Shown here: one piece after another, positions 1 through 64,000 of the stretch
How the letters are laid out: every line of letters starts with the position of its first letter
Position numbering within the stretch: the first letter of the stretch is position 1
Source of the DNA: Pseudomonadota bacterium
GTDB lineage: Bacteria > Pseudomonadota > Gammaproteobacteria > Burkholderiales > Ferrovaceae
Assembly: GCA_028873535.1 (NCBI GenBank)
Contig: JAGWIJ010000001.1
Location: 1-64,000 of the forward strand
DNA length: 64,000 bases
Reading direction: 5' to 3'
Notes under the pieces: generated by a model
What the model saw: only the letters and a program-made list of their open reading frames with translations
What the model was told of the DNA's origin: nothing
The model's database searches: none
Translations under genes and position numbers: made by a program

Positions 1-468
1 GTGCTGCTGCCGCGCGCCGAACTCACACCGGGCGAAGCGCTGCCCGGCTGCAGCATTGCCGATCTCAAGCGCGCCGGCTACTCGCACAGCGTGCGGCCGT
101 CACCCGGCTACACGCGCCACCTGAAGCACGATCAGCTGGCGTCGGGCTACCAGGGACGCGGCCTGCGCTATTCCTGCGTCGAGGAGGACCACCTGATCCC
201 GATCGGCTGGTGCGGCAATCCGCAGTCGGCGCGCAATCTGTGGCCGCAACTGCGCGCCTCGTGCGGCGCGCCCGAAGGGCAGTCGGCCGAGGCCAAGGAC
301 GCCTGCGAATACCAGGGCTTCGCGCTGCTGCGCGCCGGCCAGCTCGAACTCGCCGAAGCCCAGCGCGGCGTGGCACAGAACTGGGTCAGCTACTGCCGCG
401 ACGTGGTCGCGCCCTTGGCCGAGAAATGGCATGTCGGCGCACCGCATGCGAACGGCGAAGCCGAGTAG
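1..468 (+). CDS. HNH-nuclease-like protein, possibly 5'-truncated
   Basis: The frame is open from the first base (a GTG), so the true start may lie upstream of the window. The 155 visible residues carry EEDHLIPIG at 61-69 followed by ARNLWPQL at 77-84. This resembles the D-H-L-(I/V)-P-L ... N-L-W-P core of a widespread small HNH-like nuclease family. Preceding residues (ADLKRAGYSHSVRPSPGYT, 20-38) fit the usual N-terminal part of that family. Several Cys are present (17, 59, 71, 88, 102, 133). The C-terminal half is not recognised. It converges on xylB with a 13-base gap. The family assignment rests on motif recall, and a nuclease activity is an inference. Confidence 0.6.
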   Translation: MLLPRAELTPGEALPGCSIADLKRAGYSHSVRPSPGYTRHLKHDQLASGYQGRGLRYSCVEEDHLIPIGWCGNPQSARNLWPQLRASCGAPEGQSAEAKDACEYQGFALLRAGQLELAEAQRGVAQNWVSYCRDVVAPLAEKWHVGAPHANGEAE

Positions 469-481
469 GGCAGCGCAGGCA

Positions 482-1903
482 TCAACCGCGATCGGACTCG
501 ATGCGCGCGCAATAGCGCAGATAGTCGGCTTCCAGCGCCGGGTCGGGCGCGCCGCCTGCCACCGGCACCAGCTGCGGTGCCATGGCGCGGACCGCGGCGA
601 GCGGCATGCCGTCGGCGACCGCACCCAGCAGGGCGGCGCCGCGCGCTGACGCGTCCGCACAATCCACCGCGTCGAGCGGTGTGGCCAGCACGGTGGCCAG
701 CAGCTGGCGCCATTCGGCATGCACTGAACCGCCACCCGCCAGGCGCAGACGCGCAGGCGCCAGTCCCTGCCGGCGCAGTGCGTCGAGCCCGGCGCGGATG
801 CTGAACGCCACGCCCTTGAACGCGGCACGCATCATGGCGCCAGCGTCGTCGTCGACGCCCAGGTCCGACCAGCTGGCGCGCAGCGCGGGGTCCATCCAGG
901 GCGTGCGCTCGCCGCTCAGGTGCGGCACGAACAGCGCACGGCTCGCGCCAGCCGCCGGCTGGAATGCGAGTTCATAGGCGCGCGGCCAGCTCAAGCCCAG
1001 CAGGCGCCGCACCCATTCGAGCGCGATGCCGCAGTTCTGCATCGCCGCCATCGCATACCAGCCGGGCAGATCTTCGCAACGCACCGCGCAGAAGGCATTG
1101 AGTGCCGGATCGGCTGGCGGCGCCTGCGCACACATGACCACCAGTTGTGCACCGGATCCGGTGGTGAGCTGGGCGTCGCCGGCATGGTAGAGCCCGCCGC
1201 CAAACGCCGCCGCTGCCGTGTCGCCGGCACCACACGCCACCGGAATGCCGGCCGCCAGGCCGAGCAGATTGGCGCTGGCAGTGGCCAGACCGCCCGCCGC
1301 GCTGGCTGACGCCAGCACCGGATTGAGGATGGCCGGTGTCAGGCCCAGGCCTGCCAGCAATTCAGCATCCCAATTGCCCGCGCGGTCGGCGAGCAAGGTG
1401 CCGCTGGCATCACTGGGCTCGCTGGTCGCGACGCCGGTGAGCCGCAGATGCAGCCAGTCCTTGGCCTGCATGACCAGGGTGCCGGCCGGCAAGCCATCGG
1501 GCTGCTGCACCTGCCAGGCCAGGATGGCGGCCGTCATGCCCGCGCTGAAAGGATTGCCGGTGCGTTCCAGCAAGTCCTGCGGCAATGCCGCGCGCAAGCC
1601 GGCGGCGCGCCGGTCCAGCCACAGGATGGCCGGACGCAACGGGCGCGACTGCGCGTCGCTGAACACCGCGCCGTGCATCTGTCCGGACAGGCCGATGGCG
1701 CGCACTTGCGCGCGCAGAGCGGCCGGCAGCTCCTGCACGCAAGCAGCCACAGCGGCCCACCACGCTTCCGGATCCGATTCGGCGCGATCGGGCGCCGGAT
1801 GGTGCACAGCATAGGGGCGCGAAGCCTGTGCCAGCGCAATGCCGCGGTCCGACAAGAGCAGTGCCTTGGCGGAAGAAGTGCCGAGATCGATACCGAGATA
1901 CAT
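482..1903 (-). CDS. xylB: Xylulokinase (FGGY carbohydrate kinase)
   Basis: Phosphorylates D-xylulose to xylulose 5-phosphate with ATP in the cytoplasm, feeding the pentose phosphate pathway. The 473 residues begin with the phosphate-binding motif GIDLGTSSAKA (residues 4-14). SGQMHG (about 78-83), the catalytic-Asp segment CGAGDTAAAAFGG and the C-terminal GGGSVHAEWRQLLA of the FGGY fold follow, and the length is normal. The start at 1903 was chosen over the longer frame because MYLGID is the family N-terminus and a GAGGA Shine-Dalgarno lies just upstream on the minus strand. No xylose isomerase or sugar transporter is next to it, so the substrate could be another ketopentose or a polyol-derived sugar. 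Confidence 0.85.
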   Translation of the reverse strand: MYLGIDLGTSSAKALLLSDRGIALAQASRPYAVHHPAPDRAESDPEAWWAAVAACVQELPAALRAQVRAIGLSGQMHGAVFSDAQSRPLRPAILWLDRRAAGLRAALPQDLLERTGNPFSAGMTAAILAWQVQQPDGLPAGTLVMQAKDWLHLRLTGVATSEPSDASGTLLADRAGNWDAELLAGLGLTPAILNPVLASASAAGGLATASANLLGLAAGIPVACGAGDTAAAAFGGGLYHAGDAQLTTGSGAQLVVMCAQAPPADPALNAFCAVRCEDLPGWYAMAAMQNCGIALEWVRRLLGLSWPRAYELAFQPAAGASRALFVPHLSGERTPWMDPALRASWSDLGVDDDAGAMMRAAFKGVAFSIRAGLDALRRQGLAPARLRLAGGGSVHAEWRQLLATVLATPLDAVDCADASARGAALLGAVADGMPLAAVRAMAPQLVPVAGGAPDPALEADYLRYCARIESDRG

Positions 1904-2010
1904 GCAAATGGTCCTCAGGAAAGCGGCCGCACGGCCGTTAAGTGGCGAGCCGGCGGCGTGCCCTGCCAAGCCAGCCGGCATTCCCCCGTCTGCAGTCAGC
2001 GAAGGCCGAA

Positions 2011-3351
2011 ATGTCCGAGTCTATCGACACGCAACCCCTGCGCAAGCCTATCTGGATACTCGGCGTCACTGCCCTGTTGGGTGTGCTGTTCGCGATCTAC
2101 TGTGGCCTGGCACTGGCGCAGGCCAGCGCGGTGTCAGCCGGCTTGGGACTCGCGGCCGCCCTGATCAATCTGGCTTTGCTGGGCGTGCTGGCGACGCTGC
2201 CCGGCCGGCCCCAGGACAGGTCTGCAGCCGCTGCGGAAAGTGACGCAACACTGGCGCACGCGGTCGCGGAGCAGCGCGAAGCGCTTGCCACCATCGCGCA
2301 GATCCTCAAGCTTCCGCCGGGCCGCTTCAATGACTTCATCGACCAGGCGCGCATGCTCGCCGCCGAGAATCGTGACCTGATCGAAGCGCAGCAGCATGGC
2401 GACGCCCAGGTGCAGGCGACACTGTTGCGCAACATGCATGCTGTCCACGACCAGGCACGCAGCCATCAATTCGGCAGGGTCACGGCGGCTGCGTTCCAGG
2501 CCGGGCAGGGCTACGAGCGGCTGGCAGCGGCGCCTCGCGCCGAGGGAGCGCCAGCGCAGTTGCTGACCGAACTTGCGGCGGTGGAGGACGCGCTGGCGCA
2601 CCTGGTAGGCATCAACCAGGAGACCCTGGGCCGTGGCGGCCGCGCCGGCGAGCATTTCACGCCGCGCGGTACCTTTGTGCCGGCGGAGCAACTCGCCGAA
2701 TTGCGCGAACTGGTGACAGTGTCCGGCTCCGGTCTTGCCGCCCGTCTGCATGATCTGGTCGGCGGCCTGGGTCTGATACCACTGGAACGCCTGGTGGGCG
2801 GCGCCGCGGATGCCCTGCCGGCACCGGCGCGCGAGCTGGGCAAGCCGATACCCCAGGTGCGCGTGCAGGACGTGACACCGGGATTCCACAGCGGCTTTGC
2901 CGATGCGTTGAAGCGCGCGCTGCTGCAGATCCTGCGCAACGCCCTTGAGCACGGCATCGAGACGCCGGAGCAGCGCAGCGCTGCCGGCAAGCGCCCGCAA
3001 GGCGTCATCGAGGTCAGCAGCCAGCGCGTCCATGATGGCTACGAAATCAGCATCCGCGACGATGGCCGTGGCCTGCCCATGCACGCCCTGCATCGGCGCG
3101 CGGTCGAAAACGGAGTCCTGGGCCCGGAAGCCTGTTCCCTGGCCGATGAAATCGCCGAGCGAATCTTCCGGCCGGGCATTTCGACCGCCGCGGCGGACCG
3201 CGGTGTCGGACTGGATGTGGTGCGCACCCTGTTGGAGGAGCAAGGCGCGTCCATCCTGGTGCTGCTCGACAAACCTCACGTCGAGCAGGCTTTCGCACCC
3301 TTCCGGCTGATGATCCGGGTTCCGGCGGCCGCCTGCGCACCCGCAGCCTGA
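2011..3351 (+). CDS. Membrane-bound CheA-like histidine-kinase ATPase protein
   Basis: Protein of 446 residues with two N-terminal membrane segments (about 13-35 and 42-63), a soluble middle region and a C-terminal ATPase resembling CheA P3-P4. The linker segment IPLERLVGG, the N box LRNALEHGIE (Asn310), the G1 box IRDDGRGL and the G2-like GVGLDVV are readable. There is no HPT (P1) domain with an H-x-x-K-G-G motif and no CheW-like P5 domain. It therefore cannot act as an ordinary CheA by itself. The start at 2011 (MSESID) is preceded by a weak purine-rich site; the frame is also open to 1942. It is divergent from xylB and isolated from the che genes. It probably serves as a kinase or ATPase partner for a separate HPT or receiver protein; the function is not known. 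Confidence 0.65.
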   Translation: MSESIDTQPLRKPIWILGVTALLGVLFAIYCGLALAQASAVSAGLGLAAALINLALLGVLATLPGRPQDRSAAAAESDATLAHAVAEQREALATIAQILKLPPGRFNDFIDQARMLAAENRDLIEAQQHGDAQVQATLLRNMHAVHDQARSHQFGRVTAAAFQAGQGYERLAAAPRAEGAPAQLLTELAAVEDALAHLVGINQETLGRGGRAGEHFTPRGTFVPAEQLAELRELVTVSGSGLAARLHDLVGGLGLIPLERLVGGAADALPAPARELGKPIPQVRVQDVTPGFHSGFADALKRALLQILRNALEHGIETPEQRSAAGKRPQGVIEVSSQRVHDGYEISIRDDGRGLPMHALHRRAVENGVLGPEACSLADEIAERIFRPGISTAAADRGVGLDVVRTLLEEQGASILVLLDKPHVEQAFAPFRLMIRVPAAACAPAA

Positions 3352-3383
3352 GGCGTGCGCCCGGCGGCTGCCCTCCTGCAGCT

Positions 3384-3668
3384 TCAGGGGCGGCTGGTGG
3401 TTCCGCGCGCGCGCGCCAGCATCAGTGTGCCGACCAGCCAGGCATTGCGCCATTCGACTCCACTCGGCCAGGGCTGGCGCCGCACCACGCGGTTCCACAG
3501 CAGCAGCAGGCCGCCGGCCGTGACAAAGCGCGTGCCGGTCTGCACGAAGGGCGGCACGCTGGGCAGCGCCAGCCGGATCGCATAGTAGGTCGAGCCCCAG
3601 ATGAACCAGGTCGCCAGCAGGCAGGCCAGGATCACGGCGGGACGGGTGCTGCCGGGCGCGGGCTTCAA
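3384..3668 (-). pseudogene. EamA/DMT-family transporter, truncated remnant
   Basis: The 94-residue frame starts like an EamA-family drug/metabolite exporter. It has a first membrane segment with ATWFIWGSTYYAIRLAL, then VPPFVQTGTRF and a second hydrophobic segment AGGLLLLW. Intact members have about ten membrane helices and near 300 residues. Here the similarity stops after LVGTLML, and a short unrelated tail runs to a stop 32 bases from the convergent CheA-like gene. The rest of the gene appears to have been deleted at that junction. No downstream fragment is seen on either strand. It is most likely non-functional. Confidence 0.7.
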
Positions 3669-3793
3669 GGTTGAGCGGGCGAATGAGAAGCAGACATGTC
3701 CAGCATTTTGCCCTGGATCAAGCCGATGTGCTGCGCTGCGGGTTACAGTGGCAATGAGCCGATCGGAGTCATCGGCAAGTGGAGGAATGTCAC

Positions 3794-4720
3794 GTGTTAT
3801 CCGCCTATGTCACGCATCCGGACTGCAGCCGTCACGAAATGGGTCGCGATCATCCCGAAAGCCCCGAGCGCCTTGGCGCCATCAATGACATGCTGCTGGT
3901 CAAGGGCCTGCTCGACTACATGATCCCTTACGATGCACCGCTGGCGACCGAGCAGGAGCTCGGTCGCGCACACACCCACCTGTACATCCGCGAGGTGCTG
4001 GCAATGGCCCCGAAGGAGGGTTATCTGCAGGTGGACCCGGATACGCGCATGAATCCCTGGACCGTGCCTGCCGCGCTGCGCGCGGCCGGTGCCGCGATCA
4101 AGGCCACCGACCTGGTGCTGGGCGGCAAGGTCAGTTCGGCCTTCTGCTGCGTCCGGCCGCCCGGCCACCACGCCGAGCGTGCCGCCACCATGGGATTCTG
4201 CTTTTTCAACAACGTCGCCGTCGGCATCCGCCACGCGCTGGACGTCTACAATCTGCGGCGCGTGGTGCTGGTCGATTTCGACGTGCACCACGGCAACGGC
4301 AGCGAAGACATCCTGGCCGATGACGACCGGGTGCTGATGTGCTCGATCTTCGAAAAGGGCCTGTACCCGTTCTGCGGCGAGAAGCCACGTGGCCGCAACA
4401 TGGTCAATGTACCCTTGGATCCGCGTTCGGGCAGTGAGGCCTTCCGCAAGGGGGTCACCGAGCACTGGCTGCCCGCCATCGACAGCTTCCAGCCCCAGCT
4501 GATCTACGTGTCCGCCGGCTTCGACGGCCACCGCGAAGACGACATGGGCAATCTGGGACTGGTCGAGGCGGACTACCTGTGGGTCACCCAGCAGCTGATG
4601 GCGCTGGCCAACCGCCATTGCCAGGGACGGGTGATCTCCTGTCTTGAAGGCGGCTACGTGCTGAGCTGTCTGGCACGTAGCGCGACCGCACACGTGCGCG
4701 CATTGATCGGAGCCGACTGA
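3794..4720 (+). CDS. Histone-deacetylase-family protein (AcuC/class II type)
   Basis: Zn-dependent deacetylase of 308 residues, probably acting on acetyl-lysine in proteins or on a small acetylated amine. All catalytic elements are visible: RPPGHHAE with His125/His126, DFDVHHGNG with zinc ligands Asp163 and His165, SAGFDGH with Asp244, and LEGGY with the transition-state Tyr288. The GTG at 3794 is chosen because a GGAGGA site ends 7 bases before it; a GTG at 3779 overlaps that site and is unlikely. The stop is 4 bases before the start of the Pat-type acetyltransferase, so the two are almost certainly co-transcribed. That pairing favours a role as the eraser of lysine acetylation. A polyamine-deacetylase role cannot be excluded. 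Confidence 0.85.
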   Translation: MLSAYVTHPDCSRHEMGRDHPESPERLGAINDMLLVKGLLDYMIPYDAPLATEQELGRAHTHLYIREVLAMAPKEGYLQVDPDTRMNPWTVPAALRAAGAAIKATDLVLGGKVSSAFCCVRPPGHHAERAATMGFCFFNNVAVGIRHALDVYNLRRVVLVDFDVHHGNGSEDILADDDRVLMCSIFEKGLYPFCGEKPRGRNMVNVPLDPRSGSEAFRKGVTEHWLPAIDSFQPQLIYVSAGFDGHREDDMGNLGLVEADYLWVTQQLMALANRHCQGRVISCLEGGYVLSCLARSATAHVRALIGAD

Positions 4721-4724
4721 AGGC

Positions 4725-7418
4725 ATGGAAAAGCACTACCTGAATCCCTTGTTCTGCCCGGAGTCGGTCCTGGTGTTCGCGGGCGACCACGAAAAGCCGG
4801 ATACGCTGACCGGTGCAGCGCGCAGCCTGCACGAATCGCTGCGCGCCCAGCACTTCGAGGGCAGCCTGCAGTTCCTCGACATCAGCACCAGCGGAACGCT
4901 GGCTGATCTGGCGCAGGCGCGCGCGGATCTGGCGATCATCGCCCTGCCGCACAAGGAGATTCCGTCCGCGCTGGAAATCGCGGGACGCATTGCGTGCCGC
5001 GCCGCACTGGTGCTGTCGGGCGGCATGACGGCGGAGCGCACCCAGGATCTGGCAAAGATCGCGCGCCACGAGAACATGCACCTGCTGGGCCCCAACTGCA
5101 TGGGTTTCCAGCGCCCGGCGCTGCGGCTCAATGCCAGCAATCTGGGGCCGCTGGCCAGGCCCGGATCGCTCGCACTGGTCTCGCAGTCGGGCGCGCTGAC
5201 CGCCTCGATGCTGGACTGGGCGAGCAACAACTCGGTCGGCTTTTCCTCGGTGGTGTCGCTCGGGCCCGGTTCGCCGGTGGATATCGCCCAGGTGCTGGAT
5301 TTCCTGGCCAACGATCCGCGCACCGACAGCATCATCGTCTACCTCGAAGGCATCGCCAACGCGCGCCGCTTCATGAGCGCACTGCGCTCCGCCGCCAATG
5401 CCAAGCCAGTGGTGGTGCTCAAGGCCGGCCGCCGGCCGGCCGGCAATCGGGCGGCCCAGACCCACAGCGGCGCGATTGTCGGCAGCGACGACGTCTTCGA
5501 AGCGGCGCTGCGTCGCGCCGGTGCGGTGCGCGTGCGTTCCTTTGTCGAACTGTTCTCGGCCGCGAAGTGCCTGGCTTCGCGCTATCGCCCGGTAGGACGC
5601 CGGCTGGCCATCGTCACCAATGGCGGCGGACCGGGCGTGCTGGCCGCCGACTGGGTCAACGAAATCGGCCTGCAGTTGGGCGTGCTCTCGGCCGAGACGC
5701 GCAGCAAACTGCAGCCGCACCTGCCGGTGCATGCGTCCCTCACCGATCTGATCGACCTGTCCGAGGAAGCGGATGCCGATCACTACCACCTCGCCATCGA
5801 AGCGGCCGCGCACGATCCCGGAGTCGATGGCGTGCTGGCGATCCATTCGCCCAAGGGCCACGTCGACTCGCAGGGCATCGCACGCGCGCTGCTCGACACC
5901 AAGGCGCGCCAGGGCAAGCCGCTGCTCGCGTGCTGGATGGGCGATGCCACCGTGGTCAGTGGCCGGGCGCTGCTCAGCGAAGGCGGCGTGCCGACCTTCC
6001 GCACCCCCGAAGCGGCGGTCGGCGCCTTCGGCAACATCGCGTCCTTCTACCAGAACCAGCGACTGCTGCAGCAAACGCCGCCGCCGCTGTCGACGCTGGC
6101 CAAGCCCGATATCGAGGGCGCACGTCTGGTGATCGAGAGCGTGCTCGCGGAGCGCCGCAAGGTGCTCACCGAAATGGAATCGAAGACGCTGCTGTCCTCC
6201 TTCCATATCCCCGTCACGCGCACCATCGTGGCGCGCAGCGCCAACGAAGCCATGATGATCGCCACCCAGCTGGGCTTTCCGGTGGCGCTCAAGATCGATT
6301 CGCCCGACATCAGCCACAAGTCCGACGTGCAGGGCGTGGCGCTCAACATCATCAGCGGTGCCGGCGTGCGCGACACCTACAACGACCTGATCGAGCGCGT
6401 CACGCATGCGCTGCCCAATGCGCGCATCAACGGCGTTGCCGTGCAGAAGATGGCGCGCTCGCGGCGCGGACGCGAGATCTACATCGGACTCGTCACCGAC
6501 GACCCCTTCGGACCGGTCATCGCCTTCGGCGCTGGCGGCACCATGATCGAACTCATGAACGACCGCGCCATGGAACTGCCGCCGCTCAACCAGTTCCTGG
6601 CGCGCCGCCTGATCGAACGTGCCAGGGTGGCCGAAACCCTGGGCGAATGGCGCGGTGCCACGGCCGCCAATGTGGACGCGCTCGAGCAGATCCTGCTGCG
6701 CGTGTCCGAAATGGTGTGCGAACTGCCGCAGCTGCGCGAGATGGACATCAATCCCCTGATCGTCGACGAGGAGGGCGCTGTCGCGGTCGATGCGCGCATT
6801 GTCATCGATCACGCCGCCACCCCGGCCGCTGGCATGCTGTCCACCTACAACCACCTGGCGATCCTGCCTTACCCGGCACGCTACGAGCAGGCCTGGCCGC
6901 TGCGCGGCGGTGGCGAGTACACGGTGCGCCCGGTGCACCCCGACGATGCCGAGATGCTGCAGGACTTCGTGCAGGGTCTGTCGCCGGAAAGCCGCTATTT
7001 CCGGTTCGTGTCGGCCCTGACCGAACTGCCGGCGTCGATGCTGGCGCGCTTCACGCTGATCGACTACGACCGCGAGATGGCGCTGGTGGCCGTGCAGAAG
7101 CAGCGCGAAACGCGCGCCGACGGCGAGGTGGTCGAACGCAGCCGCATCATCGGCGTGTCGCGCTATGTGACCAACCCGGACCAGACCAGCTGCGAGTTCG
7201 CGCTGGTGGTGGCCGACGAACTCAAGGGCAGGGGACTGGGCTCGCGGCTGATGGAGTCGATCATGGAGGTGGCGCGCGAGCGCGGCCTGGCCGAGATCGA
7301 CGGCCTGGTGCTGAAGAACAATCCCAACATGCTGAAGCTGATGCGCGACCTGGGATTCATGGTCAAGAGCTACGCCGAGGATCCGGATTTCATGCTGGTG
7401 ACGCGCAGTCTGCAGTAG
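4725..7418 (+). CDS. Pat-type protein acetyltransferase (acyl-CoA synthetase-like/GNAT fusion)
   Basis: Protein of 897 residues with the layout of bacterial Pat/YfiQ enzymes. These acetylate lysines of acyl-CoA synthetases and other proteins with acetyl-CoA. In order: a CoA-binding Rossmann domain (about 10-130, with LGPNCMGF), a succinyl-CoA-ligase-like region (about 150-300), an ATP-grasp domain (about 480-700, with ALKIDSPDISHKSDVQGV) and a C-terminal GNAT domain (about 725-890, with DELKGRGLGSRLMESIM as the acetyl-CoA loop). His247 in THSGAIVGSD sits where NDP-forming synthetases have the phosphorylated His, which some Pat enzymes have lost. Residual synthetase activity is therefore conceivable. 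ATG at 4725 starts 4 bases after the deacetylase stop. Confidence 0.85.
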   Translation: MEKHYLNPLFCPESVLVFAGDHEKPDTLTGAARSLHESLRAQHFEGSLQFLDISTSGTLADLAQARADLAIIALPHKEIPSALEIAGRIACRAALVLSGGMTAERTQDLAKIARHENMHLLGPNCMGFQRPALRLNASNLGPLARPGSLALVSQSGALTASMLDWASNNSVGFSSVVSLGPGSPVDIAQVLDFLANDPRTDSIIVYLEGIANARRFMSALRSAANAKPVVVLKAGRRPAGNRAAQTHSGAIVGSDDVFEAALRRAGAVRVRSFVELFSAAKCLASRYRPVGRRLAIVTNGGGPGVLAADWVNEIGLQLGVLSAETRSKLQPHLPVHASLTDLIDLSEEADADHYHLAIEAAAHDPGVDGVLAIHSPKGHVDSQGIARALLDTKARQGKPLLACWMGDATVVSGRALLSEGGVPTFRTPEAAVGAFGNIASFYQNQRLLQQTPPPLSTLAKPDIEGARLVIESVLAERRKVLTEMESKTLLSSFHIPVTRTIVARSANEAMMIATQLGFPVALKIDSPDISHKSDVQGVALNIISGAGVRDTYNDLIERVTHALPNARINGVAVQKMARSRRGREIYIGLVTDDPFGPVIAFGAGGTMIELMNDRAMELPPLNQFLARRLIERARVAETLGEWRGATAANVDALEQILLRVSEMVCELPQLREMDINPLIVDEEGAVAVDARIVIDHAATPAAGMLSTYNHLAILPYPARYEQAWPLRGGGEYTVRPVHPDDAEMLQDFVQGLSPESRYFRFVSALTELPASMLARFTLIDYDREMALVAVQKQRETRADGEVVERSRIIGVSRYVTNPDQTSCEFALVVADELKGRGLGSRLMESIMEVARERGLAEIDGLVLKNNPNMLKLMRDLGFMVKSYAEDPDFMLVTRSLQ

Positions 7419-7566
7419 CCGGCCGTGCGGCACGATGGTGGCGTCGAATGCGCCATGCCGTCACATCCGCTGACACTTCTCCGTAGCGTGCCGCGCCCAG
7501 AATGGAAACCCGACGGGTGTTTTCCCGGTCACTGCTGCAGTGCAAACCCCTTTGCGGAGATCGACC

Positions 7567-8307
7567 ATGACGGCAGCTGAAGTCCGGGCACGCGCCTTTG
7601 CCATGCCCCTCCACAGTCCGGCGTTCCCGCCCGGCCCCTATCGTTTTGTCGACCGCGAATACCTCATCATCAGCTACCGCACCGACCCCGAACGCCTGCG
7701 TGCGCTGATTCCGGCGCCGCTGGAACTGGTCGAACCGGTGGTCAAGTACGAGTTCATCAACATGCCGGACTCCACCGGTTTCGGCCACTATTGCGAATCC
7801 GGGCAGGTGATCCCGGTGCGCTTCGGCGCGGAGCAGGGCGGTTTCGTGCTCTCGATGTACCTGAACGACCATCCGCCGATTGCCGCCGGCCGCGAGCTGT
7901 GGGGCTTTCCCAAAAAGCTCGGCCAGCCGGAACTGCGCGTGCACATGGATACCCTGATGGGCACGCTGGACTACAGCGACTTCCGCGTCGCCACCGGCAC
8001 CATGGGGTTCAAGCACCAGACCCTCGATGCTGCCAAGGTGCTGGCATCGATGGCCGCACCGAGCTACCTGCTCAAGATCGTGCCGCATGTCGATGGCAGC
8101 CCGCGCATCTGCGAACTGGTGCGCTACTGTCTGAGCGACATCACCATCAAGGGCGCCTGGACCGGCCCAGGTGCGCTCGACCTGCACAGCCACGCGCTGG
8201 CGCCGGTGGCCGACCTGCCGGTGCTGGAAGTGCTGTCTGCCGTGCACATCCTGGCCGATCTCACGCTGCCGCTGGGCACTGTCATCCACGATTATCTGGC
8301 CGCCTGA
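7567..8307 (+). CDS. adc: Acetoacetate decarboxylase family protein
   Basis: Predicted to convert acetoacetate to acetone and CO2 through a lysine Schiff base. The 246 residues show the family core: [11 protein letters not shown] near the N-terminus, then [14 protein letters not shown] holding the candidate Schiff-base lysine (Lys116 or Lys117) with its pKa-perturbing neighbour, as in clostridial ADC. The length matches the family. ATG 7567 has a GGAGA site 6-7 bases upstream; an upstream frame extension to 7540 lacks one. The 3-hydroxybutyrate dehydrogenase starts 27 bases downstream, so the pair forms an operon around acetoacetate. This supports a real decarboxylase rather than one of the distant cyclase or aldolase-dehydratase members of the family. 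Confidence 0.85.
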
Positions 8308-8334
8308 ACGCGGCCCCATCCAAGGAGATTCCCC

Positions 8335-9117
8335 ATGCAACTCAAGGACAAGGTCGCCATCATCACCGGATCGGCCAGCGGCATCGGCAAGGAGATCGCC
8401 ATCGAATACGCGCGCGAAGGCGCCAAGGTCGTGATCGCCGACCTGTCGCTGGAAGCGGCCACCGCGACCGCCGCGGAGATCACGCAAAGCGGTGGTACGG
8501 CCATGGCCGTGGCCATGAACGTCACCGACGAAGCCCAGGTGGATGCCGGTGTCGCCCAGGTGGTGGCGCAATTCGGCGGCGTCGACGTGCTGATCAGCAA
8601 CGCCGGCATCCAGATCATCAGCGCCATCGTCGACTTCAAGTTCGAGGACTGGCGCAAGCTGACCGCCATCCATCTCGACGGCGCCTTCCTGACCACGCGT
8701 GCCTGCATGCGCGCCATGGTGGCCGGCAAGCGCGGCGGCTCGATCATCTACATGGGCTCGGTGCATTCGCACGAGGCCTCGCCGCTGAAGGCGCCGTATG
8801 TCACCGCCAAGCACGGCCTGCTCGGTCTGGCCAAGGTGGTGGCCAAGGAGGGCGCCAAGGACGGCATCCGCGCCAATGTGATCTGCCCGGGGTTCGTGCG
8901 CACGCCGCTGGTCGACAAGCAGATTCCGGAGCAGTCCAAGGCGCTGGGCATCAGCGAGGCCGACGTGATCCGCACCGTCATGCTGAAGGACACCGTCGAC
9001 GGCGAGTTCACCACCGTGCAGGACGTGGCGCAGACGGCCGTGTTCCTGGCGGCCTTCCCGACCAATGCGCTGACCGGACAATCGATCACCGTCAGCCACG
9101 GCTGGCACATGCAGTAG
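8335..9117 (+). CDS. bdhA: 3-hydroxybutyrate dehydrogenase (SDR family)
   Basis: NAD-dependent short-chain dehydrogenase interconverting (R)-3-hydroxybutyrate and acetoacetate, usually in polyhydroxybutyrate turnover. The 260 residues contain the dinucleotide motif TGSASGIG (10-17), NAG near 90, catalytic Ser142, Tyr155 and Lys159 (Y-V-T-A-K), and the [11 protein letters not shown] segment typical of 3-hydroxybutyrate dehydrogenases. An AAGGAG site precedes the ATG. It follows acetoacetate decarboxylase in the same transcription unit. Together they would take hydroxybutyrate to acetoacetate and then acetone. No PHB synthase or depolymerase gene is in the window. Confidence 0.9.
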
Positions 9118-9190
9118 GACAAGCCTTCGGTCGCATTTACAGACAGGGCAGGGCGGCGGCAGCATGTCGTGAATCCTCCGGAGGTGTGTC

Positions 9191-10783
9191 ATGGCCGAAC
9201 GCAAATCCTTTCCCAGGAGCATCATTCCGCTGCCCGCTATCGGCGCCCTCGCCAGCCATGAGCTGACCGTCAGCACCGCCACGGCGCAGCACCGTCGCGC
9301 GCTCATGCACCTGCATTTCAGCCTGGGCATCCCGGCCGCGCGCCTGCAGGATCTCGAAGCGCGCGTCGCGCGGGGCGAGCGCGTGCCGCTGGACGAACAG
9401 GCGGCCCACTATGGCGTCGATCCCGCCGCCGCCACAGCGCTGGCCACCTGGCTCGGACAACACGGATTCAAGGTGAGCCATGTCAGTGGCGACCACACCT
9501 CGGTCTACGCCAGCGCCGACGCGTCCGCAGTCGAGGCCGCTCTCGGCGTGCACGTGGTCTGCGTCACGCGCCACGGCAAGGAATACATGGCGGCGCGCGA
9601 CGAACCCAGCCTGCCGCCGGACATCGGTGCTGCCGTCAGCCATATCGGCGGACTGCAGCCCTTCCTGCACGCCCACCGGCACAGCCGCATCGCGCCCATG
9701 GCAGTGGCGGCGCAAGCGCCTGCTGCCAGCGCCTTCAGCCCGCCCTTCAGCGTCGCCGCGATCCTCAAGGCCTATGGCGCGGATGCCCTTGGCGTGAGCG
9801 GCGCCGGACAGGAGATCGCGATCCTGATCGACACCGCCCCCCTGCCGGCCGATCTGACCGCGTTCTGGCAATTCAACGGCATCAATGCCGACGGCACACG
9901 CGTCACGGTGCTCAACGTGGCCGGGGGCGCGCTGCCGCCGCAGGAAGGCGAAGAATCGCTGGATGTGGAATGGACCAGCGGCATCGCACCGGGTGCCGCC
10001 ATCCGCGTCTACGCCTCGGGTTCGCTCGAATTCTCGGCGCTCGATCGCGCGCTCGACCAGATCATCGCCGACGCCGCGAAGCGCCCCGGCCTGCGCCAGG
10101 TCTCGATCAGCCTGGGCCTGGGCGAGACCTTTTTCGGTGGCGCCGGCGGCGAGGTGGCGACCCAGCACCAGAAGTTCCTGCAGCTGGCCGCGGCCGGCAT
10201 CAATGTGTTCGTCTCCACGGGCGATGCCGGTTCCAATCCCGACCAGTCCGGCCATGCCGGTGGCGGTCCGCTGCAGCCGGAGTACGAGGCCTCGGACCCC
10301 TGCGTGGTGGCCGTCGGCGGCACTTCGCTCACCATGGACGCCAAGGGTGCTGTCACCAGCGAAGTCGGCTGGCCGGGCAGCGGCGGTGGCGTCAGCCACT
10401 ATTTTCCGCGTCCCGCCTGGCAGGTCGCCCAGGGCATTCCGGCCGGCAGCCAACGCACCGTGCCGGACGTCGCATTGGTGGCCGATCCCAACACCGGTGC
10501 CGTGCTGTTCCTGCAGGGCAAGAAGGAACAGATCGGCGGCACCAGCTGGGCCACGCCGGTCTGGGCAGCCTTCTGCGCCCTGATCAACGAAGCCAGAACC
10601 AAGAAGGGCCTGGATGCGCTGCCCTTCCTGAATCCGCTGCTGTACCCCCTGCAGTCCAGCCCCGCCTTCCGCGACATCGTGAGCGGCAGCAACGGCCAGT
10701 ACGAGGCCGCCAGCGGCTACGATCTGGTGACGGGACTGGGTGTGCCCAACGTGGCGGGCCTGATGCAGAAGCTGGTGGGGTAG
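9191..10783 (+). CDS. S53-family serine-carboxyl peptidase (sedolisin/kumamolisin type)
   Basis: Protease of 530 residues with a pro-domain (about 25-175, Pro-kumamolisin type) followed by a subtilisin-like catalytic domain. The catalytic Glu254 and Asp258 lie in EGEESLDVEW, the oxyanion Asp345 in STGDAGS, and the nucleophile Ser452 in GGTSWATP. The C-terminal calcium site is visible as DIVSGSNGQYEA followed by GYDLVTGLGVPN. Members act at acidic pH after autocatalytic removal of the pro-domain. No Sec signal or Tat motif is seen at the N-terminus, which is unusual for a normally secreted enzyme; export by another route or a start further in are possibilities. A GGAGG site lies 7-8 bases before the ATG. 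It stands alone. Confidence 0.88.
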   Translation: MAERKSFPRSIIPLPAIGALASHELTVSTATAQHRRALMHLHFSLGIPAARLQDLEARVARGERVPLDEQAAHYGVDPAAATALATWLGQHGFKVSHVSGDHTSVYASADASAVEAALGVHVVCVTRHGKEYMAARDEPSLPPDIGAAVSHIGGLQPFLHAHRHSRIAPMAVAAQAPAASAFSPPFSVAAILKAYGADALGVSGAGQEIAILIDTAPLPADLTAFWQFNGINADGTRVTVLNVAGGALPPQEGEESLDVEWTSGIAPGAAIRVYASGSLEFSALDRALDQIIADAAKRPGLRQVSISLGLGETFFGGAGGEVATQHQKFLQLAAAGINVFVSTGDAGSNPDQSGHAGGGPLQPEYEASDPCVVAVGGTSLTMDAKGAVTSEVGWPGSGGGVSHYFPRPAWQVAQGIPAGSQRTVPDVALVADPNTGAVLFLQGKKEQIGGTSWATPVWAAFCALINEARTKKGLDALPFLNPLLYPLQSSPAFRDIVSGSNGQYEAASGYDLVTGLGVPNVAGLMQKLVG

Positions 10784-11231
10784 GGAGGTCTCACCGGCCG
10801 TCGTCGCCTTCGTCGTCGCCGGCCGGGCTCAAGAGATGGCATGAACGCTGGCGTACGGGAAACCGTCCAAGGTGCGCAGCTCCCGTCTTCCCGTATCCGA
10901 GCTCCACACGAAGGCACGCCCGGTAGTCCCTGGGAGGGAGACGCCGGAATCAACTGTTGATCCTGCAACCTGGCCGCGATCATTCAGGGCCAGCCCTTGA
11001 GCAAACAACTGCCCTGGCAACGGAGGCGGCAGTTCGACCACCGGTATGGTCACGTCACCTGATCCGCCACCACCGGGGTTGGGCGGCGGAGCGATGTTCG
11101 CTGGCAAGCTTGATGGCCAGACCAACTGACGCAATGGCCCCGAGCCAACCCGCGCCGTGTAGACCTTGATCGCGCAACGCAGAGTCCTGAGGCCTTGTGC
11201 GTCTGGTGTGACGACGTCAAGGACAGGATGC

Positions 11232-11260
11232 TTGACCAAATGGGTTTGTGGCGATATCGT
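11232..11260 (+). promoter_or_regulatory. Sigma-70-type promoter of the FitAB pair
   Basis: A TTGACC -35 box (11232-11237) and a TATCGT -10 box (11255-11260) are separated by 17 bases, which is close to consensus spacing. They lie 33 bases upstream of the antitoxin start. The -10 box sits inside the GATATC repeat that is the likely operator. Confidence 0.6.
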
Positions 11261-11267
11261 TGATATC
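11253..11267 (+). promoter_or_regulatory. Candidate antitoxin operator (paired GATATC)
   Basis: Two GATATC hexamers flank a GTT spacer, giving a 15-base near-palindrome that covers the -10 box of the FitAB promoter. Ribbon-helix-helix antitoxins of the FitA type bind paired short inverted repeats at exactly this place. Autorepression is therefore likely, though inferred. Confidence 0.5.
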
Positions 11268-11292
11268 ATTCACTCGATCGGGAGAATGGAGC

Positions 11293-11529
11293 ATGGCAGA
11301 TTTGCTGGTTCGAGGCGTCGGGGACGACATCATCAAGGCACTCAAAGCGCGCGCGGGCGCTCATGGCCGTAGCGCTGAAGCTGAGCATCGGGAGATATTG
11401 GCTGCCGCGCTGATCCACCCACGTCGGCGTAGCCTTGTCGAGGTTCTGACCTGCATGCCAGATGTCGGAATTGACTCGGATTTCCAGCGTTCGGACGAAC
11501 CTGCCAAGGCACCAAGTGTTCTTGATTGA
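11293..11529 (+). CDS. fitA: FitA-like ribbon-helix-helix antitoxin
   Basis: Protein of 78 residues. The N-terminus MADLLVRGVGDDIIKALKARA followed by GRSAEAEHREIL is the ribbon-helix-helix fold and second helix typical of FitA/Arc-like antitoxins. The C-terminal half should wrap the PIN toxin. ATG 11293 has a GGGAGAATGG site upstream; the frame is open further upstream (11248) into the promoter, so the shorter start is preferred. The last 14 bases overlap the toxin start, a normal translational coupling for this family. It probably represses its own promoter through the GATATC repeat. Confidence 0.85.
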   Translation: MADLLVRGVGDDIIKALKARAGAHGRSAEAEHREILAAALIHPRRRSLVEVLTCMPDVGIDSDFQRSDEPAKAPSVLD

Positions 11530-11938
11530 TACCAACGTGATCAGCGAGGCTCGCAAGACTGAACGCGCGAATCCTGGCGTGGTCGCGTTCTTCCGCGAAG
11601 TCGAGAGCGACCAGGCAAGTGCTTTTCTCTCAGCCGTCACGATAGGTGAACTCCGTCGCGGCGTTGAACTGATCAGGCATCGTGGCGACCACGCGCAGGC
11701 GCAGCTGCTCGAGGCCTGGCTTGGCGATCTGGCCCGTGAATATCAGGACCGCGTATTGAGCTTTGACGCCGATGCTGCCCAGATCTGGGGGCGCCTCAGC
11801 GCCCCCAATCCCCAGCATGCGATTGACAAACAGATTGCCGCCACCGCCTTGCTGTACGACTTGATCCTGGTCACGCGGAATGTGGCCGACTTTGAGGGCA
11901 CTGGCGTAAAGCTGAGGAACCCGTTCGTCGAGAAGTGA
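11516..11938 (+). CDS. fitB: FitB/VapC-like PIN-domain toxin ribonuclease
   Basis: Mg-dependent endoribonuclease toxin of 140 residues. The acidic PIN residues are all visible: LIDTNVISE near the N-terminus (Asp4), TIGELRRG with Glu near residue 42, FDADAAQIWG, and a final LVTRNVADFEGTG with Asp. It is therefore probably active and held by the overlapping antitoxin. The GTG at 11516 gives the canonical (M)FLIDTN start and lies inside the end of the antitoxin; the longer frame from 11462 would add unrelated residues. The pair looks intact, unlike the neighbouring Xre/RES pair. Confidence 0.88.
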   Translation: MFLIDTNVISEARKTERANPGVVAFFREVESDQASAFLSAVTIGELRRGVELIRHRGDHAQAQLLEAWLGDLAREYQDRVLSFDADAAQIWGRLSAPNPQHAIDKQIAATALLYDLILVTRNVADFEGTGVKLRNPFVEK

Positions 11939-11968
11939 CTCCGCCTCAGTCTTGCATCGGATAAGCGC

Positions 11969-11982
11969 ATAATATGTATTAT
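11969..11982. repeat. AT-rich inverted repeat
   Basis: ATAATA and TATTAT flank a TG centre, forming a perfect 6-base inverted repeat in an otherwise GC-rich setting. It sits 31 bases after the toxin stop and before the RES remnant. It could be a protein-binding site left from the acquired segment; nothing ties it to a gene. Confidence 0.3.
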
Positions 11983-12026
11983 GTAAAGTCTCCTGTCGAA
12001 TGAACTGCCCGCTGACGGCGGGCGTG

Positions 12027-12415
12027 TCACGTTTGCGGCGGATTGAGGCGCGGATCCAACGCCAGCGGCTCTTGAGCCAGCAGCCTGTACCTGCCCTCCG
12101 CGCACGCTGGATGGAACAGCAGATTCCAGCTGTGGCGGGACACGGTGCTCGGGAACGCCACGAATGCGTGAGAAGCAAGGAGATCTTGTCCGTATGCCTG
12201 CTGCGCTGCGCTGTTTGCACAAGGGAGCAGCCAAAGTGGATTCGGGACGCTCGCCGGGTCCATGACATGCACGTTGCTCCAGGGAACGAGCAACTCTGCT
12301 GACGTCAGAACGTGCGGCACGGCATTTTTGGAGCCCACCGACCGCCAGTCCGCTGGGACCCCTCACCGCTGTTCCAGGTGCGATGGAAGCGAGCGTCGTC
12401 GAGTCGCCAGAACAC
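12027..12415 (-). pseudogene. RES-domain toxin, frameshifted remnant
   Basis: Reading the minus strand, one frame gives VFWRLDDARFHRTW then GEGSQRTGGRW (12415-12335), the start of a RES NAD-degrading toxin. The homology then moves to another frame, giving GSKNAVPHVLTSAEL, DLLASHAFVAFPSTV, NLLFHP and PLALDPRLNPP (12338-12027), the family C-terminal half. A one-base loss at about 12335 accounts for the switch. The middle also looks a little short, so an internal deletion is possible. The N-terminal piece abuts the broken antitoxin directly. It is not expected to make active toxin. Confidence 0.65.
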
Positions 12416-12420
12416 GGCTT

Positions 12421-12705
12421 GGAGAACGCCTCGGCATAACGCCAGAGCCGGGCGCTTTGATTGGAGTCCAGTCGTCCATCTGGATCGGTTTTCAGACGTG
12501 CCCAGGTCCGTGCACTGATTCCAAACACCGGGAGCAGGTCCTCTGCCGCAATGCCGCCTGATTTGGCCGCCATGAACAACGCGCGCCTTGGCAACCCAGC
12601 ATTGAGATACTCATGCAAGCCGACTGCCGATTCGAGGCTCTGTTGCGCCTTTCTTGCCAGCCCCAACAGGTCGGCAGTCCTGCTTGCAGCCCTTAGAATG
12701 TCTCC
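12421..12705 (-). pseudogene. Xre/MbcA-type antitoxin remnant (DUF2384-like)
   Basis: The minus-strand frame reads DILRAASRTADLLGLARKAQ, then LHEYLNAGLPRRAL, EDLLPVFGISARTW and GRLDSNQSARLWRYAEAFSK. This is the N-terminal and helix-turn-helix part of the Xre antitoxins that partner RES toxins. The C-terminal toxin-binding part is missing: the sequence passes straight into the RES N-terminus in another frame. No ATG or GTG with a ribosome-binding site is seen at the 5' end. The whole 11939-12758 interval holds only this decayed pair and the inverted repeat. Confidence 0.65.
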
Positions 12706-12758
12706 CGGGTCGGCTGCTGCCGTACACTTGCGCAATTGCAAGATTCGGATCGACTTCC

Positions 12759-14123
12759 ATGTTCCCTGGCCTTGCGCCCTATTCCGGCATGCTGATCGCC
12801 ATTCTGTGTGCTCTGATCGTGCTGGGGCTGGTCGCGGCCTTGCGCTTGGAATCGGTGCGTGCCTGGATCGCGCGTGGCCCATCGAAGCAGACGGCGGCCG
12901 GATCGCAGACCGAACGGAGCCCGCATGGTGTGCTGGCGTCGGGCGCAGGCTCGCTGCCCCACGTCCCGGCCTGCCTGCTCAGTGTCGACGCCTCCGGCCG
13001 GGTTGTGGACGCCAATCCGGCATGGACCGAAGCCTTCGGCTATCCCTTGATCACACTGCGGGGTCACAAGCTGCAGGACATCGTCGATCCCGGCTCACAC
13101 GAGGTGTGGCACTGGCTGCTCGGTGTCGTGCGCGAACGCAGCTTCGCGTCATCCATCGAATTCCGCATGGTTCACCACAGCCAGCAACTGCTTGATGTGG
13201 CCGTCACGGCCGAGCCCCTGGCGCCCGCGGCAGCGCCGGAATCGCGGGTGCTGCTGTCGTGCTTCGACCTGACGCATCTGCGGCGGACCGAACGCGCGCT
13301 GGCGCAGCGCGAAGAGCGCTTCAGAACGCTGGTCGAAGACCAGACCGACCTGGTATCGCTGGCGTCCACTGATGGCATCCTGACTTTCGTGAATCACGCC
13401 TATGCCAGGCACTTCGGCATGAGCATCGGCGCCATGGTCGGGCGCAGCCTGTTCGACTTCATCTCGTCAGAGGATGAGCCGGTGGTGCGTCGCCATCTGC
13501 GCGCCGTGATCGAGACCGGCAAGCCTGCCGGCGGACAGAACCGCCTGATCGCAGCCAATGGAAAACAGATCTGGGTGAACTGGCACAACCGCATGCTGCC
13601 GGATGCCGAGGGTCGGCTGCGCATCCTCCATTCGGTGGGGCGTGACATCACCGAACGCATGCAGACCGAGCACGCCATGCAGATCCTGAGCCACGAGCAG
13701 GCAGCGATCATCAATACGGAGATGATCGGATTTGCCAAGATCCGTGATCGCCAGTTCCTGTGGGTCAGCACCGGCCTGGCAGGTCTGCTCGGCTATACGG
13801 TCGAGCAGCTCACCGGGGCGTCGACACGACTGCTGTTTTTCGATCAGTATTCCTATGAGCAGCTCGGCAGTCAGTCCTATCCCTTGATCCGCTCCGGCAA
13901 GACTTTCCGCGGCGAGCTGGACGCGCGCCACGCCAGCGGCAACCATGTCTGGCTGGAAGCAAGCGCCGTCATCTTCGATGCCAGCCGCGACGAATCGCTG
14001 TGGGTGTACTCCTCGATCACGGCACGCAAGCAGGCGGAACTCGCGCTACGCGAGAACCTGGCGCTGGCGGAGCAGCAACGCGCGGAACTGGAGGCGCTGC
14101 GTTCCGGTCGCGAGCGCGCGTGA
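12759..14123 (+). CDS. Membrane-anchored multi-PAS sensory protein
   Basis: Protein of 454 residues with one N-terminal membrane segment (about 9-29) and three PAS-like modules: about 65-175 (LLSVDASGRVVDANPAW), 190-310 (LVSLASTDGILTFVNHAYARHF, with a PAC end GRDITERMQ) and 320-435 (VWLEASAVIF). A short coiled coil ends the protein at about residues 435-450. No kinase, GGDEF, EAL or other output domain follows, so it must signal to a partner. The ATG at 12759 gives a sensible start before the membrane helix. It converges on the diguanylate cyclase gene with a 26-base gap. The ligand is unknown. Confidence 0.75.
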   Translation: MFPGLAPYSGMLIAILCALIVLGLVAALRLESVRAWIARGPSKQTAAGSQTERSPHGVLASGAGSLPHVPACLLSVDASGRVVDANPAWTEAFGYPLITLRGHKLQDIVDPGSHEVWHWLLGVVRERSFASSIEFRMVHHSQQLLDVAVTAEPLAPAAAPESRVLLSCFDLTHLRRTERALAQREERFRTLVEDQTDLVSLASTDGILTFVNHAYARHFGMSIGAMVGRSLFDFISSEDEPVVRRHLRAVIETGKPAGGQNRLIAANGKQIWVNWHNRMLPDAEGRLRILHSVGRDITERMQTEHAMQILSHEQAAIINTEMIGFAKIRDRQFLWVSTGLAGLLGYTVEQLTGASTRLLFFDQYSYEQLGSQSYPLIRSGKTFRGELDARHASGNHVWLEASAVIFDASRDESLWVYSSITARKQAELALRENLALAEQQRAELEALRSGRERA

Positions 14124-14149
14124 CAGCAGCGGCAGTTGCCCTCCTCCGC

Positions 14150-15169
14150 TCAGGCCATCATGGCAACCTGGTTGCGCCCCCTGTTCTTGGCCCGGTACAT
14201 CGCCGAGTCCGCGCGCGCGATCATGTTGGCGGGGGTGTCCTGCGGACGCATCACCGTCACACCGGCCGATATCGTGACCTTGGCGGTGCCGGCAGACGGC
14301 CCCCGTTGCTTGAGTTCGCCGCGCTCGATGCTGGTGCGCATCTCCTCGGCGACGTGCTGGGCAGTGGCGCCATCGGTGTGCGGCAGCACGATCAGGAATT
14401 CCTCGCCGCCCAGGCGAGCCACCAGATCGCTGCCGCGCGCGCGGCGCCGCAGTTCCATGGCCACTTTCTTCAGCACCTGGTCACCGAACACGTGACCGAA
14501 GTTGTCATTCAGGCGCTTGAAGTGGTCCACGTCCACCAGGATGGCGCTGCACGGTGATCCCGATTCGAGGGCGTGCTGGTAAATCTGCGCGAAGGCGGGA
14601 TCGAGGCCGCGCCGGTTGCACAGGCCTGTCAGGGGATCGGTCATCACCTCGGAATGCAGGCGCTGGAGTTCGGAGCGCAGGCGGCGCGTTTCATCGACGC
14701 TGGCCTGGAGTTCGGTGCGCAGTTCATGCACGGCGCTGCGCATGCGCAGACCGGACTGGACGAGGTCGCTTGCCAGCTGATCGCGCATCTCGGCCGGTGC
14801 CGCCCCCAGCTTGTGCTGGAATTCGCCCCAGCTCGCGTTGAACTGCTCGGCGTCGGCGCAGGCGCGCTCGGCTGAAAGTTCGAAGGTGCTGACCAGCCCT
14901 TCCAACTGGTGATTGACACTCAGGCTGCGCGAGCTCCAGGCATCGAGGATGTACTCTCGATAGAGTGCGTAGGCCAGGTCGTCGTCAATGGTGCGCCCTT
15001 CGGCCAGCAGGGCGTCGAGGCGCTCTTTCAGGGGCGGATTGATCCCTGCGGCGTACTCGTACCACAGCGCGTAGCTGATCGGATGGTAGGCCGCCGTGTG
15101 GCGCGGAAAATTGGGAAGCACCATGCGCAGGATCTCCGCACTCTGATGCACGCTGTGTTCGTAACGCAT
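14150..15169 (-). CDS. Diguanylate cyclase (GGDEF)
   Basis: Makes cyclic di-GMP from two GTP. The protein has 339 residues. The N-terminal 150 residues are a helical region with HPISYALWYEY, found in front of many proteobacterial GGDEF domains, followed by a coiled coil (about 120-175). The catalytic domain follows with DPLTGLCNRRG, DVDHFKRLND and the active signature GGEEF (about 254). An RGSD I-site lies five residues before the signature, so product inhibition is likely. No membrane segment is seen. The ATG at 15169 is used because MRYEHSV is the family-like start and a GGAGA site precedes it; the frame extends to 15304 without a better signal. Confidence 0.9.
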   Translation of the reverse strand: MRYEHSVHQSAEILRMVLPNFPRHTAAYHPISYALWYEYAAGINPPLKERLDALLAEGRTIDDDLAYALYREYILDAWSSRSLSVNHQLEGLVSTFELSAERACADAEQFNASWGEFQHKLGAAPAEMRDQLASDLVQSGLRMRSAVHELRTELQASVDETRRLRSELQRLHSEVMTDPLTGLCNRRGLDPAFAQIYQHALESGSPCSAILVDVDHFKRLNDNFGHVFGDQVLKKVAMELRRRARGSDLVARLGGEEFLIVLPHTDGATAQHVAEEMRTSIERGELKQRGPSAGTAKVTISAGVTVMRPQDTPANMIARADSAMYRAKNRGRNQVAMMA

Positions 15170-15465
15170 GACAAATACGTCTCCGTGCTTTGCCCAGTCG
15201 GTGGATAGCGCGCCAATTATCGGTTTGGCTGTATGGGTGGCACCGCAATGCCTTAGTGCTGTGATCTTAAGTACTTCGCGCACACTCCTGAATAAGAAAT
15301 ACACTTATTTACAGTGGAAAAAGCGATTTAGCTCGCCAGTCCCGCCAAAGCGGGCGGTCAAATGGCACTGCCATCCCTCTCTTTCGCTGCAAACGCTCGC
15401 ATCGATCCCAAAGCAGACAGCTGCCCGCAGCGCCACCGTCTGGGCGATGCACCAGAAAAAATGCT

Positions 15466-15492
15466 TAAAGTTAACGCGTTCCTGTTCGTAAG
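15466..15492 (+). promoter_or_regulatory. Possible FliA-like promoter in the 15170-15509 gap
   Basis: TAAAGTTA (15466-15473, near the sigma-28 -35 consensus) is followed after exactly 11 bases by TTCGTAAG (15485-15492), a weaker -10 match. It lies just upstream of the globin/cupredoxin/GGDEF-EAL operon. The rest of this 340-base gap shows only a short CCCGC/GCGGG hairpin near 15341-15354 and no gene. Confidence 0.3.
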
Positions 15493-15509
15493 AATGGGGG
15501 TCTACTCTG

Positions 15510-16037
15510 GTGCCCACAGCGATGTCCCGACTCCATTCCTGCCTGACCCGGTTCCTGTTCCTGTCAGGCTGCCTGCTGCAATCGCCGGGTGTCGCACTGG
15601 CTGTCGATGCAGCCGCAAGCCATGCACCCGCTGACAGCGTGCCAGGCCAGGCCAGCAGTGGCGGCAGCACCTTGTGCGCCGAGGCCACGCTGTGCGCACG
15701 GCTTGGCGGGGTGAGCGCAGTGCGCGAAATTGCCGCCACGCTGATCGACCGGGCGGTCGACGATCCGCGCACCCACGATCACTGGCAGCGTGTCGACCTC
15801 AAGCGCGTCAAGTCCAAGCTGGCCGATTTTCTGTGCGTGCTCACCGGTGGGGCGTGTCCCTATGAGAACGATGACCTGCGGACCATCCACGCTGGCCTGC
15901 ACATCCGGTCTGGCGAGTTCTACGCCCTGGTCGAACTCCTGCGCAGCGTGCTTGATGCGCGCGGCGTGCGCAGTGCGGACAAGAACGCCTTGCTCGCTCT
16001 GCTTGCCCCGGATCTGCGTGACGTGGTGCAACCGTGA
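15510..16037 (+). CDS. Exported group 1 truncated-hemoglobin-like protein
   Basis: Protein of 175 residues with an N-terminal export signal (about 1-32). The segment LSGC at 18-21 could be a lipobox; otherwise signal peptidase I cleavage after VALA is likely. The globin part has LCARLGGVSAVREI (61-74), LCVLTGGACPY (108-118) and RTIHAGL with the candidate proximal heme ligand His127. The position of the usual distal Tyr B10 appears to be Ile79. The GTG at 15510 follows a GGGGG site by 9 bases; ATG at 15522 is an alternative. The stop overlaps the cupredoxin start by 4 bases. Globins of this family are usually cytoplasmic, so export is notable. Confidence 0.75.
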   Translation: MPTAMSRLHSCLTRFLFLSGCLLQSPGVALAVDAAASHAPADSVPGQASSGGSTLCAEATLCARLGGVSAVREIAATLIDRAVDDPRTHDHWQRVDLKRVKSKLADFLCVLTGGACPYENDDLRTIHAGLHIRSGEFYALVELLRSVLDARGVRSADKNALLALLAPDLRDVVQP

Positions 16038-16642
16038 GCACGGCCCTGCCCCGTGCGCTTGCCGGCCTGGCAGCCATCTGCGCCGTCCATGCCTGCGCCA
16101 CCGATCTGGAAGTCCACCTGCCTGCGGCCCCGGACGCCTCCGGACTGCCAGGGGTGATCTATCTGCTGGCGGCCGGCGGCCACGCAGTGGCGCATGGCGC
16201 CAGCGGCGCCGTCATCGATCAGGTCAACCGGCAGTTCGTGCCACAGGTGTCGGTGATCGAGACCGGTGCCGCGGTGACATTTCCCAACAAGGACAACATC
16301 CGTCACCACGTCTATTCCTTTTCGCCGGCCAAGCCTTTTGAACTCAAGCTCTATTCGGGGCGACCAGCCAATCCGGTGGTGTTCGATCACGCCGGTCTGG
16401 TCACTCTGGGCTGCAATATCCACGACGTGATGCTGGGCTACGTGCTGGTCGTCGACACGCCTTATCACACCGTGTCCCAGGCCGACGGCACGGCCGTGTT
16501 GCATGACGTTCCGGCGGGCGACTGGCAGCTGCACGCCTGGCTGCCGGGTCTGCACGAACCGGGTCTGGTACCCCGCAACGTGCATGTGCCGCCGACCGGC
16601 AAGCTGCGCATCGACGTTTCAGCAGCGGACGCGCACTCCTGA
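16034..16642 (+). CDS. Periplasmic cupredoxin-like protein (MauL-like)
   Basis: Protein of 202 residues with a signal peptide (cleavage near residue 23). A type 1 copper site can be read as His91 or His92 in IRHHVYSFS and Cys127, His130, Met133 in CNIHDVM, i.e. the C-x2-H-x2-M spacing of amicyanin. The remainder (about 140-195) looks like a small beta domain. Homologues are often labelled methylamine utilization protein, but no methylamine dehydrogenase genes are present, so that label says nothing about function here. It overlaps both neighbours (4 bases and 1 base). A redox or copper-sensing role next to a GGDEF-EAL protein is an inference. Confidence 0.75.
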   Translation: MSTALPRALAGLAAICAVHACATDLEVHLPAAPDASGLPGVIYLLAAGGHAVAHGASGAVIDQVNRQFVPQVSVIETGAAVTFPNKDNIRHHVYSFSPAKPFELKLYSGRPANPVVFDHAGLVTLGCNIHDVMLGYVLVVDTPYHTVSQADGTAVLHDVPAGDWQLHAWLPGLHEPGLVPRNVHVPPTGKLRIDVSAADAHS

Positions 16643-19092
16643 TGGCCTACCGCGCGCGCGCGCTGCGCTTTCTGCAGTCGCTGCAGGGCCGCATTGCCAC
16701 TGCCCTGGTTTGCATGGTGCTGTTCACCCAGCTGGTGGGCTCAGGCGTGCTGTATCTGGTCGGTGGTGCCGTGGCACGCAGCAATGCCAGCGAAGCGATG
16801 GGTACGGCCGGCCGGGTCGCAGCCGAGGTCCTGGAGACGCGCGATCACCAGTTGCACCTGGCTGCCAGCGTGCTGGCGGCCGACTACGGGCTGCGCGGAG
16901 CACTGGCCACCCGGCATCTTGAAACGCTCGCTTCTGCGCTCCAAAACCATGCCGCACGGATCAAGGCCGACGTCGCCTTGATGCTGGACGACGCCGGCCA
17001 TCCGCTGGTCGCCGTGCCGGAGCTAGACGCCCTGCATCTTGCGGCGATCGGCGCTGCGGTGAACGCCGACACGGCGCGCCGCCAGGGCGTGGCCGTGCTC
17101 GAATGGGCCGGTCGGCTCTACCAGGTGGTGCACGTGACGGTGAATGCGCCCCTGCCAGTCGGCTCGGTCGTGCTGGGATTTGCGCTTGACCGCGGGATCA
17201 CCCAGGGCATCCAGGACATCACCACCACCGATGTCACGGTGATCGACACCGACAGCCATGGCAAGGTCACGGCACATGCCAGCACGCTTCCGGCGGACGC
17301 TGCCGCCACGCTGGCCGGGGTCGTCAACGCCGACACGCGCCACGCCCTGCCCGAACAGGAGCTGCGTCTGGCCAGCGGCCTCCATCTGGCCACTGTCGCC
17401 CCGGTCGGCAACAGCCTGGGCGGCGACCGGCGCATCGCACTGGTACTGACGCGTTCGGTCACGGCCGCCATGGCACCCTTCTGGCGCCTGTGGCAGGTCC
17501 TGCAGATCGCGGCCCTGCTGGTGCTGCTGCTGGCCATCGTGCTCGGCATCGGCCAGGCGCGGGGCATTGCGGCACCCTTGCGCGAACTCAGCCGCTTTGC
17601 GCGTCGCCTTGAAGCCGGCCACTACGACGCCCTGCCCCCCGTGCAGCGCAGCGACGAAATCGGCGAACTCGGCCAGGCTTTCGAACACATGCGCGACGGC
17701 ATCGCCTCGCGCGAGCGGCATATCCGGGCCTTGGCCTACCAGGATTCGCTGACCGGCCTGTCGAACCGCATTGCCCTTTCGGAGACCGTGGCAGCGCAGA
17801 TCGAAGCCAACCCCGGTCAGCCGCTGGCCGTTTATCTGCTCGATCTGGACCGCTTCAAGTTCGTCAACGAGGTGATGGGGCATCCGGTGGGTGACACCGT
17901 GCTGCGCCAGGTCGCCGAGCGCCTGCGCGGTCTTGCGCAATATGGCGTGATCGATGTGGCGCGCCTGGGTGGCGACGAATTCGCGCTGGTCGCGCTGTTG
18001 GGCCACGCGGAGCTGGCACGCGCGCTTGGCGAGCACATCGTCGAATTGCTGCACGTGCCGATCGTGATCGACGAGGTCGAAGTGGATGCCTGCGCGAGTG
18101 TGGGCGTTGCGCTCTACCCCGCCCACGGATCCGATGCCCTGAGCCTGCTGCGCTGTGCCGACTTGGCCATGTACCACGCCAAGGACCGCCGCGGCGGGAT
18201 CACGGTGTTCGAACCGGCGCACGCGCGCACCAACTCCTCCAGTCTCAACCTGCTCTCCGAACTGCGCCGCGCGGTCGAGAACGACGAACTGGTGCTCTAC
18301 CTGCAACCCAAACTGTCCCTGTCCAGCAACGGCAAGCGGGCGGTCGAAGCGCTGGTGCGCTGGAACCATCCCACGCAAGGCTTCATGCCACCGATGAACT
18401 TCATCCCGTTTGCCGAACAGACCGGATTCATCCGGACCATCACGCTGTGGGTGCTGCGCGAGAGCATGAAGATCTGCGTCGACTGGCAGCAGCGCGGCCT
18501 GCCGGTGCAGATTGCGGTGAACCTGTCAGCACGCGACCTGGTCAAGCCCGAACTGCCGGCCGAGTTCCGCGCCCTGCTCGCGGAGACCGGCTGCCTCGCG
18601 CAGGCCATCCTGCTCGAAGTGACCGAAAGCGCGCTGGCCGATGACCCGGATCTGGTGCTGGCCAATCTGCTGGACCTGCGTTCGCTGGGCTGCGATATCG
18701 CCATCGATGACTACGGCACCGGCTATTCGTCGCTGGCGTACCTGGAACGCCTGCCGCTCACCGAGCTCAAGATCGACAAGGGCTTCGTGCTCAACATGCT
18801 GGCGTCGCCCAGCGACGAGTCCATTGTGCAGTCCACCATCGATCTCGCGCACCGCCTGGGGCTCAAGGTGACCGCCGAGGGCGTCGACTCGCTGGCGGCG
18901 CTCGAACTCCTGCGCACCTATGGATGCGACACCGCGCAGGGCTTCTTCCTGTGCCGGCCGGTGGCCCCGGCGATGGCCGAGTCCTGGTATCGCGACGGTC
19001 GCGACCGCGAACTCCTGCAGGACCTGCTGCGCAACGCCTCCCACCGGGCTGCGGCCGGCGACTGGCGCCCGGTCCTGGCGATTGCCTCCTGA
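16642..19092 (+). CDS. Transmembrane GGDEF-EAL cyclic di-GMP protein
   Basis: Protein of 816 residues with membrane segments at about 19-41 and 283-307 enclosing a periplasmic sensor of about 240 residues. A HAMP (about 308-355), a GGDEF domain with an intact GGDEF signature (443-447) and an EAL domain starting at Glu569-Ala-Leu follow. EAL catalytic motifs are present: NLSARDL, LLEVTES, IDDYGTGYSSLAYL and AEGVDS. No RxxD I-site is seen before GGDEF. Both synthesis and hydrolysis of c-di-GMP are possible. The sensor faces the same compartment as the exported globin and the cupredoxin encoded just upstream, with which it shares overlapping start/stop codons. Confidence 0.9.
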   Translation: MAYRARALRFLQSLQGRIATALVCMVLFTQLVGSGVLYLVGGAVARSNASEAMGTAGRVAAEVLETRDHQLHLAASVLAADYGLRGALATRHLETLASALQNHAARIKADVALMLDDAGHPLVAVPELDALHLAAIGAAVNADTARRQGVAVLEWAGRLYQVVHVTVNAPLPVGSVVLGFALDRGITQGIQDITTTDVTVIDTDSHGKVTAHASTLPADAAATLAGVVNADTRHALPEQELRLASGLHLATVAPVGNSLGGDRRIALVLTRSVTAAMAPFWRLWQVLQIAALLVLLLAIVLGIGQARGIAAPLRELSRFARRLEAGHYDALPPVQRSDEIGELGQAFEHMRDGIASRERHIRALAYQDSLTGLSNRIALSETVAAQIEANPGQPLAVYLLDLDRFKFVNEVMGHPVGDTVLRQVAERLRGLAQYGVIDVARLGGDEFALVALLGHAELARALGEHIVELLHVPIVIDEVEVDACASVGVALYPAHGSDALSLLRCADLAMYHAKDRRGGITVFEPAHARTNSSSLNLLSELRRAVENDELVLYLQPKLSLSSNGKRAVEALVRWNHPTQGFMPPMNFIPFAEQTGFIRTITLWVLRESMKICVDWQQRGLPVQIAVNLSARDLVKPELPAEFRALLAETGCLAQAILLEVTESALADDPDLVLANLLDLRSLGCDIAIDDYGTGYSSLAYLERLPLTELKIDKGFVLNMLASPSDESIVQSTIDLAHRLGLKVTAEGVDSLAALELLRTYGCDTAQGFFLCRPVAPAMAESWYRDGRDRELLQDLLRNASHRAAAGDWRPVLAIAS

Positions 19093-19117
19093 ATCCGATT
19101 CCTCCGGACCGCCCACC

Positions 19118-19996
19118 ATGAGACCAAGGACCTTGAGCCGGCCGCTTTGCTTGCGATGGACGCTTGGCGTGCTGAGCTGCACGGCCTCCCTGCTGGCGTG
19201 CGCCGGCGATCGCCTGACCGCCACGGGAGGCATCAGCGATGTCGACGGTGCCGGCGGCGGCGGCCTGACCCCATGGGCGCTGATCACCGGCTACGGCACC
19301 GACGGGCAGGTGGGTGGCAACGCCCACATCACGCACCTCGAGATATCGGACTTCCGCCTGGACAGCAGCGGTGTGGCGATCGGCATCGACGACCGGCTCG
19401 AACTCAGCCTGAGCCGCGTCATCCTGGGACTGGGAAGCACCGTTCCGGGGGAGTCGATCCGCGAAGACGTCGCCGGCATCAAGCTGCGCCTGGCCGGTGA
19501 CGCCGTGTTCGAACCCGATCGCGCCCTGCCGCAAGTGGCGATCGGCGCCGAGTACAAGCACAACCTGGACGCTGCGCCGATACCGCGCGCACTCGGCGCG
19601 CGTCGCGATGCCGACTTCGACTACTACCTGTCGGCCACCAAATTGTGGTTTGCGGCGGTCGGCGGCCGCAATCTGCTGGCCAATCTGACCCTGCGCGCGA
19701 CGCGCGCCAACCAGATGGGGCTGCTGGGCTTCGGCGGTGACCGCAGCGACACGCGCCGGCTTGAACCCGAGGGCTCGCTGGCCCTGTTCCTGCGCGACGA
19801 CCTCGCAGTCGGCGCCGAATTCCGCCGCAAGCCCGACAACCTGTCGGCGTTCCATGAGGACACGTTCTACGACACCTTTGTGGCCTGGTTTCCGCTGAAG
19901 TCGGTCTCGCTGACGGCGGCCTGGACGCATCTCGGGCGCATTGCCGACAAGACCGACCAGCGTGGCGTGCTGCTGCAGTTGCAGATCGATCACTGA
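19118..19996 (+). CDS. DUF3034 family protein, probable outer-membrane or periplasmic protein
   Basis: Protein of 292 residues with a signal peptide ending near SLLACAG (a lipobox-like LLAC is present at about residue 26-29). The mature part starts TATGGISDVDGAGGGGLTPWA and continues with alternating, aromatic-ended strands (FRLDSSGVAIGIDDRLELSL and similar), as expected for a beta barrel. It recalls the DUF3034 family. No function is established. ATG 19118 was chosen because the long upstream extension of the frame is antisense-like and a CTCCGGACC region precedes it. It lies 25 bases after the GGDEF-EAL stop and is probably the last gene of the operon. Confidence 0.75.
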   Translation: MRPRTLSRPLCLRWTLGVLSCTASLLACAGDRLTATGGISDVDGAGGGGLTPWALITGYGTDGQVGGNAHITHLEISDFRLDSSGVAIGIDDRLELSLSRVILGLGSTVPGESIREDVAGIKLRLAGDAVFEPDRALPQVAIGAEYKHNLDAAPIPRALGARRDADFDYYLSATKLWFAAVGGRNLLANLTLRATRANQMGLLGFGGDRSDTRRLEPEGSLALFLRDDLAVGAEFRRKPDNLSAFHEDTFYDTFVAWFPLKSVSLTAAWTHLGRIADKTDQRGVLLQLQIDH

Positions 19997-20065
19997 GCGC
20001 GGGCGTCAGCAAGCGGCACCGGCGCGGTGCGATAATCGCAGCAGCCCACTCGCACGCGATCGCCG

Positions 20066-21742
20066 ATGCCCTCGACCTCCCCCGCCCTTGATTTCGACTA
20101 TGTTATCGTCGGCGCCGGCACTGCCGGATGCCTGCTTGCCAATCGCCTGAGCGCTGATCCCACGTGCCGGGTGTTGCTGGTCGAGGCCGGCGGTCCCGAC
20201 AACTACCACTGGATCCACATCCCGGTCGGCTACCTGTACTGCATCGGCAACCCGCGCACCGACTGGTGCTACCAGACCGAAAGCGAAGCCGGTCTGGGTG
20301 GCCGCAGCCTGCGCTATCCGCGCGGGCGCGTGCTGGGCGGCTGCTCCAGCATCAACGGCATGATCTACATGCGTGGCCAGTCGCGCGATTACGACGGCTG
20401 GGCCGCGTTCACCGGCGATCCGCGCTGGCGCTGGGAGCACTGCCTGCCACGTTTCCTGCGCCATGAGGACCACTGGGCCGGGGAGGACGCGCTGCATGCC
20501 GCGCCTGGTTTCGATCCGACTGGCCGGCGTGCCGGCGGTGAATGGCGCGTCGAGCGCCAACGCCTGCGCTGGGAGATCCTGGAGGCCTTCGCTGCCGCTG
20601 CGCAGGCAGGGGGCATCCCGGCGACGACCGACTTCAATCGCGGCAGCAACGAGGGTGTCGGCTATTTCGAGGTCAACCAGCGCGCCGGCTGGCGCTGGAA
20701 TGCCGCCAAGGCTTTTCTCCACCCGGTGCGCGGACGCGCCAACCTGCAGGTCTGGACCCATGCCGTGGTCGAGCGCCTGCATTTCGGCACCGATGCCAAT
20801 GGCAGCCTGCGTTGCGAGGGCGTCGGCCTCGTCCGCCAGATTCCCGGCCAAGCCCGCGAGGCGATCGGCGTGCGTGCCGCGCGCGAAGTGCTGCTGTGCA
20901 GTGGCGCTGTGGCCACGCCGGCCCTGCTCGAGCGCTCCGGTGTCGGTCAGGGTGAACGCCTGTCTGCGCTCGGCATCGATCCGGTGCTGGAATTGCCTGG
21001 AGTCGGCGAGAACCTGCAGGACCACCTGCAGCTGCGCATGGTCTACCGGGTGAGCGGCACCTCCACCCTGAACACGCGCGCAGCGCACTGGTGGGGCAAG
21101 GCCGGCATCGCGCTCGAATACCTGTTGCGCCGCTCGGGGCCGATGAGCATGGCACCTTCGCAGATGGGTTGCTTCACGCGGTCAAGCCCGGGCCTGGCCT
21201 GGCCGGATCTGGAATACCACGTCCAGCCCTTGTCGCTGGAGGCCTTCGGCAAGCCGCTCGACGGCTTCAATGCCTTTACGGCCAGCGTCTGTCACCTGAA
21301 TCCCGCTTCGCGTGGCTCGATCCATATCCGGTCGGCCAAGGCCGATGCGGCGCCGCTCATCCAGCCCAATTACCTGTCGACTGCCAGCGACCGCAGCGTG
21401 GCAGCCCAGGCTCTGCGGCTGACCCGACGCATCGTGGCCCAGGCGCCGCTGACGCCGTTTCAGCCTGAGGAAGTGCGCCCGGGACCGCAGTTGCAGTCGG
21501 AGCAGGATCTGCAGGACGCCGCCGGCCGCATCGGCACCACCATCTTCCACCCGGTTGGCACCACGCGCATGGGCCCGGCCGGCGATCCCGGCCGGGTGGT
21601 CGACAGCGAACTGCGCGTCTGCGGGATTGCCCGGCTGCGCATCGTGGATGCCGGCGTGATGCCCACCATCACCAGCGGCAACACCAACGCGCCGGTGCTG
21701 ATGATTGCCGAGCACGCCGCGGAACTGATCCGCGGCGTCTAG
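20066..21742 (+). CDS. GMC-family FAD oxidoreductase (choline/alcohol dehydrogenase type)
   Basis: Flavoprotein of 558 residues that should oxidise an alcohol. The N-terminal FAD fold shows VIVGAGTAGCLLANRLS and VLLVEAG. GMC signature 1 is visible as PRGRVLGGCSSINGMIYMRG and signature 2 as GAVATPALLERSGVG. The active-site pair is His495 in FHPVGTTRMG and Asn541 in SGNTNAPVL. Length and order match soluble choline-dehydrogenase-like enzymes. The substrate cannot be told: no betaine aldehyde dehydrogenase or transporter is next to it. The ATG at 20066 has only a weak upstream site. Its end overlaps the convergent exonuclease by 4 bases. Confidence 0.88.
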   Translation: MPSTSPALDFDYVIVGAGTAGCLLANRLSADPTCRVLLVEAGGPDNYHWIHIPVGYLYCIGNPRTDWCYQTESEAGLGGRSLRYPRGRVLGGCSSINGMIYMRGQSRDYDGWAAFTGDPRWRWEHCLPRFLRHEDHWAGEDALHAAPGFDPTGRRAGGEWRVERQRLRWEILEAFAAAAQAGGIPATTDFNRGSNEGVGYFEVNQRAGWRWNAAKAFLHPVRGRANLQVWTHAVVERLHFGTDANGSLRCEGVGLVRQIPGQAREAIGVRAAREVLLCSGAVATPALLERSGVGQGERLSALGIDPVLELPGVGENLQDHLQLRMVYRVSGTSTLNTRAAHWWGKAGIALEYLLRRSGPMSMAPSQMGCFTRSSPGLAWPDLEYHVQPLSLEAFGKPLDGFNAFTASVCHLNPASRGSIHIRSAKADAAPLIQPNYLSTASDRSVAAQALRLTRRIVAQAPLTPFQPEEVRPGPQLQSEQDLQDAAGRIGTTIFHPVGTTRMGPAGDPGRVVDSELRVCGIARLRIVDAGVMPTITSGNTNAPVLMIAEHAAELIRGV

Positions 21743-22290
21743 CCGGCGCGCGCGAATATGCAGGCTAACAGTCGCGCAGTGTTGCGCGCATCATCCACGC
21801 CACGGTGGTGCCGGCCCTCCCACTGCAGGCCGCTGCGCTTGACCGCCGGGTACAGCCCGATCGCCTTGGGCAGGCCCATGCGCAGAGCGTACAGCGTCTT
21901 CAGGTTGAGGTGGTCCGCGCTCATTGGATAGTCGAGGCCGAAGTCCCGGCATTGCTGCATCAGCACGTGGCGGTCGAAATTGCCCCACGACGCCCACGGG
22001 TACGAGGCACTGCGAAAGCGCTCGCGCAGGATGGCCAGCGCATCCTGGAAGTCGAGGCCGTGGTCGACCATGGCCTGGCTGATGGAGGTGAGCTTCTCGC
22101 AGAACGGGCTGACAGTCGATCGCGTGGGCCGCACGATCAGGCTGTCGGCTGCCGCCACCGCGCCGCGCTGCATGTCGAACAGGCAGATGCCGATCTCGAT
22201 GATGTCCTGGCGTTCATCGTTGCCCGCGACCTCATGCTCCCAGCAGGTGCATTCGAGGTCGATCACCAGCAGCTTGTCGAGTTCCAGCAT
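21739..22290 (-). CDS. DEDDh 3'-5' exonuclease (ERI-1/KapD-like)
   Basis: Protein of 183 residues with the exonuclease motifs Asp11 and Glu13 in VIDLECTCWE, a second Asp in SWGNFDRHVL, and HHRGVDDARNTARL with the catalytic His and last Asp. The CTCWE sequence and the IIEIG that follows are typical of the ERI-1-like group rather than RNase T or DNA polymerase epsilon. The likely substrate is RNA or short single-stranded DNA. It is a single-domain protein of normal length. It is convergent with the GMC oxidoreductase gene and has its own promoter region, shared with ridA on the other strand. Confidence 0.85.
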   Translation of the reverse strand: MLELDKLLVIDLECTCWEHEVAGNDERQDIIEIGICLFDMQRGAVAAADSLIVRPTRSTVSPFCEKLTSISQAMVDHGLDFQDALAILRERFRSASYPWASWGNFDRHVLMQQCRDFGLDYPMSADHLNLKTLYALRMGLPKAIGLYPAVKRSGLQWEGRHHRGVDDARNTARLLACIFARAG

Positions 22291-22398
22291 CGCGAGGCGC
22301 GGCGCAAGCGTCGCAGGGGGTCAAAGGGGGAAGGCGCAGGGTACGCAGGGTGCATGCTACGCTATCGCCCCCTCCAATGATCCGAAAGGACCCGACAC

Positions 22399-22788
22399 AT
22401 GTCAAACCAGCGCACCCGCATTTCCTCCGGTTCGAGCTTCGAGAAGCTGGCCGGCTATTCCCGGCTGGTGGTCGATGGCGAGTGGGTGTTCGTCTCCGGC
22501 ACCAGCGGCTTCGACTACACCACCATGACCGTCTCGGACAGCGCCGAAGAGCAGGCGCACCAGACCTTCCGCAACATCTCGGCGGCGCTCGCGCAGGCCG
22601 GTGCCACGCTGGACGACGTGGTGCGCGTCACCTACCTGCTCAGCGACGCCGCCCTGTTCGGTGAGCTCGCGCCGATCTTCGGCCAGTACCTCGGCGTTGC
22701 GCGCCCGGCCTGCACCGCCATGGTGGTCGGCATGGTCGACACGCGCATGAAGATCGAGATCGAAGTCACGGTGCGCAAGCAGGGTTGA
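22399..22788 (+). CDS. ridA: RidA-family reactive-intermediate deaminase
   Basis: Protein of 129 residues of the RidA/YjgF fold, which hydrolyses enamine/imine intermediates or binds related small molecules. YSRLVVDGEWVFVSGTSG near the N-terminus, TFRNISAALAQAGATLDDVV in the middle and the final KIEIEVTVRK match the fold. The usual substrate-binding Arg near residue 105 is not obvious (VARPACTAMVVG gives Arg102), so the exact subfamily is open. GAAAGGA precedes the ATG. It ends exactly where the convergent DUF1993 gene ends. Confidence 0.82.
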   Translation: MSNQRTRISSGSSFEKLAGYSRLVVDGEWVFVSGTSGFDYTTMTVSDSAEEQAHQTFRNISAALAQAGATLDDVVRVTYLLSDAALFGELAPIFGQYLGVARPACTAMVVGMVDTRMKIEIEVTVRKQG

Positions 22789-23292
22789 TCAGCCGCCAAG
22801 GAAGTCGGCCTTGCCCAGCGGCACCCCGTTGTGGCGCAGGATTCCGTAGGCAGTGGCAACGTGGAAATGCAGGTTGGGCAGCACGAAATGCAGCAGGTAG
22901 TCCTGCCCCGAGAATTCCAGCGTGCGTGTGCGCAGCTTGAGCACGATCTGGCGCGTTTCGCTGCCGTCGAATTCTTCCGGACGGAAGTCGGCCAGGAAGT
23001 CGAGGGTGCGCCGCAGTCGGGCTGAAAGCTCACCCAGACTGGTCTCCACATCCGGGTAGGCGGGGATCTCGCGCCCCGCCAGCCGCGCCGCCGCACCCTT
23101 GCACGTATCGGCAGCAATGAAGACCTGCGCGGTCAGCGGCAGCATGTCCGGATACAGGCGCGCTGTGGTCAGCACCATGGGATCGAAGCCCTGCGTTTCC
23201 GCATGTGCCTCCGCCTTGAGCAGGATGGCGTCGAGGTTGCGCAGCATGCGCTGAAAGACGGGAATGCTTGCGGCGTGGATGTTGAAGGCCAT
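22789..23292 (-). CDS. DUF1993 family protein
   Basis: Protein of 167 residues, all-helical, starting MAFNIHAASIPVFQRML with LNVAR-like packing in AILLKAEAHAE and ending in DYLLHFVLPNLHFHVATAYGILRHNG. This pattern is characteristic of DUF1993, related to the DinB four-helix fold. Conserved His residues near the C-terminus could bind a metal. Function unknown. The ATG at 23292 is preceded by an AGGAG site 8 bases away; the frame also runs up to 23424 without a signal. No operon partners. Confidence 0.85.
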   Translation of the reverse strand: MAFNIHAASIPVFQRMLRNLDAILLKAEAHAETQGFDPMVLTTARLYPDMLPLTAQVFIAADTCKGAAARLAGREIPAYPDVETSLGELSARLRRTLDFLADFRPEEFDGSETRQIVLKLRTRTLEFSGQDYLLHFVLPNLHFHVATAYGILRHNGVPLGKADFLGG

Positions 23293-23508
23293 TCGGGAGG
23301 TTCTCCTGATCAGGAAATTCGTGTGGTCCGGCGGTTTCGGGACCGGCGCCATCAGCGCGGCATGGTCACCCGCCGGGACGGCCAAGGTCAATGTGGGGGA
23401 TGTGCCAAGCCACGGAACGGTCACAAGGTTTTGCTCCTGCAGTGTTCACGCTGCGTGCGACCATGACAGTAAAAGCCAGATGTGCTAGGGCTTCCCGACA
23501 ACTTTACC

Positions 23509-23538
23509 TTGCAGATTGCGAGAAATCTTGCGTAGAGT
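23509..23538 (+). promoter_or_regulatory. Candidate HU gene promoter in the 23293-23620 gap
   Basis: TTGCAG (23509-23514) and TAGAGT (23533-23538) are separated by 18 bases and lie about 80 bases before the HU start. Both boxes are moderate matches to sigma-70. No gene is seen in this 328-base gap between the divergent DUF1993 and HU genes. Confidence 0.3.
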
Positions 23539-23620
23539 AGGCGGGTGCCGCGCTTTATTTTCCAGCGTGAATGTCACAACGATCCCCGTTCGACAAATTT
23601 CCCCAAGGAGGACGTTCGCT

Positions 23621-23908
23621 TTGAACAAGTCTGATCTCGTCAAGGTTGTCGCCGACGCTGGCGAGCTTTCCAACGCTGCCGCCGGTCGCGTGCTGGACGC
23701 ATTGCTGGATTCCATCGTCAAAGCGGTTGCCAAGGGCGACTCCGTTGTGCTGACCGGCTTCGGCAGCTTCGAGGCGACCAAGCGTGCCGCCCGTCAAGGA
23801 CGCAATCCGCAGACCGGCGAAACGATCAAGATCGCCGCTGCGACGCTGCCCCGTTTCAAGCCGGGCAAGGGTTTCAAGGAATCCGTCAACGCCAAGAAAA
23901 AGAAGTAA
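23621..23908 (+). CDS. hupB: HU-type histone-like DNA-binding protein
   Basis: Small nucleoid protein of 95 residues that bends DNA as a dimer. The N-terminal helices (NKSDLVKVVADAG), the beta-arm region with GFGSFE and RAARQGRNPQTGE, and the basic C-terminus ending KKKK identify HU. The start is TTG at 23621: it gives the family's MNKSDL N-terminus, and a perfect AAGGAGG site lies 9 bases upstream, while the longer frame starts in untranslated sequence. A lysine-rich tail of this kind is common in betaproteobacterial HU. It is monocistronic, followed by a terminator. Confidence 0.93.
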   Translation: MNKSDLVKVVADAGELSNAAAGRVLDALLDSIVKAVAKGDSVVLTGFGSFEATKRAARQGRNPQTGETIKIAAATLPRFKPGKGFKESVNAKKKK

Positions 23909-23955
23909 GACCGACCTGCGCGGGCGGTCTGCTTCGGCAGCGCCCAAGCACCGCG

Positions 23956-23995
23956 CGGCCCGTCCGGGACCTCCCAGGCGGGCCGTGTTTCTTTC
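23956..23995 (+). terminator. Rho-independent terminator after the HU gene
   Basis: CGGCCCG (23956-23962) pairs with CGGGCCG (23979-23985), with inner GGGA/TCCC pairing and a following TGTTTCTTTC tract. It lies 48 bases after the HU stop. Confidence 0.65.
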
Positions 23996-24015
23996 TGCAC
24001 TGATCAGAGACCGGC

Positions 24016-24468
24016 ATGCCTTCCCTTCTGGCCCTCAAGCACCTGCACATGGCCCTGGCGGCGCTCAGCCTGCTCGTTTACGCGCTGCGCGGCGTCTGGA
24101 TGATGCGCCAGTCGCCAATCGCCGGGCGACGCTGGGTACGCGTGCTGCCGCACGTCCTCTATACCCTGTTGATCGTGGCAGGTGCCGCGCTGGCGACCTT
24201 GACCGGCCAGTGGGGCGCGCTGTGGATCTGGCTGAAACTGGCGCTGCTGGCGGCGTTCATCGCCATCGGCACGATCGCCTTTTCGCCACGCAACAGCCTG
24301 CCGCGTGCCCGGCGCATGAGCGTCTGGGGCATGGGGCTGGTCCTTTTCCTGATGGTCTTCGCCGTTGCCGCCTATCACCACGCGGTGATGACAGCCGGCG
24401 TGCCGCCAGCCACCATGGCGCCCGCGGCGCCGTCCCAGCCTGCGCAGCAGGCGCACCCAGGCCAGTAG
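24016..24468 (+). CDS. SirB2-family inner-membrane protein
   Basis: Protein of 150 residues with four membrane segments (about 8-27, 47-64, 70-88 and 104-124). The KHLHMALAALSLLVYALRG start, LPHVLYTLL and WLKLALLAAFIAIG are typical of SirB2 (invasion regulator-like) proteins. An Ala/Pro/Gln-rich tail closes it. Role unknown; the family is widespread and often linked to respiration or cell-envelope genes. It is followed 31 bases later by the FmdB-like gene, so an operon is likely. Confidence 0.8.
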   Translation: MPSLLALKHLHMALAALSLLVYALRGVWMMRQSPIAGRRWVRVLPHVLYTLLIVAGAALATLTGQWGALWIWLKLALLAAFIAIGTIAFSPRNSLPRARRMSVWGMGLVLFLMVFAVAAYHHAVMTAGVPPATMAPAAPSQPAQQAHPGQ

Positions 24469-24499
24469 CGCCGGGATTCGAATCTTCACGGAGTTGAAC

Positions 24500-24733
24500 A
24501 TGCCCTACTACGATTATCGCTGTCCCGACTGCGGTCCTTTCGATTGCCGCCGCCCGCTGGCCGAGTCCGCACTGCCCGGTACCTGTCCCAAGTGCGGCAA
24601 GGAGTCGCCGCGCATGCTGAGCGCACCCCATGTTGCCGGCAGCAGCAGCGGCGAATACGCAGGCCCTGGCGGTGGCGCCGGCTTCCCGACCGGTGGCGGC
24701 TGCGGCAGCGGCGGTTGCGGGCACATGCACTGA
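24500..24733 (+). CDS. FmdB-family zinc-ribbon protein
   Basis: Protein of 77 residues. The N-terminus MPYYDYRCPDCG and CPKCG near residue 33 form the four-Cys zinc ribbon of the FmdB regulator family. A Gly/Ser-rich tail ends GCGSGGCGHMH, a possible extra metal site. ATG 24500 is 6 bases behind a GGAG site; the TTG at 24494 is less likely. The molecular role is not established; members are thought to regulate or bind small molecules. Confidence 0.85.
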   Translation: MPYYDYRCPDCGPFDCRRPLAESALPGTCPKCGKESPRMLSAPHVAGSSSGEYAGPGGGAGFPTGGGCGSGGCGHMH

Positions 24734-24766
24734 AGGCGCTTCCGCGCCGCTCCGGAACCCGCGCCT

Positions 24767-25711
24767 GTGCTCGATCTGCTGCTGCGCCAGTTCAGCCTGG
24801 CGGCACCGCTGTTCCTGCTGATCGCACTCGGCTACGCGCTGATGCGCTGGGGTGGCTGGAACGAGGCCGTGGCACGCGGCATGAATACCTTCGTATTCAA
24901 TCTCGCACTGCCCGCCCTGCTGTTCAACCTCATGAGCGGCGTCGGCAGACTGCCCAGGGTTGACGGCCGCCTGCTCGGGGTATTCTTCGGCGCCTGCCTG
25001 CTCACCTTCCTGGTGGGCCGCATCGTTGCGGCCAGCCTCCTGCACCTGGACGGCACGGCAGCTTCGATCCTGGCGGTGAGCGGCATCTTCTCCAACAACG
25101 TGCTCCTGGGCCTGCCGCTGGCCAGGGTGGCCATCGGCCCACACGCCGTGCCCGCGGTCGCCTTGATCCTGGTATTCAATGCCTTGAGCCTGTGGACCCT
25201 GGTGTCGGTGTCGATCGAATGGTCGCGCCATGGCAGCCCCAGTCTGGCCGGCTTTCGCGCCACTTTGCTGGCGCTGCTGCGCAACCCGATCGTGATGTCG
25301 ATCATCGGCGGCACCCTGTTCGGGCTCAGCGGTGTGCACTTGCCCGGCGTGCTCGACGCCACCTTGCGGCAGGTCGCCGAACCGGCGGCTCCGCTGTCGC
25401 TGATCGTGCTCGGCATGGGACTCGCCGAGTATGCCGTGCACGCGCAGGCCTCGCTGATCGTAACGATCTGTGTACTCAAGCTGCTCTGCCAGCCGCTGCT
25501 GGTATGGGCGCTGGCACGCGCAACCGGACTGCCGACACTCGAAAGCGAAGTGGCCGTGATGCTGGGTTCGCTGCCCGTCGGCGCCAACGTCTATCTCATG
25601 GCAGCGCAATATCAGAGACTTGAAGGCACCGTCGCGGCCAGCCTGGTCATTTCGACGGCGCTTTCGGCGCTTTCCACACCGCTCTTCCTGGTCCTGCTCC
25701 AGGCCGGCTGA
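24767..25711 (+). CDS. AEC-family auxin-efflux-like transporter
   Basis: Integral membrane protein of 314 residues with about ten helices in two five-helix repeats. FNLALPALLFNLM after the first helix, SGIFSNNVLLGLPLA in the fourth, and SLPVGANVYLMAAQY near the C-terminus are the AEC landmarks. Related proteins export dicarboxylates or malonate-like acids; the substrate is not known here. The start is GTG at 24767. It follows the FmdB-like gene by 33 bases and may belong to the same transcript. Confidence 0.85.
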   Translation: MLDLLLRQFSLAAPLFLLIALGYALMRWGGWNEAVARGMNTFVFNLALPALLFNLMSGVGRLPRVDGRLLGVFFGACLLTFLVGRIVAASLLHLDGTAASILAVSGIFSNNVLLGLPLARVAIGPHAVPAVALILVFNALSLWTLVSVSIEWSRHGSPSLAGFRATLLALLRNPIVMSIIGGTLFGLSGVHLPGVLDATLRQVAEPAAPLSLIVLGMGLAEYAVHAQASLIVTICVLKLLCQPLLVWALARATGLPTLESEVAVMLGSLPVGANVYLMAAQYQRLEGTVAASLVISTALSALSTPLFLVLLQAG

Positions 25712-25747
25712 ACGCCAACGGCAGCGCTGCGTTCACGGCGCTTGGCC

Positions 25748-25774
25748 TCAAGAAATCCGGGGGGCCGCCGAATG
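25748..25774 (+). promoter_or_regulatory. Candidate FliA (sigma-28) promoter of the cheR unit
   Basis: TCAAGAAA (25748-25755) and GCCGAATG (25767-25774) are separated by exactly 11 bases, the spacing of TAAAGTTT-N11-GCCGATAA flagellar promoters. It lies 55 bases upstream of the cheR start. Confidence 0.6.
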
Positions 25775-25829
25775 AGCCTACGACCGGGCGATTTGCACGT
25801 CCGGCGCATTGCAGCCAAGGAGTGCTCCT

Positions 25830-26663
25830 CTGAGTACGCTCTACGATCCGCAGGCCACGATCAGCGACAGCGAATTCGCCGCCTTCCAGCGCCTGATCCA
25901 GCAGCTGACGGGTATCCACCTCTCCGACGCCAAAAAGCAACTGGTGTTCGGTCGCCTGCGTGCACGCGTGCGCCAACTGGGTCTCGACAGCTTCGAACAG
26001 TATTTCCGTCTGGTCAGTGCCAGCACCCAGGCCGACGAACGCCAGATGGTGGTGGACCTGCTCACCACCAACGAAACCTATTTCTTCCGCGAGCCGCGTC
26101 ACTTCGACCTGCTGCGCAACGAAATCCTGCCGCAGCGCCAACGCAACCGCCCCCTGCGCGTGTGGAGCGCGGCCAGCAGCAGTGGCGAGGAGGCCTACAG
26201 CATTGCCATGGTACTGGCCGATGCGCTCGGTGCCAGCCGGCAGGCCGCCTGGGAAGTGCTGGGCTCCGACATCAGCCGGCGGGTGCTCGACAAGGCACGC
26301 ACCGGGCGCTACCCGCTGCAGCGCATCGACGGCATTCCGAGCCACCTGATGACGAACTGGTGTGCCAAGGGCAGCGCGGCACAGGAAGGCACGCTGCTGG
26401 TCGATGCGGCAATCCGCGAGCGGGTCCGTTTCCAGCAGATCAACCTCAACGAGCGCCTGCCGGATATCGGGCGCTTCGAGGTGGTCTTCCTGCGCAACAT
26501 GCTGATCTATTTCCAGCCTGCCGCCAAGAACGAGATCGTGCGGCGGGTCGTCGACATCATGCATCCGGGCGCCTGGCTGATCGTGGGCCATTCGGAAAGC
26601 GTCAAGGGCAGCGACGAGCGTCTGCAGGTGCACTCCCCTTCGGTCTACCGGGTTGCCCGATGA
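25830..26663 (+). CDS. cheR: CheR-family methyltransferase (CheR1 type)
   Basis: S-adenosylmethionine-dependent methyltransferase of 277 residues that methylates glutamates of chemoreceptors. It has the helical N-terminal domain, TTNETYFFREPRHF, the SAM-binding VWSAASSSGEEAYS, and the C-terminal FLRNMLIYF and LIVGHSES. The start is unusual. An AAGGAG site (25817-25822) points with 7-base spacing to CTG at 25830, giving (M)STLYDPQ. The only other in-frame start, TTG at 25809, lies before that site and has none of its own. It heads a unit with an MCP-like gene, hsbA and hsbR, in the order known from Pseudomonas cheR1. Confidence 0.85.
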   Translation: MSTLYDPQATISDSEFAAFQRLIQQLTGIHLSDAKKQLVFGRLRARVRQLGLDSFEQYFRLVSASTQADERQMVVDLLTTNETYFFREPRHFDLLRNEILPQRQRNRPLRVWSAASSSGEEAYSIAMVLADALGASRQAAWEVLGSDISRRVLDKARTGRYPLQRIDGIPSHLMTNWCAKGSAAQEGTLLVDAAIRERVRFQQINLNERLPDIGRFEVVFLRNMLIYFQPAAKNEIVRRVVDIMHPGAWLIVGHSESVKGSDERLQVHSPSVYRVAR

Positions 26664-26732
26664 TCCTGATGGCGCTGCCGCCCGCATGACCCCGAAGCCG
26701 TGCAAATGCCTGACGCTCGGCAACACAAAATC

Positions 26733-26760
26733 TCAAGTCCTCCGGCAAGCCTGCCGTAAT
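26733..26760 (+). promoter_or_regulatory. Candidate FliA promoter before the MCP-like gene
   Basis: TCAAG (26733-26737) and GCCGTAAT (26753-26760) are separated by 15 bases, one more than the optimum. A start site near 26768 would exclude the GTG at 26769 as the start codon and supports ATG 26808. Confidence 0.5.
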
Positions 26761-26807
26761 ACCGACTGGTGCTCCAGGCACTGCCTCAACCGGAAAGCAC
26801 GCCCAGA

Positions 26808-27896
26808 ATGATCATCCTGATAGTCGTCGCCATCCTCTCGGCCACCGCCGGCCTCGCAGCCGGATGGCAGTTGGCCATACGCCGGGCGTCAAAGGCCGCC
26901 ACTGTGGTTGCGGACACGCAGGCGATTGCCGACACCGTGGTCCCGCCGCGGCTTGCTGGCGCACTGGTCGCGGCAGCACGCGTAAGCCGCCGCGTCGAGG
27001 CCGACGCCTCGACGGACATGGGGCGCCTGGCGGGCATTCTCGACGACACCATCGTGCGTCTGACCAAGCATTTCCAGGCCCTGGACCAGAACCACAAGGT
27101 CCAGAGCGCGATCCTGCAGCGCCTGCTGCGGCGTGAACTCGATGACGATGCCGCACAGCAGGTGCGTTTCGAGGATTTCGTCAATACCACCTCCGAGACC
27201 CTCGACATCTTCGTGCGCGCCACGGTCGAGACCAGCGAACTCTCGATCCAGCTGGCCACGCTTTCCGAGGAGGTCGTCACCAAGGTGAATCGCATCCTGG
27301 GCAGCCTGTCCGAGATCGAGGAGATCGCCAAGCGCACCAACATGCTGGCACTCAACGCCGCGATCGAAGCCGCTCGCGCCGGCGAGGCCGGCCGCGGATT
27401 CGCCGTGGTCGCCACCGAGGTCCAGCAGTTGTCCTTCGCCTCGCGTGGCTTCAGCGCCGGCATCCGCGGCGCGATCGGCGAAGTCGTCGACACCATCCAC
27501 AAGTCCGACGAGGCCATCGCCAGACTCGCTTCGCGCGACATGAACTTCGCGCTCACCAGCCAGCGCCGCGTGCAGGACTTCATGAGCGACGTGGCGCGCC
27601 TCAATGAATCCTTCGAGAGTTCGACGCGTGAACTCGACGGCCTTGCCGACACGTCGTCGCGCCATGTCGCCGGTGCCATCACCGCGCTGCAGTTCAATGA
27701 CATTGCCACCCAGCTGATCGGCACCACTTGCAAGCGCCTGAACTCGCTGCAGCAGCTGTCCGAGGCCCTCGATGGCGCCGGGCGCACCGAGATCGATGCG
27801 CTGGCGGCGCGACTGCGTGACATCGACGACAGCATCCACACCCACACCCCCGTTTCGCAACAGTCCGTCGACAGCGGCAGCATCGAAATGTTTTGA
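26808..27896 (+). CDS. Methyl-accepting-chemotaxis-like transducer without periplasmic domain
   Basis: Protein of 362 residues with one N-terminal membrane segment (about 1-20), a helical linker, and a methyl-accepting signalling domain whose hairpin tip reads [30 protein letters not shown]. There is no second membrane helix, HAMP or ligand domain, so it probably senses an intracellular or partner signal. The C-terminus lacks a CheR-tethering pentapeptide. The position between cheR and the STAS gene matches PA3349 of Pseudomonas aeruginosa. The start at 26808 is preferred over GTG 26769. Confidence 0.82.
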
Positions 27897-27909
27897 GGAA
27901 GGATCCGCC

Positions 27910-28215
27910 ATGAGCCTGAATGTCGTGTCACGCAATGCAAGTTCCAGCATCGAACTGCCCAAGACCTTCAACTATTCCAACCACAAGGACTTCAAGTCGG
28001 CCTACAGCGGCCTGCTCGAGGATGGTGGCGTGCGCGAAGTCGAGGTGGACTTCCGCGCCACCTCCTACATCGACAGCGCAGCGCTCGGCATGCTGCTGAT
28101 GTTGCGCAGTTGCGCCGAGGCCGCGGGCAAGACGGTGGCGCTGATCAATGCCAGTGGAACCGTGCGCGACATCCTCGAGATCGCGCATTTCGAGACGCTG
28201 TTCGCGTTCCGCTGA
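27910..28215 (+). CDS. hsbA: STAS-domain anti-sigma-factor antagonist (HsbA-like)
   Basis: Protein of 101 residues with the single STAS fold. YIDSAALGMLLMLR carries Asp55 and the phosphorylatable Ser56, the same position reported for Pseudomonas HsbA. In that system the unphosphorylated form binds the anti-sigma factor FlgM and the phosphorylated form activates a diguanylate cyclase. AGGAAGGA precedes the ATG. It lies 13 bases after the MCP-like gene and 9 bases before hsbR, whose phosphatase and kinase domains are the expected regulators of Ser56. No flgM is in the window. Confidence 0.85.
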   Translation: MSLNVVSRNASSSIELPKTFNYSNHKDFKSAYSGLLEDGGVREVEVDFRATSYIDSAALGMLLMLRSCAEAAGKTVALINASGTVRDILEIAHFETLFAFR

Positions 28216-28224
28216 TCACGCATC

Positions 28225-30015
28225 ATGCTTGACCGAAGTCTGTTTGCCGACCACTGCGCGCTGGTCCTCGAGGACGATCCGCGCGTACGTGATCGTCTGA
28301 TTGCAGCGCTCGCGCAACTCGGCCTGACCGCGGAACCGATCACCAGCACTGACGCGGTCCAGGATCTGGTCGACCAGAGCCCGCCCGATCTCATCGTGAT
28401 CGGGCGCGAGTTTGCCGGCGTCGACTCCCTGGACCTGGTCCGTCAGGTGCGCCGTACCGACCCGGCGCACTGGATTCCGATCCTGATGCTGGGCCGCGAC
28501 CGCGAAGGCAGCGCCGAGGTCGAGGCACTTCAGGGCGGCTGCGACGATTATCTGGTGCACGGCTTCGACACCGAGGTGCTGTTCGCCAAGCTCACTTCGC
28601 TGATGCGCATGCGCAAGCTGCGCAAGTTCTCCGAATTCCAGCGCGCCGAACTGGCGGCTTTCCGCGACCGCGCCGAGAGCGAGGCGGACCTTGCGCGCTT
28701 CCTGCTGTCGCGCCTGTCGCGCGTCGAGCATCTGGACGCTGTCGGTGTCGCCTATCACTGGCTGCCGGCCGAGGGCTTCAGCGGCGACCTGCTGGCCGCC
28801 ACGCGTTCCAGTTCCGGGGACCTTTACGGCCTGCTGGCGGACGCCACCGGCCACGGGCTCGCGGCCGCCATCAACCTGATTCCGCTGACCACGGCCTTCT
28901 ACGCCATGGCCACCAAAGGCTTCAACCTGCAGGCGATCAGCGAGCAGCTCAACAAAGTGGTCAAGGACTACTCGCTGCCCGACCGTTTCGTGGCCGTCAC
29001 CCTGGTGCGCTTTGCCGCACGCGAGCGGCGCCTGGAGGTGGTCAATGCCGGCAATCCCGCCGCCCTGGTGGTGGACCGCGAGCGTCGCGTCGTACGCGAG
29101 ATCCCTTCCGGCAGCATACCGCTCGGCATTCTCGACCGGCCCTTGTTCTCGCCCAAGGTCGAAGCCTTCGAACTCGCTGGCGACGAGGAGCTGCTGGTAT
29201 TCTCCGACGGCCTGATCGAGGCCTGCAACTTCGAAGGTGAACTGTTTGGCCGCGACCGCATCCTGGAGGCGATCGCCGAGGCCGACCCGGCGCACGATGG
29301 GCTGGTGCTGTCGCTGCAGACCTCGCTGGCGGCGCATTGCATCGGTGTCTCGCCTTCCGACGACATTTCGCTGATGGTGCTGCGCGCCCCCGAAGCCGAC
29401 CACCACCTGGTGCCAGGCCTGCCCGCCGCGAACGAGGCCGCGACAGCCGCCCCTGTGGCGGCGCCGGCGTCTCCGGACGCCGCGCAGGCAAGCACGCGCA
29501 GCCATCCCCAGAAGCGCTGCGTGGTCGAGGTCAGTTTTTCCAGCATAGAACTCCAGCGCATCGACGTGGTTCCGGTGATCGTCGACCTGACGCGCAGCAT
29601 CGGCTTGCGCAAGGCGCTGGAGTCACGCTTCTTCACCGTGCTGAGCGAGCTCTACGTGAATGCCCTGGATCACGGCCTGCTGGCGTTGGACTCCAGCCTC
29701 AAGGCCCAGCCCGACGGCTTTGAGCGCTACTTCGGCCTGCGCAGCGAACGCCTGGCCAGCCTCGACGATGGCGAAATCACGATCCGCCTCGACCACCGCT
29801 ACCTGCGCGAAGGCGGCGGCACGCTGCAGGTCGAAGTGACCGACACCGGTCCTGGCTTCGACCACCAGCGCTGCATCCGCGCGCTGCTCAATCCCGAACT
29901 GGGCGACAGCAGCATTCCGTCGGGACGTGGCCTGGGCCTCTTGCTCACCCTGTGCGACAAGGTGAAATTCAACGAGACCGGCAACTCGGTCTGTGTCGAC
30001 ATCAACTACGGCTGA
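28225..30015 (+). CDS. hsbR: HsbR-like receiver / PP2C phosphatase / HATPase kinase with degenerate receiver
   Basis: Protein of 596 residues in three parts. The receiver (about 1-125) keeps an acidic pocket (Glu16-Asp17-Asp18). However, Gly60 replaces the phosphoacceptor Asp in DLIVIGREF, Gly90 replaces the conserved Thr/Ser, and His112 replaces the conserved Lys. The SpoIIE-type PP2C domain (about 165-390) has GFSGDLLAA, LLADATGHG (Asp206), FSDGLIEA and SDDISLMVL. The C-terminal HATPase (about 440-595) has ELYVNALDHGLL (Asn479), VTDTGPGFD and GRGLGLLL. It should dephosphorylate and rephosphorylate the STAS protein encoded upstream. Loss of the phosphorylation site suggests it no longer answers to an HptB-type phosphorelay. 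Confidence 0.85.
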   Translation: MLDRSLFADHCALVLEDDPRVRDRLIAALAQLGLTAEPITSTDAVQDLVDQSPPDLIVIGREFAGVDSLDLVRQVRRTDPAHWIPILMLGRDREGSAEVEALQGGCDDYLVHGFDTEVLFAKLTSLMRMRKLRKFSEFQRAELAAFRDRAESEADLARFLLSRLSRVEHLDAVGVAYHWLPAEGFSGDLLAATRSSSGDLYGLLADATGHGLAAAINLIPLTTAFYAMATKGFNLQAISEQLNKVVKDYSLPDRFVAVTLVRFAARERRLEVVNAGNPAALVVDRERRVVREIPSGSIPLGILDRPLFSPKVEAFELAGDEELLVFSDGLIEACNFEGELFGRDRILEAIAEADPAHDGLVLSLQTSLAAHCIGVSPSDDISLMVLRAPEADHHLVPGLPAANEAATAAPVAAPASPDAAQASTRSHPQKRCVVEVSFSSIELQRIDVVPVIVDLTRSIGLRKALESRFFTVLSELYVNALDHGLLALDSSLKAQPDGFERYFGLRSERLASLDDGEITIRLDHRYLREGGGTLQVEVTDTGPGFDHQRCIRALLNPELGDSSIPSGRGLGLLLTLCDKVKFNETGNSVCVDINYG

Positions 30016-30024
30016 GTCGCGGCA

Positions 30025-30052
30025 GCCGCCCTGACCGAGGCCACCGGGCGGC
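30025..30052. terminator. Hairpin between convergent hsbR and cheB
   Basis: GCCGCCC (30025-30031) and GGGCGGC (30046-30052) form a 7-base stem with a 14-base loop in the 44-base gap between the two convergent genes. There is no T tract, so it may act as a barrier or a weak bidirectional terminator. Confidence 0.35.
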
Positions 30053-30059
30053 CGATCCT

Positions 30060-31127
30060 TCAGTGCACGTGCTGTACCAGATGCCCCGCGATGTGCTGCA
30101 GGTCGAGTACGCTGCCGGCGGCACCGATCGCGATCGCCGCGCGCGGCATCCCGAATACCAGGCACGACTGCTCGCTCTGGCAGACCGTGGCCGCGCCAGC
30201 CTCATGCAGCGCCAGCATGCCCTGGGCACCGTCACGGCCCATGCCGGTCAGCAGCACGGCATGCGCGCGCTTGCCCAGCCCCAGGGCAGACTCGAACAGC
30301 ACGTCGACCGAGGGCCGATGGTGATTGCGCTTGGCCGATGCCTCGAGCTGGCAACGCCACTGCCCGCCATGCTGCGTGAGCATCAGGTGGCTGTGCCCGG
30401 GTGCGACCAGCACGCGTCCCCACTGCAGGCTGTCGCCCGTGGCTGCCTCGCGCACCTGCATGGCTGAAGCCTGGTCCAGGCGTTCGGCAAAATGGCGCGT
30501 GAAGGTCTCTGGCATGTGCTGCACCACCAGCACCGGCGGGAAGCTGGCCGGCAAGGCGGCCAGCAGCAGTCGCAGGGCCTCGGTACCGCCGGTCGATGCC
30601 CCGATCAGGACCACCGGGTCATGTCCGCCGAGCACGCGTCCGGGGGCCTTCACGGCCGGCACGCGCGGCACGGCAGCGGGCGCTGCCGGCGCGGCGCTGG
30701 CGGCACACGCAAGCGGATTGCGACAGGGAATGTTGGTCTTTGCAGCCATACGGATGCGCTCCACGATGCGTGCGGCATACTGTTCCCAGGCTTCGGCATC
30801 CTGCAGGGCCGGCTTTTCGATGATGTCCACCGCCCCCAGGCTCAAGGCCTCGAGTGCCGCACGCGATCCGCGCTCGGTGAGCGAAGACACCATGATCACG
30901 GGCAGCGGATGCAGGCGCATCAGACGCTCCAGGAATTCGAGTCCATTCATGCGCGGCATCTCGATGTCCAGGGTGAGCACGTCCGGCTTCGCCACCTTGA
31001 TCATCTCGCGTGCCGCATAGGGATCCGCCGCCGAGCCCACGCACTGCATGTCGGGCTCGTGGTTGATCAGTTCGCGCAGCACCGCACGGATGCTCGGCGA
31101 ATCATCGACAACGCCTACTCGGATCAT
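30060..31127 (-). CDS. cheB: Chemotaxis protein-glutamate methylesterase CheB
   Basis: Two-domain CheB of 355 residues that removes methyl groups (and deamidates glutamines) from chemoreceptors when phosphorylated by CheA. The receiver has Asp9, Asp54 in LTLDIEMP and Lys105 in IIEKP. An Ala/Pro linker (about 138-165) leads to the methylesterase domain with Ser178 in IGASTGG, His204 in VVQHMP and Asp299 in LTGMGRDG. ATG 31127 overlaps the cheD stop by 4 bases (ATGA). It closes the minus-strand chemotaxis operon. Confidence 0.96.
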   Translation of the reverse strand: MIRVGVVDDSPSIRAVLRELINHEPDMQCVGSAADPYAAREMIKVAKPDVLTLDIEMPRMNGLEFLERLMRLHPLPVIMVSSLTERGSRAALEALSLGAVDIIEKPALQDAEAWEQYAARIVERIRMAAKTNIPCRNPLACAASAAPAAPAAVPRVPAVKAPGRVLGGHDPVVLIGASTGGTEALRLLLAALPASFPPVLVVQHMPETFTRHFAERLDQASAMQVREAATGDSLQWGRVLVAPGHSHLMLTQHGGQWRCQLEASAKRNHHRPSVDVLFESALGLGKRAHAVLLTGMGRDGAQGMLALHEAGAATVCQSEQSCLVFGMPRAAIAIGAAGSVLDLQHIAGHLVQHVH

Positions 31128-31729
31128 GCGAACAGCTCCACATCGCCGGCGACCGGCGCATTGCGCAGGCTCTCGGCATAGGCGCGCTCGGCATTGCGGA
31201 CCAGGTCGCTGTCGACCTTGCGCAGCTTGCGCACCATGACCCTGGCAGTGCCAGGAAAGAAATAGATCTTGCGCGGAAAGACGTCCAGCAGGTCCTGCGC
31301 CACCACCGGGATGCCCTCGGTGCGCAGGTAGGTCAGGGCGAACTCGGCATTGCGTTCGCCTACATTGCTGGCGGTGAGCCCCTGCAGTACGGCACCTCCG
31401 CCGAAGATCTTGGCGCGCAGCGAGCTGCGCCGGGCGCCCTGGCGCACCAGCGCATTGATCAGCAGCTCCATTGCGTGGATGCCGAGCCGCGCAGGGACGC
31501 TGCCGCCCGTCGCGCCGCCCAGCTCGCTCGACGGCAGCATGAAGTGGTTCATGCCGCCGATGCCGGCACCGCTGTCGTACAGGCAGGCCGAGACGCAGGA
31601 ACCCAGCACCGTGACCAGCATCGCTTCGCGTCCACCGACGTGATACTGGCCAGGCAGCAGCTTCCACGCCCGGCACTGGAAGGTGCGGTCGAAATAGGAT
31701 TCGGGTTCGAGCAGCTCGCTGGCAGTCAT
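31124..31729 (-). CDS. cheD: Chemoreceptor glutamine deamidase CheD
   Basis: Protein of 201 residues that deamidates receptor glutamines and can interact with CheC-type phosphatases. The catalytic Cys45 lies in LGSCVSACLYD and His62 in GGMNHFMLP. FGGGAVLQGLTASNVGERN is the conserved central loop. The length is typical. It overlaps cheR upstream and cheB downstream by 4 bases each, so the three adaptation enzymes are translationally coupled. Confidence 0.95.
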   Translation of the reverse strand: MTASELLEPESYFDRTFQCRAWKLLPGQYHVGGREAMLVTVLGSCVSACLYDSGAGIGGMNHFMLPSSELGGATGGSVPARLGIHAMELLINALVRQGARRSSLRAKIFGGGAVLQGLTASNVGERNAEFALTYLRTEGIPVVAQDLLDVFPRKIYFFPGTARVMVRKLRKVDSDLVRNAERAYAESLRNAPVAGDVELFA

Positions 31730-32571
31730 GCTGCGCGTCCGGCAGCGCGTGCCAGAGCGAAGATGGTCTGGCCCTCGTTGTCGAAGGGCAGCGAGCCGGC
31801 CCGGATGGTTTCCGAGTGGCCCAGGAACAGCCTGCCCTCCGGATGCAGCAGCGGCACGAAGCGGCTGAGCAGCCGGTGCTGGGTGTCACGGTCGAAATAG
31901 ATCATGACGTTGCGACAGAAGATTGCCGCCAGGGGCGCCTTGATCTGCCAATCGGGATCGAGCAGATTGATCTGCCTGAATTCGACCAGGCGCTGCAGTT
32001 CGCTGCGGACGCGCACGCGCCCCTGCTGACGGCCCTTGCCGCGCAGGAAGAAGCGCTCCAGGCGCTGGCGTCCCATGGCCTGGGCGGCCTCGAGTTCGTA
32101 GACACCGGCACGCGCCGTTCCCAGCACATTGGTGTCGACGTCGGACGCCAGGATCCGTACCGGGGGGCTCAGGCTGTCGAACGCCTCGGCCGCCGTGATG
32201 GCCAGGCTGTAAGGCTCTTCGCCGGTCGAACTGGCCGTGCACCAGATGGTCACCGGCCGCGGCAGGCTCGGCAGCAACTGCGCCAGGCGCACGAAATGAT
32301 GCGGCTCGCGGAAGAAAGAGGTCAGGTTGGTGGTGAGTGCGTTGACGAACTGCTCCCATTCCGCGCTGCCGACTGCCAGCGCTTCGAGGTAGGAAGCAAA
32401 GTTCGCGTGTCCCGTCACGCGCAGGCGCCGCGACACGCGCGAATAGACCAGTTCGGTCTTGACCGCGCTGAGCGAGATGCCGATGTTCTGATGCAGCAGG
32501 CCGCGGATGCGCTCGAAGTCGGCAGGCCGGAAGTCGAACTCGCGTTCACCGGCGCCCACGGCGTCGTTCAT
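31726..32571 (-). CDS. cheR: Chemotaxis methyltransferase CheR (second copy)
   Basis: Receptor glutamate methyltransferase of 281 residues. The N-terminal domain has FDFRPADFERIRGLLHQNIG, followed by NLTSFFREPHHF, the SAM motif IWCTASSTGEEPYSLAI, and FCRNVMIYFDRDTQ with LFLGHSETI. The start at 32571 (MNDAVG) lies 1 base beyond the stop of the receptor gene and is taken over a longer upstream frame that overlaps that gene. Its beta-subdomain could dock the EWEEF tail of the adjacent receptor. Confidence 0.94.
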   Translation of the reverse strand: MNDAVGAGEREFDFRPADFERIRGLLHQNIGISLSAVKTELVYSRVSRRLRVTGHANFASYLEALAVGSAEWEQFVNALTTNLTSFFREPHHFVRLAQLLPSLPRPVTIWCTASSTGEEPYSLAITAAEAFDSLSPPVRILASDVDTNVLGTARAGVYELEAAQAMGRQRLERFFLRGKGRQQGRVRVRSELQRLVEFRQINLLDPDWQIKAPLAAIFCRNVMIYFDRDTQHRLLSRFVPLLHPEGRLFLGHSETIRAGSLPFDNEGQTIFALARAAGRAA

Positions 32572-32572
32572 G

Positions 32573-35488
32573 TCAGAACTCTTCCCATTCGTCGTCGAGC
32601 GGGGCAGCATCGAGACTGCGGATCGCCTCGGCAGCCGGACGCTGCGGCTCGGCAGCGGTGTCCGGACGCGGCGGGCGTGCACCCTCGCCCGCCGCCTTGC
32701 GGCTTTCGGGCCGGGTGGCCGGCGCATTTGCCGCCGCGCGCTGGACGGCAGCGCCACCCGTGCTGCGCGCCTTGGACGTGGCCGGCTTCGCGGCCGGCTT
32801 CGCACCCGGCATCATCGCCGCAGGCCTGCCTGCCGGCATGGCGGTCACGCCGCCGTTGCCGGAAATGCGGAAGACTTCCACCGAGGCCTTGAGACGCTGC
32901 GACTGCTCGGCCAGCGATGCCGCCGCAGCCGCTGCCTGCTCGACCAGCGCGGCGTTCTGCTGGGTGCCCTCATCCATGTTGGTGACGGCGGTGTTGACCT
33001 GGCTGATGCCCGTGGCCTGTTCGGTCGAGGCATCGCTGATCTGACGCACCAGGGTGGACACGTTCTGCACGGCCGCGACCAGGTCGGTCATGGTGGAACC
33101 GGCTTTCGCGACCTGCTTGGCGCCGAGTTCGGCGCTTTCGACCGACTCGCCGATCAGACCCTTGATCTCCTTGGCAGCGGTCGCGCTGCGCTGCGCCAGG
33201 CCGCGAACCTCGCTCGCCACGACCGCGAAACCGCGCCCTTGTTCGCCGGCGCGTGCAGCCTCGACCGCGGCATTGAGCGCCAGGATGTTGGTCTGGAACG
33301 CGATGCCATCGATCACGCCGATGATGTCCACGATCTTGCGCGCCGAGGCGTGGATCTGGTCCATGGTCGCCACGACTTCCTGCACCACCTGGCCGCCCGA
33401 GAATGCGACGCTGGCGGCTTCGCCGGCCAGCCGGTCGGCATCGAGCGCATTGTCGGAGTTCTGCTTGACGGTGCTGGTGAGCTCTTCCATGCTCGCCGCC
33501 GTTTCCTGCAGGCTGGACGCCTGCTGCTCGGTGCGGATCGACAGGTTCTGGTTGCCCTGGGCGATCTCGCCTGCAGCGGTGTTGATCGCATCGGTGATGG
33601 TGCGGACCTCGCCGACCAGCCGGGTGAGCGCGGTCGCGGTGCCGTTGCAGTTGTCCTTGAGCGCACCGAACACGCCGGCCAGATCGCGCTCGATCCTGTA
33701 GCTCAGGTCGCCCGCAGCCAGCTTGTCGAGCGCAACGCGGACTTCGCCCAGGCCATCCGACGCGGTCTCGAGCAAGGCGTTGATGTTGCCCGCCACCAGC
33801 CGGAAGAATCCGCTCTTGCCGTCCACGGCGATGCGCTTCTCGAAATCACCCTGTGCCGCGGCCGCGATCACCGTGGCGATCTCCTCTTCCGCTTCGATCT
33901 CGACCGTGCGATCGGCCCACTGCACGACCGTGCCGATGCGCGCGCCTGCAGTGTCCGTGACCGGCGCGACGATCAGGCGCATGCGCAGCCGGCCCACCTT
34001 GATGTCGCTGGTCTGGCTTGCCTTGAGATTGCGCAGCATCCCGGTCTGATGCGCAGGATTGGCGTGGAACTCGTCGATGGAGCTGCCCAGGATCTTCGCC
34101 ACCGAGAAGCGCGGCAAGGCGGCACGCAGGTCGGATTCGACCCCGCCGAGCAGGCTGATGACGGCCGGATTGCAGTACACGATGCGATTGTCGGCATCGG
34201 CCACCATCACGCTTGCCGACACCGAATCGAGGGCGGTGCGAATGCGCAGATTGACGGCAGCGGCCTCCTGCTCGCGCGTCAAACGCGATTCCAGGTCGGC
34301 ACGCATGCCCTCGAGGCCCTTCATCAGACGCGCCATTTCGTTGTCGCCGCGGATCTTCTCACCGTCGCTGGCCAGATCGCCGCCCGCAATCCGTGCAGCG
34401 CGCGCCAGCAGGCGGCTCACCGGGACAGTGATCGAGCGCGTCACGGCCACGCTGATCATCAACAGCAGCATGACCAGCCCGGCGACCAGCGCGCCGATGC
34501 CCATGCGCTGGCGGCCCAGGCTGTCGATGCGTGCCTTCAGGCTGTCGCCGAACACGGCCAGGGCCTTGTCGCTCAGGGTGCCGCCGAGGGCCACGCTTTC
34601 ATCGAGATGCTTCAGGGCGGCCTCGATATCGGCTGGCTGGATGCCATGTGGTGCACCTGCGCGAACGGGTCCATGGCCGGATCTGGCCACCAGTTCGCCA
34701 ACCGCGGCAAGGCTGCCGCCAGTGGACTGTTCGAGCTGCATCGACAGATCGCCGAGGGCCTTGCTCGCGTCGGCATCGGTGGAGGCCGCAGCGGCCGCCT
34801 TGACGGCGAGCTGGACACCGCGCAGGCGGTTTTCCACGCTCAGTTTCAGCAGCCGCAGATTGCCGATCGCGACCTGTTCATCGATCGCATGGCCGCCGAG
34901 CAGGATCACCGTGCCGCGCAGGCGGCCGACATCGTCGAGCAGCGGCGCCACGCGGTTGCTGACGGCATCGAACATGAAGTAGCTGGCAGCCTCGGGATCG
35001 AGACTGATGGTCGATGCGTTGGCGACTTCGCTGACCAGTGCCAGCGAGTCATCGGCCAGCTGGAAACCGGACAGCGCAAGGTCCTGGGCCAAGGCGTTCG
35101 GCGCCATCGCCGTCTGCGCGAAGGCCTCGACGCGCTTGCGCCGCGCGGCCACGGCTTCGCCCAGTCCGGCGATGCCGCTGGCTTCGCTGCTGCGTTCCAG
35201 GTCGCTGATCGCCTGATCGGTCTTGCGGCGTGCCTCTTCCACGGCAGCCGCCGGCGCGCCTCCCGCCAGATGCAGCAGGGCAGTGCCACGCAGGGCGCGC
35301 ACCGCTGACACCAGGTGCACGGAATCGACCAGCGGCGGGGTACCCGCCTGCTCGCGCCGCGCCTGGTCGAGGTTGCTGCCGGCCTCGTTCCACAAGGTGC
35401 TGGCGGGAAGCAGCAAGGCGCCGAGCGCGACCCCAGCCAGCAGGCTCAGCTTGGACTTCAGTCCAAGGCGGTAATAGAGGGCATTCAT
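32573..35488 (-). CDS. Methyl-accepting chemotaxis protein with PAS domain and EWEEF tail
   Basis: Chemoreceptor of 971 residues. Membrane segments at 14-33 and 329-350 enclose a periplasmic helical domain of about 295 residues that is not a recognised ligand family. It is followed by a HAMP-like region (350-405), a PAS domain (about 415-530), a further HAMP-like linker and the signalling domain with [20 protein letters not shown]. After a 70-residue Ala/Pro-rich linker the protein ends DDEWEEF, matching the x-W-x-x-F pentapeptide that tethers CheR and CheB in enteric receptors. It is placed between cheW and cheR, so it is probably the main receptor of this operon. Confidence 0.93.
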
Positions 35489-35512
35489 CGACAGGGCTCC
35501 AGCGCTTCCCGC

Positions 35513-36025
35513 TCAGGCGGTCGCGACTTCGGATTGGATGGCGGTTTCGGGATTGCTCAGGCCCATTTCCGGACCTTCGAGCAGGCAGGCGATGTCGACC
35601 AGGATCACCATGCGATCCTCCAGGGCGCCGAGCCCGAGCAGGTACTCGGTGCCCAGCGTGGACGAGAATTCGGGCGCCGGCCGGATCTGCTCGGCACGCA
35701 GCGTCATCACGTCAGACACGCTGTCGACGACGATCCCCACGATGCGCGTGCCGATGTTCAGGATGATCACCACCGTGAAAGCGTCGTAGCGCGGCTCGCT
35801 CAGCCCGAAGCGGATGCGCAGGTCGACGATGGGTACGATGTGTCCACGCAGGTTGATCACGCCCCTGATGAATTCCGGCGTGTTGGCGATATGCGTGACG
35901 GCATCGTAGCCCCGGATCTCCTGCACCTTCAGGATATCGATGCCGTATTCCTCGCGACCCAGCGTGAAGGTGAGGAACTCGCGGGCAGAGCCCGCAATGG
36001 CGGAATTGTCGAAGGCGGTTTCCAT
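35513..36025 (-). CDS. cheW: Chemotaxis coupling protein CheW
   Basis: Scaffold of 170 residues that links receptors to CheA. The single CheW (SH3-like) domain shows [21 protein letters not shown] at the N-terminus, [19 protein letters not shown] in the middle and [10 protein letters not shown] then [15 protein letters not shown]. Length and motif spacing are normal. It is followed 24 bases later by the receptor gene, and cheA lies 20 bases upstream in the same direction. Confidence 0.96.
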
Positions 36026-36045
36026 GGCAATCGTCCCGGTGGCAA

Positions 36046-38004
36046 TCAGTGACGTGTGGCGTGCTGCACCAGCGCGTCGGTATCGAGGATGAAGGCGACG
36101 CGACCGTCGCCCAGGATCGTGGCGCCCGAAAATCCTTCGGTGCGCCGGAAATTGGTTTCCAGACTCTTGATGACGAACTGCTGCTGTCCGATCAGGGCAT
36201 CGACCGACAGCGCGATGCGGCGTTTGCCGTCATCGAGCAGCACCAGGATGCTGTCCTGCACGCCATGGCTGCGCGCCGGAATGTTGAGCACCTGATGCAG
36301 CTTGACCACCGGCAGGTAGGCGCCGCGCACCTCCACGACCTCGTCGTGTCCGCCGATGGTGCGCAAGGCACCCTGCTGCGGCTGCATCGATTCCGAGATC
36401 GCGGCCAGGGGCAGCACGAAGACTTCCTCGCCGACAGCGACCGACATGCCGTCCAGGATGGCGAGCGTGAGCGGCAGGCGGATGGTGATCCGCGTGCCCT
36501 GTCCCGCCTCGCTGCGGATCTCGACCCGCCCACCCAGGCTCTGGATGTTGCGCTTGACCACATCCATGCCGACACCGCGGCCGGACACGTCGGTCACCTC
36601 GGCCGCGGTCGAAAAGCCCGGCGCAAAAATGAGGTCCCACACCTGTGCGTCGCTGGCATTGGCGTCGACCGGAATGCCGCGCTCGGCGGCCTTGGCGAGG
36701 ATCCGTTCGCGATTCAGGCCGGCACCGTCGTCCGACACCTCGATCACGATTGCACCGCCCTGATGGCAGGCGTGCAGGCGCACCAGGCCCGTCTCCGACT
36801 TGCCCTGGGCAAGACGGCGCTCGGCCGTCTCGATGCCATGGTCGATGCTGTTGCGCACCAGATGGGTCAGCGGATCGGCCAGCTTCTCGACCAGGGTCTT
36901 GTCGAGTTCGGTCTGCTCGCCGCTGATGCGCAGATCCACCTTCTTGCCGAGCTTGGCCGACAGGTCGCGCACCAGGCGCTGGAATCGGCTGAACACGGCA
37001 TTCATCGGGATCATGCGCATGGACATGGTCGCTTCCTGCAGATCGCGCGTGTTCCGCATCAGCTGGGTCATGCTGTTGAGCAGATTCTCGTGCGCGCTCG
37101 CATCCAGGGCCGCCATGCCCTGGGCCAGCATCGACTGCGTGATCACCAGTTCGCCGACCAGATTGATCAGCAGGTCGACCTTCTCGATGCCCACGCGGAT
37201 CGAATTGTCGTTCTCGCCACCCGTCTTGCGCCGCGGTGCGCGTGCCTGTGCCGCTTCTTCGGCGGCGTTGACCGGCGCGCGTGCGCTGCCGGGCGACACC
37301 GCCGCGGGCACACCGTCAGCGCCAGGCAGCGGCTGCGGGGGGGATGCTTCAGAGGGCGTGTCGAACAGGCCGAAGCTGTCGTCGACCTCGCCCGCAATCC
37401 CTGAATGTGCGAAGGCCCGGCCAGGCGCCGCTTCCGTGGGCTCGAACAGGCCAAAGCTGTCATCTTCGGCGGCAGGGTACGCCGTGGCTTCGAACAGGCC
37501 AAAGCTGTCATCCTCGGCCGCAGGGTCCGTCGTGGCTTCGAACAGGCCAAAACTCTCATCCTCCAGCGGCGCGCTCTCCGCGGCCTGCTCGCCCGGCCGA
37601 GGGGGCATGCCGGCATCGCCGTTCGTCAGGGCGTCGAGTTGAGCCCCGAGAGCGGCAATCCGCTCGGCGCCGGCCTCGCTGCCGTGCTGATGATGTTCGA
37701 CCAGCCCCAGCAGCGCATCACCGCTCGCCAGGAACACGTCAATCATCTCGGAACGCAGTTGGCGTTCACCCTTGCGGATGCCGTCGAGGATGTTCTCGAG
37801 CTTGTGCGTGAACGCGGCGATATCCGCGAAGCCGAAGGTCGCCGCGCCGCCCTTCACCGAGTGTGCAGCCCGGAAGATGGCGTTGAGTTCCTCGGCATCC
37901 GGCGCTGCCGGGTCGAGGTCAAGCAGCAGCCGTTCCATGGCGGCGAGGTGATCGCGCGCCTCGTCGAAAAACAGCTGATGAAATTGCGAGAGGTTCTTGG
38001 CCAT
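36046..38004 (-). CDS. cheA: Chemotaxis histidine kinase CheA lacking a P2 domain
   Basis: Receptor-coupled kinase of 652 residues. P1 (HPT) occupies about 1-125 with the phosphorylated His48 in [15 protein letters not shown] low-complexity linker of about 130 residues follows in place of the CheY-binding P2 domain and carries four copies of a D-(D/E)-S-F-G-L-F-(E/D) motif. Then come the P3 dimerisation helices, P4 with [20 protein letters not shown] and GRGVGMDVV, and the CheW-like P5 ending in [13 protein letters not shown]. The domain order is otherwise complete. It lies between cheY and cheW. Confidence 0.95.
37363..37563 (-). repeat. Four-copy DDSFGLFE repeat in the CheA linker
   Basis: The motif occurs at CheA residues 148-156, 164-172, 180-188 and 207-214. 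The first three copies are spaced exactly 16 residues (48 bases) apart with a shared A-T-x-x-P-A-A-E spacer, so recent tandem duplication of a 48-base unit is likely. Confidence 0.85.
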
Positions 38005-38055
38005 CGGCAGGGGAAGTCCGGTTTACGGGGTGGATGGCTGCAAGGTGGCAGCCGG

Positions 38056-38418
38056 TCAGCCGATCAGCTTCTGCACCACCGCGACCAGCTTGACCGGATC
38101 GAAGGGCTTGACCAGCCAGCCAGTCGCGCCGGCCGCCTTGCCCTGCGCCTTCATCGCATCGCTGGTCTCGGTGGTCAGCACCAGGATCGGCGTGCTGCGA
38201 TGCTGAACCAGGCCGCGGATGTTCTTGATCATGGTCATGCCATCCATCTGGGGCATGTTCTGGTCGGTCAGCACCAGCTGGACCTGCGAGCCCTTGGCCT
38301 TGGCCAGGCCTTCGACGCCATTGGCGGCCTCGATGACGGCGTAGCCGGCATCTTTCAGCGTGTGCGTCACCAACTGGCGGATCGACGGGGAATCATCAAC
38401 AGCAAGAATGGTTTTCAT
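38056..38418 (-). CDS. cheY: Chemotaxis response regulator CheY
   Basis: Single receiver domain of 120 residues that carries the phosphoryl group from CheA to the flagellar motor. The acidic pair Asp8/Asp9, phosphoacceptor Asp52 in VLTDQNMPQMDG, a Thr at 82-83 and Lys104 in VKPFDP are intact. It starts with MKTILAVDDS. It lies between an upstream receptor gene (22 bases) and cheA (51 bases). Confidence 0.95.
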   Translation of the reverse strand: MKTILAVDDSPSIRQLVTHTLKDAGYAVIEAANGVEGLAKAKGSQVQLVLTDQNMPQMDGMTMIKNIRGLVQHRSTPILVLTTETSDAMKAQGKAAGATGWLVKPFDPVKLVAVVQKLIG

Positions 38419-38440
38419 GGCTTGAGCGCTTCACTCGGTT

Positions 38441-40654
38441 TCAATTCAGGGAAAACAAGGACACTGCGTCCACCAGGGCACTCGCCTGTTCTTCAAGGCT
38501 TTGTGCGGCTGCGGTGGCCTCTTCGACCAGCGCGGCGTTCTTTTGCGTGGTGTCGTCTATTTCACTAACGGCAGTTGCCAGCTTTTCCACACCCAGACTC
38601 TGTTCACCGGAAGCCGTTGCGATTTCCGAAACGTATCCCGTCACCGAGCGGAAGCTGTCCACCACTTTGCGGATCGTGTCACCGGTGTCATTCACCAGGG
38701 TAGCGCCGTGATCGACGTGTTCCCCCGAACTGCTGATCAGCGCTTTGATTTCGCGCGCCGCTTCGGCGCTGCGTTGGGCGAGGTTGCGCACCTCGGCGGC
38801 CACCACGCTGAAGCCGCGCCCTTCCTCGCCGGCCCGCGCGGCTTCGACTGCTGCATTGAGCGCCAGGATGTTGGTCTGGAAGGCAATCGAATCGATCACC
38901 CCGACGATTTCACCGATCCTGCGGCTGGACTCCTGGATGGCGCCCATGCTGCGCACCAGTTCGTTCATCTGCTTGCCACCCTGCTCGGTGGTCTGTGCCG
39001 ACTGGCGCGCCAGTTCATTAGCCTGGTTCGCGTTGCTGGCGTTGCGGCGGGTGCTCGAATTGATTTCCTCGATGGCGCTGGCCATACCCTCGATGCCGCT
39101 GGCCTGGCGCTCGGTACGCAGTGAAAGGTCGTTGTTGCCTGACGCGATTTCGCGTGCAGCAATGTGGATCACGTGCGCCGCACCCTGGATCTGCCCGACC
39201 ACCTCGCGCAAGCGCTGCACGGTGGAGTTGGCGTCGTCGCGCAAGGTTGCCAGCGTGCCCTGGTAATCCCCCTGCATGGCCACATTGAGATCGCCACGTG
39301 CCACCGCACCCAGCACGCGCCCCAGCTCGCTCATGCCCGAAGCGGTGTTCTGCATCAGGCCGTTCAGCATGTTGACGAGATCAAGGTAGAAGCCCTGCTT
39401 GCCGTCGGCATCCAGCCGCTTTTCATAGTTGCCGCTGGCTGCCGCCGCGATCAGGTCCTTGAGTTCCTGCTCGACCCGGAGTTGCTCGGTGCGATCCACC
39501 CATTCGCCAACCGTGCCGATCTTGCGACCGTCGGCATCCAGGATGGGATTGGTCACCACGTCGAAGGTGCGCCCGCCGATGTCCATGCGCGTCGATACCG
39601 CGCTGTTGAGGTTGCGCAAACGTACCAGTGCAGCCTGCGGGTCGGCGTAGAAGATCCCGATCGAGCGACCGATCACGGTATCGACGCTGAAATCGGGGAT
39701 GGTCTGCCGCAATCGTGGCGTGACCTCGTGCAGGGTCGCGCGCAGCGCCTGGTTGATGTAGATGATGGTGCCTTCATTGTCGACGATGCGCACATTGGTG
39801 CGCGCGCAGTCGAGTGCGCTCAGGATGCGCTGGTTGCCGAGCAGCACCGCGTGCTCCGCGTCGTGCCGCTCGCGCAGGTTCTGGCACATGCGGCCCAGCG
39901 CCTGCAGCATGCGTGCCGGTTCATCGTTCCCGTCGGCATGCATGTTGCGGCTGAGATCCCCTGCTGCCACGGCATCGGCGAATTCCGCCGCCTGGCGCAG
40001 GCGCGTCGTGATCTGTGCCGCCAGCACCCAGCCCAGACCGATCAGCAGGCCACTGATGCCGATCAGCCACGGCGCCAGGTGGCGCACGTCGGCCCAGAAT
40101 GCCGCATCGACGTCGTCGACGTAGACGCCCGAACCGACGATCCAGCCCCAGGACGCCAGGCCCTTGACGTAGGAGATCTTGGGCACCGGAGCCTCGGAGC
40201 CGGGGCGCGGCCAGACGTAGCGGATGTAGCCGCTGCCATTCCGGCGCACCATGTCGGCGATTTCGACAAACAGGGCCTTGCCTTCCGGTGTGCGCATGGC
40301 CGCCAGGTTCTGCCCGTTGAGTTCGGGCTTGGTGGGATGCACCACCATGCGCGGCTCGGCATCGTTGATCCAGAAATATTCCTTGGCGCCGTAGCGCGCC
40401 GCATTCACGGCGGCGATGGCACGCGTGCGTGCCTCCTGCTCGCTGATGGCGCCGGAGGCAGCCTGGCGCTGATAAAGATCGAGCGTTGACCACATCGACT
40501 CGACGGCGGCGGCAACGGCGTTCTTGCGTTCCTCCAGCAGGCGCTCGCGCTTGCCCTCCAGCATCAGCAGGCTGACTGCCAGCACCGCCAGGACACACGA
40601 CGCAATCAGGAGGGAGAGTTTCGCGCGCAGGCTGACGCGATTCAGGAGAGACAT
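38441..40654 (-). CDS. Methyl-accepting chemotaxis protein with single Cache domain
   Basis: Chemoreceptor of 737 residues and the first gene of the minus-strand operon. Membrane segments at about 13-33 and 190-213 enclose a single Cache 2-type ligand domain with YFWINDAEPRMVVHP and GWIVGSGVYVDDV. A HAMP, a PAS-like segment (about 285-405, with IVDNEGTIIYINQA) and the signalling domain with [20 protein letters not shown] follow. The C-terminus (VSLFSLN) has no CheR pentapeptide. Such Cache domains often bind small organic acids. ATG 40654 has a GGAG site; the frame extends to 40783 across the promoter. Confidence 0.93.
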   Translation of the reverse strand: MSLLNRVSLRAKLSLLIASCVLAVLAVSLLMLEGKRERLLEERKNAVAAAVESMWSTLDLYQRQAASGAISEQEARTRAIAAVNAARYGAKEYFWINDAEPRMVVHPTKPELNGQNLAAMRTPEGKALFVEIADMVRRNGSGYIRYVWPRPGSEAPVPKISYVKGLASWGWIVGSGVYVDDVDAAFWADVRHLAPWLIGISGLLIGLGWVLAAQITTRLRQAAEFADAVAAGDLSRNMHADGNDEPARMLQALGRMCQNLRERHDAEHAVLLGNQRILSALDCARTNVRIVDNEGTIIYINQALRATLHEVTPRLRQTIPDFSVDTVIGRSIGIFYADPQAALVRLRNLNSAVSTRMDIGGRTFDVVTNPILDADGRKIGTVGEWVDRTEQLRVEQELKDLIAAAASGNYEKRLDADGKQGFYLDLVNMLNGLMQNTASGMSELGRVLGAVARGDLNVAMQGDYQGTLATLRDDANSTVQRLREVVGQIQGAAHVIHIAAREIASGNNDLSLRTERQASGIEGMASAIEEINSSTRRNASNANQANELARQSAQTTEQGGKQMNELVRSMGAIQESSRRIGEIVGVIDSIAFQTNILALNAAVEAARAGEEGRGFSVVAAEVRNLAQRSAEAAREIKALISSSGEHVDHGATLVNDTGDTIRKVVDSFRSVTGYVSEIATASGEQSLGVEKLATAVSEIDDTTQKNAALVEEATAAAQSLEEQASALVDAVSLFSLN

Positions 40655-40697
40655 TGAGCGGCTCCAGTGGCAGGGAGTAAAGACGGTGGCCATGGGA

Positions 40698-40724
40698 TCT
40701 ACGGCACGGTGGCGCGAATCTTCA
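40698..40724 (-). promoter_or_regulatory. Candidate FliA promoter of the mcp-che operon
   Basis: On the minus strand TGAAGATT (40724-40717) is followed after exactly 11 bases by GCCGTAGA (40705-40698). The spacing equals that of the cheR promoter candidate. The -10 box is a partial match. It lies 44 bases from the receptor start. Confidence 0.45.
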
Positions 40725-40748
40725 ACAAATATCAGTCCTGCCTGCGCG

Positions 40749-40780
40749 CAAAAAAAAACCACGGACCGAAGTCCGTGGTT
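40749..40780 (-). terminator. Strong rho-independent terminator of the DUF5666 gene
   Basis: On the minus strand AACCACGGAC and GTCCGTGGTT form a perfect 10-base stem around a TTCG loop, followed by a run of Ts (the A run at 40750-40758 on the plus strand). It ends the transcript of the DUF5666 lipoprotein gene just before the promoter of the mcp-che operon. Confidence 0.9.
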
Positions 40781-40795
40781 CATTGGCCTGTCAGG

Positions 40796-40820
40796 CCCCC
40801 GCCGCCAGAGGCGGCGGGGG
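40796..40820 (-). terminator. Second GC hairpin ahead of the terminator
   Basis: CCCCCGCCGCC and GGCGGCGGGGG form a perfect 11-base stem around a 3-base loop, 18 bases after the DUF5666 stop. It has no T tract of its own. It probably protects the 3' end or assists the downstream terminator. Confidence 0.5.
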
Positions 40821-40837
40821 ACTCAGTCCGAAGGCGC

Positions 40838-42538
40838 TCAGTCGCCGTGCATGGGGTTGTTGCCGAAATCCTTGATCGTGCTGGCGCTCACCCCGGTCAC
40901 GCTGCTGCCGGTGAGCGTCTCGCTGCCAGTCACAAGCACGAAGTCCCCGACTGCGATCGACGCCGCAGTGCCGGCCATGCCGGTGACCGTGGTGCCGCTG
41001 CCGACCGCGACGGTGAGGCCGTCGACCTGCAGGCTGCTGCCGGTGCCCAAAGCGCCGGTGACCACCCCGCCCAGGCGGACGTTGCTGGTGGGCGCGACCA
41101 CCTCAAGGGCCACCGCATGGAAGGTTGCCGGGGTGGTGCTGGTGTCCTGATAACCCACCACCACCACACTCGGGCCGCTCAGACCATTGAGGTAGCTGCC
41201 CGCCGTCATCACGTTGAAGGGATTGCTGCCGGACATCATGCTCATCGATGCCGTGCGATCGATGAAGCGCGTGTGTGCATCCAGCACCACATGAGTCCCC
41301 AGGATGGACAGGTCATACGGCGCGGCGCTGCCGGTCACGGCCCCGCTGACCAGGGTGTCCTGGATCAGGAAGGGAGTGCCCTGCTGCGCGTGGCTTTCCT
41401 CGGTGCTGATCGAGGTGGCCGTGATGCTGAGATCGCTGTTGACCGTGCCCAGCACTTCCACGCGGTCGCCCGCCGCCGGCAACGTCAGGCCGCTGCCAAC
41501 CTGGATGGTGACGCCATCCAGGGTGAAGGTTGCCGGCGTCGCGGTGCTGACCACATTGGCGGCCAGTCCCTCGAGTTCAACGGTAGAACCACTGGTCAGG
41601 GTGGCGGCATGGCGCGCCATCATGACGTCGGGCTTGAAAGCCACGTTGATGGCAGCGGGACCGCACGTGATGGTCGGCATGGCCGAGCCACGCGCGGCGA
41701 TCAGGGCGCCAGCGCTGAAGGCGCAGCTGCCCGCCGCAGTGCAGGCAACGGAAGGGTCAAGGCTCAGGCCCCCCATCATGAAGCTTGCCGGCGGCGTGCC
41801 CATGCCCACGGCCGTGACACTGCCTTCAGCCTTGAACACCGGCGTGGCCCCGGCGTCCAGGAAGCGCACCAGCGTGGCCTGGATGGTCGAGGCGCCGCTG
41901 CTGCTGGTGCTGAGCAGGCCGAACACCTGCGCATAGCGGCCGGGCGTGAAGGTGCTGCCGCCGCCCTGGTTCTGGAAGCCGCTGCCCGAAACCGCACACG
42001 ACTGGTCGGTCGCCAGCAGTTGGCTCTGGGCCGTGATGGCCGTGCACGTGCTGGCGCTGACACAGGCACGGTCATCGCGGAACACCGTGCTGCTGGAGAG
42101 GGCAACCGTCTGCCCCATGATCTGCAGGGTGCCGGCGCTCGTGTTCGAAGCGTCGATGTAACCGCGCGCCAGCGGATGGATATGGATTTCGCCGGCATGC
42201 GGAGCAGCCGAACTGCTGTCGTCAGCGGCTTTCACGTCCACGGTCATGCCGACTGTCAGACCGTTGCTGCTGGCGTTGGTGTTGCTGAGGGTGGCCGTGC
42301 TGCTGTTGCTGACGTCGTCATCGAACACCTTGGCCGATGCCGTGCTGAACTCGTGCCCGTTCACGAACACGCTGCCAAACGCGGTCAGCGTGCCCGAGGA
42401 CGTGGATCGGGCTGCGGCGGCCGTGGCGGCCGGCGCGCTGCTGGTGGCGGAACTGCCGCTGCCGGAACCGCCGCCACAGGCGGCTAGCACCAGCGCAGTC
42501 GTCATACAGATCACTGCATGGTTAGTGGTCAATCGCAT
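40838..42538 (-). CDS. DUF5666-repeat lipoprotein
   Basis: Protein of 566 residues with a lipoprotein signal: MRLTTNHAVICMTTALVLAAC, the lipobox LAAC giving Cys21. A Gly/Ser-rich linker follows. The rest is a series of short beta domains with repeated patterns such as TLTAFGSVFVNGHEF, DRVEVLGTV and SDLSITATSI, typical of the DUF5666 (OB-like) family found in beta- and gammaproteobacteria. Cys pairs in the middle (ACVSASTC, ACTAAGSC) may form disulfides. A GAGGAGA site precedes the ATG. Surface or periplasmic location is likely; no function is known. Confidence 0.8.
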   Translation of the reverse strand: MRLTTNHAVICMTTALVLAACGGGSGSGSSATSSAPAATAAAARSTSSGTLTAFGSVFVNGHEFSTASAKVFDDDVSNSSTATLSNTNASSNGLTVGMTVDVKAADDSSSAAPHAGEIHIHPLARGYIDASNTSAGTLQIMGQTVALSSSTVFRDDRACVSASTCTAITAQSQLLATDQSCAVSGSGFQNQGGGSTFTPGRYAQVFGLLSTSSSGASTIQATLVRFLDAGATPVFKAEGSVTAVGMGTPPASFMMGGLSLDPSVACTAAGSCAFSAGALIAARGSAMPTITCGPAAINVAFKPDVMMARHAATLTSGSTVELEGLAANVVSTATPATFTLDGVTIQVGSGLTLPAAGDRVEVLGTVNSDLSITATSISTEESHAQQGTPFLIQDTLVSGAVTGSAAPYDLSILGTHVVLDAHTRFIDRTASMSMMSGSNPFNVMTAGSYLNGLSGPSVVVVGYQDTSTTPATFHAVALEVVAPTSNVRLGGVVTGALGTGSSLQVDGLTVAVGSGTTVTGMAGTAASIAVGDFVLVTGSETLTGSSVTGVSASTIKDFGNNPMHGD

Positions 42539-42789
42539 GAGTTCTCTCCTCAAGCCGTGGGCCTTGTTGATTCGGCGTACGAAGCCGCGGACATGCGCGG
42601 CATCGCATCGTGCCGGATTGTAAACACGAAACCCGGTGCGAGGGATAGTTTCCCACGCCATTTACATCAATTTTCACCTTCCAGAAACTGGCACTGAATC
42701 CATTTATCACTCATAATTCATGCATCAACAGGGCATTTCTCCTGTTTCACTTAATATATTGAGCCGCGCCGAACGGTTCGGGACAAACC

Positions 42790-43176
42790 ATGAAAAAGAT
42801 GCTGGATGGCCTCTATGTCGTGCTTGGTACCCTGTTCATGTTCGGCCTGCCATCGGCAGCCCTGGCACTGTCCGCCTGGTTTGGAGATGGCGTGATCGCC
42901 ATGCTGCACACCAGTTCCTCGGCGATGCACTCCATCACTTTCCAGCTCGAAGCCATGGCCATCGTGTTCGGAACCAGCGCCGGCGGACTCGCCGCAGCCC
43001 TGGCACTCTTCACTGCCCTGTGGCTGGGTGCACGCACTGTCAAGCATATGGCCGAACGCATGGCGGAGGCGCCGGCGCCGCGCGTCAGCGCCGCCACGCG
43101 CACGCCGGAAGCGGCAACGGTCGGCCGCATCGACCATTCCGGCACCCACCAGCGGCGCCGTCAGCGCGCCGCCTGA
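42790..43176 (+). CDS. Small inner-membrane protein, unrecognised
   Basis: Protein of 128 residues with two membrane helices (about 7-30 and 55-80) separated by a short polar loop with HTSSSAMHSI. A basic cytoplasmic tail rich in Arg, Ala and Thr ends RRRQRAA. No family is recognised. The codon pattern is like its neighbours and the frame is closed well before the convergent carbonic anhydrase (16-base gap), so it is probably real. No clear ribosome-binding site is seen. The AT-rich 42539-42789 stretch holds the divergent promoter region. Confidence 0.55.
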   Translation: MKKMLDGLYVVLGTLFMFGLPSAALALSAWFGDGVIAMLHTSSSAMHSITFQLEAMAIVFGTSAGGLAAALALFTALWLGARTVKHMAERMAEAPAPRVSAATRTPEAATVGRIDHSGTHQRRRQRAA

Positions 43177-43192
43177 ACGCCCTCCCCTCGAC

Positions 43193-43858
43193 TCAGCCGC
43201 CGGCGCTGTAGCGCCGCGGCACGGCCAGGGTCGCGGCCGAGATCTGCTCCTCGCTGAGTTCCGGCGATGCGATCGAGAGCCCCAGATCGTGCACCACTCC
43301 GTCCGCCAGCCCGTAGCACCAGGCATGCACGGTCACCGACTGGCCCCGGGCCCAGGCATCCTGAAGCACCGTGGTGCGCGTCGTGTTCATCACCTGTTCC
43401 AGCACGTTGAGTTCGCACAGTGCATCGAGGCGCGTCTCAGGCGGCAGGCTCTCCAGCAGCCCGGCATGCTTGTACTTGACATCCTGCACGTGCCTCAGCC
43501 AGTTGTCGCTGAGACCCAGGCGGCGATCCACCAGCACGCAATGGACGCCGCCGCAGCCGTAGTGCCCGACCACCATGATGTGGCGCACCTGCAGCACATC
43601 GACCGCGAACTGCATCACCGACAGGGCATTCAGGTCGCTATGGTTGATGACGTTGGCCACGTTGCGATGCACGAACAGCTCGCCTGGCAGCAGCCCCACG
43701 ATTTCATTGGCCGGAACCCGGCTGTCCGAACAGCCGATCCACAGGTATTCGGGCGCCTGCTGGCGCGACAGGGTGGGAAAAAATTCCGGATCGCTGCGTC
43801 GGATATCATCCGACCAGCGGCGGTTGTTCTCGAACAGATGCTGGAGATCAGCGCTCAT
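43193..43858 (-). CDS. can: Beta-class carbonic anhydrase
   Basis: Zinc enzyme of 221 residues that interconverts CO2 and bicarbonate. The zinc ligands are the Cys in WIGCSDSRV and the His and Cys in VVGHYGCGGVHC; the Asp-Arg dyad is in CSDSR. VHRNVANVI and the HDLG-containing C-terminus are typical of the Can/CynT branch. The ATG at 43858 (MSADLQ) matches the family N-terminus and is preferred to a TTG at 43879. It is divergent from the TAXI gene, with 87 bases between them. Confidence 0.93.
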   Translation of the reverse strand: MSADLQHLFENNRRWSDDIRRSDPEFFPTLSRQQAPEYLWIGCSDSRVPANEIVGLLPGELFVHRNVANVINHSDLNALSVMQFAVDVLQVRHIMVVGHYGCGGVHCVLVDRRLGLSDNWLRHVQDVKYKHAGLLESLPPETRLDALCELNVLEQVMNTTRTTVLQDAWARGQSVTVHAWCYGLADGVVHDLGLSIASPELSEEQISAATLAVPRRYSAGG

Positions 43859-43945
43859 GGGTGTCGTTGATGTCGTCAAAGGAGAAACGCGAAGCTACCC
43901 GGACTTGCGTTTCGAGTCCATCGCCCGCACTCTGCGCTGTCCCCG

Positions 43946-45394
43946 ATGACCGACGCTCCCCGGATGGCCAACCGCGAACAGATCGCAAACTTTGCGCGCC
44001 GACTGAAGAGCAGCCGCGACAGCCTGATGCGCATATCCCCGAGTTACCTCGCAGCCGTCATCCTGCCACCGTTGGCCGTGGCTGCGCTGGTGCTCTTTCT
44101 CACCTTCCACTTCCTGCGGCCACTGCCGCCACGCGACATGTCGATCGCGGTTGGCAATCTGCGCGGCAGCTACGCGCGCTACGGCGCGCGCTACCAGGCG
44201 GCATTCAAGCGCGCCGGCATCCGGCTGCATCTGGTGCCCACCGAGGGCGCCAGCGATGCGCTCCAGCTGCTGCATACGCCAGGCTCGGGTGTCGATGCCG
44301 CCATCCTGCAGGACGGGATTGCCGACGGACAGACCGAAGGCCTGGCATCCCTGGGAGCCATCGGCTATGAACCGATCTGGGTGTTCTACCAGTCACACCA
44401 GGACTGGACCCGACTGTCGGACCTGGCGGGGCGCCGCATCAATATCGGCCCCTGGGGCGCCGGCACCCAGCCTTTCGCGATCGAACTGCTGCGCGAAGGC
44501 GGCCTGGACTACAACGTCGAAGCCTTCGATCCGCCCGGCCACAACGTCCACCTCGCCATGCTCTCCACCCTCGACGCCCTGGACGAACTCAAGGCGCATC
44601 GCATCGACGCGCTGGTGACGCTTGGCGAGCCCGATTCACCCGCGATCCAGGCGCTCTTCCACATGCCAGGCATCAAGGTCATGCCTCTGCTGCAGGCAGA
44701 TGCCATCGCGCGCCACCGGCCGTTCCTGCACGCCATCCGCATTCCGCGTGGCGGCATCGACCTGCACACGGCACTGCCCGCGCAGGACCTGCCGACGCTG
44801 GCAACCACTTCGGTGGTGTACGTGCGCGAGAATCTGCATCCGGCACTGGTGAGCCTGCTGACCAGCGCCATGGTCGAGACCCACCAGGAAGGCAACCTGC
44901 TGTCCGCCAAGCACGAGTTCCCGTCGGACATCGACGTCTCGACACCCGAGCATCCTGTCGCGGCGCGCTACCTGAAGAACGGCCCGTCTTTCCTGTCGCG
45001 CTACCTGCCATTCTGGCTGGCGACCTTGCTCGACCGCACGCTGGTCGTGCTGCTGCCGCTGTTCGCGCTGTTGCTGCCAGTCAGCCGGGTCATCCCGCAG
45101 GTCTATGCCTGGCGCATCCGCCGTCGCCTGGACCGCTGGTACGCGGAACTCAAGTTCCTGGACGACGAACTCGATCGCAACGACAGCGCCACTGACCGCG
45201 GCATGCTGCTCGACCGCATCGCCTGGATCGAGCAGCAACTCTCGCAGCTCAAGCTTCCGCTGTCCTTTGCCAATCAGCTCTATGTGCTCAAGGAACACCT
45301 GGACCTGGTGCGCCGGCGCATTCTGCGCGTGCGCCGCAACGTGACCTCGACGCCCGCCGGGAACGCTAGCGAAGCTGGCGTGCTGGCCGACTGA
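43946..45394 (+). CDS. Membrane-anchored TAXI-family solute-binding protein
   Basis: Protein of 482 residues. A membrane helix (about 35-57) is followed by a periplasmic binding domain of about 290 residues with the TAXI pattern IAVGNLRGSYARYGARYQ and LAGRRINIGPWGAGTQP. One or two further membrane helices (about 353-385) and a cytoplasmic basic coiled-coil tail (about 390-470) follow. Ordinary TAXI proteins are free and work with a TRAP permease; none is encoded here. The anchored form with a cytoplasmic tail suggests sensing or a scaffold role. It is divergent from carbonic anhydrase. Confidence 0.75.
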   Translation: MTDAPRMANREQIANFARRLKSSRDSLMRISPSYLAAVILPPLAVAALVLFLTFHFLRPLPPRDMSIAVGNLRGSYARYGARYQAAFKRAGIRLHLVPTEGASDALQLLHTPGSGVDAAILQDGIADGQTEGLASLGAIGYEPIWVFYQSHQDWTRLSDLAGRRINIGPWGAGTQPFAIELLREGGLDYNVEAFDPPGHNVHLAMLSTLDALDELKAHRIDALVTLGEPDSPAIQALFHMPGIKVMPLLQADAIARHRPFLHAIRIPRGGIDLHTALPAQDLPTLATTSVVYVRENLHPALVSLLTSAMVETHQEGNLLSAKHEFPSDIDVSTPEHPVAARYLKNGPSFLSRYLPFWLATLLDRTLVVLLPLFALLLPVSRVIPQVYAWRIRRRLDRWYAELKFLDDELDRNDSATDRGMLLDRIAWIEQQLSQLKLPLSFANQLYVLKEHLDLVRRRILRVRRNVTSTPAGNASEAGVLAD

Positions 45395-45412
45395 GCCCGG
45401 CCATGGCGCGCT

Positions 45413-45607
45413 TCACGCCTCCGGCGGCAGCTCGCGCCAGCGGCGCATGGCCACGCGCATCAGCTCAAGCTGACGCCTGAAGCGCGGACAGGCACCGCAC
45501 ACCAGCAGGTGCCCCCACAGCAGCACGCGTTCGGCGCGGCCCAGCGCGCGGTCCTCGCCGGCCACCATCACGGCGACCGCCTCTTTGCAGCTCAGTCTGA
45601 ATGTCAT
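45413..45607 (-). CDS. Zinc-finger anti-sigma factor (zf-HC2)
   Basis: Small protein of 64 residues with the His-x3-Cys-x2-Cys zinc site in GHLLVCGAC and an upstream Cys in LSCKEAVAVMV. This is the ZAS/zf-HC2 fold of soluble anti-sigma factors. The ATG at 45607 overlaps the sigma gene stop by 4 bases, the standard arrangement for an ECF sigma and its inhibitor. No membrane helix is present, so it senses a cytoplasmic signal, possibly thiol oxidation. Confidence 0.82.
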   Translation of the reverse strand: MTFRLSCKEAVAVMVAGEDRALGRAERVLLWGHLLVCGACPRFRRQLELMRVAMRRWRELPPEA

Positions 45608-46167
45608 GGCATGGCGTGGTTGAACCACTTGATCTCAAGGCAGGCCCGCAAACGCAGACGGGCCCGGTGCAGCAATACCCACAAGTTGGTCGTGGTGATG
45701 GCCAGCTCCTTACAGATTTCATCGCTGTCCAGTTCCAGCCACTCGCGCATCAGGAAAACGCGTCCCATCTGTGTCGGCAGGTCCTCGACACAGGCCTCCA
45801 TGACCTTGAGGAACTGTCCCTCGCGCGCCGCGGCCTCCGGATCGCCCCAGTCGGCCGGCGGATGGGCAAAATGACCGTCGGGAAGGAATTCGATCAGTTC
45901 CTCGTGATCCGCCTCGACCTCCCAGCTCAGCGGCTCTTCGCGTGCGCGCCGTCGCAGCTGGTCGATGATCTTGTGCTTGAGAATGCCCACCAGCCAGGTC
46001 GACAGCTGCGAGCGCCCGGCAAACGACTGCGGACGCTCCAGTGCGGCGAGCACGGTTTCGGACACCGCATCCTCGGCCCAGGCATCATTGCGCAGCTGCA
46101 GGCGCGCAAAGCGCAGCAGCATGGCACGCTGAGCCTCCAGCTGGCGCGCCAGTCCCACATCGGTCAT
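45604..46167 (-). CDS. ECF-type RNA polymerase sigma factor
   Basis: Sigma-70 family protein of 187 residues with region 2 (ARLQLRNDAWAEDAVSETVL, about 22-42, and STWLVGILKHKIIDQLRRRA) and region 4 (about 125-180, VFLMREWLELDSDEICKELAI then LHRARLRLRACL). The linker between them is a little long for an ECF factor. The ATG at 46167 has a GGAGA site. It is coupled to the zinc-finger gene and divergent from the cytochrome b561/molybdopterin pair, which is the most likely target besides itself. Confidence 0.9.
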   Translation of the reverse strand: MTDVGLARQLEAQRAMLLRFARLQLRNDAWAEDAVSETVLAALERPQSFAGRSQLSTWLVGILKHKIIDQLRRRAREEPLSWEVEADHEELIEFLPDGHFAHPPADWGDPEAAAREGQFLKVMEACVEDLPTQMGRVFLMREWLELDSDEICKELAITTTNLWVLLHRARLRLRACLEIKWFNHAMP

Positions 46168-46263
46168 GCCTCGTCTCCAGAGGGCGGCGTCCGCTGCGTC
46201 TTCCCCAGGCGGCGCCAAACCGGCAAAGTGTAAGCGATGCCCACCCTGCAACGACAGAGGCGC

Positions 46264-46857
46264 ATGAACATCACCGTGCAATTTCATCCGATCTGGCTGC
46301 GTATCAACCACTGGCTCAATGCCGTGGCCTTCCTGGTGCTGATGAGCAGCGGCTGGCGCATCTACGACGCCTCGCCCTTTCTCGGGTTCCGCATCCCTTC
46401 CAGCCTGACCCTGGGCGGCTGGCTCGGCGGGGCGCTGCTGTGGCACTTTGCGGCCATGTGGTTGCTCGCTGCCAATGGCCTGGCCTACCTGCTGAGCGGG
46501 ATTGTCAGCGGCCGGCTGCGGCAGCGCCTGTTGCCGATTGGCGTGACGGCCCTGCTGTCCGACCTGCGCGCCGCGCTGAGCGGCCAGTTGGCGCACGAGC
46601 GGCTCGACCACTACAACCAGGTGCAGCGCCTGGCGTATCTGGCGGTGATCCTGGACCTGCTCGTGCTGGTGCTGTCGGGACTGGTACTGTGGAAGTCCGT
46701 CCAGTTCCCGCTGCTGCGCACGCTGCTGGGCGGCTATGAACAGGCACGCCGCATCCACTTCCTGGCCATGGCCGGCGGCGGTCTCTTCCTGCTGCTCCAT
46801 CTGCTGATGACCGCGCTGCATCCGCGTACCCTGCTTGCCATGCTGCGCGGCCACTGA
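46264..46857 (+). CDS. Cytochrome b561-family membrane protein
   Basis: Di-heme membrane protein of 197 residues with four to five helices. RINHWLNAVAFLVLMSSGW gives the first heme His, ALLWHFAAMWLLAANG the second, and RIHFLAMAGGGLFLLLHLLM the third and fourth, as in the HupC/CyoB-like b561 family. It should transfer electrons between quinol and the molybdopterin protein encoded 21 bases downstream. The start at 46264 (MNITVQFHP) follows an AGAGG site; the frame begins at 46237. Confidence 0.82.
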   Translation: MNITVQFHPIWLRINHWLNAVAFLVLMSSGWRIYDASPFLGFRIPSSLTLGGWLGGALLWHFAAMWLLAANGLAYLLSGIVSGRLRQRLLPIGVTALLSDLRAALSGQLAHERLDHYNQVQRLAYLAVILDLLVLVLSGLVLWKSVQFPLLRTLLGGYEQARRIHFLAMAGGGLFLLLHLLMTALHPRTLLAMLRGH

Positions 46858-46878
46858 TCACGTCCTGCCGGAGAAAAC

Positions 46879-47667
46879 ATGCGCACACCACCCACCGCCT
46901 CCCGCCTGGACCTCAGCCGCAGCGATCGTGCTGACCTGCTCGCCGAAGCGCGCCGGTTGCTGCCATCGCCGCTGCGCCGTCACCTGTTGGGCAGCTCGCT
47001 CAGCCTGGGCGGCCTGGCCATGCTCACCGGCTGCTCGCTGTCCGGCGGCGCCAGTGCCGAGACACTGCTGCGTGCCGTCTCGCGCCTCAACGACGACGCC
47101 CAGGCCTGGCTGTTCGATCCCTCGCGGCTGGCGCCGGTCTATCGCGAAGCCGACGTCGCGCGCCCCTTCCCTTACAACGCCTACTATGGCGTCGAGCAGA
47201 TCCGGCGCGTCGACGACCGCAACTGGCGCCTGGAACTCGGCGGGCTGATCGCGCACAAGGCCAGCTGGACCCTGGCTGGCCTTGCGGCCTTGCCGCAGGA
47301 CGAGCAGATCACCCGGCACATCTGCGTGGAAGGCTGGAGCGCCATCGGACGCTGGGGCGGGGTGCGCTTCAGCGACTTCCTCAAGCGCGTGGGCGCCGAC
47401 CTCGGCGCGCGCTATGTGGGCTTCCGCTGCTTCGACGACTACTACACCAGCATCGACATGGCCACCGCCCTGCATCCGCAGACACTGCTGGCGCTGAGCT
47501 TCGACGGACAGCCACTGCCGGCCGAGTTCGGCCATCCGGTCAAGCTGCGCATGCCGACCAAGCTCGGCTACAAGAACCCCAAGTACCTGGCGGAAATCTT
47601 CGTCAGCAATGTCTACCCTGGCGGATACTGGGAGGACCAGGGCTACAACTGGTTTGGCGGCAGTTGA
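46879..47667 (+). CDS. Molybdopterin-dependent oxidoreductase (sulfite-oxidase/YedY-like)
   Basis: Protein of 262 residues with the sulfite oxidase fold. The Mo-ligand Cys lies in HICVEGWSAIGRWGG, and YYTSIDMATALHPQTLLA and LRMPTKLGYKNPK form the cofactor pocket. The N-terminus has a twin-Arg element (PLRRHLLG, about 31-38), a hydrophobic stretch and LTGC, so Tat export and possible lipidation are likely. Together with the upstream b561 it resembles a periplasmic reductase pair like MsrPQ, but the membrane partner is b561 and not MsrQ. The substrate is unknown. Confidence 0.85.
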   Translation: MRTPPTASRLDLSRSDRADLLAEARRLLPSPLRRHLLGSSLSLGGLAMLTGCSLSGGASAETLLRAVSRLNDDAQAWLFDPSRLAPVYREADVARPFPYNAYYGVEQIRRVDDRNWRLELGGLIAHKASWTLAGLAALPQDEQITRHICVEGWSAIGRWGGVRFSDFLKRVGADLGARYVGFRCFDDYYTSIDMATALHPQTLLALSFDGQPLPAEFGHPVKLRMPTKLGYKNPKYLAEIFVSNVYPGGYWEDQGYNWFGGS

Positions 47668-47688
47668 AGCCCTGCTGCATCAGGGGCT
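47668..47688. terminator. Hairpin at the convergent ends
   Basis: AGCCCTG and CAGGGGCT flank a CTGCAT loop, spanning the 12-base gap between the molybdopterin oxidoreductase and the glycine-zipper gene and the last codons of the latter. It is a weak candidate for a bidirectional terminator. Confidence 0.3.
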
Positions 47689-48348
47689 GACCTTGAGCCA
47701 CTTCTGCGTGCAGGTCGGGACCTCCGGGTAGTAGCCCTTGTCCGGACAGTACCAGCGCGATTCGCCGCTGGGGGTGGGCGCGGCCTGTGGTGCTGCCTGC
47801 GGCGCACTGCCAGCCGGCGGCACAGTGCTGGCAGGCGCCGGTGCGCTGCCCGGCGGCGGCGGCGCAATGTTCAGCGCCGAACCCGCAGCGACCTTGGTCA
47901 CCCGGGTCACGCCACCGCCCGAGGTGACCATCACGCGGTCACCGACCTTGAAACTCTCGTCGGCGCCCTGCGTGATGGCGGACAGGCGCCCGTTGTCGTA
48001 CTGGACCGTCACTTCGACACCGTTCTGGCCGGTCGAACCCTGCTCCACCGCAGAGCCAATCAGTGCGCCGGCAAGGGCGCCACCGATGGTGGCGATGTCA
48101 TTGCCACGCGCCTGGCCTACCGTATGTCCCGCCAGCCCGCCAACCGCGGCACCAGTCAAGGCACCGGCACCACTGTGCGTGCCTTCGATGCGTACCGTAC
48201 GCACGCTCATCACCGTCGCAAGTCGCACACTCTGTTCGCCGCGCACCGCACCGCGGTCATAGTCGCCACCACCCAGGCCGGGCGTGGTACATGCGCTCAG
48301 GCTTGCACATCCCACGGCAACGGCGAGCGCCATCATCCTGATCTTCAT
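47680..48348 (-). CDS. Glycine-zipper 2TM lipoprotein with YCP-type C-terminal motif
   Basis: Protein of 222 residues: a lipoprotein signal with LSAC giving Cys20, a SlyB/Pcp-like glycine-zipper domain (about 60-100, GALTGAAVGGLAGHTVG then GGALAGALIGSAV), a beta segment with VTVQYDNGR, and a Pro/Ala linker. The last 25 residues read WYCPDKGYYPEVPTC then QKWLKV. The same pattern ends the next gene on the same strand (48361-48726). SlyB-like proteins stabilise the outer membrane. The ATG has an AGG-rich site upstream. Confidence 0.8.
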   Translation of the reverse strand: MKIRMMALAVAVGCASLSACTTPGLGGGDYDRGAVRGEQSVRLATVMSVRTVRIEGTHSGAGALTGAAVGGLAGHTVGQARGNDIATIGGALAGALIGSAVEQGSTGQNGVEVTVQYDNGRLSAITQGADESFKVGDRVMVTSGGGVTRVTKVAAGSALNIAPPPPGSAPAPASTVPPAGSAPQAAPQAAPTPSGESRWYCPDKGYYPEVPTCTQKWLKVSP

Positions 48349-48360
48349 CTCGAAACCTCT

Positions 48361-48726
48361 TCAGTGAACGGAACCGTCCGGCACCACCCGCAGCCAGGGC
48401 TGGTTGCAGGTCGGCACGGCCGGATAATACGCGTTGCTGCCAGGACAGTAATACTGGTAATACACTTCGGATGGCGCCTGCTGCACCACGATCGGCTGCT
48501 GCACGATGACCGGCCGCGGCGGCGCGTAGTAGTACGGCGCAAAGGGCGCGTAAGGTGCGTAGGGCGCGTACGGGTAGTAGGGATAGCCCGGGTAATAGGG
48601 GCCGAATCCCAGACTCAGTCCGAACTGCACCCGCGGACCACCGTCATGCGCCTGTGCCACGGCGCTGGCCCCCAGCATGGTCAAGGCCAGCAGCTGCAGC
48701 AAGCTGTTCCTGACGGTCTTCATCAT
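48361..48726 (-). CDS. Secreted Pro/Tyr-rich protein with YCP-type C-terminal motif
   Basis: Protein of 121 residues: a signal peptide (to about VAQA at residue 25), then a Pro/Tyr-rich stretch (FGPYYPGYPYYPY and repeated YAP units), Val/Gln-rich VIVQQPIVVQQ, and a C-terminal domain YYCPGSNAYYPAVPTC followed by WLRVVP. The low-complexity part resembles envelope proteins of unknown function. GAGGGAC precedes the tandem ATGATG start. It lies 12 bases upstream of the glycine-zipper gene on the same strand, so the pair is co-transcribed. Confidence 0.75.
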   Translation of the reverse strand: MMKTVRNSLLQLLALTMLGASAVAQAHDGGPRVQFGLSLGFGPYYPGYPYYPYAPYAPYAPFAPYYYAPPRPVIVQQPIVVQQAPSEVYYQYYCPGSNAYYPAVPTCNQPWLRVVPDGSVH

Positions 48727-48966
48727 CGTGTCCCTCGTCTGAACGGCCGTGGCCGCGGGAACGGACGTGCCCTGCAAGGTCGCCCTGTGCGCTACAACGT
48801 ATGTGACCACCATTCAGGTTGACAGGTCCTGAAGCCGCCCGGAGGCTTGTAACAGAATATTGCAGGCTGACGCGAGGTCCACAAGTTTTGGCGCACCACG
48901 GCCAGTCCTGATACCCTCAGCGACCGGGAATCGCACTCCCCTGCCCCTCTTCTTTCAGCACATCCG

Positions 48967-54871
<5,905 letters not shown>

Positions 54872-55029
54872 CAGAAGCCCGACACCCACAATACGGCAGA
54901 CATAACCGGATAGTGTACATCAGCACCGTGACGAACCTCATCGCTGCGGCCGGGGCCGCTTGCCAGCGCGGCGACTGCCCGCCTACCATCGGGGAATTGC
55001 CGCCACGGGGACTGCGCAGAGCGCGAAAC

Positions 55030-55827
55030 ATGGAAAATCTGGTCGAGATCGAGGGTCTGCATTTTGCCTATGGCGAACGCCAGGTGCTGCGCGGACTCGA
55101 CCTGGTGGTGCCGCGCGGCAAGGTGATCGGCATCCTCGGCACCAGCGGCAGCGGCAAGTCCACGCTGTTGCGCCTGATCGGCGGCCAGCTGCGCCCCGAT
55201 CGCGGCACCGTGCGCTTCAAGGGCGCCGATGTGCATGCCCAGGACACCGACGGTCTGTACCGGCTGCGCCGTGACATGGGCATGATGTTCCAGGCCGGCG
55301 GGCTGTTCAGCGACCTCAGCGTTGCCGAGAACGTGGCCTTTGCACTGCGCGAACATACCCGGCTCGACAACCGGCTGATCCAGGCACTGGCGGCAATGAA
55401 GCTCGAATCGGTCGGGCTGCGTGGCGCAGCCGGGTTGATGCCGGGCGAGCTGTCCGGCGGCATGGCACGGCGCGTCGCGCTGGCACGCGCCATTGCGATG
55501 GACCCCCTGCTCACCATGTATGACGAGCCCTTCGCCGGACTCGACCCGATCTCGCTCAATGCCGTCGCGCGGCTGATCCGTCGCCTCAATGATGCCCTCG
55601 GCACGACGTCGATCGTGGTCACCTACGACGTCACCGAATCGCTCAAGGTAGCCGACTACATCTACCTGATCGCCGACGGCAGCGTGGTGGCGCACGGCAC
55701 GCCGGACGAGCTTGCGAAATCCGGGGACCCCTATGCCAACCAGTTCATCCACGCGGAGCCCGAAGGCCCGGTCCCCTTCCACCTGCCGGGCGTCGCGCTG
55801 GGCCAGGACCTCGGCCTGCGCCGCTGA
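55030..55827 (+). CDS. MlaF-like ABC ATPase, lone, with switch His replaced
   Basis: ABC ATPase of 265 residues most like MlaF of the phospholipid-transport complex. Walker A GTSGSGKS (37-44), Q-loop Gln88 in MMFQAGGLF, signature LSGGM (141-145) and Walker B with Glu166 in YDEPFAGLDP are intact. The switch (H-loop) His is Tyr199 in VTYDVTES, where relatives have V-(T/S)-H-D. The C-terminal tail after AHGTPDEL is MlaF-like. No permease, MCE or STAS protein gene is adjacent; an RND operon follows. The start at 55030 is the only one with MENLVEIEGL; the upstream frame is not coding. Confidence 0.8.
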   Translation: MENLVEIEGLHFAYGERQVLRGLDLVVPRGKVIGILGTSGSGKSTLLRLIGGQLRPDRGTVRFKGADVHAQDTDGLYRLRRDMGMMFQAGGLFSDLSVAENVAFALREHTRLDNRLIQALAAMKLESVGLRGAAGLMPGELSGGMARRVALARAIAMDPLLTMYDEPFAGLDPISLNAVARLIRRLNDALGTTSIVVTYDVTESLKVADYIYLIADGSVVAHGTPDELAKSGDPYANQFIHAEPEGPVPFHLPGVALGQDLGLRR

Positions 55828-55835
55828 CGCTGCCG

Positions 55836-55852
55836 TTGCCGCACTGCGGCAA
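55836..55852. repeat. TTGCCGCA palindrome after the MlaF-like gene
   Basis: TTGCCGCA and TGCGGCAA flank a single C, followed by GCTTTGTTAC. It may be a terminator of the MlaF-like gene or an operator for the RND pump genes 120 bases downstream, where no regulator gene is found. Confidence 0.35.
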
Positions 55853-55971
55853 GCTTTGTTACAAATCGGCCAGGGGCAGCACAGCGTTGTGAGTGCGCAC
55901 GATGGCATGATCCGCTGCGCGTCGTTGCTCGCCCTGGACGTCCGCGTCTTCCCATCCAGAGATTCCCTTCA

Positions 55972-57270
55972 TTGAGCAAGCTCGCCAACGACGCCGTCGC
56001 CCCGCCTTCCCGCAGCGGTCACGGCCGCATCCTTGTCCTGGCCGTCACGCTGATCGCCGCTGCAGCCGGCACCGGATGGTGGTGGACCCATCGCACAGCG
56101 GCCGCCGAAGCCGGCGGCACCGCCACTCAGGCGAAGCCTGCCCCCTCCGGCACGGCTGGCGCCAGCCCGTCCGCCAACGGCAACGCCGCGCGCAAATCCG
56201 GGCGCGGCGGCGCACCCAGCGTGGTGGTCGCGCGGACCCGGCGTGGCGCGCTCGACATCTGGTCCGACGCCCTGGGGACCGTGACACCGCTCGCCAACGT
56301 GACCATCCACAGCCGCGTCGACGGCCAACTGATGCGCGTGCTGTTCCATGAAGGCCAGCAGGTCAGAAGCGGCGATCTGCTGGCGGAAATCGATCCCCGT
56401 CCCTACCAGGTGATCCTCGACCAGGCGTTGGCGCAGCAGGCGCGCGACCGCGCCCTGCTCGACAATGCGCGCGTCGACCTGAGCCGCTATCACGACCTGG
56501 CAGACCATGATGCGGTGCCACGCCAGCAACTCGACACCCAGATCTCGCTGGTGGCGCAATACCAAGCCGCCGTGCGTACCGACCAGGCGGCCATTGACAG
56601 CGCACGCCTCAATCTGGAGTTCTGCCGCATCGAATCGCCGCTCGCCGGACAGGTCGGCCTGCGCCAGGTGGATCCCGGCAACATCGTGCATGCCGCCGAC
56701 ACCACTGGCCTGGTGGTCGTGGCCCAGATGGACCCGATCAGCGTGCTGTTCAGCCTGCCGCAGGACCAGCTGCCGCAGTTGCAGCAGCGCCTGCGCAGCC
56801 ATCAGGCGATCGCGGTGCAGGCACTCGATCGCAGCGGCGCGCGCGTGCTGGCCGACGGCAGCCTGGCGAGCGTCGACAATCAGATCGACACCACCACGGG
56901 AGCGATCAAGCTGCGCGCGCGCTTCAGCAATCGCAGCGGCGCGCTCTATCCCAACCAGTTCGTGAACCTGCGCGTGCTGCTCGACACGCGCACCGGCGTC
57001 GTGATCGCGCCGACGGCCGCGCTGCAGCGCGGTGCCCAGGGCACCTATGTCTACGTCTTGAAAGTCGACCATACCGTGACCGTGCGGCCGGTCACCACGG
57101 GGCCGGTGAACCGCGGCGACATGGTGATCGATGCCGGGCTCGCCGACGGCGAACAGGTGGTCATCGACGGCATCGACAAGCTGCGCGAAGGCCTCGCCGT
57201 CGAGGTCGCCGACGCTGCCGGCGGCGGCGCCGCCCCCGCGCCCGGCAAGGCGGCACGGGGATCGCGTTGA
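55972..57270 (+). CDS. mdtA: RND efflux periplasmic adaptor (MdtA-like)
   Basis: Membrane-fusion protein of 432 residues linking the RND pump to the outer-membrane factor. A membrane anchor (about 20-40), a Gly/Ala-rich spacer, then barrel-sandwich, hairpin and beta-barrel domains follow: [40 protein letters not shown] and [18 protein letters not shown]. The last part resembles MdtA ([20 protein letters not shown]). The start is TTG 55972. The stop overlaps the start of mdtB (TTGA). No regulator is next to it. Confidence 0.92.
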
Positions 57271-60200
57271 ACCCATCGGCGCCGTTCATCCTGCGGCCGG
57301 TCGGCACCGCGCTGCTGATGGTGGCGCTGCTGCTGAGCGGGCTGGTGGCACTGAACTTCCTGCCGCTGTCGGCACTGCCCGAGGTCGACTATCCGACCAT
57401 CCAGGTGACCACGCTGTATCCCGGCGCCAGTCCGGACGTCACCACCTCGTCGATCACCGCCCCGCTGGAGCGCCAGTTCGGCCAGATGCCGGGGCTGAAG
57501 CAGATGCTGTCCACCAGTTCCGGCGGTGCTTCGGTGGTCACGCTGCAGTTCTCGCTGCTCACCAGCCTGGACGTTGCCGAACAGGAGGTGCAGGCCGCCA
57601 TCAACGCCGCCACCAGCCTGCTGCCCGCCGACCTGCCGCTGCCGCCGGTGTACAGCAAGGTCAATCCTGCCGACGCGCCGATCCTGAGCTTCTCGATCAC
57701 CTCGGACACGCTGCCGCTGCCGCGCATCTACGATCTGGTCGACACGCGCATCGCACAGAAGCTGTCGCAGGTCTCCGGCGTCGGCCTGGTGAGCATCGCC
57801 GGCGGGCAGCGTCCGGCCGTGCGCGTGCAGGTCAATCTGCCCGCGCTGGCCACCCTCGGCCTGGGCCTGGAGGACGTGCGCACGGCCATCGGCAATGCCA
57901 ACGTCAACAGCGCCAAAGGCAGCTTCGACGGCCCCCAGCGCGCGTCCACCATCGATGCCAATGACCAGATCAAGTCGGCTGCCGAGTACGCCGACGTGAT
58001 CGTGGCCTGGCGCAACGGCGCCGCAGTGCGCCTGGGCGACGTCGCCCAGGTGGTCGACGGCGCCGAGAACAGCCGGCTGGCCGCCTGGGACGGCCGTCAC
58101 GCGGCGGTGATCGTCGATGTGCAGCGCCAGCCCGGTGCCAACGTGATCGCCGTGGCCGACCGCATCAAGACGCTGTTGCCCGGTTTGCAGGCAACGCTGC
58201 CGGGTGATCTGCACATCACGCCGCTCAGCGATCGCACGGTCACCATCCGGGCCTCGGTCACCGATGTCGCCTACGAACTGGCGCTGGCGGTCGCGCTGGT
58301 GGTGCTGGTGATCTACATCTTCCTGGCCGACCTGCGTGCCACGATGATCCCCGGCGTGACGGTGCCGCTGTCCCTGATCGGCACGCTGGGGGTGATGTAC
58401 CTGGCGGGCTACAGCATCAACAACCTCACGCTGATGGCGCTGACCATTGCGACGGGCTTCGTGGTCGATGATGCCATCGTGATGATCGAGAACATCAGCC
58501 GCTATCTCGAGGCCGGGGAGCGTCCGCTGCAGGCGGCCCTGCGCGGCTCCGCACAGATCGGCTTCACGATCATCTCGCTGACCTTCTCGCTGATCGCGGT
58601 GCTCATTCCCCTGCTGTTCATGGGCGATGTGGTGGGACGCCTGTTCCGCGAATTTGCCGCCACGCTGGCGGTGGCGATCCTGATCTCGGCGGCCATCTCG
58701 CTGACCCTGACGCCGATGATGTGCGCACATTTGCTGCACGCCCGGCCGCGCCATGGCAAAGGCAAGGGCGAAGCAGCTACCGGCGGCGTGGAGCCGGCCG
58801 AGGAAGGCAACGAACCGCTGGGCGGCCGCCTGATGCAGACCACCATCCGCCTGTACGCACGCATCCTGGACCGCGCGCTGCAGTTCCGCTCGGTGACCCT
58901 GCTGATCGCCGCCGCCAGCTTCGCCCTTACCGTGGCACTGTACCTGTCAGTCCCCAAGGGATTCTTCCCGGTACAGGACACCGGCCTGCTCTCCGGCGTC
59001 ACCGAGGCCCCGCAAAGCATCTCCTTCCAGGCCATGAGCCAGCGCCAGCAGGCGCTGGCCGCCGCGTTGCTGGAGGATCCCGCCGTGGCGCGGGTGTCCT
59101 CGACGGTCGGTATCGACGGTGTCAATGCCACGCTCAACACCGGACGCATGTCGATCAGCCTGAAGCCGCTCGACCAGCGTCCGGGCATCAGCATCTCCGC
59201 TTTGATCCGGCGCCTGCAGGCCAGGATGGACGGCGTCGCCGGCATCCACGCCTATCTTCAGCCGGTGCAGGACCTGTCGGTCGAAGACCGTGCCACCCGC
59301 TCGCAGTACCAGCTCACGCTGGAAGATCCCGATGCCACCGAACTCGCCACTTCGGTGCCGCGACTGGTCGAGCGGCTGCGGCAGTTGCCTGAACTGGCCG
59401 ATGTCGGCAGCGACCTGCAGAACGAGGGGCTGCAGGCCTACGTGAGCATCGATCGCGATACCGCCGGCCGGCTCGGCATCAGCGCGGCGGCCATCGACAA
59501 TGCCATCTACGATGCCTTCGGCCAACGCCTGGTGTCCACCATCTTCACCCAGACCAACCAGTACCGCGTGATCCAGGAGGCGGGCCCGGATTTCCAGCAA
59601 GGCATGGCGGCGCTGGCCTCGCTCTATGTGCCCACCGCCAGCGGCACCCAGGTCAGGCTGGACAGCGTGGCACGCATCAGCGAGAGCAGCGGGGCCCTGG
59701 TGGTGAACCACCTGGGCCAGTTCCCGGCCGCCACCGTGAGCTTCAACCTCGCGCCGGGCGTGGCCCTCGGTGACGCCGTCGCGGCGATCGAGCGCGCACG
59801 CTCCGGGCTGGCACTGCCGGTTTCGCTGCAGAGCGATTTCCAGGGCGCCGCGCTGGCCTACCAGGCCTCGCTGTCCAATACCCTGCTGCTGGTGCTGGCA
59901 GCCGTGGTGACCATGTACATCGTGCTCGGCGTGCTCTACGAGAGCTACATCCATCCGGTGACCATCCTGTCCACGCTGCCCTCGGCCGCCGTGGGTGCGC
60001 TGCTGGCGCTCAAGGTGAGCCGCAGCGATCTCGGCATCCTCGCCGTGATCGGCATCATCCTGCTGATCGGCATCGTCAAGAAGAACGCCATCATGATGAT
60101 CGACTTCGCGCTCGACGCCCAGCGCCGGCGCGGCATGACGCCGCTCGAAGCGATCCGCAGCGCCTGCCTGCTGCGTTTCCGGCCGATCCTGATGACCACC

Positions 60201-60419
60201 TGTGCCGCGCTGTTTGCCGCCATCCCGCTGATGCTGAGCCACGGCGTGGGCGCCGAGCTGCGCCGCCCGCTGGGCATCACCATGGTCGGCGGCCTGCTGG
60301 TGAGCCAGGTGCTGACCCTGTTCACCACCCCGGTGATCTACCTGGCTTTCGATGCCATCGCGCGGTGGCTCGGAATGGCCGAGAGGCCACCCGCCAATGC
60401 CGAAGCCGACGCCGCCTGA
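57267..60419 (+). CDS. mdtB: RND multidrug transporter subunit (MdtB-like)
   Basis: Inner-membrane proton/drug antiporter of 1050 residues. The N-terminal helix with [17 protein letters not shown] and the docking loops with [18 protein letters not shown] follow the usual RND pattern. The TM4 motif [19 protein letters not shown] has the proton-relay Asp pair, and the second half has [19 protein letters not shown] and [15 protein letters not shown]. MdtB works as a heterotrimer with MdtC. TTG at 57267 overlaps the mdtA stop. It is followed 7 bases later by mdtC. Confidence 0.93.
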
Positions 60420-60426
60420 GACCGTC

Positions 60427-63400
60427 GTGAACCTGTCCCGACCGTTCATTCTGCGCCCGGTGGCGACCACCCTGCTCACCCTGGGCATCTTCCTGGTCGG
60501 TCTGGTCGCCTTCTTCCTGTTGCCGGTGTCGCCGCTGCCGCAGGTGGATTTCCCGGTGATCTCGGTGGCCGCCTCGCTGCCCGGCGCCAATCCGGAGAAC
60601 ATGGCTGCGACCGTGGCGACCCCGCTCGAAAGGGCGCTCGGGCGTATCGCCGGCATCAACGAGATGACCTCGCAGAGCACGCTCGGCAACACGCGCATCA
60701 ATGCGCAGTTCGACCTGGCGCGCAACATCGACGGCGCCGCGCGCGACGTGCAGGCGGCGATCAACGCGGCGCGCACACTGCTGCCCACCGGCCTGCCCAG
60801 CAATCCCAGCTACCACAAGTTCAATCCGGCCGATGCGCCGATCATGGTCATGGCGCTGACCTCGGGTTCGCTGAGCCAGGGCCAGCTCTACGATGCCGCC
60901 TCCACCATCCTCGCGCAGAAGCTGTCGCAGATCGACGGCGTCGGGCAGGTGCAGGTGGGCGGCAGTTCACTGCCGGCCGTGCGCGTCGATGTCAATCCGC
61001 AGGCACTCGCGCGCATGGGACTGTCGATGGAGGCGGTGCGCGCCACCGTCGTCCAGGGCAACGTCAACCGGCCCAAGGGCGTCCTCGAGGAGGGCGACCG
61101 GCGCTGGCAGATCCAGGCCAATGACCAGGCAATGCGCGCACGCGACTACCGGCCGATGATCGTGGCGTGGCGCAACGGCGCCCCGGTGCGTCTGCAGGAC
61201 GTCGGCACCATCAGCGATTCGGTGCAGGACATCCGCAATGCCGGCCTGTTCAACGGCAAGGACGCGGTGCTGCTGATCATCTCGCGCCAACCGGGCGCCA
61301 ACATCATTTCCACGGTCGATCGCGTCACCGCGTTGATGCCGGTGCTGCGCGCCGAGATCCCGCCCGCTGCCACGCTGTCGATCGTGATCGACCGCACACC
61401 GACCATCCGTGCCTCGCTGCGCGACGTCGAACGCACGCTGGTGATCTCGACGGTGCTGGTCATCGGCGTGGTGTTCCTGTTCCTGCGCAGCCTGCGCGCC
61501 ACGCTGGTGCCGATGGTGGTCGTGCCGGCCAGCCTGATCGGCACGTTCGCGGTGATGTACCTGCTCCACTACAGCCTCGACAACCTGTCGCTGATGGCCC
61601 TGACGGTGGCCACCGGCTTCGTGGTCGACGACGCCATCGTCGTGCTGGAGAACATCCAGCGCCACATCGAAGGCGGGCAGACGCCTGTCCAGGCGGCCCT
61701 GCGCGGTGCGCGTGAGGTCGGTTTCACGGTGCTGTCGATCAGCCTGTCGCTGATTGCCGTGTTCCTGCCGATCCTGGCCATGGGCGGACTGGTCGGCCGA
61801 CTGTTCCGCGAATTCGCCGTGGTGCTTTCGGCCGCCATCCTGGTATCGCTGCTGGTCTCGCTCACCACCACCCCGATGATCTGCGGCCGCCTGCTGCGCC
61901 GGCCGGCCGGCCCGGTCGAAACCGAACACGGTGCCGCCATGGTGCTGGCCAGGACGGGTGGCGCGTTCGGCTGGCTGCTGCGCGGCTATGCGCACAGCCT
62001 CGAATGGGCCCTGCGGCACCGGCGCCTGGTCCTGGTCGGTCTGCTCGCCACGGTCAGTCTCAACATCTGGCTCTACACCATTGTGCCCAAGGGCTTCTTC
62101 CCGCAACAGGACACCGGCCGCCTGATCGGCCAGGTGCAGGCCGACCAGAGCATCTCTTTCCAGGCCATGCGCGAGAAGCTGGCGCGCTACATTGCCATCA
62201 TCGGCAAGGATCCGGCCGTGGAGAACGTGATCGGCTTCACGGGCGGCGGTCAGCGCAACGGGGCCACGGTCTTCGTCGCGCTGCGTGAGCAGCGCCAGCG
62301 CAAGCTCAACGCCGACGCGGTGATCAATCGGCTGCGCAAGCCACTGGCCATGGTTCCCGGCGCCAGCATCTACCTGCAGTCGGTGCAGGACCTGCGTGTC
62401 GGCGGGCGGCCGGGCAACGCGCAGTACCAGTACACCCTGCAGGGCGAGGATCTGGACCAGCTCAAGCAGTGGGCGCCGCGCATCCTCGCCGACCTGCAGC
62501 AGGACCGGCGTCTGGCCGATGTCAGCGCCGACCAGCAGGATCGCGGACTCAGCAATTCGCTGCACATCGACCGCGACAGTGCCAGCCGGCTCGGCATCAC
62601 GCCGGCCATGATCGACGCCGTGCTGGGTGACTCCTACGGTCAGCGCCAGATCTCGGTGATCTACAACACCCTCAACCAGTACCAGGTGGTGCTGGGCAGC
62701 AGTCCGGACCAGTTGCAGAGCCAGCGCAGCCTGGACGACACCTACATCGTGACGGCCGCCGGCCTGTCCGTGCCGCTGCGCGCGATCGCGACACGCAGCG
62801 TCTCTGCGAGTGCGCTCACCGTCAACCACCAGGGCCAGTTCGCCGCCACCACCTTCAGCTTCAACCTTGCGCCCGGCGTGGCACTGGGCGAGGCTACCAA
62901 GGCGATCGACGGCGTGATGAACCGGCTCGGCGTGCCTGCCACCATCATCGGCGGCTTCCAGGGCACAGCCAAGGTATTCCAGGATTCACTGGCCAACCAG
63001 CCGCTGCTGCTGGTGTGCGCGCTGCTCGCGATCTACATCGTGCTCGGCATCCTGTACGAGAGCCTGATCCACCCCGTCACCATCCTGTCGACCCTGCCCT
63101 CCGCCGGCGTCGGCGCCCTGCTGGCACTGCTGGCCAGCCACGTCGAGTTCAACCTGATCGCGCTGATCGGGGTGATCCTGCTGATCGGCATCGTCAAGAA
63201 GAACGCCATCATCATGATCGACTTCGCACTGTCCTGGCAGCGCGAGCATCAGGGCAGCGCCTTCGAGGCCATCCGCGAGGCCTGCATCCTGCGCTTCCGG
63301 CCCATCATGATGACCACCGCTGCCGCCATGCTGGGCGCGGTTCCCCTGGCCGTCGGCTTCGGCGAAGGCGCCGAGCTGCGTCAGCCGCTTGGCATATCGA

Positions 63401-63495
63401 TCGTCGGCGGCCTGCTGGTCAGCCAGTTGCTGACCCTGTACACCACCCCCGTGGTCTATCTCTACCTGGACCGACTGCGCAGGAACCGGACATGA
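60427..63495 (+). CDS. mdtC: RND multidrug transporter subunit (MdtC-like)
   Basis: Second RND subunit of 1022 residues with the MdtC layout: NLSRPFILRPVATTLLTLGI at the start, [21 protein letters not shown] in TM4, FPQQDTGRLIGQVQADQSISF after the first half, and [19 protein letters not shown] with [18 protein letters not shown] 60427 is used because its N-terminus fits; an ATG at 60397 inside the end of mdtB is the alternative. The stop overlaps the outer-membrane factor gene (ATGA). MdtBC pumps export novobiocin, bile salts and related compounds in enteric bacteria. Confidence 0.93.
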   Translation: MNLSRPFILRPVATTLLTLGIFLVGLVAFFLLPVSPLPQVDFPVISVAASLPGANPENMAATVATPLERALGRIAGINEMTSQSTLGNTRINAQFDLARNIDGAARDVQAAINAARTLLPTGLPSNPSYHKFNPADAPIMVMALTSGSLSQGQLYDAASTILAQKLSQIDGVGQVQVGGSSLPAVRVDVNPQALARMGLSMEAVRATVVQGNVNRPKGVLEEGDRRWQIQANDQAMRARDYRPMIVAWRNGAPVRLQDVGTISDSVQDIRNAGLFNGKDAVLLIISRQPGANIISTVDRVTALMPVLRAEIPPAATLSIVIDRTPTIRASLRDVERTLVISTVLVIGVVFLFLRSLRATLVPMVVVPASLIGTFAVMYLLHYSLDNLSLMALTVATGFVVDDAIVVLENIQRHIEGGQTPVQAALRGAREVGFTVLSISLSLIAVFLPILAMGGLVGRLFREFAVVLSAAILVSLLVSLTTTPMICGRLLRRPAGPVETEHGAAMVLARTGGAFGWLLRGYAHSLEWALRHRRLVLVGLLATVSLNIWLYTIVPKGFFPQQDTGRLIGQVQADQSISFQAMREKLARYIAIIGKDPAVENVIGFTGGGQRNGATVFVALREQRQRKLNADAVINRLRKPLAMVPGASIYLQSVQDLRVGGRPGNAQYQYTLQGEDLDQLKQWAPRILADLQQDRRLADVSADQQDRGLSNSLHIDRDSASRLGITPAMIDAVLGDSYGQRQISVIYNTLNQYQVVLGSSPDQLQSQRSLDDTYIVTAAGLSVPLRAIATRSVSASALTVNHQGQFAATTFSFNLAPGVALGEATKAIDGVMNRLGVPATIIGGFQGTAKVFQDSLANQPLLLVCALLAIYIVLGILYESLIHPVTILSTLPSAGVGALLALLASHVEFNLIALIGVILLIGIVKKNAIIMIDFALSWQREHQGSAFEAIREACILRFRPIMMTTAAAMLGAVPLAVGFGEGAELRQPLGISIVGGLLVSQLLTLYTTPVVYLYLDRLRRNRT

Positions 63496-64000
63496 AGCTG
63501 CTACCCGTCACCCTCGTGTTGCTGCTCGCTGCCTGCGCCGGTGCGCCGGTGCTCCAGCGCCCGACGCCACTCGGCGTGGCGCCGGCATGGCACGTGCCCG
63601 AGGGCTTCAAGCTGGCCCAGCCGGGCACGGCCAGGCTGCCGCCAGACTGGTGGCGGGCTTATGGCGATGCCCTGCTCGACGAACTCGAGCAGGCGGTGGC
63701 GCCGGCCAACCAGACCCTGGCGCAGGCCGACGCCCAGTACCGCCAGGCACTCGCCGCCGTCGGCACGGCACGCGCCAGCCTGTATCCGGGTGCCACCCTG
63801 AATGCCGGCGCCGCGCGCTCGCAACAGCCGATCCTGACCAACGGCGGCGGCCTCGCCGCCAGCCAGCCGGCGAGCAATCTCTATACGCTCACCGGACAGG
63901 TGAGCTGGGAGCCCGATCTGTGGGGCGCCATCCACGCCAACGTCAGTTCGGCCGAGGCCAGCGCCGAAGCCAGCCTCGACGCGCGTGACGCCATGCTGCT
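63492..64000 (+). CDS. Outer-membrane efflux lipoprotein (NodT/OprM type), cut by window end
   Basis: The first 169 codons are visible. A lipoprotein signal with LLAAC (Cys15), APAWHVPEGFKLAQP, LPPDWWRAYGDALLDEL, and the start of the alpha-helical tunnel domain with NQTLAQADAQYRQALAAVGTA identify the RND outer-membrane factor family. It overlaps mdtC by 4 bases and completes the tripartite pump. The 3' end lies beyond position 64000. Confidence 0.88.
   Translation, partial: MKLLPVTLVLLLAACAGAPVLQRPTPLGVAPAWHVPEGFKLAQPGTARLPPDWWRAYGDALLDELEQAVAPANQTLAQADAQYRQALAAVGTARASLYPGATLNAGAARSQQPILTNGGGLAASQPASNLYTLTGQVSWEPDLWGAIHANVSSAEASAEASLDARDAML

Follow-up and report, generated by a model that had tools for sequence, protein, structure and literature searches.

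The locus raises the question of whether two neighbouring genes, one for an HDAC-family enzyme and one for a Pat-type enzyme, encode the eraser and the writer of the same lysine acetyl marks. Pat enzymes and HDAC-type deacetylases have mostly been studied separately, and the eraser of Pat marks is often assumed to be a sirtuin. The pair was analysed within a window of 64,000 nucleotides (the whole stretch of DNA under study), in comparison with related loci, a sample of genomes of the order and public genomes. Coordinates of the features are given in Table 1.

Table 1. Features of the HDAC and Pat genes, in window positions.
Feature	Position	Strand	Basis or remark
Likely ribosome binding site GGAGG of the HDAC gene	3781..3785	+	8 nt before GTG 3794
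HDAC-family (class II-like) zinc deacetylase, 308 aa	3794..4720	+	PF00850, AF2 model, 5ji5 match
Catalytic dyad His125-His126 (RPPGHH)	4166..4171	+	29-sequence alignment, 308-aa numbering
Zn ligands Asp163 and His165 (DFDVHH)	4280..4288	+	Alignment
Loop FEKGLYP, tandem-clade-specific	4349..4369	+	FQHPFYP in other family members
Zn ligand Asp244 (SAGFD)	4523..4525	+	Alignment
Met251 at inferred gatekeeper position	4544..4546	+	Glu in HDAC10; DDMG by alignment to HDAC6
Catalytic Tyr288 (EGGY)	4655..4657	+	Alignment
Type I Pat: NDP-forming acyl-CoA synthetase-like module and C-terminal GNAT, 897 aa	4725..7418	+	Pfam, PatZ match
Glu208	5346..5348	+	Aligned with ACD1 alpha position 213
His247, swinging-loop phosphohistidine position	5463..5465	+	Nmar_0206 H256; Korarchaeum ACD1 alpha 254 (4xyl_A)
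ATP-grasp subdomain 3 (lid), Pat residues approx. 497-576	6213..6452	+	Missing from ten short relatives
His531, ATP-grasp phospho-acceptor position	6315..6317	+	Nmar_0206 H535
GNAT domain, Pat residues about 715-897	6867..7415	+	Pfam, alignment
Glu824, conserved GNAT glutamate	7194..7196	+	Invariant among the 22 long Pats; present in every Pat of the alignment

Gene arrangement in the window

The HDAC gene was assigned a GTG start that is shared with its homologues in the alignment; an alternative, longer frame opens at an upstream GTG at 3779. The gene ends with TGA at 4718-4720 and the Pat gene starts with ATG at 4725, leaving a gap of exactly 4 bases, as had been read originally. A Shine-Dalgarno-like GAAGG overlaps the HDAC stop codon ahead of Pat. 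Co-transcription of the two genes is plausible here because of the 4-base gap and the GAAGG at the stop; most relatives carry the genes divergently, so the pairing does not require a common operon. In GC and GC3 the pair does not stand out from the window, and an origin as a horizontal island was rejected on these grounds.

Comparison of the tested flanking genes in the window with related loci gave no shared neighbours beyond the pair, and a larger conserved operon was rejected on this ground. None of the related loci has an acs gene beside the pair. An acetoacetate decarboxylase gene (PF06314) and a short-chain dehydrogenase gene, at window positions 7567-9117, follow the pair here and are not found in relatives.

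The deacetylase

The profile of the classical zinc HDAC family (PF00850) matched the window protein over its full length (276.5 bits against a cut-off of 27.9, 298 of 298 positions). His125-His126, Asp163, His165, Asp244 and Tyr288 were invariant across 29 aligned HDACs, which bears out the complete zinc site claimed in the original prediction. An AF2 model was obtained with a pLDDT of 94.5, and the best PDB match was 5ji5 from Burkholderia phymatum (TM 0.97, 54% identity). By sequence and fold together, the protein is nearest to 5ji5, to bacterial HDAHs and to enzymes of the HDAC6 type.

The gatekeeper position was located with a mapping of HDAC6 to HDAC10 positions that we take to be correct. 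Met or Leu occupies it throughout the window HDAC family in the alignment, and both the PEG gatekeeper Glu and the PIS motif were absent from the family. These are the marks of acetylpolyamine deacetylases, the PEG glutamate in the HDAC10 type and the PIS motif in bacterial cluster 4 (PMC11532494). An identity of the window HDAC as a polyamine deacetylase is disfavoured by this residue and by the missing PIS motif, as far as residues can predict a substrate.

A wider form of this alternative is that the HDAC acts on small molecules, whether acetylpolyamines or other amides, and that its neighbourhood with Pat reflects a shared regulation around acetyl-CoA and acetate. Some bacterial enzymes of the HDAC fold are indeed polyamine deacetylases or amide hydrolases (PMC11532494), and the tandem clade described below has loop substitutions of its own: the window HDAC and nine relatives carry a loop of the type FE(K/Q/R)G(L/I)YPF in place of the FQHPFYP seen elsewhere in the family. 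This loop may tune the specificity of the enzyme. We nevertheless regard a small-molecule substrate as unlikely, given the gatekeeper residue and missing motifs, the closest relatives listed above and a recurrent partner that is a protein acetyltransferase, even where that partner is a GNAT alone.

The acetyltransferase

Pfam placed Succ_CoA_lig at residues 146-283 of Pat, ATP-grasp_5 at 473-694 and GNAT at about 730-878. The protein matched E. coli PatZ (PDB 9it0/9isq) with an E-value of 8e-156, and PatZ was also the first-ranked fold match. Domains, sequence match and fold match all identify a PatZ-like type I Pat, in agreement with the Pat-type assignment made earlier. The AlphaFold model was of moderate quality (pLDDT 76, pTM 0.55). 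Pat retains the GNAT glutamate Glu824 and is a putative protein acetyltransferase, with Acs as the predicted target.

The original prediction had pointed to His247 as a sign that the synthetase half might be active. That residue is present, and the argument appears stronger than first put, as the whole relay is kept in the alignment: Glu208, His247, His531 and Asp674, all four invariant in 22 long Pats. The homologous histidines H256 and H535 form a phosphate relay from ATP to the acyl group, in a protein whose subdomain 3 spans residues 503-577 (PMC11494057). The window Pat has both the histidines and the acidic residues that the sequence of an ADP-forming acyl-CoA synthetase (ACD) requires; it scored below the NCBIfam equivalog cut-offs.

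Both relay histidines were present in 32 of 44 aligned Pats and both were absent in 11, which correspond to about two loss events. The remaining Pat keeps a single histidine and comes from an apparently damaged gene. The two residues were therefore kept or lost jointly in 43 of 44 cases; this is the expectation for a working relay, so that the window Pat probably retains synthetase chemistry, unlike E. coli PatZ. Seven sampled Pats of other families, which have no adjacent HDAC, also retain the relay histidines, so their retention is no mark of the pair.

Type I Pat synthetase modules have been described in review as inactive, with the catalytic histidine missing (PMC8556138). The window Pat departs from this statement, with His247 and the other relay residues in place, and the statement fails for most of the Pats aligned here. 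Absence of the catalytic histidine is a description of the type I Pats that have been studied and not a defining trait of the architecture.

The part of Pat that accompanies the deacetylase

Three grades of Pat were found beside the HDAC: long proteins with a complete relay, short proteins without the lid, and a GNAT alone. The short form is represented by ten members of the window family, from ten genomes, which lack ATP-grasp subdomain 3 (the lid and home of His531) as well as both relay histidines; in all ten the GNAT is retained and an HDAC gene still lies next door. Their deletion closely matches subdomain 3 as delimited in PMC11494057. All 11 Pats without the relay histidines, ten of them lidless, retain the glutamate of the GNAT and have an HDAC beside them.

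GNAT-only partners of the HDAC occur in the genus of the window. Contig C94 of the window's own genome carries a stand-alone GNAT resembling that of Pat (3326-3790, reverse strand) and, divergent from it, the start of an HDAC gene (4014-4244, forward strand) that is cut by the contig end. The same divergent layout was seen on contig C123 of genome G001 and contig C73 of genome G002.

The constant part beside the HDAC is thus the GNAT with its glutamate, which links the HDAC to acetylation and not to the synthetase. It is improbable that Pat works mainly as an ADP-forming acyl-CoA synthetase with a secondary GNAT, in a metabolic unit where it re-activates acetate released by the HDAC: the invariant relay residues of the long Pats and the joint fate of the histidine pair would suit such a unit, but the HDAC persists beside His-less Pats and lone GNATs, so the pairing is independent of the synthetase.

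Recurrence of the pair

Across 41 genomes (the window's own and its relatives) HDAC and Pat genes were repeatedly adjacent, mostly in divergent orientation. For a wider survey, 200 genomes were sampled evenly from the order and genes were counted as adjacent when within 280 bp. Both genes were present in 101 of the 200 genomes. They were adjacent in 34 of these 101, 28 pairs being divergent, 5 in the order HDAC-then-Pat and 1 in the order Pat-then-HDAC, and non-adjacent in the other 67. Random gene order predicts about 0.07 adjacent pairs against the 34 observed; the genomes are related, and the nominal p-value is not to be taken literally. An HDAC was found in at least 101 of 109 Pat-bearing genomes of the order versus at most 50 of 91 Pat-less genomes, a comparison that is not corrected for phylogeny. 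In six genomes the two genes were divergent and 5-9 kb apart.

A scan of public genomes with the HDAC alignment returned 80 loci. Tandem HDAC-Pat pairs with gaps of 21-91 bp were found in Hydrogenophaga, Azohydromonas, Rhodoferax, Polaromonas, Glaciimonas and MAGs, and tandem Pat-HDAC pairs in relatives of Gallionella and Methylotenera. Divergent pairs occurred in Gallionella, Ectothiorhodospira, Sedimenticola, Thiodiazotropha and others, and one pair was convergent. The four relative layouts span Beta- and Gammaproteobacteria. HDACs from two MAGs, titled Klebsiella pneumoniae and Acidimicrobiales, grouped with Beta- and Gammaproteobacterial sequences and probably derive from mis-binned contigs. 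Rough clustering of neighbours also suggested further conserved contexts for family members that are not paired with Pat, apparently close to etfB and to cysM-like genes.

In the HDAC tree the window protein falls in a clade of 11 (support 99); nine of the others are in tandem HDAC-Pat order and the tenth ends at a contig edge. The Pat tree is consistent with the HDAC tree. Two genomes of the same genus have Pat with no adjoining HDAC, so that the tandem HDAC was probably either lost in these two or gained in the window genome. Layouts change along the trees, which speaks against the simple descent of one fixed block. The recurrence of the neighbourhood in four layouts speaks strongly for the writer/eraser pair first proposed, and a conserved module is well supported by these genomic comparisons.

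Targets and sirtuins in the genome background

A search of the window's own genome gave no SIR2 match; as the assembly is 93% complete, a sirtuin is only probably absent. Two Acs-type enzymes with PKTRSGK, the site that is modified by Pat enzymes in other bacteria, are encoded in the same genome. The missing SIR2 match and these two potential targets make the HDAC the natural candidate for the eraser. A third, distant HDAC-family gene lies on contig C12 of this genome at 4664-5446; it matches PF00850 with 189 bits, and its product is 29% identical to the window HDAC.

In the order survey, SIR2 matches were found in 10 of 34 genomes with an adjacent pair versus 36 of 75 other Pat genomes (p = 0.09). 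Counting strong matches only gave 6 versus 33 (p = 0.009), with a cut that was chosen afterwards and no correction for phylogeny. For these reasons the pair is not taken as a strict replacement of sirtuins across the order.

Proposed function

We consider it likely that the two genes form a dedicated switch for reversible protein lysine acetylation, in which the GNAT writes and the HDAC erases. The synthetase-like module would bind, and possibly make, acetyl-CoA, upon which the GNAT would acetylate lysines of its targets; the likeliest site is the lysine of PKTRSGK in AMP-forming acetyl- or propionyl-CoA synthetases. The zinc deacetylase would then strip the acetyl mark and restore synthetase activity, a part otherwise played by CobB, a sirtuin apparently missing from the genome. 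We infer that the substrate of the HDAC is protein and that its targets are those of Pat. Weighing against the switch are the two thirds of genomes with both genes in which these lie apart, the two same-genus genomes whose Pat has no HDAC neighbour, and related loci that carry the pair with no acs gene next to it.

A more speculative proposal, which we think improbable, is that the window Pat is a hub: its synthetase would make acetyl-CoA from acetate through the two relay histidines and supply its own GNAT, while the HDAC would return the acetate, closing an acetate-acetyl-CoA-acetyllysine cycle in one locus. Relay-less relatives would on this proposal act as acetyl-CoA sensors.

For the preferred writer/eraser switch, a pair conserved in Burkholderiales and some Gammaproteobacteria names a likely eraser of Pat marks, and an uncharacterised group of HDACs gains a defined partner.

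Comparison with known systems

No description of the HDAC/Pat pair as a unit was found in the open-licence literature searched, and the 2024 survey of bacterial deacylases gives gene context only for acu (PMC11532494). The window HDAC shares the RPPGHH, EGGY and GFC motifs of bacterial HdaH cluster 1 as defined in that survey. At about 308 aa it is shorter than the bacterial cluster 1 enzymes of about 370 aa crystallised in PMC11532494, and its identity to them is about 28-29%.

E. coli and Salmonella PatZ (Pat, YfiQ) has the same type I domain order as the window Pat and provides its best PDB match. PatZ of E. coli lacks the swinging-loop histidine, whereas the relay of the window Pat is complete. 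The eraser in the PatZ system is the sirtuin CobB; in the window an HDAC adjoins Pat, and the genome gave no sirtuin match.

In R. palustris, RpPat and the zinc-dependent deacetylase LdaA act on the same acyl-CoA synthetases (PMC6640162), a combination of Pat and zinc enzyme like that of the window. R. palustris differs in that it also has a sirtuin, SrtN, and a further acetyltransferase, KatA.

The acuABC operon of B. subtilis encodes the acetyltransferase AcuA, the inhibitor AcuB and the HDAC AcuC, with acetyl-CoA synthetase as target (PMC8556138, PMC13039410). As in acuA/acuC, a GNAT writer adjoins a classical zinc eraser in the window. AcuA, however, is a small GNAT and has no NDP-forming synthetase module, unlike the PatZ-type writer of the window, and in Bacillus acuB is a third gene and acsA lies beside the operon, whereas no acuB lies beside the window pair. 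AcuC is class I-like and belongs to cluster 2c, with GGGLHH (XGGLHH) and GGGY ((G/A)GGY) motifs (PMC11532494); the window HDAC has RPPGHH and EGGY instead and does not fall in this cluster. Of the likeness to acuC and patZ that was drawn originally, the PatZ half stands by sequence and fold and the AcuC half does not. The pair does not belong to the acu system and resembles acuA/acuC in its predicted function.
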